From positions 1 through 45,995 of the forward strand of contig ONYP01000050.1 in assembly GCA_900322135.1 (NCBI GenBank): DNA of 45,995 nucleotides, written 5' to 3'. The notes below the pieces were generated by a model, which was not told the DNA's origin, ran no database searches, and saw only the letters and a program-made list of their open reading frames with translations. A program made the translations under genes and the position numbers. Position 1 is the stretch's first letter, and each line of letters begins with the position of its first letter. Source of the DNA: an uncultured Prevotellaceae bacterium. Lineage in GTDB: Bacteria > Bacteroidota > Bacteroidia > Bacteroidales > Muribaculaceae. Below, piece by piece: positions 1 through 45,995 of the stretch.

Positions 1-61
1 GGCAAAAGTAAGAAATCTACCTGGCATTCTTCGTATTACATTAACATCATGTTTGCTTTTA

Positions 62-192
62 GCAGACTTCGTCTGCAACGACGCTGCAAACTTAATGTTT
101 GCACAAGTTTTCCCGAAACTTGGCTGCACCTCACCAAATCGAACAAGTTCGTTTGCCTTCGGTTTGCGCATGTTTTCCCGCCCGCAGGGCGG
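62..192. repeat. Cluster of short perfect hairpins downstream of the feo genes
   Basis: No convincing gene is seen in positions 1-226. The stretch holds back-to-back perfect inverted repeats: GCAGAC/GTCTGC (62-67/71-76), GCAAAC/GTTTGC (86-91/97-102), CAAGTTT/AAACTTG (104-110/116-122), GAAC/GTTC (141-144/147-150) and CCGCCC/GGGCGG (178-183/187-192). The hexamer GTTTGC recurs four times, and TTTTCCCG occurs twice. Function unknown; it could be a palindromic intergenic element or structured RNA. Short reading frames across it look like by-products of the repeats. Confidence 0.45.
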
Positions 193-226
193 TCAATATC
201 ACCAATGGGCCAACTGCTATATCATT

Positions 227-268
227 GCCAAAAATCATGTGGCACAAGACAAGTTCTTGTGCCACATG
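227..268 (-). terminator. Rho-independent terminator of the feo operon
   Basis: A perfect 14-bp stem (236-249 with 255-268) with a 5-nt loop is followed, reading leftward, by ATTTTT. It lies 24 bp beyond the stop codon of the Cys-rich FeoB partner, so it most likely ends the leftward feo transcript. Confidence 0.75.
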
Positions 269-291
269 TTGCTCACTGCCGGCAAGAGTCG

Positions 292-459
292 CTAAAACTC
301 CTTGCCGTTTTTTTTCTTGCAATGGCAATCCTTGCCGCAACCGCAGCCGCAATCACCTTTTCCTCGTGCGGTTTTGACAACGCGCCATAGCACATACACC
401 AGTGCCACGGCTACGATGCCTAGTACTACAATAGTCTGTATGATGCTTGATGCTGTCAT
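292..459 (-). CDS. FeoB-associated Cys-rich membrane protein
   Basis: A 55-residue protein read on the minus strand: one hydrophobic helix (about residues 5-26), then a short cytoplasmic tail with five cysteines and one histidine (CGCGCGKDCHCKKK), ending in a basic stretch. This is the architecture of the small Cys-rich proteins found next to FeoB in many anaerobes. They are thought to sit in the inner membrane beside the ferrous-iron channel, but their exact role is not established. It starts 9 bp after the feoAB stop codon on the same strand and precedes a strong terminator, so it is the last gene of the feo operon. The assignment rests on size, layout and context. Confidence 0.8.
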   Translation of the reverse strand: MTASSIIQTIVVLGIVAVALVYVLWRVVKTARGKGDCGCGCGKDCHCKKKNGKEF

Positions 460-468
460 GGTCCAAAT

Positions 469-2841
469 TTATATTCTGGTTGCTATTTGATAGAACAGGA
501 ACGACACGAGCCAGGCCACGCCGGTGGTGTAAACCACTTCAAATGCTACCCATTTCCCGCCCGCCTCGCGCTTGATGGCGGCAAGGGCCGCAATGCACGG
601 GAAGTAGAGCAGGATAAACAACATGAACGAGTAGGCCACAATCGGGTTGAACACATGTTCGCCGTTGGGTTTGGTGGCGGTTTGCAGCTTCTCTTTGAGC
701 GTTGCTGATTCCTCATCGGCATCAGCCTCGCCGGTATAGAGCACGCCCATTGTCGAGACGACAATCTCCTTGGCAGCGGCACCGGTAAGCACGCTCACAC
801 CCATCTGCCAGTTGAAGCCCAACGGCTCCACTATGGGCTCAATGGCCTTACCCATCTTTCCCATATAGGAGTTCTCGATCTGCTCCTGCGGTGTCTGACC
901 CTCGTGACGGGGGAAGTAGCCCAGTGCCCACACGATAATCGAGGCGGCAAGGATAATGGTTGCCATCTTCTGCAGGTACTGCTTGCCCTTGCTCCACATG
1001 TGGATGACGGCATTGCGGGCGGTGGGCTTGCGATAGGGCGGCAGCTCCATCACAAACTGTGTCTTGTCATGCTTCAGGAATGTTTTGCTCATGATGATGG
1101 CAGTGAGGGCTGCCACAAGGATACCCACCAGATAGATGCTCATTAATATAAGACCCTGCTTGGCCGTGAAGAAGGCTGCCACAAGCAGCAGGTAGGCCGG
1201 CAGACGCGCCGAGCACGACATGAACGGGATGGTGAGAATCGTCACCAGGCGGTCGCGGCGGTTCTCCAGCGTGCGGGTGGCCATAATGGCAGGTACACCA
1301 CACCCAAAGCCGATGAGGTAGGGGATAAACGACTTGCCGTGTAATCCCACGCGGTGCATGATGCGGTCCACGATAAAGGCCGCGCGCGCCATGTATCCGC
1401 TGTCTTCCAACAGCGAGATAAAGAAAAAGAGTATCAAAATCTGCGGCAGAAACACGAGCACGCCGCCCACGCCGCCGATGATGCCGTCCACTATCAGGTC
1501 GCGCAGGATGCCGTCGGGCATCACGCCGCCAATCCATTCCCCAAACCATCCGATGCCTTTCTCAATCCATTCTTGGGGATAGGCTCCAAGTGTGAAGGTT
1601 GCCTCAAACATCAGCCACATCAGTACCAGTAGAACCGGCAAAGCCAGCCAGCGGTTGGTCAACAGGCGGTCCAGTGAGTAACCGGGTTTGGTGTCGCCGG
1701 TGGCACGGGCGGGGTTTGGCGTCAGCGCCTCGGCAAGTGCTCCGCGGACAAATCCGTATTTCAGGTCGGTGATGATGCTCACGATATCGTCGTTGTAATC
1801 GCGCTCAATGCGCTGTCGCATCTCGGCAGCCCGTTTTTTCACCTCATCGCCATTGCCATAGCCATTGAGCAAGTCGAGGGCGTGCTGGTCATTCTCGATG
1901 ATTTTCAACACCGTGTAGCGGTCCAGGTCGGGGCACATCTCGCCCAGCTCCTTCAGGCAATCCTCGATGAGCGTGCCGTAGTTCACATTGTGATGCAGTG
2001 TTTCCTGCTCGCTCTCATCGATGGCATCCATCGTAGCATGCAGCACATCCTTGACACCGTGACCGTTATAGGCGGTAACGGGTACCATGCGGGCTCCCAG
2101 CAGGCGGCTCATCATCTCAATATCCAGGTGGTCGCCGCTCTTCTCCAGCTCATCCCACATGTTCAGGGCAATGACCATGGGGATGTTCATGTCCATGATT
2201 TGGGTGGTCAGGTACAGGTTGCGTTCCAGGTTGCCGGCATCCACGATATTGAGGATGGCGTCGGGGTGGTGATCACGGATGTAGGTGCGCACATACATTT
2301 CCTCGGGCGAGTATTCCGTTAGCGAGTAGGTGCCGGGCAAATCCACCAGTTGCACCTTGCGGCCGTCGATGGTGAACCAGCCTTCCTTGCTGTCGACGGT
2401 AACGCCGCCGTAGTTGCCCACTTTCTCCTTGGCACCGGTCACATTGTTGAACAGCGAGGTTTTGCCACAGTTGGGGTTGCCGATGAGCGCAATGCGCAGC
2501 ACATTGTCGGCCATCGTGTCAACGCCGGCGACTGCCGTCTCAACGATACCGTTGTAGGCATCCTCCATGTCACAGAATTCAGCGTCTTTGTCGGTCACCT
2601 CAACCTGGGCGGCTTCGCTGTGGCGCAGCGAGATATGCGACCCCAGAATCATGTATTCCACGGGATCCTTGAGCGGGGCATTCTTCAGCACGGTGACTTT
2701 GGCACCGCGCACAAAGCCCATCTCCAGCAAGCGCTGGCGAAACGCCCCGTCGCCAATCACACGCACCACTTGGACAGTTGAGCCGACAGGCTCGTTGTCG
2801 AGCAGCCGCGAGATGTTAATATTATCTTGGTTTTTAATCAT
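469..2841 (-). CDS. feoB: Ferrous iron transporter, FeoA-FeoB fusion
   Basis: Fe(II) uptake across the inner membrane. From the ATG used here the protein is about 790 residues. Residues about 10-85 form a FeoA-like SH3 domain. A G-protein domain follows with G1 GNPNCGKT, G3 DLPG and an unusual G4 NMWD in place of the common NMxD forms with M or Y. The C-terminal half is a polytopic membrane domain with the conserved stretch GFGCGVPAIMATRT and the second gate MSCSARLP. FeoA and FeoB are commonly fused in Bacteroidetes. The frame stays open to a TTG at 2871, but that codon overlaps the -7 promoter element, so the ATG at 2841 is the likely start. The Cys-rich partner follows 9 bp downstream. Confidence 0.95.
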   Translation of the reverse strand: MIKNQDNINISRLLDNEPVGSTVQVVRVIGDGAFRQRLLEMGFVRGAKVTVLKNAPLKDPVEYMILGSHISLRHSEAAQVEVTDKDAEFCDMEDAYNGIVETAVAGVDTMADNVLRIALIGNPNCGKTSLFNNVTGAKEKVGNYGGVTVDSKEGWFTIDGRKVQLVDLPGTYSLTEYSPEEMYVRTYIRDHHPDAILNIVDAGNLERNLYLTTQIMDMNIPMVIALNMWDELEKSGDHLDIEMMSRLLGARMVPVTAYNGHGVKDVLHATMDAIDESEQETLHHNVNYGTLIEDCLKELGEMCPDLDRYTVLKIIENDQHALDLLNGYGNGDEVKKRAAEMRQRIERDYNDDIVSIITDLKYGFVRGALAEALTPNPARATGDTKPGYSLDRLLTNRWLALPVLLVLMWLMFEATFTLGAYPQEWIEKGIGWFGEWIGGVMPDGILRDLIVDGIIGGVGGVLVFLPQILILFFFISLLEDSGYMARAAFIVDRIMHRVGLHGKSFIPYLIGFGCGVPAIMATRTLENRRDRLVTILTIPFMSCSARLPAYLLLVAAFFTAKQGLILMSIYLVGILVAALTAIIMSKTFLKHDKTQFVMELPPYRKPTARNAVIHMWSKGKQYLQKMATIILAASIIVWALGYFPRHEGQTPQEQIENSYMGKMGKAIEPIVEPLGFNWQMGVSVLTGAAAKEIVVSTMGVLYTGEADADEESATLKEKLQTATKPNGEHVFNPIVAYSFMLFILLYFPCIAALAAIKREAGGKWVAFEVVYTTGVAWLVSFLFYQIATRI

Positions 2842-2868
2842 GTCGTGTAGATGTATTTTTTCACATTG

Positions 2869-2899
2869 CAAAATTATATCAGCTTACACGCTGCCACAA
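2869..2899 (-). promoter_or_regulatory. Promoter of feoAB
   Basis: On the minus strand the -7 element TAATTTTG occupies 2869-2876, and a -33 TTG lies at 2897-2899 with exactly 20 bp between them. This matches the Bacteroidetes housekeeping promoter. The expected leader to the ATG at 2841 is about 25 nt. Confidence 0.7.
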
Positions 2900-2930
2900 T
2901 CCCTTTTTTTGAGGTTTTAGGGTAAAAAAA

Positions 2931-2950
2931 TATCCCTATTTATAGGGATA
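2931..2950. promoter_or_regulatory. 20-bp palindrome upstream of the feo promoter
   Basis: TATCCCTAT and its exact reverse complement ATAGGGATA flank a TT spacer, about 31 bp upstream of the feo -33 element. Size and position suit a dimeric regulator. An iron-responsive regulator of the DtxR or Fur type would be the obvious candidate from context, but the sequence matches neither classical consensus that I can recall. Confidence 0.4.
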
Positions 2951-3099
2951 CATGAGGAAGATTAATGCGAGAAGTCTTAATGATTGTTAAAATTGCACTT
3001 TCGATTAAACTTTTTGATGATTTGTCAGTCATTATATCGACAACAATGAAAAAGAAATGCTTCAAACGAATAAAATTGACTTTTTCGTAATAATAAAAC

Positions 3100-3195
3100 A
3101 ATTCAACCTTGTGTCGAACTGCTGACGAAGCATCACTAGACACAGAACATATAGGTCCCGACCGACAATCAATGTCTCGGGACTTTTGTTTTTTT
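3100..3195 (+). ncRNA. Candidate small RNA ending in an orphan terminator
   Basis: The interval 2872-3261 has no convincing gene. On the plus strand a 6-bp stem TGTGTC/GACACA (3110-3115/3139-3144) is followed by a 7-bp terminator stem GTCCCGA/TCGGGAC (3155-3161/3177-3183) and then a T-rich tail to 3195. Genes on both sides are on the minus strand, so this plus-strand terminator has no coding gene to serve. A small RNA of roughly 90-200 nt is the simplest explanation. No clear promoter was found, so the 5' end is a guess. Confidence 0.35.
3155..3195 (+). terminator. Rho-independent terminator without an upstream plus-strand gene
   Basis: The stem GTCCCGA/TCGGGAC with a 15-nt loop is followed by TTTTGTTTTTTT. 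The U-tract lies on the plus strand only, so it is not positioned to stop the leftward trmN6 transcript efficiently. Confidence 0.6.
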
Positions 3196-3261
3196 ATTGG
3201 CCGTCTGTTGGTCTGTATGGGTTAATGAGCCCCGATAACAATGGATGGCGCTTTTTATTGA

Positions 3262-3975
3262 TCACATCTTCAAGTAAAAAGCGCCGGTGAGGGCAATGTA
3301 TTCGCTGGTGAATGTGCCGTCGCTGCGGGCGATGGTAAGAGTCTCCTCGTGGTAGGGAATGCCGCTGCGAGACAGCAGCCACAGGATGCGTTTTGGGGGA
3401 GCGCCTTCTACGGGAATGACGCGGGTCACTCTCCGTACCGGCAGGGATGCGAAAGCCGATGCCTCGACAATGTCGCTGTGGGCATCGGTGGGCGTAATCA
3501 GCGCCAGCAAACCGTCATCAGTCAGCAGCCGTGCTGCACCCTCGATGAGTTGGCTATAGGAGAGTGAAGCCGTGTGCCGTGCCACGGTGCGGGCGCCGCC
3601 GGTTGGCAGGACACCGTTGGTGAAGTAGGGTGGGTTAGAGACGATGAGGTCATAATGGCGTTCCTTCTCATCCATGTCGTTGAAGTCACGCTTGGCAGCA
3701 GTGAGCCGTTCGTGCCAGGGTGAGCGGGCAAAATTGACACGGGCCTCTTGGATGGCGTCCTCGTCGATGTCAATGCCATCAATCAGGACTTGGCCGTTGC
3801 GCTGAGCCACCATCAGGGCGATGACCCCGCAGCCGGTACCCACATCGAGCGCCCGGCTGGCTCCCTCGACGGGACACCAGGCTCCTAGCAGCACACCGTC
3901 GGTGCCCACCTTCATTGCGGTGCGGTCATTCAGCACCTCAAACTGCTTGAACCTAAAAACTTTCTCCCGTCCCAT
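3262..3975 (-). CDS. tRNA1(Val) (adenine(37)-N6)-methyltransferase, TrmN6/YfiC family
   Basis: SAM-dependent methyltransferase of 237 residues from the ATG at 3975. The N-terminus (GREKVFRFKQFEVLNDRTAMKVGTDGVLLGAW) is typical of the YfiC family. A SAM-binding loop (LDVGTGCGVIALM) and the catalytic NPPY motif (VSNPPYFTNG) mark an N6-adenine methyltransferase; the family modifies A37 of tRNA-Val. The frame is open 13 codons further upstream, but the promoter -7 element lies inside that extension, so the downstream ATG is preferred. The inferred transcription start is then only a few bases from the ATG. It stands alone between feo and a divergent gene. Confidence 0.88.
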   Translation of the reverse strand: MGREKVFRFKQFEVLNDRTAMKVGTDGVLLGAWCPVEGASRALDVGTGCGVIALMVAQRNGQVLIDGIDIDEDAIQEARVNFARSPWHERLTAAKRDFNDMDEKERHYDLIVSNPPYFTNGVLPTGGARTVARHTASLSYSQLIEGAARLLTDDGLLALITPTDAHSDIVEASAFASLPVRRVTRVIPVEGAPPKRILWLLSRSGIPYHEETLTIARSDGTFTSEYIALTGAFYLKM

Positions 3976-3984
3976 AATCTCCCG

Positions 3985-4014
3985 CAAAAGTAATGATTTT
4001 TTAACGGTAGTCAA
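3985..4014 (-). promoter_or_regulatory. Promoter of the trmN6-like gene
   Basis: The -7 element TACTTTTG lies at 3985-3992 on the minus strand and the -33 TTG at 4012-4014, with a 19-bp spacing. It ends 9 bp before the chosen ATG, which implies a very short or absent leader. The rest of the divergent gap to 4272 (about 260 bp) is AT-rich and shows no clear plus-strand promoter motif. Confidence 0.65.
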
Positions 4015-4272
4015 TCATTAAACTTTAAAATTATTCATCTTCACTACTCGATGAATTGTGGCACGGTTTTTGCTATCAAAGGGTGCGCTATGCGTTAAAA
4101 ATGAACGCGATTAGCATTTTTTCACCAAAAAATATGTCTTCGGTTCATTTACGCATTATAACTTGCGGCGCTGTTTTAAAAGATTTAATATTCGTCTTAA
4201 ACTTTTTTAAAAGTTTTTGGTCTAAATGGCAAAGAACAACAATAATTAATGAATTTTAAAAGCGTAAAGATT

Positions 4273-5535
4273 ATGAATTACCGAGTATTTGCATTATTGG
4301 GCGTATTAGCCCTAGGGGCCGGAGCGATTTTGCAGGCCCAGGATTACGATGACATCTATTACGATGCCAGCAAGTCCACGACAAAGGTAAAGACCAAGGT
4401 AGAGACACCGGTCAAGACCGTGTCGACCTATGGTGAAGTTCCTGAGAAATATAAGGTGGCTGTGCGTGATAATTACCGCGTTGAGCGTGATGAGGACGAG
4501 TACAACCGCCGTGTTTCCTATGAGCCACAGTATGAGGTGGATATCAATGGCGACACCATCTGGTTCTCTAGCGACAGCCTCTATTATGATGATGACGCGT
4601 TTGCCAACACCCGTCGCATCGAGCGCTTCTACAACCCCGACATCGTTATCATGAGTGATGACGATGACTTGGTAGAGCTCTATTACAGCGAGTCTCCCAC
4701 TATCAATCTGGTGATTGGCAGTGATTGGGGCTACACCGGATATGGCTGGGGATATGACTGGGGCTGGGGATATGACTACTATTATCCCTGGTACTCACAC
4801 CGTGCCTATTATCCCTGGTATAGCGGATGGTATTCACCTTGGCACTATAGTTGGTATTCTCCTTGGTACTATAGTAACATCTACTGGGGATATCCCAGAC
4901 TGTGGGGCTGGAACTATTGGGGTTATCATCCCTGGTACTATGACCACTATGGATATGGCTGGGGCCACGGTTGGCACCACAACGACTATCACTGGAACGG
5001 GCGACCTGCAGGCCACGCTGGTTACTCCAATCATGGCTGGCGTGAAAACGGCGGTCGCGTAGGTCTGGCTACCAATCGCAACGGACGCTCCCGCGTTGGT
5101 GCTGGAACGACTTCCCGCAACGGCATCTCGGCCAGGGGAACCGATGGCTCGCGTGGCTCGGTGAACCGTGGCAGCAGCAACCGCGGCGGTTATGCTACCG
5201 GTCGTGGCGGCAACATGGGCTCTCGTGGCAGTTCTGGTGTAACCACCCGCGGCAGTGGCGGTTCGCGTAACAGCGGCTCCTATAGTGGCGGTTCACGCGG
5301 TGGCAGTTCACGCGGCTCCTATAGCGGCGGTTCCAGCAGCGGACGCTCAGGTGGCGGCTACAGTGGCGGCTCACGCGGTGGTTCGTCTAGTGGCAGCAGT
5401 TACAGTGGTGGAAGTCACTCCAGCGGTGGACACTCCAGCAGCGGCTCCTATAGTGGTGGCGGCGGCAGCCGTGGCGGATCTGGTGGCGGTGGCAGCCGTG
5501 GTGGATCGTCGGGCGGTGGCGGACATCGTCGCTAA
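4273..5535 (+). CDS. Exported aromatic- and Gly/Ser/Arg-rich low-complexity protein
   Basis: About 420 residues with a signal peptide (MNYRVFALLGVLALGAGAILQAQ). After an acidic, Asp/Tyr-rich region comes a segment dominated by Trp, Tyr, Gly, Pro and His with repeats such as YSPWYYS and YGWGYDWGWGYD. The last 180 residues are Gly/Ser/Arg repeats (SRGGSS, SYSGGS) ending in HRR. No catalytic domain or anchoring domain is recognised. The ATG at 4273 is preferred over one eight codons upstream because the signal peptide begins there. The porin follows 80 bp downstream on the same strand, so the two may be co-expressed. A surface or periplasmic structural role is only a guess. Confidence 0.7.
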   Translation: MNYRVFALLGVLALGAGAILQAQDYDDIYYDASKSTTKVKTKVETPVKTVSTYGEVPEKYKVAVRDNYRVERDEDEYNRRVSYEPQYEVDINGDTIWFSSDSLYYDDDAFANTRRIERFYNPDIVIMSDDDDLVELYYSESPTINLVIGSDWGYTGYGWGYDWGWGYDYYYPWYSHRAYYPWYSGWYSPWHYSWYSPWYYSNIYWGYPRLWGWNYWGYHPWYYDHYGYGWGHGWHHNDYHWNGRPAGHAGYSNHGWRENGGRVGLATNRNGRSRVGAGTTSRNGISARGTDGSRGSVNRGSSNRGGYATGRGGNMGSRGSSGVTTRGSGGSRNSGSYSGGSRGGSSRGSYSGGSSSGRSGGGYSGGSRGGSSSGSSYSGGSHSSGGHSSSGSYSGGGGSRGGSGGGGSRGGSSGGGGHRR

Positions 5536-5615
5536 GCCTTGCGCTTATCAATCGTGCACACACACATAACAATGAATTTTTCAATCATTTAACTGAACTC
5601 TAACACTGTTTGAAC

Positions 5616-7244
5616 ATGAAAAAGAAAGTTTTTGCCCTTTTGTTGTGCGGACTTCCTTTGATGATAAACGCACAGGATGCATTTGATGTCCTGCAGATGT
5701 CACAGACCGAACTCAGAGGTACCTCGCGCTTCCAGTCGATGGCAGGTGCATTCGGAGCCCTCGGTGGCGATCTCTCGACCCTCACCCAGAACCCTGCCGG
5801 TATCGGTGTATACCGCAGTTCCGACCTGGGTATCACGATGAGTGTGGACTGTAATAGCGTCAAGGCTGGCGTGGACAAGATGAACGAGACCCGTTTCAAC
5901 ATCAACAATGTGGGATATGTGGGCGCCATCCGTCTCAACTCCGAGACCGTCCCCAATCTCAACTTCGGTTTCACCTACAACCGCTTGCAGTCGTTCAATC
6001 GCCACTATGTGGGCGGTGTCGCTGATGTCCCCACCTCGATGAGTAACTACATCGCCGACGAGTTTGTCAATGTGCCCGGTTTTACCGAGGGCGACCTCTA
6101 CTGGACCGATGACTTCAATCCCTACTTTGACGGTTATGCTCCCTGGGCTGCTGTGACCACCTATGACATGCCCACCAAGACCAATGGTTATGTCGGCATC
6201 ATCAATGCCAACGGTGACTATATGCAGGGTCTGTTCGGCAATGGTACCAGAGGTAACGCCTATTACGAGGTGGATGAGCGCGGACATGCCGACGAGTATA
6301 ACATCGCTTTTGGCGGCAATGTGGCCAACAAACTGTACTTCGGTCTCGACTTCGGTATCCTGGATTTGGATTACAGGAGTTTCCAGGCCTACGAGGAGGA
6401 CCTGACCAATGCCTATGTCATGGCCGATGACGAGGACCTGCTGTATAGCCCGATCACCAACGACAATACCCGTGCCGACTGGGGTCTGTACAACTACTTG
6501 CACTCCGAGGGTACCGGCGTTAACTTCAAGTTGGGTCTCATCTGGCGTCCCACACAGGCACTGCGCATCGGTGCAGCGTTCCACACGCCCACCTTCTACG
6601 ACATGCGCGACACCTACTATGTGGAGGCTTCGCTCAAGGCCTATCAGGACGGCAACCAGCTCTACAGTGCCACCAAGGGCAGTAACGACGGTTACGACTA
6701 TTCCAGCAGCTATACCATCTCCACTCCATGGCGCTTCATGGGTAGCGTGGCAGGCGTGATCGGCACCAAAGGCATCATCAGCCTTGACTATGAGTATGTG
6801 GCCAACCAGACCATGCGCATCGGCGACGACCGCGGTAACAACTATCCCGATGTGACCTATAATGTGAAGGACTACTTCAAACCCTCACACATCATCCGCG
6901 TCGGTGCTGAGTACCGCGTCAATCCCAGTTGGAGTCTGCGTGCCGGTTACAGTTACAAGACCACCCAGGTAAAGAAGGGCGTCGACGAATATGATTACAA
7001 CATCATTACTGTAGGTACCAATCCCACCTATCAGTATGACAATACCGTTCAGAACATCACCTGCGGTTTGGGCTATCGCTACAGGTCATTCTACAGCGAC
7101 CTGGCTTATGTCCACAACATCCGCGAGAGCGTCTACAATGCATTCTCGCCCATCAACGACGAGTATGGCTACGAGCCCAATGTCAGCGCTGATGTGAAGA
7201 ACAACAACAACCGCATCTCCCTTACTTTGGGAGTGAGGTTCTAA
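5616..7244 (+). CDS. OmpP1/FadL-family outer-membrane porin
   Basis: A 542-residue outer-membrane beta-barrel of the OmpP1/FadL/TodX type, often labelled hemin receptor in Bacteroidetes. It has a signal peptide (KKKVFALLLCGLPLMINAQ). The mature N-terminus shows the family pattern RFQSMAGAFGALGGDLSTLTQNPAGIGVY. Many alternating aromatic strands follow, ending in ISLTLGVRF with the terminal Phe typical of barrel proteins. The ATG at 5616 is used; the preceding in-frame TTG gives two needless residues. Family members import hydrophobic compounds, but the substrate here cannot be inferred. A strong terminator follows 57 bp after the stop. Confidence 0.88.
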   Translation: MKKKVFALLLCGLPLMINAQDAFDVLQMSQTELRGTSRFQSMAGAFGALGGDLSTLTQNPAGIGVYRSSDLGITMSVDCNSVKAGVDKMNETRFNINNVGYVGAIRLNSETVPNLNFGFTYNRLQSFNRHYVGGVADVPTSMSNYIADEFVNVPGFTEGDLYWTDDFNPYFDGYAPWAAVTTYDMPTKTNGYVGIINANGDYMQGLFGNGTRGNAYYEVDERGHADEYNIAFGGNVANKLYFGLDFGILDLDYRSFQAYEEDLTNAYVMADDEDLLYSPITNDNTRADWGLYNYLHSEGTGVNFKLGLIWRPTQALRIGAAFHTPTFYDMRDTYYVEASLKAYQDGNQLYSATKGSNDGYDYSSSYTISTPWRFMGSVAGVIGTKGIISLDYEYVANQTMRIGDDRGNNYPDVTYNVKDYFKPSHIIRVGAEYRVNPSWSLRAGYSYKTTQVKKGVDEYDYNIITVGTNPTYQYDNTVQNITCGLGYRYRSFYSDLAYVHNIRESVYNAFSPINDEYGYEPNVSADVKNNNNRISLTLGVRF

Positions 7245-7300
7245 AGAATTCAATAGCAGAAAACCCGGAATTACGCGTTTATAAGATTCATTAAAAATTG

Positions 7301-7340
7301 TCAGGCGATGCGCAGTGACCGCGCGTCGCCTGATTTCTTT
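7301..7340 (+). terminator. Rho-independent terminator of the porin gene
   Basis: TCAGGCGATGCGC (7301-7313) pairs with GCGCGTCGCCTGA (7321-7333), giving 13 pairs with one T-G wobble and a 7-nt loop, followed by TTTCTTTT. Confidence 0.8.
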
Positions 7341-7497
7341 TCTCGTTTCCTGTGCTATGTGCCCGGTGAAGTCGCCGACGACAACCCTACTACACGGGAC
7401 TGTTGTCAATGAAGTGTCAACGCTTATTGGCATAATCCTTAATGGTAGCAAAATCTCGTATTCTTGGTTACAGGCGAGGTGTTCAGGATGATATGGT

Positions 7498-7529
7498 GAG
7501 GGCTGCCCCCGAGCACGGGAACAGCCCTC
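7498..7529. terminator. Hairpin downstream of the merR-type gene, probable terminator
   Basis: GAGGGCTG (7498-7505) pairs with CAGCCCTC (7522-7529), 25 bp beyond the stop of the leftward regulator gene. The U-tract is weak on both strands. The rest of the 7245-7554 gap shows nothing else. Confidence 0.45.
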
Positions 7530-7554
7530 AATCTCTTTAGCTGATTGTTTCAGC

Positions 7555-7911
7555 CTATTTGGCAGCAGGAATGTCGGGGAACAGCGTGTCCAGGCTTTCC
7601 TGGAAGGCCACCAGTTGAGCTCTGATGTCCTTGAGTTGCTCGATGGCGTCAAAGCGCTTGTCCACGCCGTCGCGGTTGTGGCGGATTTGTGCTTGAGCGG
7701 CATCCAGTTTCAACCCTTTCTCCTTGACCAGATAATACACGCGGCTGATGATTTCGATATCGTGAGGCGTGTAGTATCGGATATTCTTCTTGTTGCGTTT
7801 GGGCTTGATGATGGTAAACTGTGACTCCCAATAGCGCAATGTCGATTCGGGGATGCCCAATATCTCAGAAACATCACCGATTTTGTAGAATTTTTTATTC
7901 AGTTCCTGCAT
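7555..7911 (-). CDS. MerR-family transcriptional regulator
   Basis: A 118-residue regulator with an N-terminal winged helix-turn-helix of MerR type (FYKIGDVSEILGIPESTLRYWE, then a wing ending IRYYTPHDIEII). A helical dimerisation segment and a short coiled-coil tail follow (about residues 75-118). No cysteine cluster or large effector domain is present, so the inducer is unknown. Small MerR proteins of this kind are common in Bacteroidetes. The ATG at 7911 is used because upstream in-frame codons run into the promoter. It is divergent from alaS, and the two promoters face each other across a palindrome. Confidence 0.85.
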   Translation of the reverse strand: MQELNKKFYKIGDVSEILGIPESTLRYWESQFTIIKPKRNKKNIRYYTPHDIEIISRVYYLVKEKGLKLDAAQAQIRHNRDGVDKRFDAIEQLKDIRAQLVAFQESLDTLFPDIPAAK

Positions 7912-7915
7912 GGTC

Positions 7916-7973
7916 TTGCACAAATTAATAGAATTGAGTAACTTTGCGGGTTGTATATAACCCTGCAAAGATA
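7916..7973. promoter_or_regulatory. Overlapping facing promoters for alaS and the merR-type gene
   Basis: Rightward promoter: -33 TTG at 7916-7918, 20 bp, -7 TAACTTTG at 7939-7946, reading toward alaS. Leftward promoter: -7 TATCTTTG on the minus strand at 7966-7973, with a TTG 20 bp further upstream, reading toward the regulator. Between them an imperfect palindrome has CTTTGC-GGGTT on one side and AACCC-TGCAAAG on the other, around GTATAT. Both starts are expected inside this palindrome, so the two promoters probably compete and the palindrome may be an operator. Confidence 0.6.
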
Positions 7974-8035
7974 AACAAATAGTTTAGACTTTGCAACAAA
8001 AACCGAACATTTATAAATAATTAAGATAAGAAAAT

Positions 8036-10654
8036 ATGCTTTCAGCAAAAGAAATTCGAGAGGCTTTCAAGCATTATTTTGAGGAGCATGGCCACCACAT
8101 TGTGCCGTCGGCGCCTATGGTAATTAAGGACGACCCGACCCTCATGTTTACCAATGCAGGTATGAACCAGTTCAAGGATATCATCCTGGGCAACAAGGAA
8201 GCCCAGTGGCGGCGTGTCGCCGACTCGCAGAAGTGCCTGCGCGTGAGCGGCAAGCACAACGACCTTGAGGAAGTGGGCCACGACACCTATCATCACACGA
8301 TGTTCGAGATGTTGGGAAACTGGTCGTTTGGCGACTATTTCAAGCACGAGGCCATCGATTGGGCATGGGACCTGCTGGTCAATGTCTTGAAGATTAATCC
8401 GGATTTGCTGTATGCTACAGTGTTCGAGGGCGATGACCGCATCGGCCTGGGACGCGACAATGAGGCCGCTGGTTTCTGGGAGGCTCACCTGCCCAAGGAC
8501 CACATCATCAATGGCAATGCCCACGACAACTTCTGGGAGATGGGTGACACGGGCCCCTGCGGACCCAGCAGCGAGATCCACATCGACCTGCGCAGCGAGG
8601 AGGAGAAGGCTGCCCTGCCTGGCGCCGAACTCGTCAACAAGGACAACCCCCAGGTGATTGAAATCTGGAACCTCGTGTTCATGCAGTACAACCGCAAGGT
8701 GGACGGCTCTCTGGAGCCCCTGCCCAACAAGGTCATCGATACTGGCATGGGTCTGGAACGCCTCTGCATGGTGCTCCAGGGCAAGAAATCCAACTACGAT
8801 ACCGATGTCTTCCAGCCCCTCATCGGCAAGCTGGGCGAGATGTGCGGCAAGAAATACGGTGAGAACAAGGATGTGGATATCGCCATGCGTGTCGTGGCCG
8901 ACCATGTGCGCACCATAGCCTTCTCGATAGCCGATGGCCAGTTGCCCAGCAATGCCAAGGCCGGCTATGTTATCCGCCGCATTCTGCGCCGTGCAGTGCG
9001 CTACGGTTACACCTTCCTTGAGTTCCGCGAGGCATTCATGTACCGCCTGATCGACACCCTCATCGAGGGCATGGGCGATGCCTATCCCGAAATCAAGGCT
9101 CAGGCCGACCTCATCAAGCATGTTACCAAGGAGGAGGAAGATGCCTTCCTGCGCACCCTCGAGACGGGTATGAAACTCATCGAGAAGGTCATCGCCGACA
9201 CCAAGGCTGCCGGCAAAACCGTTGTAGACGGCAAGGAGGCCTTCACCCTGTATGATACTTTTGGCTTCCCCCTGGACCTCACCGAACTCATCCTGCGTGA
9301 GAACGGCATGACAGTCAACGAGGAGGAATTCAACACCGAGATGCAGAAGCAGAAACAGCGCGCCCGCAATGCCGCCGCCGTTGAAGCAACCGACTGGGTG
9401 GAACTCAAGGACGGCGTTACCGAGTTTGTGGGCTACGACCTCACCGAGTGTGATGTGAATATCCTGCGCTACCGCAAGGTGACCCAGAAGAACAAGTCAT
9501 TCTATCAGGTTGTACTCGACCGCACCCCGTTCTATGCCGAGATGGGCGGCCAGGTTGGTGACCGCGGCACGCTCACCCTGGGCGACGAGGTCATTGCCGT
9601 GACCGACACTAAGCGCGAGAACAACCTGCCCGTGCACATTACGGCCAAGCTGCCTAGCGATGTGAATGCGACATTGCATGCCGCTATCGATGTCGAGGCA
9701 CGCCATGCCACCGAGTGCAACCACACGGCAACACACCTGCTGCACGCTGCCCTGCGCCAAGTACTGGGCACACATGTCGAGCAGAAGGGCTCCTATGTTG
9801 ACCCCGTTTCGCTTCGCTTCGACTTTTCACACTTCCGCAAGGTGACACCTGAGGAAATCCGTCAAGTTGAGCATCTGGCTAACCAAATGATTCGCGAAGC
9901 CATTCCGCGTGAGGAGCACCGCGAGGTGCCCATCGAGGAGGCCAAGCAGATGGGTGCAATGGCACTGTTTGGTGAGAAATACGGCGACCATGTGCGCGTC
10001 ATCAAGTACGGCGACTCGGTTGAGTTGTGCGGTGGCACCCATGTGGCCAACTCGGGCAACATCGGCATGGTGCGCATCGTCAGCGAGAGCAGTATCGCAG
10101 CCGGTATTCGCCGCATCGAGGCTGTAACCGGTGCTCGCGTCGAGGAAATGCTCGACACGGTCCAGGATACACTGGGACACATCAAGGAGATGCTCAACAA
10201 CGCCCCCGATGCCATTGCCGCTCTGCAGAAGTCGCTCACCGAGAATGCCGACCTCAAGAAGCAGGTCGATGACTTCATCAAGCAGCGCATCGCCATCCTC
10301 TCCAAGCAACTTCAGGACGAGGCTAAGGTGATGAACGGCATCCAGGTCATTGTGCTCAGGGGTAACCGTCTGCCCGATGTTGTCAAGGGTGTTGCCCTGG
10401 CCATCAAGGCCGATTGTCCCACAGCGACTGCTTTCCTCGCAGCTACCGAACACGAGGGCAAGCCCATGCTCACTGTCATGCTGAGCGAGGACCTTGTCAA
10501 GAGTGGCAAGAAGGCTGGCGACATCGTTCGCGTCGCAGCCAAGGCCATCCAGGGCGGTGGCGGTGGACAACCCCATTTCGCTCAGGCCGGGGGCCGCAAT
10601 CCTCAAGGTCTGGACGAGGCCATGAGAATTATGCACGAAGCCTTGGGTGTGTGA
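8036..10654 (+). CDS. alaS: Alanine--tRNA ligase
   Basis: Charges tRNA-Ala in the cytoplasm. At 872 residues it is full length. The class II catalytic core starts at [20 protein letters not shown] and includes [12 protein letters not shown] and the GMGLERL motif 3. The editing domain carries its zinc ligands HTATH and CGGTH. The C-terminal C-Ala domain holds the Gly-rich stretch [14 protein letters not shown]. The ATG at 8036 matches the family start. The leader from the predicted promoter is about 80 nt. A small hairpin and then a Na/Ca antiporter gene follow on the same strand. Confidence 0.97.
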
Positions 10655-10676
10655 TACAATAAAAAATGAGTATTCC

Positions 10677-10710
10677 AACGGCTCGTTTCCCGTCAAGGAG
10701 GCGGGCCGTT
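10677..10710 (+). terminator. Hairpin between alaS and the antiporter gene
   Basis: AACGGC (10677-10682) pairs with GCCGTT (10705-10710), 22 bp after the alaS stop. It is followed by TAATAAAG rather than a U-tract, so termination would be weak and read-through into the antiporter gene is plausible. Confidence 0.35.
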
Positions 10711-10730
10711 AATAAAGTGAAAATCAAGAG

Positions 10731-11726
10731 ATGGAATATCTTCTGCTTATCGTTGGCTTGGGATTACTGTTGCTGGCTGCCAACTACCTTGTGGACTCCT
10801 CGGTGGCTATCGCTCAGCGCGCCAAGATTTCCGACTTTATTATCGGTCTCACCATCGTGGGCATCGGAACCAGCGCGCCCGAGTTGTTCGTGTCGATTTC
10901 GTCGGCATTGAGTTACACGCCTAATCCCGGAAATGGCAGTGGTGATATCGCCATGGGCAATGTCATCGGCTCCAACATCGCTAATGTCCTTTTGATCTTG
11001 GGCGTTGCTTCAATGATTTGTCCTTTTGCTATTGAGCGGCTTCAACGGCGGCGCGACATTCCTTTTCTGATTTTGGCGACAATCTTTGTCGCTCTCATTG
11101 CCAGCGACTCGTTAGTCTTTGGCGCTCAGGAGAACTCGCTGACCCGGCTTGATGGCATCGTGCTTCTGGTCTTGTTTATCGCCTACATGGGATGGACGGT
11201 TGTGAAGAAGGGAAAGGATTCCGACAAGGAGGCCCAAGAGGCCGACGAGGAGGCCAAATCGTCATTGACGGGAAAGAGCCTATGGCTTCTTTGGGCAATT
11301 GCCCTCGCTTCACTGGCGTTGCTCATCTACGGTGGTGACATGTTCCTCGACAACGCCAAGAAACTGGCCTCGGCATGGGGAATGAGTGATGCCGTCATTG
11401 GCATCACGATTGTTGGGGTGGGCACCTCGCTGCCCGAGTTGGTGACGGCCATTATCGCTGCCTCCAAGAAGAACCCGCAGTTGGCATTGGGCAATGTTAT
11501 CGGCAGCAACCTGTTCAACCTGATGTTCATTTTGGGAACTACCGCTACTGTCAAGGAGTTGACAATCAAGTCAATCAGTTTTGTGGACTACGGTGTGATG
11601 CTGCTGGCTGCCATTATGCTCTATATGGTGGTGCTCACATTCAAGAAAGACAAGTTTGACCGCATCGAGGGCGTGATTTTCTTCGTCCTGTATGTGGCTT
11701 ATACGGCTTATCTGCTGATGCGTTAA
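10731..11726 (+). CDS. Calcium/sodium antiporter, YrbG-like CaCA family
   Basis: A 331-residue polytopic membrane protein with the two inverted alpha repeats of the CaCA exchanger superfamily. The first is GIGTSAPELFVSISSAL followed by AMGNVIGSNIANVLLILG. The second is GVGTSLPELVTAIIAAS followed by ALGNVIGSNLFNLMFILG. The acidic residue in each GTSxPEL motif binds the cation. The central loop is rich in Lys, Asp and Glu (about residues 160-180). Family members exchange Ca2+ for Na+ or H+. It is on the same strand as alaS with a 76-bp gap. Confidence 0.9.
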   Translation: MEYLLLIVGLGLLLLAANYLVDSSVAIAQRAKISDFIIGLTIVGIGTSAPELFVSISSALSYTPNPGNGSGDIAMGNVIGSNIANVLLILGVASMICPFAIERLQRRRDIPFLILATIFVALIASDSLVFGAQENSLTRLDGIVLLVLFIAYMGWTVVKKGKDSDKEAQEADEEAKSSLTGKSLWLLWAIALASLALLIYGGDMFLDNAKKLASAWGMSDAVIGITIVGVGTSLPELVTAIIAASKKNPQLALGNVIGSNLFNLMFILGTTATVKELTIKSISFVDYGVMLLAAIMLYMVVLTFKKDKFDRIEGVIFFVLYVAYTAYLLMR

Positions 11727-11779
11727 ACTTCTCTTGCTGTTTTCAGTCCAACCGATATATTTTTAGCCATAACTTAACA

Positions 11780-13051
11780 ATGAAACGACATCTCATAACA
11801 ATGTTGCTGTGCACCCTCTTGACTGTGGGTGCCGCCGCTCAGCAGGCGGTGGATACTCGTCCACACATCTTTGATAACAATGTTCGCTCTCTCAAGGTGT
11901 CGCTGGCAAGCAATATGTACTTCCCGCCGGTGCTGATGATGAACAGCGATGACCGCCTTTTGGTCAATTTTGACTACCTCGATTATGACTACCATTACCT
12001 GCGTTACAGTGTGACACACTGCAATGCCGACTGGCAGCCGTCACAGCTGGTGGAAAGTGAGTATGTGAGCGGATTCAACTATGCCGACATCGAGGACTAC
12101 GAGCCGAGCGCAGCCACCTATGTCCATTACTACAATTATCAGTTTGCCCTGCCCAATAGTGATATGGAACTGTTGGTCAGCGGCAATTATCTGCTCTCGG
12201 TATATGAGCAGGACAATCCTGATGAGATTCTTTTCCAGACCCGTTTTTCGGTCTGCGAGGGTGGAGTAGGTGTATATCCCCAGGTGACATCACGCACCGA
12301 TGTGGAATACAACAACCGTTACCAGCAGGTGTCTTTTGATGTCCGTTACAAGCCCAACCAGATTAAGGATCCTTACAGCGAGTTCATCTGCGAAGTGACA
12401 CAGAACTCGCGATTGGACAATGCCGTGTATGTCAAGCGCCCCATGATGGTGGGGGTGGACCATGTTACCTATGACCACAACCGCGACCTCATTTTTCCCG
12501 CTGGCAACGAGTTCCGCCGTTTCGAGACGGTAGCTGCCCATAACATCAATATGGGCGTCCACTCCATCCGTTACTACGAGCCGATGTATCACGCTATGCT
12601 CGTGGTCGATGAACCGCGCAACGAGACACAATACCTCTACGATAAAACCCAGTTTGGACGCTTCACCATACGCAATGCCGAAGCCTATGATGAGAACATG
12701 CTCGAGGCTGACTATATGGTAACCCACTTCACCCTTAATACAGGTGGGAAACTCGATGGCGGCAATGTGTGGTTGTATGGCGAGTTTCTGAATGGCTACC
12801 CCGATAACCAGGCCAGGATGCGTTATGATGCCAGCAGTGGATGCTATACAGCAGAACTGTTGCTCAAGCAGGGCGCTTATAATTACATGTACCTCTGGGT
12901 GCCCGATGGCACATCTGTCGGTCAAACCTCTAAGATAGAGGGTGACCATTACGAGACGGTCAATGAGTATCTGGTCAAGGTCTACGACCGTCCCATGGGG
13001 GAGCGTTACGACCGTCTCGTCGGCTTCGGTGTCGCCTACTCGGGCAAGTGA
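11780..13051 (+). CDS. DUF5103 protein with type IX secretion system plug domain
   Basis: A 423-residue exported protein with a signal peptide (MKRHLITMLLCTLLTVGAAAQ). The start IFDNNVRSLKVSLASNMYFPPVLMMN and the Tyr-rich LLVNFDYLDYDYHYLRYSVTHCNADWQPSQL match the Bacteroidetes DUF5103 family. In the literature this family is linked to the plug of the T9SS translocon channel, although it occurs more widely than experimentally shown T9SS. No other T9SS genes lie in this window. It follows the antiporter after 53 bp, possibly as one transcript, and is convergent with nspC. Confidence 0.85.
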   Translation: MKRHLITMLLCTLLTVGAAAQQAVDTRPHIFDNNVRSLKVSLASNMYFPPVLMMNSDDRLLVNFDYLDYDYHYLRYSVTHCNADWQPSQLVESEYVSGFNYADIEDYEPSAATYVHYYNYQFALPNSDMELLVSGNYLLSVYEQDNPDEILFQTRFSVCEGGVGVYPQVTSRTDVEYNNRYQQVSFDVRYKPNQIKDPYSEFICEVTQNSRLDNAVYVKRPMMVGVDHVTYDHNRDLIFPAGNEFRRFETVAAHNINMGVHSIRYYEPMYHAMLVVDEPRNETQYLYDKTQFGRFTIRNAEAYDENMLEADYMVTHFTLNTGGKLDGGNVWLYGEFLNGYPDNQARMRYDASSGCYTAELLLKQGAYNYMYLWVPDGTSVGQTSKIEGDHYETVNEYLVKVYDRPMGERYDRLVGFGVAYSGK

Positions 13052-13100
13052 TTCCTGATAATACTTACAATATGATGTGTCGTGGCATTGCCAGGGCATT

Positions 13101-14246
13101 TTAACTCATGCGGTTCTTGTAGTCGAGGTAGTCGAATTCCCGCAGCACTTCCACGCTGCCGTCCATCCGCTTGTACAGGATTGACGGGTGCTGGATGCCG
13201 TTAAACATGTTGGTTTTGACGGTGGTGTAGTGGTTCATGTCTTCAAAGGTGATGCGGTCGCCGCGTTTCAGCGGTTTCTCAAAACTCCAGTCCCCCACAT
13301 AGTCGCCGCTCAGGCAGGAATTGCCGCCCATGCGGTAGGTCGGTTTCGTCGGGTCCACCTCGTCGAGGGCCTGCGTGATCTTGGGCTGGTAGGGCATCTC
13401 CAGGCAGTCGGGCATGTGGCAGGCGAACGACACATCGACAATCGCCGTGGTGATGCCGCTGTTGCTCACCACATCCACCACACTGGCCTCAAGGTCACCG
13501 GTCTGCCAGCACCAAGCGCTGCCGGGCTCCAGAATCAGTTGCAGGTTGGGGTAGGCGCCCTGGAAAGCCCCCAGCACCTGCTCCAGATGCCTGATGTTGT
13601 AGCCCTCGCGGGTCATCAGGTGACCACCGCCCATGTTGAGCCACTTGAGGCGAGGCAGGAATTTGCCGAACTGCTGTTTCAGGGCCAGCAGCACTTTCTC
13701 CAGGTCAAAACTCGTGCTCTCGCACAGGGCATGGAAATGGAAGCCCTCAATGCCTTCGGGCAGTTCATCGAGGTCGCTGGCCAGCACGCCAAAGCGTGAG
13801 CCTGGGCAGCAGGGATTGTAGATGTCGGTCTCGATGACCGAGCACATGGGGTTGACCCTCAAGCCTGGGCTTACCTGTTCGCCGGGCCAGTCCGCATTGT
13901 GCTTGTTGATGCGTTCGGCAAACCGCTGGTACTGCTCGATGGAGTTGAAGGTGATGTGTGAACTGCCCGCGATATAGGTATCGATGGTGTCTTCGGTATA
14001 GGCGGGGCAGTAGGTGTGGGTGCGGCACTTGAGTTCGTCGTTGGCCAGCAGCATCTCGTTGACCGAACTGGCGGTGGACTCGATGCCGTATTCCCTGAAC
14101 AGGCCAAAAGTGCGCCACAAGGCATTGGCTTTGAAGGCCATGATGATGTCCACACCTGTGCGCTCGGAGACACCGGTAATCAGTTCGATGTTGCGGCGCA
14201 GTTTTTCCTCATACACGATGTAATAGGGCGTTTTGTATTCTTCCAT
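13101..14246 (-). CDS. nspC: Carboxynorspermidine decarboxylase
   Basis: PLP enzyme of the alanine-racemase-fold decarboxylases; makes norspermidine or spermidine from the carboxy precursor in the alternative polyamine route. At 381 residues it is full length. The PLP lysine is in IMAFKANALW. Other family motifs are SSHITFNS, RVNPMCS, HFHALCES, WLNMGGGHLMT, the PLP-phosphate loop LEPGSAW, and the active-site cysteine region GGNSCLSGDYVGDWSF. No carboxyspermidine dehydrogenase gene is in the window. It lies 14 bp downstream of the broken helicase on the same strand and is likely the last gene of that transcript. Confidence 0.95.
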   Translation of the reverse strand: MEEYKTPYYIVYEEKLRRNIELITGVSERTGVDIIMAFKANALWRTFGLFREYGIESTASSVNEMLLANDELKCRTHTYCPAYTEDTIDTYIAGSSHITFNSIEQYQRFAERINKHNADWPGEQVSPGLRVNPMCSVIETDIYNPCCPGSRFGVLASDLDELPEGIEGFHFHALCESTSFDLEKVLLALKQQFGKFLPRLKWLNMGGGHLMTREGYNIRHLEQVLGAFQGAYPNLQLILEPGSAWCWQTGDLEASVVDVVSNSGITTAIVDVSFACHMPDCLEMPYQPKITQALDEVDPTKPTYRMGGNSCLSGDYVGDWSFEKPLKRGDRITFEDMNHYTTVKTNMFNGIQHPSILYKRMDGSVEVLREFDYLDYKNRMS

Positions 14247-14260
14247 TGCGGTATAGTGGT

Positions 14261-16096
14261 TTACAGGATTTCAAATTTAGCGAATTTCAGCAGCAGTTTG
14301 CGCGTCTGTCCATCGTTGAACTCAACATCAATCTTGGCATCGCTGCCGCTGGTGTCGATAGTGCGCACCACACCTCGCCCAAAGCGCTGATGCAGGATTT
14401 GGCTCCCCTCGCTCAACTCATCGGCAGCGTGAATGGCGAAGTTGCCGCTGGCGGCAGGAGCGGGTGGGGTGGGTGATGCGGGCCGCGATGGAGTCGGCGT
14501 TGATTGGCGTGTGGGGAATGCCGCAGTGCCCTTGGGTTTCTCCTCAGAACGGGATGGCTTGATGCTTTTTCTTGAAGCTGTGTCGTTCCAGGTATTGCGC
14601 ATCGAGTCGATGTCGTCATCATCGTCATCCCAGCGGTTGTGTCGGCGCGATGGTGCAGGTGTCGAGTTGGTGCTGCCCATCAGCAGGTATTCCGATTCGA
14701 TATCCCGCAGGAAACGGCTCATCACGCAGGTCTTGGTCTGCCCGTTGTGGTAACGCGAGGTGGCATAGGTGATGATGCAGTTCACCTCGGCCCTGGTGAT
14801 GGCCACATACAGCAGACGCCGCTCTTCCTCAATCTCGTAGAGTGAACCCTGACTCATGGCGCTGGGGAACAGGTCTTCCTCCACGCCCACGATGATGACA
14901 TTACGGAACTCCAGGCCCTTGGCGGCATGGACGGTCATCAAGGTGACTTTCTCGCCATCAGGGTCGTTCATGTCCTGGTCGGTCAGCAGCGAGGTCTCGG
15001 CCAGAAAATCGCCGATTAGGCAACGCTCGTCGCCGCTCTCTTCTTTGGCTTGCTGGAAGTCGTTCACGGCGTTGAGCAGCTCGTCAAGGTTTTCGATTCG
15101 GCTGATGTTCTCGGGTGTGTTGTCGCCCATGAGAACGCTCTTGATTTGCGTTCGCTTGACGGCTTCCTTGGCAACGGTCAGGGCATCGTCTCCGTTCTGG
15201 TTCATTTCTATGAGGCCCTTCATCAGTGTGGCGAATCCTTCCAGTTTGGCAAGTGTGCCTCGATTGACATTCAGGCCGTATTGTTCGGCATTGTTCATGA
15301 CCTGCCACATGCTCACGCCGTTCTCATTGGCGCAATGGCTGATTTTACCCACGGTGGTGTCGCCGATGCCGCGGGTGGGGTAGTTGATGACACGGCGCAG
15401 GGCCTCGTCATCGTCGGGGTTGATGATGAGCCTGAAGTAGCAGATGGCGTCTTTCACCTCCTTGCGCTGGTAGAACGACAGGCCGCCGTAGATGCGGTAG
15501 GGGATGGCGCTGCGCATGTTGCCGTGCTTGTCGCGTCGGCCGCCGTTGCTCAGGGCTTCCTCGAGCACGCGCGACTGGGCGTTGGTGCGGTAGAGCACGG
15601 CATAGTCCTCGTAACTGTCGCCCTGGCGGGCCTTGAGGGCCGCTATCTGGTTGGCAACGACATAGGCCTCCTCATAGTCGCTGTAGCACTGGATGACAGG
15701 GATGCGCTCACCGCGCTGGTTCTTGCTGAACAGGTGCTTGGTAATCTGCCGCCTGTTCTTCTCGATGAGGCTGTTGGCGGCTTCGGTGATGGTCTGGGTC
15801 GAGCGGTAGTTGCGTTCGAGTTTAAAGGTCTTGATGTCGGGATAGAAGCGCTGCAGCCGCAGGATGTTGTCGATGTTGGCACCGCGGAAACTGTAGATGC
15901 TTTGGGCATCGTCGCCCACCACGCACAGCCGGTTGTACTGCTTGCTCAACTGGTGCACAATCAGGTGCTGCGAGAAGTTGGTGTCCTGATACTCGTCGAC
16001 GAGGATGTAGCGGAAGAATTCCTGATATTGTTTCAACACATCCTCGTGGTCACGCAACAGGATGTTGGTGTAGAGCAGCAGGTCGTCAAAGTCCAT
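14261..16096 (-). CDS. UvrD/PcrA-type DNA helicase, C-terminal fragment of a disrupted gene
   Basis: This 611-residue frame begins at MDFDDLLLYTN, inside the normal helicase domain 1. It carries motif II (ILVDEYQDTN), motif III (GDDAQSIYSFRGA), motif IV (LERNYRSTQ), motif V (VTLMTVHAAKGLEF), motif VI (RRLLYVAITRAE) and the C-terminal Tudor-like tail (RFGRGVVRTI). It lacks Walker A, which is in the separate fragment at 16086-16577. The five codons before the ATG read RIAGA, the residues that normally precede MDFDD. The gene was therefore continuous before a deletion removed an intervening stretch and shifted frame. On its own this piece should have no ATPase activity. Downstream is nspC. Confidence 0.85.
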   Translation of the reverse strand: MDFDDLLLYTNILLRDHEDVLKQYQEFFRYILVDEYQDTNFSQHLIVHQLSKQYNRLCVVGDDAQSIYSFRGANIDNILRLQRFYPDIKTFKLERNYRSTQTITEAANSLIEKNRRQITKHLFSKNQRGERIPVIQCYSDYEEAYVVANQIAALKARQGDSYEDYAVLYRTNAQSRVLEEALSNGGRRDKHGNMRSAIPYRIYGGLSFYQRKEVKDAICYFRLIINPDDDEALRRVINYPTRGIGDTTVGKISHCANENGVSMWQVMNNAEQYGLNVNRGTLAKLEGFATLMKGLIEMNQNGDDALTVAKEAVKRTQIKSVLMGDNTPENISRIENLDELLNAVNDFQQAKEESGDERCLIGDFLAETSLLTDQDMNDPDGEKVTLMTVHAAKGLEFRNVIIVGVEEDLFPSAMSQGSLYEIEEERRLLYVAITRAEVNCIITYATSRYHNGQTKTCVMSRFLRDIESEYLLMGSTNSTPAPSRRHNRWDDDDDDIDSMRNTWNDTASRKSIKPSRSEEKPKGTAAFPTRQSTPTPSRPASPTPPAPAASGNFAIHAADELSEGSQILHQRFGRGVVRTIDTSGSDAKIDVEFNDGQTRKLLLKFAKFEIL

Positions 16097-16577
16097 CGCT
16101 CCGGCGATGCGGCATCAGTGCGTTCTTGGCGTTGCTGATCTGGTTTTGGATGGTGGCTGGCTTATAGATCTTGTCGTCCAGTCCCATGTCCTTGACAATC
16201 AACTTGATCAGTGACCTTGAATCACTCTGGTCATAGATGGTGAAGTCGGCCTTGAAGCCGATGCGCTCGGCGTTGCGGCGCAGCAAACGGGAAAATATGG
16301 AGTGGAAGGTGCCCATCCACAACTGGGCGGCCACTTCGGGACCTGCCAACGGCTCGATGCGCTCGCGCATCTCGCGGGCGGCTTTGTTGGTGAATGTCAA
16401 TGCCATGATGCGCCACGGCTCGTAACCCTGTCGCAGCAGGTGGACGATTTTGTAGGTCAGCACGCGCGTCTTGCCCGAGCCGGCACCGGCAATCACCAGT
16501 TGCGGCCCGTCACAATACTCGACTGCTGCCCGTTGTTGTTCGTTCAGTTTCTCCAGATAATCCTCGTTGTTTTCCAT
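16086..16577 (-). CDS. UvrD/PcrA-type DNA helicase, N-terminal fragment of a disrupted gene
   Basis: A 163-residue frame with the Q motif (LNEQQRAAVEY), Walker A (VIAGAGSGKTRVL), motif Ia (ALTFTNKAAREMRER) and motif Ib region (WMGTFHSIFSRLLRR). After NAKNALMP the frame runs out in nine residues. Relatives have roughly 40-45 residues between that point and the RIAGAMDFDDLL that resumes in another frame at about 16110. This fits an out-of-frame deletion (length 3n+2) with short TGCC homology at the junction near 16105-16115. Together the fragments would make a helicase near 800 residues. An assembly error is possible. The gene starts 6 bp after the YARHG protein. Confidence 0.85.
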   Translation of the reverse strand: MENNEDYLEKLNEQQRAAVEYCDGPQLVIAGAGSGKTRVLTYKIVHLLRQGYEPWRIMALTFTNKAAREMRERIEPLAGPEVAAQLWMGTFHSIFSRLLRRNAERIGFKADFTIYDQSDSRSLIKLIVKDMGLDDKIYKPATIQNQISNAKNALMPHRRSDGL

Positions 16578-16583
16578 GTTTTT

Positions 16584-17534
16584 TTACAGCCCTGATTCAA
16601 GTTCTTTCTTGGCGTTCTTTTCCCTGGTTTTGATGATGTCGATGTTCAGTCGCTCGAGCAGCGAGAGTTGGATATTGTCGTTGTTGTCTGCCGGTTTGTA
16701 CCAGGGCTCCTTGCCGAAGTATTCCTGCAGGTCCGGCGACTGGAACACATAACCGTTGTGGGCCAGGATGCTGTTGCGCATCAGGCGCAGCATCGTCAGG
16801 TCGTAGTCATAGAGTTCGTTGCCGTAGAGGAGCATGTGCTGGGCGAACTCGTAGCGGCCCTGATACGGGTCGGTCTCGATGAGGATGATGCTGTCGACGG
16901 GCAGGCGGTGAAAGCCCCCGTATTCGTCAAAGCCTCCGGGAAAGAGGACCTGACCCTCGATGGTGGGCTCCATCTCCATGTCACCGTTCAGCGCCGTGCC
17001 GTCGCCGTCAAAATGCATGATGCCGGTCGCGTATCCGTTGAAAGTCACCGCTTCTACAGGAATGTAGTAACCTCCCACATTGGCCTTGTCCCAGTCGATG
17101 GTCACGCGGGTGCCGTCCAGCATGGTGTAGGAGCCCCGCACCGTTTCCATCCAGTGCTCTTGATTCATGGGCTGCTCGAAATTGTCATTTCTGATGGATA
17201 GCAGGTTTTGCATGTTGCCGTCGAGGTCATAGATGCACAGGACATTCAGCCCTTCCTGCTCGATATGGCGCACTTTCACGCCCTGGTCATAGACCAGATA
17301 CCCATCGTTAGGGCCGGGGGCGACGCGATAGGTGCCGGGCTGTCCCGTTTCGGGTACCAGCATGAATTCCAGTTCTTCGCCCTCGTCCGTGACGCTCATC
17401 ACCACATTGCCGCCCTGCTGCAGCGTGGCGGTATAGGTGATGGCGCCGTTATACCAGTTACTGCCCTGCTCGATGTGCTGGGCCTGCATGGCCAGTGTGC
17501 TGAGCAGCAAGAGTGTGAATGCGATTTGTCTCAT
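16584..17534 (-). CDS. Exported protein with C-terminal YARHG-like domain
   Basis: A 316-residue protein with a signal peptide (MRQIAFTLLLLSTLAMQAQ). The middle (about residues 25-235) is beta-rich and not recognised. Residues about 245-305 resemble the YARHG domain: LRLMRNSILAHNGYVFQ, then a segment ending WYKPADNN and LSLLERLNIDIIKTREK. The Arg of the namesake motif is replaced (LAHNGY). YARHG domains are extracellular modules of unknown function. It sits 6 bp upstream of the helicase fragment and 33 bp downstream of another exported protein, inside a minus-strand gene train. Confidence 0.75.
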   Translation of the reverse strand: MRQIAFTLLLLSTLAMQAQHIEQGSNWYNGAITYTATLQQGGNVVMSVTDEGEELEFMLVPETGQPGTYRVAPGPNDGYLVYDQGVKVRHIEQEGLNVLCIYDLDGNMQNLLSIRNDNFEQPMNQEHWMETVRGSYTMLDGTRVTIDWDKANVGGYYIPVEAVTFNGYATGIMHFDGDGTALNGDMEMEPTIEGQVLFPGGFDEYGGFHRLPVDSIILIETDPYQGRYEFAQHMLLYGNELYDYDLTMLRLMRNSILAHNGYVFQSPDLQEYFGKEPWYKPADNNDNIQLSLLERLNIDIIKTREKNAKKELESGL

Positions 17535-17567
17535 TGGTGTTCGTGATGTATTGATGTTGATGGTTTC

Positions 17568-18146
17568 TTAGTATTCCAACTCGCTTTCTTGTCCAGTGAA
17601 TGTGCCGTCGGCGTTATAGATGCGTTCCAATGAGTAGCGGCCGCCATCCGGGTAATAGTTAAAGTTGCACATGTGGTAGCGCTCCCCGTCCACGTCAAAG
17701 GTGAACAGGCCCTCGTTGGTGGGGAATTGCATAGCCGACCCCTCGTTGATGTTGATGACATAGGACCAGATGTTGCGCCCGTCGGGGCATCCCTCAATAA
17801 AGATGAGGTTGGCATCCCATGGGACAAACGCGCACGTTATGACGTCGCCCACGGCAATCATGTTGGGAGGCACGGGGATGGCGTTCCCGTCGGTCATGTC
17901 TTCCCATCGTGGCTCGACATCGCTGTTGGTCGTCAGAACGAAGGTGACCTTGCCGCTCATGTTGTCTTTCAGCCAGATGGACCATTCGCTGCTGCCGCTC
18001 TCGCCCTCGTCGGGACTCAGGTAGAGTTGCATCGCGCCGTTGTCGTCATACCCCACGGCGCCCTCGGGCAAGAGGTCGCCAGCATGGCTTTCGAAGCCCA
18101 TAGCCAGCGCCAGTGCGCAGGCCGTCATTGCAATCATTCTTTTCAT
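17568..18146 (-). CDS. Exported protein of unknown function
   Basis: A 192-residue protein with a signal peptide (MKRMIAMTACALALAMGFESHA). The mature part is acidic and rich in aromatic residues and is predicted mostly beta (WSIWLKDNMSGKVTFVL, VITCAFVPWDANLIFIEG). No known domain is recognised. The leader resembles that of the exported protein at 19592-20284 (MKR-initiated, ACALAL), so the two may be distant paralogues. Gaps of 15 and 33 bp to its neighbours suggest one transcript. Confidence 0.65.
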   Translation of the reverse strand: MKRMIAMTACALALAMGFESHAGDLLPEGAVGYDDNGAMQLYLSPDEGESGSSEWSIWLKDNMSGKVTFVLTTNSDVEPRWEDMTDGNAIPVPPNMIAVGDVITCAFVPWDANLIFIEGCPDGRNIWSYVININEGSAMQFPTNEGLFTFDVDGERYHMCNFNYYPDGGRYSLERIYNADGTFTGQESELEY

Positions 18147-18161
18147 AGTTCTATAGTTTTA

Positions 18162-19370
18162 TCAGTTAATACTCTGCCAATCGAGGTAACGCTCCTCGGC
18201 CTCGGGTAGCGCTTCCATATAGGCTTCGCCCTGTTTAGCGCTGATTTCCTCCCCGTTGAGGTAGCAACTTTCGATTTCGGCATACACATCGATTTCGACA
18301 TACTTTTCCACGACACGGTTTCCGCTCAACTTGAAGACCTCGTAGTAATAGGACGGTCCACCGGAATGGCCCTGCAGCATCAGGTAGTTCCCTCTGGCAT
18401 CCTGGTGGAATGAGGGTTTCAGTCCGGCACGCACTGTCGTGATCAGATGGAGCACGCCGTCTTCGCGGGTGAAGAAAGCGCCGTTCTCTTCCTGCTCGTC
18501 ACTGATCCAGATTTGGGGCCCGTCGTCGTCGATGTAGACATAGGTCCACTTGGTCAGTTCCACATGCTTGTTCTCGCCCGGGTCCTCGGCGACATATTGG
18601 CGTTTCATTTCGGCAATGTCGGTTTTCCACATCGGCTCATCCTCGTCGATCAGGGAAATGTAATGTGCGTAGGTCTCGCGCACGAGTTCGCCGTCGCTGA
18701 TGTGCAGCAAGCCCATGGTGGCACTCTCGGGAGCCCAGCGGGCGAAGCACAATTCGGGACCTTGCGGACCCTCAAATGCCGCTGCGATGTTGCTGGAGAC
18801 ATATTCCCCGTCGTCATCGGCGTTCCAGGTGGGGCCGTCATCGTAGAGCCACCCGATCACGGGATAGGAATAGACCTTGTCGCCGTCGGTGACGACCTCC
18901 AGTGCCAGCGCCTTCTTGGTGTACGGGTCGTGGGTGTAGTCGGGACCCGTGTATTCGCCCTCAAACTGGATGATGCCGTAGGTGTAGCGCTTGCCGACGG
19001 TGCACACCATCACCGACCGTCCGGCCGTCATGCCGTATTTTCTCTCCATCTGCTTGACAACGGCAGGCGGCAGGGGCACTTCTTCCTCCAGCGAGGCAGG
19101 TATCATCTCCATGGGTTTGTGGCTCTTGAGGTATTGGTCGGTGACCACCACCATGCCTACCGACTCATCATCGTCGGGGACGGGACCCTGGAACGCAAAC
19201 CGGGCACCGGGTGAGGGAATGTCCAGCCTGCCATGCAGCACGCCCGGGCTGAGCGGCTCGCCGTCGGGGTCCAGGAGTTCCTCGTCGACATATTTCACGC
19301 CCAGCACGGTTTTATCGTGTCCCACCAGATTGGTGTATTTCGACAGGTTCGGCGGGTTCGTCATAGTCAA
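18162..19370 (-). CDS. Exported protein of unknown function, main part of a frameshifted gene
   Basis: A 402-residue frame without a signal peptide, opening MTNPPNLSKYTNLVGHDK. The body is acidic and beta-rich with no recognised domain. The frame at 19312-19515 overlaps its first 59 bases and supplies an N-terminus with a signal peptide. The simplest reading is one exported protein of about 450 residues broken by a one- or two-base indel between about 19330 and 19365. If this frame is expressed alone it would stay in the cytoplasm, which is unlike its neighbours. Confidence 0.65.
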   Translation of the reverse strand: MTMTNPPNLSKYTNLVGHDKTVLGVKYVDEELLDPDGEPLSPGVLHGRLDIPSPGARFAFQGPVPDDDESVGMVVVTDQYLKSHKPMEMIPASLEEEVPLPPAVVKQMERKYGMTAGRSVMVCTVGKRYTYGIIQFEGEYTGPDYTHDPYTKKALALEVVTDGDKVYSYPVIGWLYDDGPTWNADDDGEYVSSNIAAAFEGPQGPELCFARWAPESATMGLLHISDGELVRETYAHYISLIDEDEPMWKTDIAEMKRQYVAEDPGENKHVELTKWTYVYIDDDGPQIWISDEQEENGAFFTREDGVLHLITTVRAGLKPSFHQDARGNYLMLQGHSGGPSYYYEVFKLSGNRVVEKYVEIDVYAEIESCYLNGEEISAKQGEAYMEALPEAEERYLDWQSIN

Positions 19371-19515
19371 TCCAGTACACCATCTGCATCATTCCATGGC
19401 TGGTGTAATTCAGGAACATCGGTGGCAGGTCGTGGTTGTCACTCGACTTGCCGCTGGCCGTCAGCGTAATTACACCGATGGCCAGCAATGTCAGGAATTT
19501 TTGGTACTTTTTCAT
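19312..19515 (-). CDS. N-terminal signal-peptide fragment of the frameshifted exported protein
   Basis: A 67-residue frame with a basic start and hydrophobic core (MKKYQKFLTLLAIGVITLTASG), then HDLPPMFLNYTSHGMMQMVYW before it runs out in the frame change. It overlaps the downstream frame by 59 bases. The start codon directly abuts a heptamer repeat array, which replaces any recognisable ribosome-binding site. It could be a sequencing or assembly indel or a true pseudogene. Confidence 0.55.
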   Translation of the reverse strand: MKKYQKFLTLLAIGVITLTASGKSSDNHDLPPMFLNYTSHGMMQMVYWIDYDEPAEPVEIHQSGGTR

Positions 19516-19585
19516 AGTTAGGAGTTAGGAGTTAGGAGTTAGGAGTTAAATGAGTTAGGAGTTAGGGGTTAGGAGTTAGGGGTGG
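19516..19585. repeat. AGTTAGG heptamer array abutting a start codon
   Basis: About nine near-perfect AGTTAGG units fill the whole 76-bp gap between two genes, with two variant units in the middle (AGTTAAA and a TG insertion). On the gene strand the array reads CCTAACT repeated and ends exactly at the ATG of the 19515 gene. Copy-number change would alter the 5' untranslated region. Confidence 0.85.
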
Positions 19586-19591
19586 GGCCCG

Positions 19592-20284
19592 TCATTCTTC
19601 TTCATCTTCAATCTCTATGTCATAGAAATCTTTGCCCGAGTGGTTATAGATATGGGTCTGCCCGTCATAGACATAATGGTGATACCAGTACTCGACCTCG
19701 GGTGACAACTCCTCCACGATCACCGTCTGGTCGTAATACATGCCCAGGTGGCAATAGATTTGCGAGTCGGGCCACCGGCGGTGTATCGTGCTGTAAGGCG
19801 GTTGCTCGGGCGTCATGGTCCGCGTGGACGGGTCGTAATCATAGTAGCAGCACACAGGCATCTGTGTGCCATATCCTTCATACAGGCAGATGGCGAGAAG
19901 CACATGGCCCTCATCTCGTGGAAAACAACGGGCATCCAGGCGTTGTGAATCGGGTTCTCCGTCATTATACTGTGCGATGAACAAGTCCTCACAGTCAACC
20001 AGCACATGGCCCGAGCAGTCATCGCACTCTGTCACATCGTTGGAGACAAAGAGTTTGTCCCCGGCCTCGGCAATCAATGCTTCGCCAGCCTGGGTCGGCC
20101 ACACGGCATGAAATGCCTTGAGCAGTTGCATCACATGGGGCGCATCCCCTGCATTGTTCACAGTGATGGTCTTGTCCATCCATTTTGAATTGATTTCGGC
20201 CAACGGGCACTCGTGGGGCGTTTTGCCCTCGGCCACCGCCATCAGTGCCAGTGCGCAGGCCATGATTGTAATTGCTCTTTTCAT
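19592..20284 (-). CDS. Exported Cys-containing acidic protein of unknown function
   Basis: A 230-residue protein with a signal peptide (MKRAITIMACALALMAVAEG). The mature region has a CDDC pair (TECDDCSGHVLVDCED), several further cysteines (VCCYYDYD) and an acidic tail (DIEIEDEEE). Disulphides in the periplasm are plausible. No domain is recognised. It lies upstream of the heptamer array and the frameshifted gene, and 68 bp downstream of the HsdR_N protein. Confidence 0.65.
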   Translation of the reverse strand: MKRAITIMACALALMAVAEGKTPHECPLAEINSKWMDKTITVNNAGDAPHVMQLLKAFHAVWPTQAGEALIAEAGDKLFVSNDVTECDDCSGHVLVDCEDLFIAQYNDGEPDSQRLDARCFPRDEGHVLLAICLYEGYGTQMPVCCYYDYDPSTRTMTPEQPPYSTIHRRWPDSQIYCHLGMYYDQTVIVEELSPEVEYWYHHYVYDGQTHIYNHSGKDFYDIEIEDEEE

Positions 20285-20352
20285 AGTAAAATGTTTTATT
20301 AGTTACGGTGTCGATTGAGATAATACTTCTTTAGGTTCAGGCCATTTATCGT

Positions 20353-20739
20353 TTACGGGCCCTGCAAGTCGGCATAGCAGGGTATGTTTTCAAGAAAACG
20401 GTAACTGCCCGTCGCGTAGTCAATCCGGCAGCAATAGTGCTCCAGGCCGTTGCTCACGATGAGGTAGCGGGCATGCAGCACCATGTTGTAACGCACAATC
20501 TGGTCAAAGGTCTTCTGCGTGACCTTGACCGTCGGGGCCTTGTAGAGCGACACCTCGTTGCCCATCAGCGCGGCGGGGAACTGCCTGTCGGCGATCAGCC
20601 ACGCCACAAAGTGCTGGCGCACCCATTCCTCGGGCGTCAGCGACACCCAGCGCTCGCGCAGCCGGTCCCAGATGGCAGGCGAGCCATCGTCACGCTGCTT
20701 GACCCTGCAGTCACACTCCGGTAAATTCAACTCTACCAT
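20353..20739 (-). CDS. HsdR N-terminal-domain-like protein lacking its nuclease core
   Basis: A 128-residue protein of the Bacteroidetes family that resembles the N-terminal domain of type I restriction HsdR subunits. Recognisable parts are the start LNLPECDCRVKQRDDGSPAIWD, then LTPEEWVRQHFVAWLI, and the C-terminal half TVKVTQKTFDQIVRYNMV, YLIVSNGLEHYCC and IDYATGSYRFLENIP. Relatives have about 25 more residues between NEVSL and YKAP, holding the Asp and the Glu of the PD-(D/E)xK motif. Here L65 is joined directly to Y66 in frame, leaving only the Lys. It probably cannot cleave DNA. The gene normally neighbours holA in this phylum, and here an M64 peptidase lies between. Confidence 0.8.
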   Translation of the reverse strand: MVELNLPECDCRVKQRDDGSPAIWDRLRERWVSLTPEEWVRQHFVAWLIADRQFPAALMGNEVSLYKAPTVKVTQKTFDQIVRYNMVLHARYLIVSNGLEHYCCRIDYATGSYRFLENIPCYADLQGP

Positions 20740-20807
20740 ATCGGTCGCATTTTCTAAGGCAAAAGTACAAAAAAAATATTACCTTTGCAAGAAATAACGA
20801 TATAACG
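20740..20807. promoter_or_regulatory. Interlocked divergent promoters between the HsdR_N and M64 genes
   Basis: Leftward: -7 TACTTTTG on the minus strand at 20760-20767, with a TTG 20 bp upstream at 20788-20790. Rightward: -7 TACCTTTG at 20780-20787, without a clear TTG. The leftward -33 directly adjoins the rightward -7, so the two polymerase sites overlap. Confidence 0.6.
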
Positions 20808-22220
20808 ATGAAAAACTGCCTTATTACCCTCGTCGTGGCCCTGGCTGCCCTCACGGTCATGGCCCAGCAGTTCGACGACTGCTTCGACGGGCGCGCGCTG
20901 CGCCTCGACTATGTGTTTGCCGGCAACCACGCTGCCCAGCAGATCTATCTCGAGCAGATGAGCGTCACCCCGCAGTGGGCGGGCCGCCGCAGCCGCCTTG
21001 CCGATGTCCCCCTGGCAGGCAACGGCCAGATACGACTCAAGGACCCTGCCACGGGGCAGGTGCTGTTTGTCCACACCTTCTCGACGCTCTTCCAGGAGTG
21101 GCTGGCTACCGAGGAGGCGACAAAGGTGAGCAAAGCCTTCGCCACGAGTTACCAAGTGCCCATGCCCAAAGAGCCCGTCGAAGTCACCGTCACGCTCACC
21201 GACTTCCATGGCAAAGTGGTGACCAGCCTGACGCACAGGGTGGACCCTGCCGACATCCTCATCCGCCAGTTGGGCGTGGGCGGCGTCCCCTACCATTACA
21301 TCTGGAAAGGTAAGACCCTGGCTGCCCAGGGCAAGACCGCCGACCAGCCCGGCAGCCGCAACTACATGCCCACCGAGGGCCCGCCCGACGGAGAGCCTGA
21401 CATCACCGGGTGCATCGACCTCGCCATCGTCGCCGAGGGCTACACCCGTGCCGAGATGGGCAAGTTCTACGGTGACTGCCAGCGTGTGGTCGATGCGCTG
21501 TTTGCCCACGAGCCGTTCACCTCGTTGAAGGACCGCTTCAATGTCGTCGCCGTGGCTGCCGAGTCGCTCACCAGCGGTCCCAGCGTGCCGCACCTGGGCC
21601 GATGGAGCAGTACACCGGTGGGCACCCACTACGACACCTTCTACAGCGACCGCTACCTGATGACGCAGGACATCCACCGCCTCTACGATGTGCTGTCGGG
21701 GGTCCCCTTTGAGCACATCATCGTGCTCGTCAACAGCGACACCTATGGTGGCGGCGGCATCTACAACCAGGTGATGGTCACCACCAGCGACCATCCCACC
21801 TTCGGCCAGGTCCTCGTCCATGAGTTCGGCCACGCCTACGCCGGACTGGGCGACGAGTACTTCTATGACGACGGTTACGAGTCGATGTATCCCGCCGACA
21901 CCGAGCCCTGGGAACCCAACCTGACCACGCTGGTCGACTTCCAGAGCAAGTGGGCCGACATGCTGCCCAAGGGCACTCCTGTGCCCACGCCGCCCGATCC
22001 CAAGGTGCCCAACTACCGCAAGATTACCAACGAGAAGGAGCAGCGCCTGCTGGATGCCGCAACGCAGCGCGTCGGCGTGTTCGAGGGTGGGGGTTACCAG
22101 TCCCGGGGGGTATACCGGCCCGCCCAGGAGTGCCGCATGAAGGTCAACGAGGTCAAGGACTTCTGCCCCGTGTGCGCGCGTGCCATCAGGCGCATCACCG
22201 ACTTCTACACCGCCCACTAA
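20808..22220 (+). CDS. Secreted M64-family (IgA peptidase-like) zinc metalloprotease
   Basis: A 470-residue secreted peptidase with a signal peptide (MKNCLITLVVALAALTVMAQ). Residues about 20-150 form an N-terminal beta domain, and the catalytic domain begins near CIDLAIVAEGYT. The zinc site is H338-E339-F-G-H342, continuing AYAGLGDEYFYDD. Other family markers are YGGGGIYN, EPWEPNLTTLV, GVFEGGGY and the Cys-containing end CRMKVNEVKDFCPVCARAI. M64 enzymes include an IgA-cleaving protease, but most gut Bacteroidales members have unknown substrates. It appears full length. Confidence 0.92.
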   Translation: MKNCLITLVVALAALTVMAQQFDDCFDGRALRLDYVFAGNHAAQQIYLEQMSVTPQWAGRRSRLADVPLAGNGQIRLKDPATGQVLFVHTFSTLFQEWLATEEATKVSKAFATSYQVPMPKEPVEVTVTLTDFHGKVVTSLTHRVDPADILIRQLGVGGVPYHYIWKGKTLAAQGKTADQPGSRNYMPTEGPPDGEPDITGCIDLAIVAEGYTRAEMGKFYGDCQRVVDALFAHEPFTSLKDRFNVVAVAAESLTSGPSVPHLGRWSSTPVGTHYDTFYSDRYLMTQDIHRLYDVLSGVPFEHIIVLVNSDTYGGGGIYNQVMVTTSDHPTFGQVLVHEFGHAYAGLGDEYFYDDGYESMYPADTEPWEPNLTTLVDFQSKWADMLPKGTPVPTPPDPKVPNYRKITNEKEQRLLDAATQRVGVFEGGGYQSRGVYRPAQECRMKVNEVKDFCPVCARAIRRITDFYTAH

Positions 22221-22234
22221 TTGAAATCCCATCA

Positions 22235-22271
22235 AACAACCAAAACAACAATGAACAACCAAAACAACAAT
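22235..22271 (+). repeat. Tandem 19-bp duplication with a short upstream frame
   Basis: AACAACCAAAACAACAATG (22235-22253) is followed directly by a second copy (22254-22271) whose last base is A. The second copy gives an ATG-initiated frame of nine codons, MNNQNNNNE, ending before the holA start. It lies in the 107-bp gap upstream of holA. Confidence 0.5.
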
Positions 22272-22327
22272 AATGAATGAATGATTGTGTTGTCCAGGTT
22301 GTTAGAAATTTAACTGAAAACTGAATT

Positions 22328-23374
22328 ATGGCAGTAAAACGAGAAACGGTCACCTTTGCCGCACTAAGCAAGGAAATCAAGAGCGGCAAGTTCCGCAACA
22401 TCTATGTTCTGCAGGGCGAGGAGCCTTACTTCATCGACCGCTTGCAGCAACTTGTCATCGATACAGCACTCACCGAGGACCAGCGCGACTTCAACCTCAC
22501 GCTCTACTACGGCAACACCGCCAATGTGCGTGAGGTCATCAGCGCCTGCCGCCAGTATCCGGCATTCTCGCAGTACAAGGTCGTGGTGGTGCGTGAGGCG
22601 CAGCTCATCCCCAAGCAGCAGGGCCACAAGAACGACATGGATATCTTTGCCTCCTATGTCGACAAGCCCCTGCCGTCGACCATCCTGGTCATCTGCTCTA
22701 AGGGCGAGTCGCTCAAGAGCAAACCCCTGATCGACGCTCTCAAGGCCAGCAGCTGCGGTGTCGTCTTTGACTCCAAGCGGGTGCGCGAGGGTCGTGACCT
22801 CAATGCCTTGATTGTGAACTATGCCAACTCGTTGGGATGCAACATCGACAACAAGGCGACCAGTATGCTGGCCGACCACATCGGCACCGATATCGCACGC
22901 CAGTTCAGCGAACTCGACAAGTTGGCGATGCTCGCCGATGACAAGAACATCACGCCCCTGCTCATCGAGCAGAACATCGGCATCAGCAAGGAGTTCAACA
23001 ACTTTGAACTTGAGGATGCGTTGGCACGGCGCGATGCCTTCAAGGCCTTCCGCATCGCGGACTATTTTGAGCACAACCCCAAGAGCAATCCCTTGCCACC
23101 CAGCCTGGCGATGCTCTTCTCGTTTTTCTCGGGTGTTCTGCTTGCCGCTACTTCACGCGACAAGTCCCTGGATGGTATCATGGCCGCCGTGGGCACCGGC
23201 AGCAAGTGGCGGGCCGGCAAATTCCTGGATGCCGCACGCATGTATAACAACCGCTCACTGGTCAATATCATCGGTTATCTGCGTGAGTTTGACACCCGCA
23301 GCAAGGGCATCGGCTCACGGCAGGACCAGTATGCCCTGTTCAAGGAACTGGTATACAAAATCCTGCATGCATGA
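22328..23374 (+). CDS. holA: DNA polymerase III subunit delta
   Basis: Clamp-loader delta subunit of 348 residues, full length. It opens the beta clamp during replication. The N-terminal AAA-like domain is recognised by FAALSKEIKSGKFRNIYVLQGEEPYFIDRL. Residues about 100-120 hold the degenerate nucleotide fold (LPSTILVICSKGES). The lid region ISKEFNNFELEDALARRDAFKAFRIADYF and the C-terminal collar domain with LREFDTRSKGIGS follow. It is preceded by a 19-bp tandem repeat and followed by 119 bp without a gene that carries the next promoter. Confidence 0.92.
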   Translation: MAVKRETVTFAALSKEIKSGKFRNIYVLQGEEPYFIDRLQQLVIDTALTEDQRDFNLTLYYGNTANVREVISACRQYPAFSQYKVVVVREAQLIPKQQGHKNDMDIFASYVDKPLPSTILVICSKGESLKSKPLIDALKASSCGVVFDSKRVREGRDLNALIVNYANSLGCNIDNKATSMLADHIGTDIARQFSELDKLAMLADDKNITPLLIEQNIGISKEFNNFELEDALARRDAFKAFRIADYFEHNPKSNPLPPSLAMLFSFFSGVLLAATSRDKSLDGIMAAVGTGSKWRAGKFLDAARMYNNRSLVNIIGYLREFDTRSKGIGSRQDQYALFKELVYKILHA

Positions 23375-23449
23375 GGCCGTCCCCCCCTCTGTGTTGGGCT
23401 TGCACTGTCCAGATGTGCCACCGCTCATCTTTTACGCCACTTGTGGAGA

Positions 23450-23457
23450 TATCTTTG
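23450..23457 (+). promoter_or_regulatory. Probable -7 element of the galactanase gene
   Basis: TATCTTTG lies 36 bp upstream of the ATG at 23494. No clear TTG was seen at the usual spacing. Confidence 0.45.
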
Positions 23458-23493
23458 AACTGAAGAAAACGACAATTATATTATAATACTATC

Positions 23494-25173
23494 ATGAGAC
23501 GATTCTACATTATATTGTTATGTTTGCTGGCTACTGCAGCTGTTGGCAACGCCGCAGCCAAGTATGTCGGCGGCGACATCTCGTTGCTTACCAAGTATGA
23601 GCAGCATGGTGCCATTTACTATGATGAAAATGGCGCTAGAATAACCAACATGCTCAACTACTTGAAATCAAGTGGTCTGAACGCTATGCGCGTGCGCCTG
23701 TTTGTCGATCCTTCTCAAGCCAACGCCGAGGACCAGGGCGAGGGCGTCTGCCAGGATCTCCCCTATGTGATTGATCTGGGACAGCGCATCAAGGCGGCCG
23801 GCTTTGACCTGCTGCTCGATATCCATTACAGCGACACATGGACCGACCCGGGCCAGCATTCCACCCCCTCGTCGTGGACCGTGGCCTCGGCATTGGGCGA
23901 CAGTGTCTACAGCTACACCAAGCGGGTGCTCAACGCCATGATTGCTGGCGGCGCGACGCCCGATTTCATTCAGGTGGGCAACGAGGTAACCTATGGCATG
24001 CTGTGGCCGACGGGGCACTGTTACCCTAACGGCAGCAACTATGGCAGCGGCACTTTCTACAACTTTGCCGGCTACCTCAGGCGAGGTATCCAGGCCTGCA
24101 ACGAGGTGTGTCCTGCGGCACAGATTGTAGTGCACACCGAGATGGGCCGCGTGAGCAATGTGACAGCCTTCTATACCACTCTCGCCGGATATCAGGACAT
24201 TGATTTCGACATCATCGGATTGAGCTATTACCCCTATTGGCATGGGGACCTGAGCGTCCTTGACGGCTTACTCACGACACTGGAGAATACCTATCCTGGC
24301 AAGAAGATTCAGATTGTCGAGACTGGTTATCCTCACGCGTGGTATCCCGGTGACGCGACTTATGACCTTCAGTCCACTTGGCCTGCCACCGAGGCTGGGC
24401 AGAAGGCTTTTGCCGCCGACCTGGTCACGATGCTCAATGAACACCGTGCAGTCAATGGTCTCTACTGGTGGTTTGCTGAGGCCAATGAGTATGGCATCAA
24501 CTACACCAATCAGGTCACCACCAACTGGTACAACTGTGGCTGGTGGGACAACGCCAACGGCCAGGTGATGGATGCCCTGTTCGAGATGCCGGCGTTTCTT
24601 GATGGCAGCGGCGAGGAACCTGTCGATAGTGCCTCGATTTATATCGTGGGCGGTACGGGCAACTGGAGCCTGACCGACCCCATGAGCAAGATGACCAACC
24701 TGGGCAATGGCACCTATGTAGATACGCTGACTATCAGCGATCCCATCTACTTTGTGTTTGCCGACGGTAGCCCCGAGGAGTGGAACAACGACTGGACTGC
24801 CTTTAACGGCAGCTACCGCTATGGCCCCACCGCCACGACCACCATTACAGCTGGCACCCTCTACAGTACTGCCAAACGCAGCAACGACTATTCTTACTAC
24901 TTTACAGGCGACGGCAGCGATTATTGCTTCACTTTCGACCTGGATCACCTGACCTTCAAACTCGAGGTGGTTGAGACGCAACCGGCTATCCTGAGGGGTG
25001 ATGTGGATGGTAACGGAGAAGTTGATATTTGGGATGTGACACTTCTCATCAGCCGAGTCTTGGGAGAAGGTGTGGAAATAGTCTTCGCAAATTCCGATTT
25101 GGATGGCGATAATGAGATATCAATCAATGATATAACTATTGTTATCGATATAGTTCTTGGTGTTTATCCATGA
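23494..25173 (+). CDS. GH53 arabinogalactan endo-beta-1,4-galactanase with dockerin-like C-terminus
   Basis: A secreted 559-residue glycoside hydrolase. After the signal peptide (MRRFYIILLCLLATAAVGNA) the GH53 TIM barrel starts at YVGGDISLLTKYEQHGAIYYD. The acid/base Glu is E164 in FIQVGNEVTYGMLWP, and the nucleophile is E276 in IQIVETGYPHAW. Family members cut beta-1,4-galactan side chains of pectin. Residues about 380-490 form a beta-sandwich like those of SusE/SusF or starch-binding modules (YIVGGTGNWSLTDPMSKM). Residues 502-557 hold two dockerin-like Ca-binding repeats (GDVDGNGEVDIWD and SDLDGDNEISIND). No SusC/D pair is nearby. Two subtilases with the same tail type follow. Confidence 0.92.
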   Translation: MRRFYIILLCLLATAAVGNAAAKYVGGDISLLTKYEQHGAIYYDENGARITNMLNYLKSSGLNAMRVRLFVDPSQANAEDQGEGVCQDLPYVIDLGQRIKAAGFDLLLDIHYSDTWTDPGQHSTPSSWTVASALGDSVYSYTKRVLNAMIAGGATPDFIQVGNEVTYGMLWPTGHCYPNGSNYGSGTFYNFAGYLRRGIQACNEVCPAAQIVVHTEMGRVSNVTAFYTTLAGYQDIDFDIIGLSYYPYWHGDLSVLDGLLTTLENTYPGKKIQIVETGYPHAWYPGDATYDLQSTWPATEAGQKAFAADLVTMLNEHRAVNGLYWWFAEANEYGINYTNQVTTNWYNCGWWDNANGQVMDALFEMPAFLDGSGEEPVDSASIYIVGGTGNWSLTDPMSKMTNLGNGTYVDTLTISDPIYFVFADGSPEEWNNDWTAFNGSYRYGPTATTTITAGTLYSTAKRSNDYSYYFTGDGSDYCFTFDLDHLTFKLEVVETQPAILRGDVDGNGEVDIWDVTLLISRVLGEGVEIVFANSDLDGDNEISINDITIVIDIVLGVYP

Positions 25174-25222
25174 TTTGTCCGGTAAATTCTAGCCGTGTAA
25201 ATATTTGTTTTGATTTTTTTAT

Positions 25223-25230
25223 TACCTTTG
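25223..25230 (+). promoter_or_regulatory. Probable -7 element of the first subtilase gene
   Basis: TACCTTTG lies 23 bp upstream of the ATG at 25254. The nearest TTG (25205-25207) is only 15 bp away, shorter than normal. Confidence 0.45.
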
Positions 25231-25253
25231 CTCAGTAAATAGACAGTTAACTG

Positions 25254-27566
25254 ATGAAACGAATATTATTAGCATTTGCCGCTTTTCTTTCATTGGCGGC
25301 AGGATTTGCACAATTGCGCAATGCAGCGCCCATATCGGTGCAGCGCTTTCTTGATGAGCGCAGTCTGATTGACCGTTTGTCGCGGGAAAATAAGACCGAA
25401 GCATTGTCTGGGATCAGGCCTGTGTATGTTTCTCCGCGTGTCATCAATGGCATCAAAATGGTCGATGCATTCATTGATTTCGAGAGCACTGCTGTATTGC
25501 AGGAACTCAAGGCCCACGGTGTGGCTGTTAATTGTGAATTTGACGGCTTTGTTACGGCCCAAGTTCCTGTTGACCGCCTTGTGGAAATCTCGCGCCTGCC
25601 AGGTGTCACCAATGTCGAAATCAGCAGGCAGCTTGAGTTGTGTACCGATAGCACTTTGAGCGTGACCAATGCCGGTCAGGTTCTCAACGGCACTGAATTC
25701 GGCTTGCCCCAGGCCTTTGATGGTACAGGCGTGGTCATCGGCATTATTGATAACGGTTTTGACTACCAGCACGGAGCATTCAAGACCACCGATAGCGTGC
25801 CACGCTCACGCATTGTGAGAGTGTATGATGTGACTAATGACTCTGGACATCCTGCTTCACTCGACGGTAATGTGCTGCCGGGTTCCATCTTTATGGATGA
25901 ACAGATTGACTCGTTGACAACTGACGGCACGGGTACACATGGCACACATGTTGCGGCCATCGCAGCAGGAACCCATATCGATGGTTATGGTGGCATGGCT
26001 CCTGGCGCTGACCTTGTTTTGTGCCTCTCACCGACATTGAACCAGGGCGTTTCAGAGGTTGAAGTGATAAACTGTATCAAGTACATGTACGCTTACGCCG
26101 ACAGTGTGGGCAAACCCTGCGTAATCAGCATAAGCGTGAGCACACCCGATGGCCCGCACGATGGCAAAGACCGTATTTCCAAGGCTGCAGAGCAGACGAC
26201 AGGCCCGGGTCATGTCTTTGTCATTGCAGCAGGCAATACCGCGGGAAAGTATCTGTATTCCCATGGTCCGGTAACGATGGAAATGCCACATAACATTCTC
26301 TTGGGCTACTATGAGTCCAATTGGCTGTCTGATGTGTCCTGCTATTACCCGAATGTATGGATAGACTCGTGGATTCGCTCTCCGGGTGTGCGACCTGTTG
26401 TCGCATTCCATATTTATGACAAAAAGGACAAGCGTATTGTGTGGGAGTCCGAGAAGATAGGTCTTTACAAGATATTTGATCCCGCTGAGTTTGCACCATA
26501 TTTCGAAATTGACACGAGCAAAGACAGCACGGCTTTTGTTAAAGCTCTGGTCTCACAGTATTCGAGTGGTAAATATCAATTGAGCACGACAATCTATAAT
26601 CTGAAGAGCACTTCAATTGAATGGGATCCGAACAAGGGACTTTATGCTAGCCGTTATCAAATCGGAATGTCTTTCTATGCTCCGCGCACATTATACCCCC
26701 GTCAGCCTGACAGCTGCTATGTGGATACTTGGATATGTACGAATAAGGCCGGTTATTATAACTATGACTACGGTATCTATGTAGACTCTATATCCGAGCA
26801 AGGTGACACGATAACCAATTGGATTCCAAATTATTATACCCCAGCAACGGATTACTGTTCAATTGGCAGCTATGCAATTAGCGATTCGGTGATTTCAGCC
26901 GGTGGCTTCGTTGCCAGGAATAGCTTCTATTCGTTATACCTTGGAACCACTTTGACTTCCGAGGCTACAATAGGCGGTGTGTATACAGTATCGAGTTATG
27001 AAGTCGAGGGCTCTGGCCCCACAGGCAAGGCGTTGCCAACAGTGGTTGCTCCTGCCTATGATGTAGTGTCTGCTGTAAGCAGGTATTCCTTTTATTCTGA
27101 TCCTAACAAGACCAAGAATCTGGTGCGCATAGATGACGACGGAAGCCTTTGGGGCGTGATGAGTGGAACTTCGATGGCTGCGCCCACGGTGGCAGGCATT
27201 ATTGCACAGTGGCTGCAGCTTAAGCCCGACCTCACACCATCAGATGTAAAGGATATCATCGCCCATACTGCTGTCAAAGATGAATTCTATAGTCAGCGTT
27301 TTGGCCCTAACGGCAAGATTGATGCCATGGCTGGTGTACAGTATCTGTTATCTCTCATGCCGGTTGAGATTATTCCTGGTGATGTCAATGGAACCGGCAT
27401 CGTGGATATCCAAGACCTTGCCGATGTAATTGATGTGATATTGGGTCATCCTTCTCCTGATATCATTATGGAAGCCGTCGACTTTAATGGTGATGGTTTG
27501 GTGGACATTAATGATGTAACTGACATGGTATATTATATCTTGACAGGTGAAACAGAGTCAGAATAA
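25254..27566 (+). CDS. S8-family subtilisin-like serine protease with dockerin-like C-terminus (copy 1)
   Basis: A secreted 770-residue subtilase. The signal peptide is MKRILLAFAAFLSLAAGFAQ. Residues about 55-130 resemble an inhibitor-like prodomain. The triad is D166 (GIIDNGFD), H229 (GTHGTHVAAIAAG) and S640 (SGTSMAAPTVAG), with oxyanion N328 (AAGNTAG). An insertion of roughly 250 residues lies between the oxyanion Asn and the catalytic Ser. The C-terminus has two dockerin-like repeats (GDVNGTGIVDIQD and DFNGDGLVDINDV). The substrate is unknown. A paralogue with the same layout starts 19 bp after the stop, so the pair arose by tandem duplication and is probably co-transcribed. Confidence 0.92.
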   Translation: MKRILLAFAAFLSLAAGFAQLRNAAPISVQRFLDERSLIDRLSRENKTEALSGIRPVYVSPRVINGIKMVDAFIDFESTAVLQELKAHGVAVNCEFDGFVTAQVPVDRLVEISRLPGVTNVEISRQLELCTDSTLSVTNAGQVLNGTEFGLPQAFDGTGVVIGIIDNGFDYQHGAFKTTDSVPRSRIVRVYDVTNDSGHPASLDGNVLPGSIFMDEQIDSLTTDGTGTHGTHVAAIAAGTHIDGYGGMAPGADLVLCLSPTLNQGVSEVEVINCIKYMYAYADSVGKPCVISISVSTPDGPHDGKDRISKAAEQTTGPGHVFVIAAGNTAGKYLYSHGPVTMEMPHNILLGYYESNWLSDVSCYYPNVWIDSWIRSPGVRPVVAFHIYDKKDKRIVWESEKIGLYKIFDPAEFAPYFEIDTSKDSTAFVKALVSQYSSGKYQLSTTIYNLKSTSIEWDPNKGLYASRYQIGMSFYAPRTLYPRQPDSCYVDTWICTNKAGYYNYDYGIYVDSISEQGDTITNWIPNYYTPATDYCSIGSYAISDSVISAGGFVARNSFYSLYLGTTLTSEATIGGVYTVSSYEVEGSGPTGKALPTVVAPAYDVVSAVSRYSFYSDPNKTKNLVRIDDDGSLWGVMSGTSMAAPTVAGIIAQWLQLKPDLTPSDVKDIIAHTAVKDEFYSQRFGPNGKIDAMAGVQYLLSLMPVEIIPGDVNGTGIVDIQDLADVIDVILGHPSPDIIMEAVDFNGDGLVDINDVTDMVYYILTGETESE

Positions 27567-27585
27567 TTGGGTATCTATAAAATTC

Positions 27586-29832
27586 ATGAGAAGCCATAGA
27601 TTATTGAGTTTTCTGTTGCTGTTGGTGACTTTCTTCGGCAGCAGTGCGCAGCGCTTGTTACCCTGGTCGGTTCAGCATTTTCTTGAAGAACGCATATATG
27701 CGCAATCCTGTAATTCCTGGATATCTCCGCTGCATTCAAGTTTCGCGCCGCCACGCTTTGTTGACGGCCGCGAGATGGTAGACGCTTTTATTGCCCTTGA
27801 GGATCAAGCGTCTGAATCAAGGTTGCGTTCGCTGGGCGTTGAGGTCAATTGCCGCTTTGACGGCTTTGTCACAGCCCAAGTGCCGGTAGACCGTCTGGCC
27901 GAGGTTTCGGTATTGCCTGGTGTGACCGATTTCCAGATCAGCCCGAGTTTCCAGTTATGTACCGACTCGACCATGAGCGTTTGCCATGTCAATGAACTTT
28001 TCTCAGGCCCGTCCTACGGTCTTCCAGCTTCTTATGACGGCACTGGAGTGATAGTGGGAGTCATTGATGTCGGCTTTGATTACCAGCACTTGGCTTTCAA
28101 GTCCAGCACCGATCCTTCTCGTTCTCGCATCGTCAGGGTGTACGACACACAAAGCGATTTGGGACATTCTGTTCATAATGAGAGCATGGGCTATCTTCCC
28201 GGTTCCGTCTTTATGGGTGACGAAATCAAATCCCTCACGACTGATAACTCGTCAGCGACGCACGGGACTCACACGGCTGGCATTGCTGCCGGATCCCGAG
28301 TGCGTAATTATAGCGGTATGGCGCCTGGGGCTGATATCGTCTTGTGTGCGGTCAGCGTGCTTGACGGCAGTATGTCGGCCGTCGAGGTAGCCAACTGTGT
28401 GCGCTATGTCGTCGCCTATGCCGATAGTGTGGACAAACCTTGTGTAATCAGTCTGAGCGTCAGCACTCCCGGTGGACAGCACGATGGCTTGGATTATTTG
28501 TCCAAGGCCATCAAGCAAACCATGGGCCCTGGCAGGATCTTTGTCATTTCGGCGGGTAATACTGCCGGCCGCCTGTCCTATGCACACAAGCTGGCATCGG
28601 AAAGCGACCCTCTGAACCTGCTGTTGAAATTCAATAACACGCTAGGCGGTGACTCGACCTATTATTATGGTACGATGGCTGCCGATATATGGATGCGTTC
28701 ACCCAATGTGAACAATTATTTCAAGCTTCATGTCTTGGACCAGAAAATCGGTAAAGTAGTTTGGGAGTCGCCTCAGTTATCTTCAGCTACCCGCATCAAT
28801 AGTTCCGAACTCAGCGGATATTTCGACCCATACAATGTCATTGACACGATGGCTTTTGTTAAGTTTGAACCGTCTTATGTGTCCTTTGGCAGGAAATACC
28901 GTTTGTATGTTTCGGCGCGCAATCTTATCAGCCACGACTACACCATTGTCGACGGCGTCAAGAAAAGCCGTTATGCACTGGGTGTGAGTGTCTATCCTCG
29001 CAGGTCTTCATGTGTGATAGATGCGTGGACAGGCAATACCAACTCGGGCTTCAGTTTCTTTGAGAGGCCTGTCAAGGGGGGTGATGGTGTCATTCGTTAC
29101 CCTTACTATACTGCCGCGAGTGATTCCTGCTGTATCGGCTCCTTTGCCGTGGGCGACTCAACGATATCGGCTGGCGCATTTGCTGCCCGCAACAGTTACT
29201 ACTCACTCGTTCAGAACCAGATAGTGACCGACAACACCATCACGATAGGGGATATTGCTTCGTTCTCGAGCTATCAGGCCGATGGGGCCGGTCCCAGAGG
29301 CAGTGCGTTGCCCGACATCTGTGCTCCCGGTATCAATGTCGTGTCAGCCGGTAGCCGCTATTCCTATTTTGCTGTTGGCAGTCCCTACACTGTGATGAAT
29401 GTGAACGGCAACTATTGGGGAGTGATGAGCGGCACATCCATGGCTGCGCCCACTGTAGCCGGCATTATCGCCTTGTGGCTCCAGGCTGACCCCGAGTTGT
29501 CGGTGGCCCAGGTCAGGGAAGTGTTTGCCAATACCGCTCAGCGTGACGGCTTCACCTCGAAACCGCAGTTCGGCCCTAATGGCAAGATAGACGCTCTGGC
29601 CGGCATGCGTTATGTGCTTGAGCACTTTGTGCCACAGCCGCCGGCATCGATGCCTGGAGATGTGAATGCCAACGGCGTGGTCGATATTGCTGATGTGGTG
29701 GCACTCATCGACTATATACTGACGGGTAAGGCTGATCCATTTGATTTCCAAGCCGCAGATGTTACTGGCGAAGGCATGATCGATATTTCAGACCTCACCA
29801 TCATAATTGATATCGTATTGGGCAGGATATAG
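27586..29832 (+). CDS. S8-family subtilisin-like serine protease with dockerin-like C-terminus (copy 2)
   Basis: A 748-residue tandem paralogue of the preceding subtilase. The ATG at 27586 starts a good signal peptide (MRSHRLLSFLLLLVTFFGSSAQ); the frame is open further upstream only through the previous gene's end. Catalytic motifs are GVIDVGFDYQH (Asp), ATHGTHTAGIAAG (His), SAGNTAG (oxyanion Asn) and SGTSMAAPTVAG (Ser). The prodomain-like segment CRFDGFVTAQVPVDRLAEVSVLPGV is nearly identical in pattern to copy 1. The insertion domain is more diverged than the catalytic motifs. Dockerin-like repeats end the protein (GDVNANGVVDIAD and DVTGEGMIDISDL). A rho-independent terminator follows. Confidence 0.92.
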   Translation: MRSHRLLSFLLLLVTFFGSSAQRLLPWSVQHFLEERIYAQSCNSWISPLHSSFAPPRFVDGREMVDAFIALEDQASESRLRSLGVEVNCRFDGFVTAQVPVDRLAEVSVLPGVTDFQISPSFQLCTDSTMSVCHVNELFSGPSYGLPASYDGTGVIVGVIDVGFDYQHLAFKSSTDPSRSRIVRVYDTQSDLGHSVHNESMGYLPGSVFMGDEIKSLTTDNSSATHGTHTAGIAAGSRVRNYSGMAPGADIVLCAVSVLDGSMSAVEVANCVRYVVAYADSVDKPCVISLSVSTPGGQHDGLDYLSKAIKQTMGPGRIFVISAGNTAGRLSYAHKLASESDPLNLLLKFNNTLGGDSTYYYGTMAADIWMRSPNVNNYFKLHVLDQKIGKVVWESPQLSSATRINSSELSGYFDPYNVIDTMAFVKFEPSYVSFGRKYRLYVSARNLISHDYTIVDGVKKSRYALGVSVYPRRSSCVIDAWTGNTNSGFSFFERPVKGGDGVIRYPYYTAASDSCCIGSFAVGDSTISAGAFAARNSYYSLVQNQIVTDNTITIGDIASFSSYQADGAGPRGSALPDICAPGINVVSAGSRYSYFAVGSPYTVMNVNGNYWGVMSGTSMAAPTVAGIIALWLQADPELSVAQVREVFANTAQRDGFTSKPQFGPNGKIDALAGMRYVLEHFVPQPPASMPGDVNANGVVDIADVVALIDYILTGKADPFDFQAADVTGEGMIDISDLTIIIDIVLGRI

Positions 29833-29859
29833 CCTCTTTAGATACAAAAGATAAAAAAT

Positions 29860-29897
29860 AGAGACGCAAACGAAATGTTGCGTCTCTACTTTTCTTT
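29860..29897 (+). terminator. Rho-independent terminator of the subtilase genes
   Basis: AGAGACGCAA (29860-29869) pairs perfectly with TTGCGTCTCT (29878-29887), followed by ACTTTTCTTT. The same GAGACGCAA core occurs in the palindrome at 31513-31538. Confidence 0.75.
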
Positions 29898-29935
29898 AAC
29901 CTCTAACCTTTAACCTCTAACCCTTAACCTCTCAC
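29894..29935. repeat. CTYTAAC heptamer array beside the gpmI stop codon
   Basis: Six consecutive seven-base units read CTTTAAC, CTCTAAC, CTTTAAC, CTCTAAC, CCTTAAC and CTCTCAC, and stop exactly where the gpmI stop codon begins. It is related in length and TAAC core to the array at 19516-19585. Confidence 0.75.
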
Positions 29936-31459
29936 TCACTTGGTCACATCGATGAGGCCGTGACCCGTCATTTCTTTGGGTTGCGGCAGACCCATGATTT
30001 GCAGAATCGAGGGTGCCACATCGGCAAGGCGGCCGTTGTTGATGATGAGTTCAGGATTCTCGGTCACATAGATGATAGGCACTGGATTCAGCGAGTGGGC
30101 TGTGTTGGCGGTGCCGTCGGTGTTGATGGCGTGGTCAGCATTGCCGTGGTCGGCGATGATGATGACCTCATAGCCCGTGGCGCGGGCAGCCTCGACGGTG
30201 TCGTGCACACAGCGGTCCACGGCCTTCACGGCCTTGCAGATGGCGTCATACACGCCCGTGTGGCCCACCATGTCGCCGTTAGCGTAGTTCACCACGATAA
30301 AGTCATACTTGTCCTCGCGGATGGCGGCAACCAGCTTGTCTCGCACCTCATAGGCGCTCATCTCGGGCTTCAGGTCATAGGTCGCCACATCGGGAGAGGG
30401 CACCAGGATGCGGTCCTCACCCTCAAACGGCTGCTCCCTGCCGCCGCTGAAGAAGAATGTCACATGGGCATACTTCTCGGTCTCGGCGATGTGCAGCTGG
30501 CGTTTGCCCAGGCTCGACAGGTACTGCGACAGCGTGTTGTCCACATTCTCCTTGGGGAACAGGATGTGCATGTCCTTGAATGTGGGGTCATAGGGCGTCA
30601 TGCAGTAGTACTGCAAGTTGGGGATGACCTTCATGCCGTCCTCGGGCTTGTCCTCCTGGGTCAGCGCGATGGTAATCTGCTTGGCGCGGTCGTTGCGGAA
30701 GTTGAAGAAAATCACCACATCGCCCTCCTGGATGCGGCCGTCCACGGTCGAGTTGACGATGGGCTTGATGAACTCGTCGGTCACGCCTTCGTCATAGGAC
30801 TCCTGGATGGCACGCACCATGTCGTCGCTCTGTTTGCCCACACCGGCCGTCAACATATCGTAGGCCACCTTGATGCGGTCCCAGTTGTTGTTGCGGTCCA
30901 TGGCATAGTAGCGGCCGATGACCGTGGCCACCGTGCCGGCGCTCTGCTTGCAGTGCTCAGCCACCGTGTTTACAAAGCCCTTGCCGCTCTCGGGGTCGGT
31001 GTCGCGCCCGTCCATGAAGCAGTGCACAAACACGCGCTCAAGGCCATACTCCTTGGCGATGTCGCACAGTGCCATCAGGTGTTCCTGTGAACTGTGCACG
31101 CCGCCCGTGCTCGTCAGGCCCATGATGTGCAGCGCCTTGCCATGCTCTTTAGCATAGGTGTAGGCGCTTACGATCTCGGGATTTTTCAGGATCGAGCCGT
31201 CGGCGATGCTCTTGTTGATTTTCACCAGGTCCTGGTACACCACGCGGCCACCACCGATGTTCAGGTGGCCCACCTCGCTGTTACCCATCTGGCCGTCGGG
31301 CAGACCGACATCCTCGCCGCAGGCACGCAGCGTGCTGTGCGGATAAGCCGCGCGCAGGAAGTCCAGATAGGGAGTCGGAGTACTGTAAATCGCGTTGCTA
31401 TGGCCTTTGGGACCCTCGCCCCAGCCATCAAGTATCATCAATAATGCTTTCTTTGCCAT
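29936..31459 (-). CDS. gpmI: 2,3-bisphosphoglycerate-independent phosphoglycerate mutase
   Basis: Glycolytic enzyme interconverting 3- and 2-phosphoglycerate; Mn-dependent member of the alkaline-phosphatase superfamily. At 507 residues it is full length. The metal site begins [18 protein letters not shown]. The catalytic Ser is in [16 protein letters not shown]. Substrate-binding motifs include [20 protein letters not shown] and [10 protein letters not shown], and the second metal site is [13 protein letters not shown] and ADHGNADH. It begins at the ATG at 31459 after a clear promoter. Heptamer repeats abut its stop codon. Confidence 0.97.
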
Positions 31460-31493
31460 ATATTTAGAAATTTTACCGTTTTGATATGGACCG

Positions 31494-31527
31494 CAAAAGT
31501 AGTAAAAAAATATTGAGGCGCAAAATT
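31494..31527 (-). promoter_or_regulatory. Promoter of gpmI
   Basis: On the minus strand, -7 TACTTTTG lies at 31494-31501. A TTG sits 19 bp upstream inside the palindrome that also ends the ridA transcript, so terminator and promoter share sequence. Confidence 0.6.
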
Positions 31528-31538
31528 TTGCGTCTCAA
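31502..31538 (-). terminator. Palindromic terminator of ridA
   Basis: The 26-bp palindrome at 31513-31538 has arms of 13 bp with one G-T pair and a GCAAAATTTTGC core. It is followed on the minus strand by TATTTTTTTAC. It shares the GAGACGCAA motif with the terminator at 29860. Confidence 0.7.
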
Positions 31539-31581
31539 CATTATAAATGTTCTGAACGATGAATATAGTCGTTCAGGGGGA

Positions 31582-31959
31582 TTACTGGGCTTCGGCAATG
31601 AGTTCGATTTCGACGAGGGCTCCCTTGGGCAGGTCCTTGACTGCGAAGGCGCAGCGTGCGGGGTAGGGGGCGGTGAAGTACTCGGCATATACTTCGTTCA
31701 TCGGGCCGAAATTGGCGATGTCGCTCAGGAAAACAGTGGTCTTGACCACATTGTTGAGGTCGAGGCCCTCGCTTTGCAGGATGGCGCGGGCATTTTTCAG
31801 ACTCTGGTGGGTCTGCTCCTTGACGCCGCCCTCAGGGAAGGCTCCGGTCTCGGGGATGATGGGCAGCTGGCCCGAAACGAATACGATGTTACCGGTGCGG
31901 ATGGCCTGGCTGTAAGGACCAATGGCAGCGGGAGCTTTGTCGGTGTTTAATGCTTTCAT
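31582..31959 (-). CDS. RidA-family reactive intermediate/imine deaminase
   Basis: A 125-residue YjgF/YER057c/UK114 family protein, full length. It hydrolyses reactive enamine and imine intermediates from PLP enzymes to ketoacids. Family motifs are AIGPYSQAIRTGNIVFVSGQ near the N-terminus, and YFTAPYPARCAFAVKDLPKGALVEIE, which holds the conserved active-site Arg and the Pro/Ala context. The five residues before the stop, IAEAQ, fit the family's Glu-containing end. Its upstream region carries a degenerate heptamer array rather than an obvious promoter. Confidence 0.93.
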   Translation of the reverse strand: MKALNTDKAPAAIGPYSQAIRTGNIVFVSGQLPIIPETGAFPEGGVKEQTHQSLKNARAILQSEGLDLNNVVKTTVFLSDIANFGPMNEVYAEYFTAPYPARCAFAVKDLPKGALVEIELIAEAQ

Positions 31960-31962
31960 TTG

Positions 31963-32000
31963 ATTTTTTAGTTTAAGTTCTAAGTTTTTAGTTTTAAGTA
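31963..32000. repeat. Degenerate ACTTAAA-type heptamer array upstream of ridA
   Basis: On the ridA strand the units read ACTTAAA, ACTAAAA, ACTTAGA and ACTTAAA, then A-rich sequence up to the ATG at 31959. The 178-bp gap 31960-32136 otherwise holds only the array at 32070 and a terminator. Confidence 0.55.
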
Positions 32001-32069
32001 CACATACCCTTGCCTAACAGGCATTGGTGAAAAAGGTTCTTGGCGTAGAAATAGCAGATTTGCAGATTC

Positions 32070-32099
32070 TCTAAACTCTAAACCCTAACCTTTAAACTT
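32070..32099. repeat. Degenerate CTCTAAA-type heptamer array
   Basis: Consecutive seven-base units CTCTAAA, CTCTAAA, CCCTAAC and CTTTAAA lie next to the C1 peptidase terminator. Phase and core resemble the other three arrays in this window. Confidence 0.55.
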
Positions 32100-32128
32100 C
32101 AAGTCCTGGGAGTGAATCCCAGGACTTG
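32100..32128 (-). terminator. Hairpin terminating the C1 peptidase gene
   Basis: CAAGTCCTGGGA (32100-32111) pairs perfectly over 12 bp with TCCCAGGACTTG (32117-32128), 8 bp after the stop codon. The following bases on the minus strand are only moderately U-rich (AAGTTTAAAGG). Confidence 0.6.
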
Positions 32129-32136
32129 AATAGATA

Positions 32137-33288
32137 TTACTTCTTGATACCCAGCTTCTTGGCAATCTTGGCGGGGATGGCATCCTTGTGAACGAGGATG
32201 TTCAAGGTCTTGGCGCGGAAGAAGGCCTCACTGCAGTAGAAGTAGCCCTCATACAACTGGTTGGTGTCCCAGCTGTTCTGCACCTTGAAGTACTTGTTGC
32301 CTTCCTGGTCAACGGCCTTGCCCATGATTACCATGCCGTGGTCGTCGGTGGTCTCCTTGTTGTCAAACATCTCCTGACGCTCTTCGGGAGTTACCCACTG
32401 CTCCTTAACCGGGCCCTTGATGTCCCACAGTTCGGCCTCGCGGTCCTTGTCGCTGAGTTGTGCCCAGCGTGCCATGTCGGTGCCTGCAGCATCGGGAACT
32501 TCCTTCTTGACGGGCAGGATAGCATAACCGTTGCGCCACTTGAATCCCTTCTCGCTGACATCTGCACCCCATGCGATGCTGTAGCCGTTGTCGATGGCAT
32601 AGTTGGCGATCTCCAGCAGCTCATCGATGGGCACATTCTGATAACTGGACCACAACCAGTTGTCGGCCACCTCAAGGACGAAGGGCTGATAGTAGGGATG
32701 GTGGGTGAACGATGCGATGGGTACATAATCGTCCATGTTCAGGCCCAGGCTGGCTGCCCATGTCTGCGGAGTGTAGGTCTTGCCCTCATAGACGAAGCTC
32801 TCAGGCATCTTGCCCATGTAACTGTCGAGGATAGCCTGCAGGCCGTCTTTCCACGCGGGAGTGAGTTTGCCGCGGCTGTTCTTGTTGATAGTACCGACAT
32901 AGCCACTCAGCAGGGTGGTCAATTCGTGGGTGTCAAACTTCTTGTCACCGTAGGTCATGCCGGTATAGACATCGTTGGGCACCATACCGTATTTGCGCCA
33001 TACATAGGGCACATCCTCAGCAGCGCCACCCTCGGCGAAGTTGATTGTACCATCCATGCGGATGTACTTGATGGCCTTGTCATAGTAGCAGTGGTTGTTC
33101 TCGAAGAAGGAGTTGGTAGAATAGCACCAGCATGTGCCGGACTTGTTTTGGTCCTTGACGGGGGTGTGGCGGATTTCCTTGGTGTCAGTGAACTTGAAAC
33201 CGGTGCTGTCGGGGACAACAACCTTGTCATCGGCCATGGCGCTGATGGCGATAACCGATGCGAGCATTGCAAAGAATAATTTCTTCAT
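32137..33288 (-). CDS. Secreted C1-family (bleomycin hydrolase/aminopeptidase C-like) cysteine peptidase with internal deletion
   Basis: A 383-residue papain-fold peptidase with a signal peptide (MKKLFFAMLASVIAISAMA). Catalytic residues are Q47 and C53 (PVKDQNKSGTCWCYST), H317 (TTDDHGMVIMG) and N338 (FKVQNSWDTN). Other family landmarks are GGAAEDVPYVWRKYG, THHPYY and AWGADVSEKGF. Relatives have about 20 residues (a helix end plus an LSEMFVV-type strand) between FFE and the following segment. Here FFEN joins NHCYYDKAIKY directly in frame near 33096. This shortens the helix that carries the catalytic Cys, so activity is doubtful. A real deletion or an assembly loss are both possible. Confidence 0.88.
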   Translation of the reverse strand: MKKLFFAMLASVIAISAMADDKVVVPDSTGFKFTDTKEIRHTPVKDQNKSGTCWCYSTNSFFENNHCYYDKAIKYIRMDGTINFAEGGAAEDVPYVWRKYGMVPNDVYTGMTYGDKKFDTHELTTLLSGYVGTINKNSRGKLTPAWKDGLQAILDSYMGKMPESFVYEGKTYTPQTWAASLGLNMDDYVPIASFTHHPYYQPFVLEVADNWLWSSYQNVPIDELLEIANYAIDNGYSIAWGADVSEKGFKWRNGYAILPVKKEVPDAAGTDMARWAQLSDKDREAELWDIKGPVKEQWVTPEERQEMFDNKETTDDHGMVIMGKAVDQEGNKYFKVQNSWDTNQLYEGYFYCSEAFFRAKTLNILVHKDAIPAKIAKKLGIKK

Positions 33289-33350
33289 AAAAATGTCTGT
33301 TAGTTAATTATTAATGTATTGGTTAATAGTATTTCTGTAGATGTAACTTA

Positions 33351-33358
33351 CAAAAGTA
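33351..33358 (-). promoter_or_regulatory. Probable -7 element of the C1 peptidase gene
   Basis: TACTTTTG on the minus strand, 62 bp upstream of the ATG at 33288. No good TTG at the usual distance. Confidence 0.45.
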
Positions 33359-33397
33359 GTCAATATTTTTTAATGCGGCATGTTTTAGGCAAAATAT

Positions 33398-33428
33398 TTG
33401 CCATATTGAAGAGAAAAAGCTACATTTG
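33398..33428 (+). promoter_or_regulatory. Promoter of the lipoprotein-mutS2 gene train
   Basis: TTG at 33398-33400, a 20-bp spacer, and -7 TACATTTG at 33421-33428, placed 29 bp before the lipoprotein ATG. Confidence 0.7.
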
Positions 33429-33457
33429 CAAGAGATTATTCCATGACATTAATAGTG

Positions 33458-34114
33458 ATGAAAAAGACAATGAAACCGTTCAATATGCTCTTTGTGGCGG
33501 CAATTATGTTGTTGCTTTGTGTGTCGTGTGCCAATAAACTAGAAATGGAAAAGTCGTCAAGAGCCGATGCTTTCTATGATATCGGGGATTTTTCGGAATT
33601 GTGTACAACATATGAAGGCCTGTTCTGTGATTTCATGTACCCTAAACAGATACCTGTCGAGGAAACGATGGACATTTCCGGTTTTTCGAGCCAGCAAAGT
33701 AAAGAATTTGAACGAATCTTTACCTACGGGAATGACCTTGATATGGTGAAATATATTGCCGATAATAAATTGGTATATGGAGAAGGTATTGTTTTTAATG
33801 TGTCTGCTCCAGGTCCCGGCGTGAATCAAATCACAGTGAATTATAGCAATGACAGCACCAGCGTGGATTACGAGTACTCTAACATCCTTGAGGATGTGAA
33901 AAGTAATAAAGAGAAAATTATGTATAAAAGTGAGGGATCTGATTACGCCATGGTGAGGAGCCGGGATGATGAGCAGGGCGTGTTCAAGATGAGGTTTGTG
34001 GCCTTGGGCGAACACAATGAGAGTGTGATTGGAGAACTCATCTATGATATCAACCAGGAGGCTGATTTCAAGAAACTTGAACCTTTTATCCTCAAATCCA
34101 TCCAATTCAAATAG
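33458..34114 (+). CDS. Predicted lipoprotein of unknown function
   Basis: From the ATG at 33458 a 218-residue protein with a lipoprotein-type leader ending LLLCVSC, where the second Cys (about residue 24) is the likely lipidation site. The body is acidic and shows no recognised domain; the C-terminal half (about 130-218) looks like a beta-rich fold. Three in-frame starts exist (33443, 33458 and 33470); the middle one sits best after the promoter. mutS2 follows 18 bp downstream, so it is the first gene of that transcript. Confidence 0.7.
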   Translation: MKKTMKPFNMLFVAAIMLLLCVSCANKLEMEKSSRADAFYDIGDFSELCTTYEGLFCDFMYPKQIPVEETMDISGFSSQQSKEFERIFTYGNDLDMVKYIADNKLVYGEGIVFNVSAPGPGVNQITVNYSNDSTSVDYEYSNILEDVKSNKEKIMYKSEGSDYAMVRSRDDEQGVFKMRFVALGEHNESVIGELIYDINQEADFKKLEPFILKSIQFK

Positions 34115-34132
34115 AGCAACGGTTTTCACACG

Positions 34133-36586
34133 ATGATTTATCCCTCAACTTTTGAGAACAAAATTGGCTTTGATGCCGTTAGACGGGAACTGGAACATCA
34201 CTGCGTGAGCGCCCTGGGTGCAGCCAATGTGCCGCGCCTGCGGTTCTCGACGCGCCGCGACGAGGTGGTGCGCTGGCTCGAGCAGACCAACGAATTCTTG
34301 TCCATCCTGCAGACGGGTAAGGAGTTCCCGTTGAGTTACTATTTCGACCTGCGCGTGGTGCTCAAGGAGGTTTCCACGCCGGGTACCTTTCTGTCGGCTG
34401 AGCGTCTGTTTGACCTGCAGCGCCTGCTCACGACGGTGTCGCAGGTGGTGCGTTTCTTTGCCGTCGACGGCGAGCAGGGCACGCCTTATCCCCGCCTGCG
34501 GGAACTCACGGGCGGCATGCAGGCTTTCCCCGAACTGAGTGCCGCCATTAGCCATGTGCTCGACAAGGCAGGCAACATCAAGGACACGGCATCGCCCCAC
34601 TTGCAGGAATTGCGCACGGCCATTGCCCGTGTCACCAGCAGCATCAACGGCACCCTGCGCCGCATCATCGCTCAGGGCAAGCAGGACGGTATCCTGGACA
34701 ATGATGTGCAGCCGTCGTTGCGCGACGGTCGTCTGGTGCTGCCCGTGAGCGCTATGAACAAGCGCAAACTGCATGGTATCGTCCACGACGAGAGCGCCAC
34801 GGGAAAGACAGTGTTTATCGAGCCCGACGCCATCGTCGAGGCCAACAACCGCATCCGCGAGACCGAGGCCGAAATCGCCCGCGAAATCATCCGCATCCTC
34901 ACCGAGGTGACCGACTTGATCCGTCTACACCTCGACGAACTGGCCGCTGTGCTTGAGACGCTGGGCCAATTGGACTTCATACGCGCCAAGGCGCTGTTCG
35001 CCCGTGACACGGGAGCGCAAATGTGCCATGTGGACCGTAAGCCGGTACTGGAGTGGTATACCGCCATCCATCCGGCATTGATGCTGTCGTTGCGCACCCA
35101 GGGCAAGGAGGTCGTGCCCTTGAACATCACTCTGAACAAGCAAAACCGCATCCTGGTCATTTCGGGCCCTAACGCCGGTGGCAAGTCGGTGTGCCTGAAG
35201 ACCGTGGGCATCGTGCAGTACATGATGCAGTGCGGACTGTTGCCCACGCTGCGCGACAACTCCCATATGGGCTTGTTCAACGACATCTTCATCGACATCG
35301 GCGACCAGCAGAGCATTGAGAACGACCTGAGTACCTACAGCAGCCACTTGCAGAACATGAAACTCTTCTTGTCGCGTGGCGGCAAGCAGTCGCTCATCCT
35401 CATCGACGAGATGGGCAGCGGCACCGAGCCACAGATTGGCGGCGCCATTGCCCAGGCCATCCTCGAGCAGTTGAATGCGCATCAGGTGATGGGTGTGGTC
35501 ACGACCCACTACCAGAACCTCAAGCACTTTGCCGACGAGACCGATGGCGTGGTCAACGGCGCCATGCTCTACGACCGACAGCGCATGCAACCGCTGTTCC
35601 AGTTGTCGGTGGGCTACCCCGGCAGTTCGTTTGCCATCGAGATTGCCCGCAAGACGGGTCTGCCCGGCGAGGTCATCGACAAGGCGTCCGAGATTGTGGG
35701 CAGTGACTACATCAATATGGACAAATACCTGCTCGACATCGTGCGTGACCGCCGGTACTGGGAAAACAAGCGCCAGGATGTGCGGGCCAAGGAGAAGCGC
35801 CTGGACCAGATGATTGCCGACTATGACGAACGCCTGGACAACATCCGCGCCGAGCACCGCCAGATTATCCACGAGGCACGGGCCGAGGCGCAGGAAATCC
35901 TGCAAGGCAGCAATGCCCAAATCGAACGCACCATCAGGGCGATTCGCGCCGAGCAGGCCGAGAAAGAGCGCACCAAGGAACTGCGCCGCCAACTCGATGA
36001 GTTCAAGGCGCGCCTCAATGCCGAGGAACCCGAAGCCCCGTCACGCCTCAAGGAACTGACCCCAAAAGACAAACCCCGTCGCAAGCAGCCCAAGAAAGCC
36101 GCTCCCAAGCCTCAAGCCCAAAACCGTCCGCTGCAGGCTGGCGACAATGTGGTGCTCAAGGGCACGACAACGGTGGGCACGCTCATCAGCATCGACGAGA
36201 AATATGCTCTGGTTGCCTTCGGCAACATCAAGACGCGTATCGAGGCCGACAAGGTAGAGCGCACTATGCGCAAGGAGAAAACGCCCAAGGCCGAGTCGTT
36301 GAGCCGCACCACGACCGATGAGATAAGAGCGCGCCAACTGAATTTCAAACCCGATATCGATGTGCGCGGCATGCGCGCCGATGAGGCCCTCCAGGCCATC
36401 ACTTATTTCATCGACGATGCCATTCAGTTCAACGCCCAGCGGGTGCGCATTCTGCACGGCACAGGCACGGGCGCCCTCAAGGTGGCCATCCGTGAGTATC
36501 TGCACACCGTGAGCGGCGTCAAGTCCTATCGTGACGAACATGTGCAGTTCGGTGGAGCGGGCATTACCGTTGTGGAACTGGAATAG
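34133..36586 (+). CDS. mutS2: Endonuclease MutS2
   Basis: An 817-residue MutS-family ATPase with a C-terminal Smr nuclease domain, full length. MutS2 proteins act in suppression of recombination or in ribosome rescue, depending on the species. Walker A is GPNAGGKSV (about residue 345), Walker B is LILIDEMGSGTEP, and the family start IYPSTFENKIGFDAVRREL is intact. A long coiled-coil and a Lys/Pro-rich linker (about 590-665) lead to a KOW-like segment and the Smr domain with DVRGMR (about 742) and ILHGTGTGALKVAIREYL. It is co-directional with the lipoprotein before it and the M3 peptidase after it. Confidence 0.95.
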   Translation: MIYPSTFENKIGFDAVRRELEHHCVSALGAANVPRLRFSTRRDEVVRWLEQTNEFLSILQTGKEFPLSYYFDLRVVLKEVSTPGTFLSAERLFDLQRLLTTVSQVVRFFAVDGEQGTPYPRLRELTGGMQAFPELSAAISHVLDKAGNIKDTASPHLQELRTAIARVTSSINGTLRRIIAQGKQDGILDNDVQPSLRDGRLVLPVSAMNKRKLHGIVHDESATGKTVFIEPDAIVEANNRIRETEAEIAREIIRILTEVTDLIRLHLDELAAVLETLGQLDFIRAKALFARDTGAQMCHVDRKPVLEWYTAIHPALMLSLRTQGKEVVPLNITLNKQNRILVISGPNAGGKSVCLKTVGIVQYMMQCGLLPTLRDNSHMGLFNDIFIDIGDQQSIENDLSTYSSHLQNMKLFLSRGGKQSLILIDEMGSGTEPQIGGAIAQAILEQLNAHQVMGVVTTHYQNLKHFADETDGVVNGAMLYDRQRMQPLFQLSVGYPGSSFAIEIARKTGLPGEVIDKASEIVGSDYINMDKYLLDIVRDRRYWENKRQDVRAKEKRLDQMIADYDERLDNIRAEHRQIIHEARAEAQEILQGSNAQIERTIRAIRAEQAEKERTKELRRQLDEFKARLNAEEPEAPSRLKELTPKDKPRRKQPKKAAPKPQAQNRPLQAGDNVVLKGTTTVGTLISIDEKYALVAFGNIKTRIEADKVERTMRKEKTPKAESLSRTTTDEIRARQLNFKPDIDVRGMRADEALQAITYFIDDAIQFNAQRVRILHGTGTGALKVAIREYLHTVSGVKSYRDEHVQFGGAGITVVELE

Positions 36587-36655
36587 GAGATTTCCGGTGC
36601 TTGCGCTTTTAATTGAAATTTTAATATTTAATATATTGATATAAAGGAAATTAAA

Positions 36656-38707
36656 ATGATAGAAAACAATATTTTCTTGAAGCCGTTCAAGACAACGGGT
36701 GGGGCTGTGCCCTTTGACCGCATCACGACGGCCGACTATGAGCCCGCTATCCGCCAGGGCATCAAGGAGCACGCCGCCCAGGTCAAGGCTATCATCGACA
36801 ATCCGACTGAAGCCACATTCGAGAATACGGTCGTGGCCCTTGATCGTGCCGGTGATACGCTGAACCGTGTGCTAGGCGTCTTCTATCCCATGCTCTCATG
36901 CAATGCTGATGACGAGTTGCTTGACCTGAGCCGGCGCATGGCGCCGCTGTTGAGCGAGCATTTCAACAGCATCACACTCAACGAGCAGCTATGGCAGCGT
37001 GTGAAGTATGCCCATGATCATTTTGATGCCGCCCAGCACGATGTGGAGGACCAGATGCTCATGCGTGAGACTTACGACGGATTTGTGCGCAGCGGTGCCA
37101 ACTTGCAGGGTGCCGATCGTGACCGTTACCGTGAACTCTCCAAGCGATTGACCGAATTGACGCTGAAATTTGACCAGAATGCCCTAAAGGAGACACCCAA
37201 ATATGAACTGTGGCTCACCGAGGACGACCTTGCCGGCCTGCCCGAGAGCGCACTCGATGCCGCCAAGCAGGCTGCCAAGGATAAGGGACGCGATGGCGAA
37301 TGGCTGGTGACCCTGGATGCACCCAGTTACACCCCCTTCATGAAATATAGCGACAGGCGGGACCTGCGTGAACGGCTGTATAAGATGTACAACCGCCAGT
37401 GTACCAGTGGCGAGTACTGTAATCTTGAAATCTTGCGCGACATCGCCAACACCCGGTTGGCACTGGCTAACCTGATGGGCTGCAAGACTTTTGCCGACTA
37501 CAAGCTGCAGCACACGATGGCGCAGACACCCCACAATGTCTATCACATGCTTGACCAGCTGCGTGATGCCTACCTGCCTGTGGAACGCCGCGAGATGGAA
37601 CGGCTTGCCCGGTTTGCCAGCGACCTGGAGGGCAGGACGATAGAAATCATGCCGTGGGATTACAGTTACTACAGCAACAAGGAGAAAGACTCGATGTTTG
37701 AAATCAACGACGAGTTGTTGCGCCCATATTTCGAACTGGGCAGTGTCACACAGGGCGTTTTCGGCTTTGCCAAGCGCATGTATTGCCTGCGGTTCATCCC
37801 CAATCACGACGCACAGGTATTCCACCCCGAGGTAGAAGTCTATGATGTGACCGGTGAGGACGGCAGTGCCGTGGGTATGCTCTATCTGGACTTCTTTCCG
37901 CGCCCCACCAAGCAGAGCGGGGCATGGATGACGAGTTTCCGTGAGCAGTATATCGACGATAATGGCAATGATGTGCGCCCGCTAGTTACTTTGACGATGA
38001 ATTTCACTCGTCCCACCCAGGCCAAGCCGTCGTTGCTCACCGTGCGCGAGGTGGAGACTTTTATGCATGAGTTCGGCCACGCCCTGCATCAGTTACTGAG
38101 CCGTTGCAAGTACCAGTCCCTCTCGGGTACCAATGTCTATCGCGATTTTGTCGAGGTGCCCTCTCAGTTCAACGAGAATTATGTTTATGAGCGCGAGTTT
38201 CTCGACAGTTTTGCTCGTCATTACCAGACGGGCGAGCCCGTGCCTCAGGAGCTGATTGACCGCCTGTTGGCATCATCGCAGTACGGTGCCGCCTATTCCT
38301 GTGTGCGGCAGTTGGGCTTCGGCTATATCGACATGGCTTGGCACAGTATCGACGAGCCCTATCAGGGCGATGTGTTTGACTTTGAGCATCAAGCCGCTGC
38401 TGATGTGCAGGCATTTGAACCTGTCGAGGGATGCCTCATGTCGTCCCATTTCACCCACATCTTCTCGGGGGGATATGCTGCTGGCTACTACGGCTACAAG
38501 TGGGCCGAGATGATTGAGTGTGACGCCTTTGACAAGTTCAAGCAGGACGGCATTTTCAACCGCGAGACGGCCCGCTCATGGGTCGAGAATGTCCTCTCGC
38601 GCGGTCTTACCGAGGCCCCGATGACGCTTTACAGGCGTTTCCGTGGCAGTGAACCCAGCATCGATGCCATGATGCGGCGCGACGGCATCATCGCCGCTAA
38701 ACAGTAG
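36656..38707 (+). CDS. M3-family metallopeptidase (dipeptidyl carboxypeptidase/oligopeptidase A type)
   Basis: A 683-residue zinc peptidase without a signal peptide, so probably cytoplasmic peptide turnover. The zinc motif HEFGHALHQLL is near residue 471, with the third ligand in FVEVPSQFNENYVYE. Other family features are the start NIFLKPFKTTGGAVPFDRIT, the helical lid region, and the substrate-loop GGYAAGYYGYKWAEM near the C-terminus. Length and motifs match Dcp-like enzymes of Bacteroidetes. The ATG at 36656 follows a 69-bp AT-rich gap after mutS2. Confidence 0.93.
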   Translation: MIENNIFLKPFKTTGGAVPFDRITTADYEPAIRQGIKEHAAQVKAIIDNPTEATFENTVVALDRAGDTLNRVLGVFYPMLSCNADDELLDLSRRMAPLLSEHFNSITLNEQLWQRVKYAHDHFDAAQHDVEDQMLMRETYDGFVRSGANLQGADRDRYRELSKRLTELTLKFDQNALKETPKYELWLTEDDLAGLPESALDAAKQAAKDKGRDGEWLVTLDAPSYTPFMKYSDRRDLRERLYKMYNRQCTSGEYCNLEILRDIANTRLALANLMGCKTFADYKLQHTMAQTPHNVYHMLDQLRDAYLPVERREMERLARFASDLEGRTIEIMPWDYSYYSNKEKDSMFEINDELLRPYFELGSVTQGVFGFAKRMYCLRFIPNHDAQVFHPEVEVYDVTGEDGSAVGMLYLDFFPRPTKQSGAWMTSFREQYIDDNGNDVRPLVTLTMNFTRPTQAKPSLLTVREVETFMHEFGHALHQLLSRCKYQSLSGTNVYRDFVEVPSQFNENYVYEREFLDSFARHYQTGEPVPQELIDRLLASSQYGAAYSCVRQLGFGYIDMAWHSIDEPYQGDVFDFEHQAAADVQAFEPVEGCLMSSHFTHIFSGGYAAGYYGYKWAEMIECDAFDKFKQDGIFNRETARSWVENVLSRGLTEAPMTLYRRFRGSEPSIDAMMRRDGIIAAKQ

Positions 38708-38740
38708 TATCGTGTTATTAACCAAATATTTAAGACTGTG

Positions 38741-39184
38741 ATGAAGAAATTATTGTTTGTTCTATTGTTGTGCCCGTTGATGGTGATGACCTCATGCCGT
38801 GACAGTTCGGGCTCCAATAACAAGGCTAAAGAGTTATTGCTCGCCAATGATATAAAGGCCGCCAACGACCAATTCCCCATGCAGGTGGACTATGCCACAA
38901 CCGCCTTGTCCGTTGCTCTCGAAGGAGACTATGTGGTTTATTCATTTGAGATCAATGAGAGCGTGGTCGACTTGGCTGACCTTGACCAAGAATCATTCAA
39001 GAACCAACTTAAAAACAATTTTGTTTCCGCTTATAAGACACAACCTGATTATCACATGAGCATGTCTCTGGTAAAGGAAACAGAAAAATCGCTACGCTAT
39101 AAGTATAAGGGCAGTCTTTCTGGCAAGACGATAGCTATCGATTTCTCTAACGCTGAACTCCATGAAATGTTTGGAGATGAATAA
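38741..39184 (+). CDS. Predicted small lipoprotein of unknown function
   Basis: A 147-residue protein with a lipoprotein leader (MKKLLFVLLLCPLMVMTSC), lipidated probably at the Cys of MTSC. The remainder is a compact acidic domain with no recognised family. The frame could include one more GTG codon, but the ATG at 38741 is used. Its stop codon overlaps the start of the GNAT gene (ATGAATAA), so the two are translationally coupled. Confidence 0.7.
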   Translation: MKKLLFVLLLCPLMVMTSCRDSSGSNNKAKELLLANDIKAANDQFPMQVDYATTALSVALEGDYVVYSFEINESVVDLADLDQESFKNQLKNNFVSAYKTQPDYHMSMSLVKETEKSLRYKYKGSLSGKTIAIDFSNAELHEMFGDE

Positions 39185-39683
39185 ATCGACGGCACGCACT
39201 TTTAGGCTGGCAGCAGTCGATGACATGTCCGTGATCATGCAACTCATCGACGAGGCCCGTGGCATCATGCGCTCTTGTGGCAATGTCAACCAGTGGATCG
39301 ACGGCTATCCCAGCCAGGAAACCATCGAGAATGATATCCACAATGGACATTGCTACCTGTGTGTCGAGCAGGGTGGGGAAGTGGTGGCATCATTTGCTTT
39401 CATTCCCGGCCCCGAGCCTACCTATAAGGAAATCTATGAGGGACAGTGGTTGGACGACAAGCCCTATTATGTGGTGCACCGCCTGGCAAGCACAGCCACA
39501 AGCCATGGAGTTTTTAACGATGTGATGGACTACTGCATGGCAGTAGCTGGCAACCTGCGCATCGACACCCACCGCGACAATGCCATCATGCGCCATGTCA
39601 TCGAACGCTACGGTTTCACTTATTGCGGCATCATCTACCTCGCCAACGGCGATGAGCGCCTGGCCTACCAGTTGTCGCGTTAA
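39177..39683 (+). CDS. GNAT-family N-acetyltransferase
   Basis: A 168-residue acetyl-CoA-dependent acyltransferase. GNAT features include the N-terminal strand-helix (FRLAAVDDMSVIMQLIDEA), the beta-hairpin with CYLCVEQGGEVVASFAF, the acetyl-CoA-binding strand ahead of the loop TSHGVFNDVMDYC, and the C-terminal NLRIDTHRDNAIMRHVIERYGFTYCG. The substrate is unknown. The ATG at 39177 is chosen because it follows a GGAG ribosome-binding site and overlaps the stop of the preceding lipoprotein gene; an ATG five codons upstream is less likely. Confidence 0.9.
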   Translation: MNKSTARTFRLAAVDDMSVIMQLIDEARGIMRSCGNVNQWIDGYPSQETIENDIHNGHCYLCVEQGGEVVASFAFIPGPEPTYKEIYEGQWLDDKPYYVVHRLASTATSHGVFNDVMDYCMAVAGNLRIDTHRDNAIMRHVIERYGFTYCGIIYLANGDERLAYQLSR

Positions 39684-39701
39684 ACCCGTAGGTATGTAAA
39701 A

Positions 39702-39735
39702 AAATCAGGGCTGGTCTTTAGGCCAGCCCTGATTT
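39702..39735 (-). terminator. Bidirectional-type terminator between convergent genes
   Basis: A perfect 13-bp stem (39702-39714 with 39723-39735, core CAGGGCTGG) with an 8-nt loop. On the minus strand it is followed by a run of seven U, so it mainly ends the Ala-rich lipoprotein gene, and it may also stop the GNAT transcript. Confidence 0.8.
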
Positions 39736-39759
39736 ATCAAGAATTAATAATAATCTAAA

Positions 39760-40323
39760 TTACTTCACTGCCTCTTTAACAGCGTCAGCACCATCAGCAA
39801 CGGCATCCTTAGCGGCGTCCTTTACTTCCTCGGTCTTGTTAGCAGCAGCATCAGCAACATCCTGAGCAGCACCCTCTACCTTATCGGCAACCTTGTTAGC
39901 GAGGTTGTTGGCGGGGTCAGCGATGAAAGCATCAAAAGCATCCTTCAACTCAGCCTTCGGGGTGATGTAGGCCTCAATCTTGTCCTTCAGAGCGGGAAGA
40001 GCAGCCAAGATCTTGTCCTTGTTAGCCTCCCAAACGGTCTTAACAATGTTGATGATGTTGAAGTACTTGTTGTTGTCACCAGCGGTCAGGAAGTCCTCAG
40101 CGGTCTTCTTCAGGCCATCCAGGAATGCAACGGCACCAGCCTCGTCCTTAGCGTCAACCAACTTCATCAGGTCGGTGGTTACGGTCTCAACGGTGGGCTC
40201 GTCAGCTACAACCTCAGTGGCAGTGCTGTCAGTCTGATCAGCGGCGGGCTGAGCGGTCTCGGTCTTGCAACCAACAAATGCGATAGCTGCTACGGCAGCA
40301 AACATCAATAAAAGCTTCTTCAT
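39760..40323 (-). CDS. Ala-rich predicted lipoprotein with amphipathic C-terminal repeats
   Basis: A 187-residue protein with a lipoprotein leader (MKKLLLMFAAVAAIAFVGC, lipidated at Cys19). A Thr/Ala/Glu-rich linker leads to a helical middle domain (about 50-130). The last 45 residues are an Ala/Lys/Asp repeat (VADAAANKTEEVKDAAKDAV) resembling LEA-like or apolipoprotein-like amphipathic helices. The function is unknown; an envelope or stress role is a guess. A strong promoter lies upstream and a terminator downstream, so it is a single-gene unit, the last clearly chromosomal gene before the phage region. Confidence 0.75.
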   Translation of the reverse strand: MKKLLLMFAAVAAIAFVGCKTETAQPAADQTDSTATEVVADEPTVETVTTDLMKLVDAKDEAGAVAFLDGLKKTAEDFLTAGDNNKYFNIINIVKTVWEANKDKILAALPALKDKIEAYITPKAELKDAFDAFIADPANNLANKVADKVEGAAQDVADAAANKTEEVKDAAKDAVADGADAVKEAVK

Positions 40324-40377
40324 AATAAAACAACTTTAATTTAAAAAATTAATAATAAAACGATAAATTCAACGCCG

Positions 40378-40407
40378 CAAATGTAACGGCTATTTTTGAA
40401 TTAGCAA
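40378..40407 (-). promoter_or_regulatory. Promoter of the Ala-rich lipoprotein gene
   Basis: Minus-strand -7 TACATTTG at 40378-40385 and TTG at 40405-40407, 19 bp apart, giving a leader of about 50 nt. The remaining gap to 40541 is AT-rich with poly-T runs and no gene. It probably contains the left edge of the phage region, but no direct repeat was recognised. Confidence 0.65.
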
Positions 40408-40541
40408 ATTTTTTTTTGCCATTTTTTTATTTTTTAGCACAAAAAATCGGCTTTTCTGCCTTAAAAGGCTGTTTCTCAGTGCCCCAAGAGACCAAATTTT
40501 GCGGTGTTTTTTCGGGCGCGACAATAATTCGGCAACAAACC

Positions 40542-41150
40542 TCATTTGAAGAGACTGTCGTCAACAGTCCTCTTGTCGGTGTTCGGGTCGTAGTCGGCGT
40601 TTTCGAGCATCACCTTCTCGATGTTCTTGCTCGAGAAAGTATCCAGGAATGTGTCCAACTCTTCCTCACCCATGAGCAGCACGACGAAGTTCTCATCGAC
40701 GAACCTGTTGGTATCCGCAGTCACATGAATGTACAGAGCGGCGAAGTTCGCGCCCTCTTTCGTCCTTCTGAATGTCAGTTTAAATGGTGCGTCGCAGAAG
40801 AACAGGTCCCCGTGGCCCCAGACATATGTCACCGTCGGGAATCGTACCGGCATGTCCTTCTCGAACTCACCCACATTGTTGTCCTCGGCAACCTTGGACC
40901 ATTCCTTGAACTTGGCCTTCGCCTCGAACAAGGCCGTGTGGAACTTCGCCGCTTCTTTAGGCTTCACCCATATCTCGTGCATTCCTGTGTGGTCGGTCAT
41001 GACCGGGATGCAGTAGTATTTGGGTTTGTTTTTGTTCATCATGACGGTCACTTCGCTCTTTTCTCCGCTGATCGTCACTTCACCGAGGGTAATTTTCGCG
41101 CTTGCCAGGACAGGCATCAGTGCGATGAGTAATGCTAATACCTTTTTCAT
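40542..41150 (-). CDS. Exported protein in the repressor operon, candidate lysogenic-conversion protein
   Basis: A 202-residue protein with a clear signal peptide (MKKVLALLIALMPVLASA). The mature part is mixed alpha/beta with a central helix (KEAAKFHTALFEAKAKFKEWSKV) and a late segment VVLLMGEEELDTFLDTFSSKNIEKVML. No domain is recognised. It begins 5 bp after the stop codon of the phage-type repressor on the same strand, so it should be expressed in lysogens. Exported products made from a repressor operon are often superinfection-exclusion or host-modifying proteins; that role is inference here. Confidence 0.7.
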   Translation of the reverse strand: MKKVLALLIALMPVLASAKITLGEVTISGEKSEVTVMMNKNKPKYYCIPVMTDHTGMHEIWVKPKEAAKFHTALFEAKAKFKEWSKVAEDNNVGEFEKDMPVRFPTVTYVWGHGDLFFCDAPFKLTFRRTKEGANFAALYIHVTADTNRFVDENFVVLLMGEEELDTFLDTFSSKNIEKVMLENADYDPNTDKRTVDDSLFK

Positions 41151-41155
41151 AATGC

Positions 41156-41479
41156 TTATTGGTTTTGTAACTGTTTGATTTTCTCTTGCAGGTTGCGGAT
41201 GGTCTCCTGCTGCATTGCAATCACATCGACGAGGTTGTCGAGGCGTTTCGCCTGGGCGGTCTCTGCGTCGCCCTTGAGCATGCTGCCCTCATCACGGAGC
41301 AACCAGTTGCAATCTATCTCTGGGAATTGTTGCGCCACGGCCACCAGGGTGGCGACATTCACGCGCTGGCCGTTGAGCTGTCGCCAGAGGTTCGCCTGGG
41401 TGGAGCCGACCTTCTTGGCGAATGCCGTTTGTGAGAGTCCGCTGTACTCGATGACAGCGAGTAATTTTTCGGTAATCAT
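41156..41479 (-). CDS. XRE-type helix-turn-helix repressor
   Basis: A 107-residue DNA-binding protein with an N-terminal five-helix HTH (GLSQTAFAKKVGSTQANLWRQLNG, about residues 14-37, then VAVAQQFPEIDCNWLL). The C-terminus is a short coiled coil (VIAMQQETIRNLQEKIKQLQNQ) suited to dimerisation. There is no peptidase domain, so it is not a LexA/CI-type self-cleaving repressor, and induction must work another way. It is divergent from the phage early genes across a region with two matched palindromes, its probable operators, and is followed at once by an exported protein gene. Confidence 0.85.
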   Translation of the reverse strand: MITEKLLAVIEYSGLSQTAFAKKVGSTQANLWRQLNGQRVNVATLVAVAQQFPEIDCNWLLRDEGSMLKGDAETAQAKRLDNLVDVIAMQQETIRNLQEKIKQLQNQ

Positions 41480-41542
41480 AGTGCGTTGTGTATTTATTGG
41501 TTTTATAGTGCTTTTGTTAATTATAGTTAAATATTGCCCAAA

Positions 41543-41588
41543 TAATACGGAAAGGTATTGCTATTATACAAATTCGTATTATCTTTGC
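41543..41588. promoter_or_regulatory. Early promoter with two operator-like palindromes
   Basis: The rightward promoter has TTG at 41559-41561, a 19-bp spacer and -7 TATCTTTG at 41581-41588. Site 1 is AATAC-N6-GTATT (41545-41560) just upstream of and touching the -33. Site 2 is ATAC-N6-GTAT (41567-41580) just before the -7. Their centres are 21 bp apart, two helical turns, so a repressor would sit on one DNA face. Site 1 also overlaps a plausible leftward -7-like sequence for the repressor gene. Confidence 0.6.
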
Positions 41589-41666
41589 AACATACAAACA
41601 TCAACGACACAAAGTTAAGTGAAAGTTTTTTAATAACAAAACATTTTTAATCAAAAAGTTAGAGAC

Positions 41667-41987
41667 ATGGAAGAGAAAAAATTGAACGAGGCACAGGTCG
41701 CCGAGCAGACCACCTCACAGGAGAACATCAACAAGGTTGAGAGCGAGTTGGATGTCATCATCAACGAGAACACCACACTCAAGTCTGAGAACGAGCGACT
41801 GCAAAAGCAGTACGAGAGCGAGAAGAAGACTTGCCTCCGCTACTACCGCCAGATGAACATGCTGAAGACGGCCATCAACAAACTCATCGAAGACGGCAAG
41901 ATTGCCGAGGACGATGTGACCAAGGCCATCCTCGTCGGCCAGTCGCTGACGAGCATCGAAGACCTGCTGTTCACCCTGGCGGACTAA
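41667..41987 (+). CDS. Small coiled-coil protein, first early gene of the phage region
   Basis: A 106-residue, highly charged protein with no signal peptide or membrane segment. Residues about 20-75 form a coiled coil (VESELDVIINENTTLKSENERLQ), followed by a helical tail (TAINKLIEDGKIAEDDVTKAI). No family is recognised. It is the first gene after the early promoter and lies directly before the structured non-coding segment, so it could bind that RNA, other early proteins or the repressor; none of this is shown by the sequence. Confidence 0.65.
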   Translation: MEEKKLNEAQVAEQTTSQENINKVESELDVIINENTTLKSENERLQKQYESEKKTCLRYYRQMNMLKTAINKLIEDGKIAEDDVTKAILVGQSLTSIEDLLFTLAD

Positions 41988-41999
41988 CCACTAAGCACA

Positions 42000-42497
42000 T
42001 TCCGAAGTTTGGTCAACTTCACGGCCTCCTGAGATAGGGGCCACCGCAGTAGCACAAGAGCAGTGCCGCCGAAAGGCAAGATGGAGAGTGCGAGTCCTCC
42101 CTGCGGAACACAGCAGAGTTCCTTGACATGATGGCTGCAAGATAGTAGAAGGCTACAGACTTGCGACAAATCCAGCCGCCCGAAGACGCTGGTGGTGTCC
42201 AGTCACCATAACCTGGAAGTGAGCCGCGCACTACAAACGCGTTGAAAAAGTAGAAAACGACAATGGTATCTGCCATACAACATATACGATTGAGATTTGC
42301 TCATAATGTCCCGCAAGGGGCACCCCGCTAAGCCGATGGGGGTACGAATCATGCCCGTAGGACATGAGGGGCCAAAGGAACTGGCGGTCGGGACGGTAGC
42401 TCGGATAATAACATGGATAGAGCGCTCGGAGAACGAGAGGTTGGTGGTTCGAATCCATCCTGTCCCACTATTGTGTGTTTTTATTGTAAACTGTGCT
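42000..42497 (+). ncRNA. Candidate large structured RNA in the phage early region
   Basis: Nearly 500 bp without a credible gene but dense in hairpins. These include 42004-42009/42015-42020; 42023-42042 (GGCC-bulge-CCT/AGG-GGCC); a cloverleaf-like unit closed by CCGCAG/CTGCGG (42044-42049/42101-42106) with arms 42052-42055/42063-42066, a GAAA-capped GCC/GGC at 42068-42077 and 42083-42086/42097-42100; 42137-42141/42160-42164 enclosing 42145-42148/42153-42156; 42193-42197/42204-42208; ATGTCC/GGACAT (42306-42311/42360-42365) enclosing GGGCA/TGCCC; and 42371-42374/42382-42385. It ends with a tRNA-like fold and then a terminator. Large ornate phage RNAs such as GOLLD and ROOL are the closest concept; I cannot match it to either. 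Confidence 0.5.
42390..42467 (+). tRNA. tRNA-like element with defective anticodon arm
   Basis: The acceptor stem GGGACGG/CTGTCCC (42390-42396/42460-42466) has seven pairs with one wobble. TA follows, then a D-arm GCTC/GAGC (42399-42402/42420-42423) with an oversized 17-nt loop. The T-arm GGTGG-TTCGAAT-CCATC (42443-42459) is canonical. The anticodon arm is only CTCG-GAGAA-CGAG (42425-42437), with no 7-nt loop and no U33. An alternative pairing gives a 7-nt loop but still no U33. CCA is not encoded. It is therefore more likely a tRNA mimic or relic than a decoding tRNA. Confidence 0.45.
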
Positions 42498-42530
42498 CCC
42501 GCTCATCCGTGAGGACCGGCGGGTTCTTTT
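42498..42530 (+). terminator. Rho-independent terminator after the structured RNA
   Basis: CCCGC (42498-42502) pairs with GCGGG (42519-42523) around an inner TCA/TGA pairing, followed by TTCTTTT. It closes the interval that holds the candidate RNA and separates it from the next small genes. Confidence 0.6.
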
Positions 42531-42555
42531 GATAACAACTAATTCATTATTATAT

Positions 42556-42756
42556 ATGGAGACAATGACAACAAACACTACGGACACAATCCGTAACATG
42601 AAGGTCGGCGATGAGCTGACCTTTCCCATCGCCAAGGCCGACACAATCCGCACGATCGTGTGGACACGGCTGCTGCCTGAGCGTTCTTCGGGAATGCGCT
42701 GGACTACGATCCTGGACAAGGAACTTGCCACCATCACATTGAAGCGCATAGAATGA
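42556..42756 (+). CDS. Small phage protein of unknown function
   Basis: A 66-residue protein from the ATG at 42556. The N-terminus is Thr-rich (METMTTNTTDTIRNM), followed by KVGDELTFPIAKADTIRTIV and a C-terminal strand ATITLKRIE. It may be a small beta-rich DNA- or protein-binding fold. The stop overlaps the start of the next gene (ATGA), so translation is coupled. Not recognised. Confidence 0.55.
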   Translation: METMTTNTTDTIRNMKVGDELTFPIAKADTIRTIVWTRLLPERSSGMRWTTILDKELATITLKRIE

Positions 42757-42977
42757 CACGCCAGGACATCGAGAACCGTTTGCTTGAGAACATCCTCGCA
42801 GTGACTTCGGGGATGATCATCGGCAAGCGCACCGCCGAAAAGTTAGTCGGCGGTCCCAAGAAACTGGAACGGCTGCTGACCGAAGGCAAAATCGGCTGCA
42901 CCGGCAAAGGAAAAGGCCAGAGCGGCAAATGGCGCTTTGACCTATCCTCGGTTCTGCAACACTGCAGGCCTGCATAA
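42753..42977 (+). CDS. Small putative DNA-binding phage protein
   Basis: A 74-residue basic protein. The pattern GKRTAEKLVGGPKKLERLLTEGKI, then a Gly/Lys-rich turn and WRFDLSSVLQHC, resembles the winged helix of excisionase-like or helix-turn-helix_17 proteins, in which a short helix pair is followed by a wing and the residues naming the column. It overlaps the preceding gene by four bases. The assignment is tentative. Confidence 0.5.
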   Translation: MTRQDIENRLLENILAVTSGMIIGKRTAEKLVGGPKKLERLLTEGKIGCTGKGKGQSGKWRFDLSSVLQHCRPA

Positions 42978-43015
42978 TCGCCACAAAAGTCAAACAATTT
43001 AAATCACGGAAAGAA

Positions 43016-43204
43016 ATGAAGAAGTTTATGTCAATTCTCGCAGCGGTGCTTTTATGGTCGGTGTGCTTCGTGCCCGCCGATGGCGCACCGCTCAAGACCT
43101 ACATCCTCTGGGCTGTCTATGTGGTATGCATCCTTTGGGTTGTGCGCCTGTTATGGCAGCGCATCGAGGAGGAAGATAGCGCCTCATCGACTGGCGATAA
43201 ATGA
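43016..43204 (+). CDS. Small membrane protein of the phage region
   Basis: A 62-residue protein with two hydrophobic segments (about residues 5-20 and 27-47: WAVYVVCILWVVRLLW) and an acidic, Ser-rich tail (EEEDSASSTGDK). Two membrane passes, or a signal peptide plus one, are possible. No family is recognised. It is followed by a terminator, so it ends the first early transcript block. Confidence 0.5.
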   Translation: MKKFMSILAAVLLWSVCFVPADGAPLKTYILWAVYVVCILWVVRLLWQRIEEEDSASSTGDK

Positions 43205-43225
43205 GTCGATCATGTAACACCCCCC

Positions 43226-43259
43226 GGTGCGGGGTTGAGACTACTCCCCCGCACCTTTT
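43226..43259 (+). terminator. Rho-independent terminator before the recombination genes
   Basis: GGTGCGGGG (43226-43234) pairs perfectly with CCCCGCACC (43247-43255), followed by TTTT. A promoter-like TACCTTTA at 43326-43333 (one mismatch to the -7 consensus) lies downstream and may start the next transcript. Confidence 0.75.
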
Positions 43260-43378
43260 CGTTAAACAATGTTGGTGGGCACAAAATAGGGCATGAAACA
43301 CTGCTCGTATCTCGCCAATAATCACTACCTTTACAATGCTTTAATTACTATAAGTCAAACATTTAATTCTTACGGAAC

Positions 43379-44056
43379 ATGGAAAAGAAAGAATTGAAGA
43401 GCGTATTCGCTACGCTGAACGCCATCAATGTGAATGAGCACATTGAGAAGAAGAAAACGGGGGAGAAGAACCCCGACGGAACCGAAAAGACTCTTTCGTA
43501 CCTCTCATGGGTATGGGCTTGGGGTCAGGTCAAGCAGTTGTATCCTGATGCCAGCTATGAGGTTAAGCACTGGGATGGCAAACCCTACCTTTGCGATGAA
43601 CTCATTGGCTTCATGGTCGAGACATCTGTCACCATCCAGGGTGAGACGATGACGATGTGGTTGCCTGTCATGGACAACAAGAACAAAGCGATGAAGGCTG
43701 CGCCCTATACCTACAAAACCAAATACGGAGAGAAGGAGGTAGCACCTGCCACTATGTTCGACATCAACACCGCAATCATGCGTTGCCTGGTCAAGAACCT
43801 CGCAATGTTTGGTCTCGGCCTCTACATCTATGCGGGTGAGGATTTGCCCGAAGAGGACGCCAAGCAAGCCAAGGAGGCTGCAACCGCAGCTGCTGCCGCT
43901 GACCTTCCCAAAGCCATTGAGGAGGCCAAAACCTGCAAGAGCCGCGATGCCATCAACGCTGTATGGGGAAAGTGGACAGCCAAGCACCCCGAGTTCGCCA
44001 CCCAGGGACACGAGTTCTACAATGCCATCGTGGCAGTCGGTCAATCAATCAAGTAA
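43379..44056 (+). CDS. DUF1071/Sak3-type single-strand annealing protein
   Basis: A 225-residue phage recombinase of the Rad52-like annealing superfamily, DUF1071 branch. Family hallmarks are NVNEHIEKKKTG, LSYLSWVWAWGQVKQLYPDA, MWLPVMDNKNKAMK, and the conserved block ATMFDINTAIMRCLVKNLAM followed by FGLGLYIYAGEDLPE. The Ala-rich linker and C-terminal helical segment (about 165-225) are less conserved. It should anneal complementary single strands made by the exonuclease encoded 12 bp downstream. A promoter-like site lies about 45 bp upstream. Confidence 0.85.
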   Translation: MEKKELKSVFATLNAINVNEHIEKKKTGEKNPDGTEKTLSYLSWVWAWGQVKQLYPDASYEVKHWDGKPYLCDELIGFMVETSVTIQGETMTMWLPVMDNKNKAMKAAPYTYKTKYGEKEVAPATMFDINTAIMRCLVKNLAMFGLGLYIYAGEDLPEEDAKQAKEAATAAAAADLPKAIEEAKTCKSRDAINAVWGKWTAKHPEFATQGHEFYNAIVAVGQSIK

Positions 44057-44068
44057 TTTTCAGCGATC

Positions 44069-45100
44069 ATGATAAAATTTGAGGATTTAAAGCAGTCGGC
44101 GGTAGTGTTCGATGAGGCCACTCATACCTACCGCCGTGGCGATGAGCGACTGAGTGGTATCACCTCGCTCATCCACGATGTGTTGCAGTTGGGCGTTTAC
44201 CCTGACGCCAGTGACTATGTGCTGAAGGTGCAGATCCCGAAAGCCGGGTATTACGGCACCTGCGTCCACAAGGCCATCCAGATGTACAACTCCATTGGTA
44301 TCGAAATGACCAAGTTCCCCGAGAAGGAGCACCCCACCGCAGGCACATTGCCCGCACAGGATGTCACCGATGACCTCGCCGCCTACAAGAGCCGCAAGCC
44401 ATACAAGGTGAAGACACTCGCCAGCGAGTTCACCGTCAGCATGGGCATGTTCGCCTCGCAGATTGATGAGATTTGGGTTGACGATGAAGACGGCATCTAC
44501 CTGGTGGACTTCAAAACGAACAACCTCGACTATTACCCCGGCAATGCCGCTGGTCTGAAGGAATACCTATCATGGCAGCTCAGTTGCTATGCTGTGATGT
44601 TCGAGGCGCAGACTGGTTACAAGGTCAAGGGCCTTGTAGGTTTTTGGCTGCGCAAGGGTGACAGTGACCGTTGGGACATCGTCCGCCAGCCTGATGAGAA
44701 GGTGCTGCAACTCCTTGAGACGGAAATCCTGCCCAAGCCGCATGGAGGCTTCATATACATCAATGATGCGATGCAGGTATCAACACCCCATGTGGATGAA
44801 TTGAAGCCAGCAGAGGCCAAATCTGAGGCTCTGGTGGTACCTCCTGAGATTACCACTGCTATCGCCAACCTGGTCAAGGCCGAGAAGGCCGCCAAGCTGA
44901 TGAAGGACAAGCTGCGTGAGCTCATGGAGGCCAACGGCGTCACCAAGTGGGAGTGCGATGCCTTCACTGCTTCAATCGGCAAGGAGTCAACAGCGACCAC
45001 ATTCGACTCAACGGCTTTGAAGAAAGCCGACCCTGAGACCTACAATAAGTATCTCAAGACAACCACCCGCAAGGGAAGTTTCACCATTAAAGCGAAATAA
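44069..45100 (+). CDS. Phage PD-(D/E)xK exonuclease
   Basis: A 343-residue nuclease of the RecB/YqaJ-like PD-(D/E)xK fold. The His/Glu-containing helix is YYGTCVHKAIQMYNSIG. The catalytic core is SQIDEIWVDDEDGIYLVDFKTNN, with the Asp and the D-x-K pair, and the motif QLSCYAVMFEAQTG follows. The C-terminal 100 residues form a helical region with LVKAEKAAKLMKDKLRELM and a beta segment ending FTIKAK, as in phage nucleases linked to annealing proteins. With the DUF1071 protein and SSB it forms a two-component recombination cassette. It starts 12 bp after the annealing protein. Confidence 0.85.
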   Translation: MIKFEDLKQSAVVFDEATHTYRRGDERLSGITSLIHDVLQLGVYPDASDYVLKVQIPKAGYYGTCVHKAIQMYNSIGIEMTKFPEKEHPTAGTLPAQDVTDDLAAYKSRKPYKVKTLASEFTVSMGMFASQIDEIWVDDEDGIYLVDFKTNNLDYYPGNAAGLKEYLSWQLSCYAVMFEAQTGYKVKGLVGFWLRKGDSDRWDIVRQPDEKVLQLLETEILPKPHGGFIYINDAMQVSTPHVDELKPAEAKSEALVVPPEITTAIANLVKAEKAAKLMKDKLRELMEANGVTKWECDAFTASIGKESTATTFDSTALKKADPETYNKYLKTTTRKGSFTIKAK

Positions 45101-45102
45101 TC

Positions 45103-45552
45103 ATGTCAGTCAATAAAGTTTACCTTCTCGGGAATGTTGGCCGCGACCCCGAAGTGAGGACATCACAAAGCGGCAAGTTCGCCACCTTCACCCTCGCCAC
45201 TACCGACAGGGCATACACCACGAAGAGCGGCGTTCAGGTTCCTGAGCGCACCGAGTGGCACAACATCATTGTAGGCTCTAACGGGCTCGCCGAGGTCTGC
45301 GAAAAGTATGTCAGGAAGGGCACCAAGCTCTTCATAGAGGGCAAGATCAGGACACGCAAGTACACTGGCCGCGACAATGCCGAGCACTATGTCACCGAGA
45401 TACTCGTTGACAACTTCGAGTTGCTTGGCGGCAAGCCTGAGCAAGCCAGTGCGCCTGCAGCTTCTCCCAATCCGCCGTTCTACAACCAGCAGCGCAGTCA
45501 AGCACCCGGTGCTCCCTCGTTTGACGGGAGCGGCAACCCTGCACCTTACTGA
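45103..45552 (+). CDS. ssb: Single-stranded DNA-binding protein
   Basis: A 149-residue SSB with the OB-fold start SVNKVYLLGNVGRDPEVRTS, then FATFTLATTDRAYTTKSG, EWHNIIVGSNGLAEVCEKYV and KLFIEGKIRTRKYTGRDN. The tail is Pro/Ser/Gln-rich and ends GNPAPY, without the acidic DxxPF-type tip that recruits host proteins. It may therefore not bind the usual host partners, as is seen in some phage SSBs. It lies 2 bp after the exonuclease and 1 bp before the next gene. Confidence 0.92.
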   Translation: MSVNKVYLLGNVGRDPEVRTSQSGKFATFTLATTDRAYTTKSGVQVPERTEWHNIIVGSNGLAEVCEKYVRKGTKLFIEGKIRTRKYTGRDNAEHYVTEILVDNFELLGGKPEQASAPAASPNPPFYNQQRSQAPGAPSFDGSGNPAPY

Positions 45553-45553
45553 T

Positions 45554-45811
45554 ATGGCACAGCGTGTTGAATGCGGGCAATTCCTCGTCATCGAGGCTTC
45601 CCGCGCTGAAATGCACCGCGCATGCGGCTCCCCTGGTATCTGCGACTACTGTGGCAAGCCTCATGAGGATGGTTACTACATCGCAGTCCTCAACCAATGG
45701 TTCTGCCCCAAGTGCTACGAGGAATGGAAAGAGGATGCGAGGTACTACCCGCAAGACAGGCCAGTCGAAGAGCGGAATTATCAGTATTACTCCAAACTGC
45801 TTGGCGTATGA
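45554..45811 (+). CDS. Zinc-ribbon-like small phage protein
   Basis: An 85-residue protein with two CxxC pairs, C30-DY-C33 and C51-PK-C54, spaced as in a zinc ribbon or half-LIM module (GICDYCGKPHEDGYYIAVLNQWFCPKCYEEW). The N- and C-terminal parts are not recognised. The ATG lies one base after the ssb stop, and its own stop overlaps the next start (ATGA), so it is within the recombination operon. It might bind DNA or a recombination partner. Confidence 0.7.
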   Translation: MAQRVECGQFLVIEASRAEMHRACGSPGICDYCGKPHEDGYYIAVLNQWFCPKCYEEWKEDARYYPQDRPVEERNYQYYSKLLGV

Positions 45812-45995
45812 TAATCCACCTGCGAAAAGACCAGGGCCATGTCACCGACCAAAGGACGCTTGACCAGTGCATGGCGTTCCTCCCGAACGGTGACTATGTG
45901 GCAACCATAGAGACCAGGGCGCAATGGGAGAAGCGGCAACCCCGCACACTCAGCCAGAACGCCCTGTTCTATGTGTGGTGCCATCACATAGCCGC
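45808..45995 (+). CDS. NinB-like recombination protein, cut by the window edge
   Basis: The first 62 residues are visible. MIIHLRKDQGHVTDQRTLDQ leads to the segment RTLSQNALFYVWCHHIA, which resembles the RSLxQN-type helix near the N-terminus of phage NinB/Orf proteins that bind single-stranded DNA and assist annealing recombination. Context supports this, as it follows the annealing protein, exonuclease and SSB. The start overlaps the preceding stop by three bases. The rest lies outside the window. Confidence 0.6.
   Translation, partial: MIIHLRKDQGHVTDQRTLDQCMAFLPNGDYVATIETRAQWEKRQPRTLSQNALFYVWCHHIA

Follow-up and report, generated by a model that had tools for sequence, protein, structure and literature searches.

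What is encoded by the 568 nt (positions 41988-42555) that separate two small genes of a phage early region, a gap in which hairpins abound? In the original prediction, made from the stretch of 45,995 nt that is analyzed here as a whole (hereinafter, the window), the segment was read as a large ornate phage RNA, perhaps of a new class. The comparative analysis described below supports this interpretation and confirms in part the observations from which it was drawn: the segment is a genuine structured non-coding RNA, and there is good support for the conclusion that its approximately 500 nt represent a member of an apparently undescribed family of large phage RNAs of the GOLLD and ROOL kind. 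Two points had been overlooked, namely that the two cloverleaves of the segment are the two ends of a common plan, and that the family is present in several genera.

Genomic setting

A divergently oriented gene for an HTH regulator (41156-41479, minus strand) lies on the upstream side of the phage early region. The early operon, on the plus strand, opens with the gene for a 106-aa coiled-coil protein (41667-41987; an open reading frame with aligned relatives), for which no clear Pfam or PHROG family was found, and resumes beyond the gap with a 66-aa gene (42556-42756; phrog_21219, annotated without a function), the syntenic neighbor that served as a probe (see below), and a 74-aa gene (42753-42977; phrog_18744, annotated as unknown). 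These are followed by recombination genes (43379-45552) encoding a Sak annealing protein, a RecE-like exonuclease and a third product that was named, from its sequence, as a single-strand binding protein.

In a motif scan, the closest upstream TAnnTTTG, presumably the Bacteroidota -7 element, was located at 41580-41587 (plus strand), before the coiled-coil gene; the scan detected no other copy from there to the end of the RNA element, and none between 42530 and the start of the Sak gene. Across 21 loci of the family, the motif occurs 397-615 nt upstream of the 5' tRNA-like unit in 12 and within the element in none (0/21). The possible co-transcription of the RNA with the coiled-coil gene is thus favored by the position of the nearest promoter-like motif, whereas the gene that precedes the RNA varies among the relatives and is not the coiled-coil gene in L037 and L068.

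The contig of one family member (L097) encodes a major head protein, a head maturation protease, an exonuclease, a helicase and ParB-like genes; given these genes, the RNA family can be said to sit on phages. A Peptidase S78 search for the capsid gene was positive in one of eight genomes and negative in the genome of the window.

Structure of the RNA segment

The first of the two cloverleaves (42044-42106), already described in the original prediction as carrying a GNRA-capped arm, was recovered at the same coordinates, with its stems and a T-like arm, by stem search, by strand swaps between loci and through cross-matches to tRNAs of R1, a covariance model that contains it. In this 5' unit, the acceptor-like stem measures 6 bp, positions 8-9 are UA, a D-like stem is present, the GNRA-capped arm takes the place of an anticodon arm, and the T-like arm has a single bulged base and the loop TGCGAGT. 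The second unit, proposed as a tRNA-like 3' domain, coincides exactly with a match to the Rfam tRNA family RF00005 at 42390-42467 (39.4 bits against a cut-off of 29; E of 5.8e-5 over the window) and is also supported by stem search and strand swaps; it combines a 7-bp acceptor, a 5-bp T arm and a long D loop with a short hairpin where the anticodon arm would be. The tRNA family is the only one that scores above its gathering threshold in the window. RF00005 did not match the 5' unit at E up to 5 in a search of the segment, ARAGORN reported no tRNAs in the window, and neither an RF00023 match nor an ARAGORN call for tmRNA was obtained there.

All other elements of the RNA likewise lie on the plus strand. 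Ahead of the 5' unit are the hairpins GAAGTT/AACTTC (42004-42020), which is confined to window-type members, and GGCC-CCT/AGG-GGCC (42023-42042). Between the units follow the core motif of the family, AGCAGAGTTCCTTGACATGATGG... (42108-42147), found with the covariance model R2 (see below); the hairpin GCAAG(ATA)GTAG AAGG CTAC(AGA)CTTGC (42137-42164), identified by sequence reading, folds and alignment; the hairpin CCAGC/GCTGG, which comes after ACAAAT (42172-42192) and resembles hairpins of other sequence in divergent members; the hairpin GGTG/CACC (42194-42207); a conserved block of the AAGCCGATGGGGGTACGA type (42330-42347); and the hairpin TCATG/CATGA (42349-42367).

In window-type members, the 3' unit is followed by a rho-independent terminator-like hairpin with a T-run (42498-42530). 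The claim of a terminator at this position holds in so far as the hairpin folds at -15.3 kcal/mol and an unrelated hairpin with a T-run occupies the same place in L037, whereas neither scan substantiated it: a simple scan found two terminators against a mean of 1.4 in shuffles, no better than chance, and a strict search, which is insensitive, found none in the 21 loci, the window included. Exceptional folding stability did not materialize either: the minimum free energy is ordinary (z of -0.59), with 30 of 100 shuffles folding equally well. Folding energy was therefore dropped as evidence, and the case rests on comparison.

Close homologues

When 297 genomes of the bacterial family were searched at the DNA level, full copies came up in G232 (L003) and G286 (L004) and a truncated one in G164 (L005); two further full copies are present on IMG/VR contigs (3300032030_001794, loci L017/L043, and 3300021255_002825, L037). 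Another match, L018, is an unrelated GC-rich sequence and was discarded. In the four full homologues, the indels relative to the window that are not multiples of three number 13 of 15 (L003), 11 of 12 (L004), 17 of 19 (L017) and 15 of 19 (L037), with alignment ends included in these counts. Such frame-breaking indels rule out a coding explanation and bear out the earlier remark that the segment holds no plausible gene; a conserved protein-coding pattern is absent from the homologues.

The covariation on which the original prediction had been staked is present in the homologues, both in the acceptor and T stems of the units and in the core hairpins. Compensatory changes in the homologue alignment are located at 42023-42042 (in L003, L004, L037 and the truncated L005), at 42194-42207 (GGAG/CTCC in L004) and at 42349-42367 (CTATG/CATGG, CCATA/TATGG and CCACA/TGTGG). 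Positions 42075-42183, which make up 109 nt, are invariant in four loci (the window, L003, L004 and L017), whereas the coiled-coil gene drops to 54-66% identity in 50-nt bins.

The truncated locus, L005 (G164:C59, minus strand), keeps no more than the initial hairpins and a portion of the 5' unit, after which comes a small open reading frame. In G217, a genome of the same genus, a CRISPR array with 36-nt repeats (L006, about 1000-2035; G217:C9) includes one 31-nt spacer that matches the window at 42314-42344 (29 of 31 bases), overlapping the conserved AAGCCGATGGGGGTACGA-type block; this is, as expected, the kind of match that an invading element would draw.

A wider family in several genera

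Probing with the neighboring 66-aa gene brought up divergent relatives of the RNA in other genomes, other genera and phage contigs of IMG/VR. The 66-aa protein itself has matches in 11 of the 101 genomes of the genus and in 27 of 397 genomes of the bacterial family, distributed over 11 of 30 genera. When the stretch before the 66-aa gene was read in 16 loci (L065-L080; L081-L095 were covered by pattern search), the element was found immediately upstream of the gene in seven (L065-L068, L070, L073 and L076), its core was located more than 1 kb upstream in two (L077 and L079), and no element was seen in the stretch read in seven (L069, L071, L072, L074, L075, L078 and L080). Miniature tRNA-like units, with an acceptor and a T arm and without a clear anticodon arm, were noted by eye just 5' of the 66-aa gene in L074, L075, L077, L079 and L080.

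The common layout of the family comprises a cloverleaf, the motif AGAGTnCCTTGACA, a series of hairpins, a second tRNA-like unit and, usually, the 66-aa gene; the conserved core between the units spans approximately 260-465 nt across members and approximately 280 nt in the window. A scan of IMG/VR with the pattern AAAGNAGAGTNCCTTGACA returned 16 stretches, 14 of which, several of them near-copies, were judged to be members by reading; L105 and L107 are chance matches inside coding sequence. The model R2 was built on an alignment (A9) of 13 members that includes no window-type sequences: these are 13 of the 16 candidates that have a CGATGAG end, with the near-copies L101 and L097 and the long-insert member L104 omitted. 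Because they do not have this end, L077 and L106 also fall outside A9 and R2.

In the window, R2 matches positions 42108-42147 with 27.6 bits (E of 1.4e-7 in the 568-nt gap and 8e-4 genome-wide), which is near the best chance match elsewhere (26.4 bits), so that place and synteny carry the link between the window and the family. At E 0.01, 19 of the 101 genomes of the genus pass, and ten were counted as real by score or reading, a count that excludes low matches with E of 0.004-0.009 and includes G327 on score alone. Among 295 genomes of the order, three matches pass, namely the window's own, a real one in another genus of the bacterial family (L112) and L114, which, like L124 and L125, turned out on reading to be due to chance. 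Family members in other genera are L076, L077 and L112. The model R1 also matches ordinary tRNAs at its cloverleaf columns; L024-L026 are host tRNAs, as judged from the alignments, and L027 (G353) is a true member of the family. The 13-mer matches L052-L055 were rejected as chance.

Many of the loci are near-copies of each other (L068/L101/L108, L073/L109, L100/L110, L097/L111, L076/L094/L099 and L096/L098), and accordingly the locus counts given here are not counts of independent events. The elements of two divergent members and the core of L099 have no match in 50,697 GenBank phage records, and two cores have none in 72,556 plasmids; for the window and for the complete L099 element, the matches to phage records fall in tRNA parts only, among the best 20 of 21 and the best 20 of 105 records, respectively.

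tRNA-like units and the core between them

The two ends of the element were searched in 21 loci for a 7-bp acceptor with a T arm, in comparison with shuffled sequences. At the 5' end, the combination beats the maximum of 20 shuffles in all 21 loci and, at the 3' end, the maximum of six shuffles in 17 of 21, the misses being L017, L100, L103 and L104 (no 3' unit was found in L104, and those of L100 and L103 were recognized by eye only). Because such a search selects for pairing, strands were swapped between loci as a control. Among the units scoring at least 11 (21/21 at the 5' end and 18/21 at the 3' end, without L100, L103 and L104), which at each end form 16 different sets of stems, the acceptor and T stems pair with their own partners in 187 of 192 positions (5') and 191 of 192 (3'), compared to 60% and 72%, respectively, after swapping between loci.

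A canonical anticodon arm, defined by at least four of five pairs, a 7-nt loop and U33, is absent from 20 of the 21 5' units and nine of the 18 3' units, both units of the window among these; this test is permissive and lacks a control for chance, and long inserts may pass it fortuitously. Judging by their sequences, some units may be decoding tRNAs: the 3' unit of L066 is a plain tRNA-Ser, ARAGORN names the 5' unit of L104 and both units of L076/L099 as tRNAs, and the 3' unit of L077 has a good CGU arm. RF00005 matches the 5' unit in L099 and L111. At the other extreme, the compact element L122 (G146:C105) has no 5' unit and ends in a minimal mimic that consists of an acceptor and a T arm alone.

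The units are exchanged between similar cores, and like cores can bear unrelated units. The cores of L068 and L073 are 86% identical, with 5' units at 35%; those of L017 and L037 are 93% identical, with 3' units at 74%; and L004 and L037 share 3' units at 96% identity on cores at 75%.

In the core alignment (A10), 93.7% of the cells in the core hairpins are paired, eight of nine pairs show double changes, and the covariation score is 0.302 as against 0.083 or less for slid partners; the 23 distinct rows behind these values (from 31 matches, including the chance matches L105 and L107, a second match in L097 and gapped window-type rows) were fitted to R2 and so are biased towards the model. Additional core hairpins reappear with differing sequences in divergent members. 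A similar insert (AAGCCGTCACGCAAAGTGGAGAGTCCAC...) within a CCAG/CTGG hairpin in mid-core is present in L100 and L102 and missing in their close relatives; it could be a removable side domain.

Possible processing and function

The family, with its two-ended layout, its covariation, the exchange of its modules and its position in the operon, carries tRNA look-alikes at the ends of the RNA, which suggests excision by the host enzymes that trim tRNAs. The explanation that we favor, with a probability of about 45%, is that the tRNA mimics of an early-operon RNA are cut by RNase P and the 3' tRNA nucleases and that the freed core acts in trans. Transcription would start at the promoter that precedes the coiled-coil gene, within the early operon, and would presumably be early; in the transcript, one tRNA mimic would flank the conserved core on either side; cleavage by host RNase P would occur 5' of each mimic, with RNase Z or exonucleases acting 3', in the manner of tRNA maturation. 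These cuts would release the core, approximately 280 nt long in the window, and part it from the downstream mRNA, and the freed core would work in trans as a structured RNA, as is assumed for GOLLD and ROOL. In a broader formulation, which we put forward tentatively, exchangeable and mostly non-decoding tRNA mimics would punctuate the early operon, and host tRNA-maturation enzymes would both excise and end-protect a trans-acting RNA.

RNA processing of this type has precedents. In MALAT1 and MEN-beta, RNase P and RNase Z cleave at tRNA-like structures, according to the available excerpt of PMC4919922, and RNase P releases the phage C4 RNA from a larger transcript, according to that of PMC5320573; the acceptor and T-arm substrate structure of such RNase P-processed RNAs is present in the units. 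As these two arms suffice for processing, their conservation would be accounted for, as would the lack of a regular anticodon arm in most 5' mimics and half of the 3' mimics and the swapping of mimics between similar cores. The retention of the arms, the loss of decoding at most 5' ends, the exchange of units and the absence of a promoter motif of the element's own therefore fit RNase P and RNase Z sites. Several observations count against processing: the terminator of the window type would be superfluous for a processed RNA, the permissive anticodon-arm test was passed by nine of 18 3' units, L122 does without a 5' unit, and the 3' unit of L017 is no better than shuffles. The frequent occurrence of the 66-aa gene without the RNA (7 of the 16 loci read) also counts against the proposed explanation.

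Because the window's subgroup has a terminator, regulation in cis is the principal competing explanation. The RNA would then be a leader or attenuator, for example an antiterminator or a sensor, that governs read-through to the 66-aa gene and on to the recombination genes, a role compatible with its placement behind the first early gene and ahead of the remaining operon, with the terminator-like hairpin and with the lack of a TAnnTTTG motif from 42530 to the Sak gene. However, the terminator is seen only in window-type members; in the others, no obvious terminator separates the 3' unit from the 66-aa gene. The core of L077 and L079 lies more than 1 kb upstream of that gene, and two tRNA-like ends are unnecessary for such control. 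We consider this explanation unlikely, if still worthy of attention.

Given that half of the 3' units may keep an anticodon arm, explanations based on the tRNAs were also retained. The tRNAs or their mimics could be the active part, serving as decoys for tRNA-targeting defence, synthetases or EF-Tu, while the core would surround them as their scaffold or cage; the decoding-like units of L066, L076, L077 and L104 would suit such a role, as would the proposal, in the available excerpt of PMC12286853, that the tRNAs in the GOLLD linker are the content of a cage. This appears rather improbable, however, with a canonical anticodon arm missing from 20 of 21 5' units and with unrelated types of unit placed on similar cores, contrary to one fixed tRNA identity.

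Relationship to known RNA classes

As described in the available excerpt of PMC12286853, GOLLD is a large ornate RNA of phages and prophages, often near tRNA islands and sometimes with tRNAs in its linker, and ROOL, which was initially encountered in the rumen and also lies near tRNA islands, is another large ornate RNA of phages; the function of both is given there as not known and their link to tRNAs as unexplained. A phage-borne, ornate, tRNA-linked RNA of several hundred nucleotides could accordingly be a divergent GOLLD or ROOL member that forms an RNA cage, and the discovery of ROOL in rumen samples would agree with this, but the covariance models of the two classes, like the rest of Rfam, gave no convincing match in the window segment (E up to 5), in nine loci (up to 0.5) or in the L073 and L099 elements (up to 10), and we regard such membership as very doubtful. 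The family also differs from GOLLD in having units at both ends of the core, most of the 5' ones without an anticodon arm, and from ROOL, as far as can be judged from sequence, in core and layout. With tRNA-like units at both core ends in most members, the association of GOLLD and ROOL with tRNAs becomes testable as a processing model.

Weak Rfam matches, all below the gathering scores, were not adopted: G-CSF_SLDE in the window segment; tmRNA fragments and tRNA-Sec in the nine loci, tRNA-Sec falling on the 3' unit in L065 and L067; and Yfr1, mascRNA, Plastid-ycf2 and the TMV pseudoknot in the L073 and L099 elements.

Like tRNAs, the phage units possess acceptor and T arms, UA at positions 8-9 and a D-like stem; unlike tRNAs, they are part of a larger conserved element and have often lost or altered the anticodon arm. 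MALAT1, with mascRNA, resembles the family in that a long non-coding RNA carries a tRNA-like structure at its 3' end, and differs from it as an animal nuclear RNA with a single unit, the cutting of which corresponds to a step that is proposed for the phage family. The C4 antisense RNA of P1 and P7 is likewise a phage non-coding RNA cut by RNase P; it is, however, an antisense regulator of approximately 77 nt with no bracketing cloverleaves, and Rfam C4 has no match in the window. A literature search among open-licence PMC papers found no description of an RNA of this kind.

The notion that the element is a relict of decayed phage tRNA genes without a function of its own, which could be prompted by the abnormal anticodon arms and the truncated copy in G164 (L005), is hardly credible in the face of stems maintained by compensation and of 109 nt that are identical in four loci while the neighboring gene is at 54-66% in places.

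The family lacks an Rfam entry although it is present in ten of 101 genomes of the genus and in other genera, and some phage tRNA annotations may be fragments of such RNAs. If the favored explanation, that is, excision by tRNA-maturation enzymes, is true, tRNA punctuation would be employed by viruses of bacteria.

Two minor observations concern the surroundings of the element in other members. The contig of L097 carries, near the head genes, a c4-2 RNA (Rfam RF02944, 60.2 bits) at L097:13941-14023 on the plus strand. Beyond the third of the operon's small genes, extra tRNA-like units are located, on minus strands, at L068:500-571, at L070:407-478 and 69-141, and at L073:687-759.
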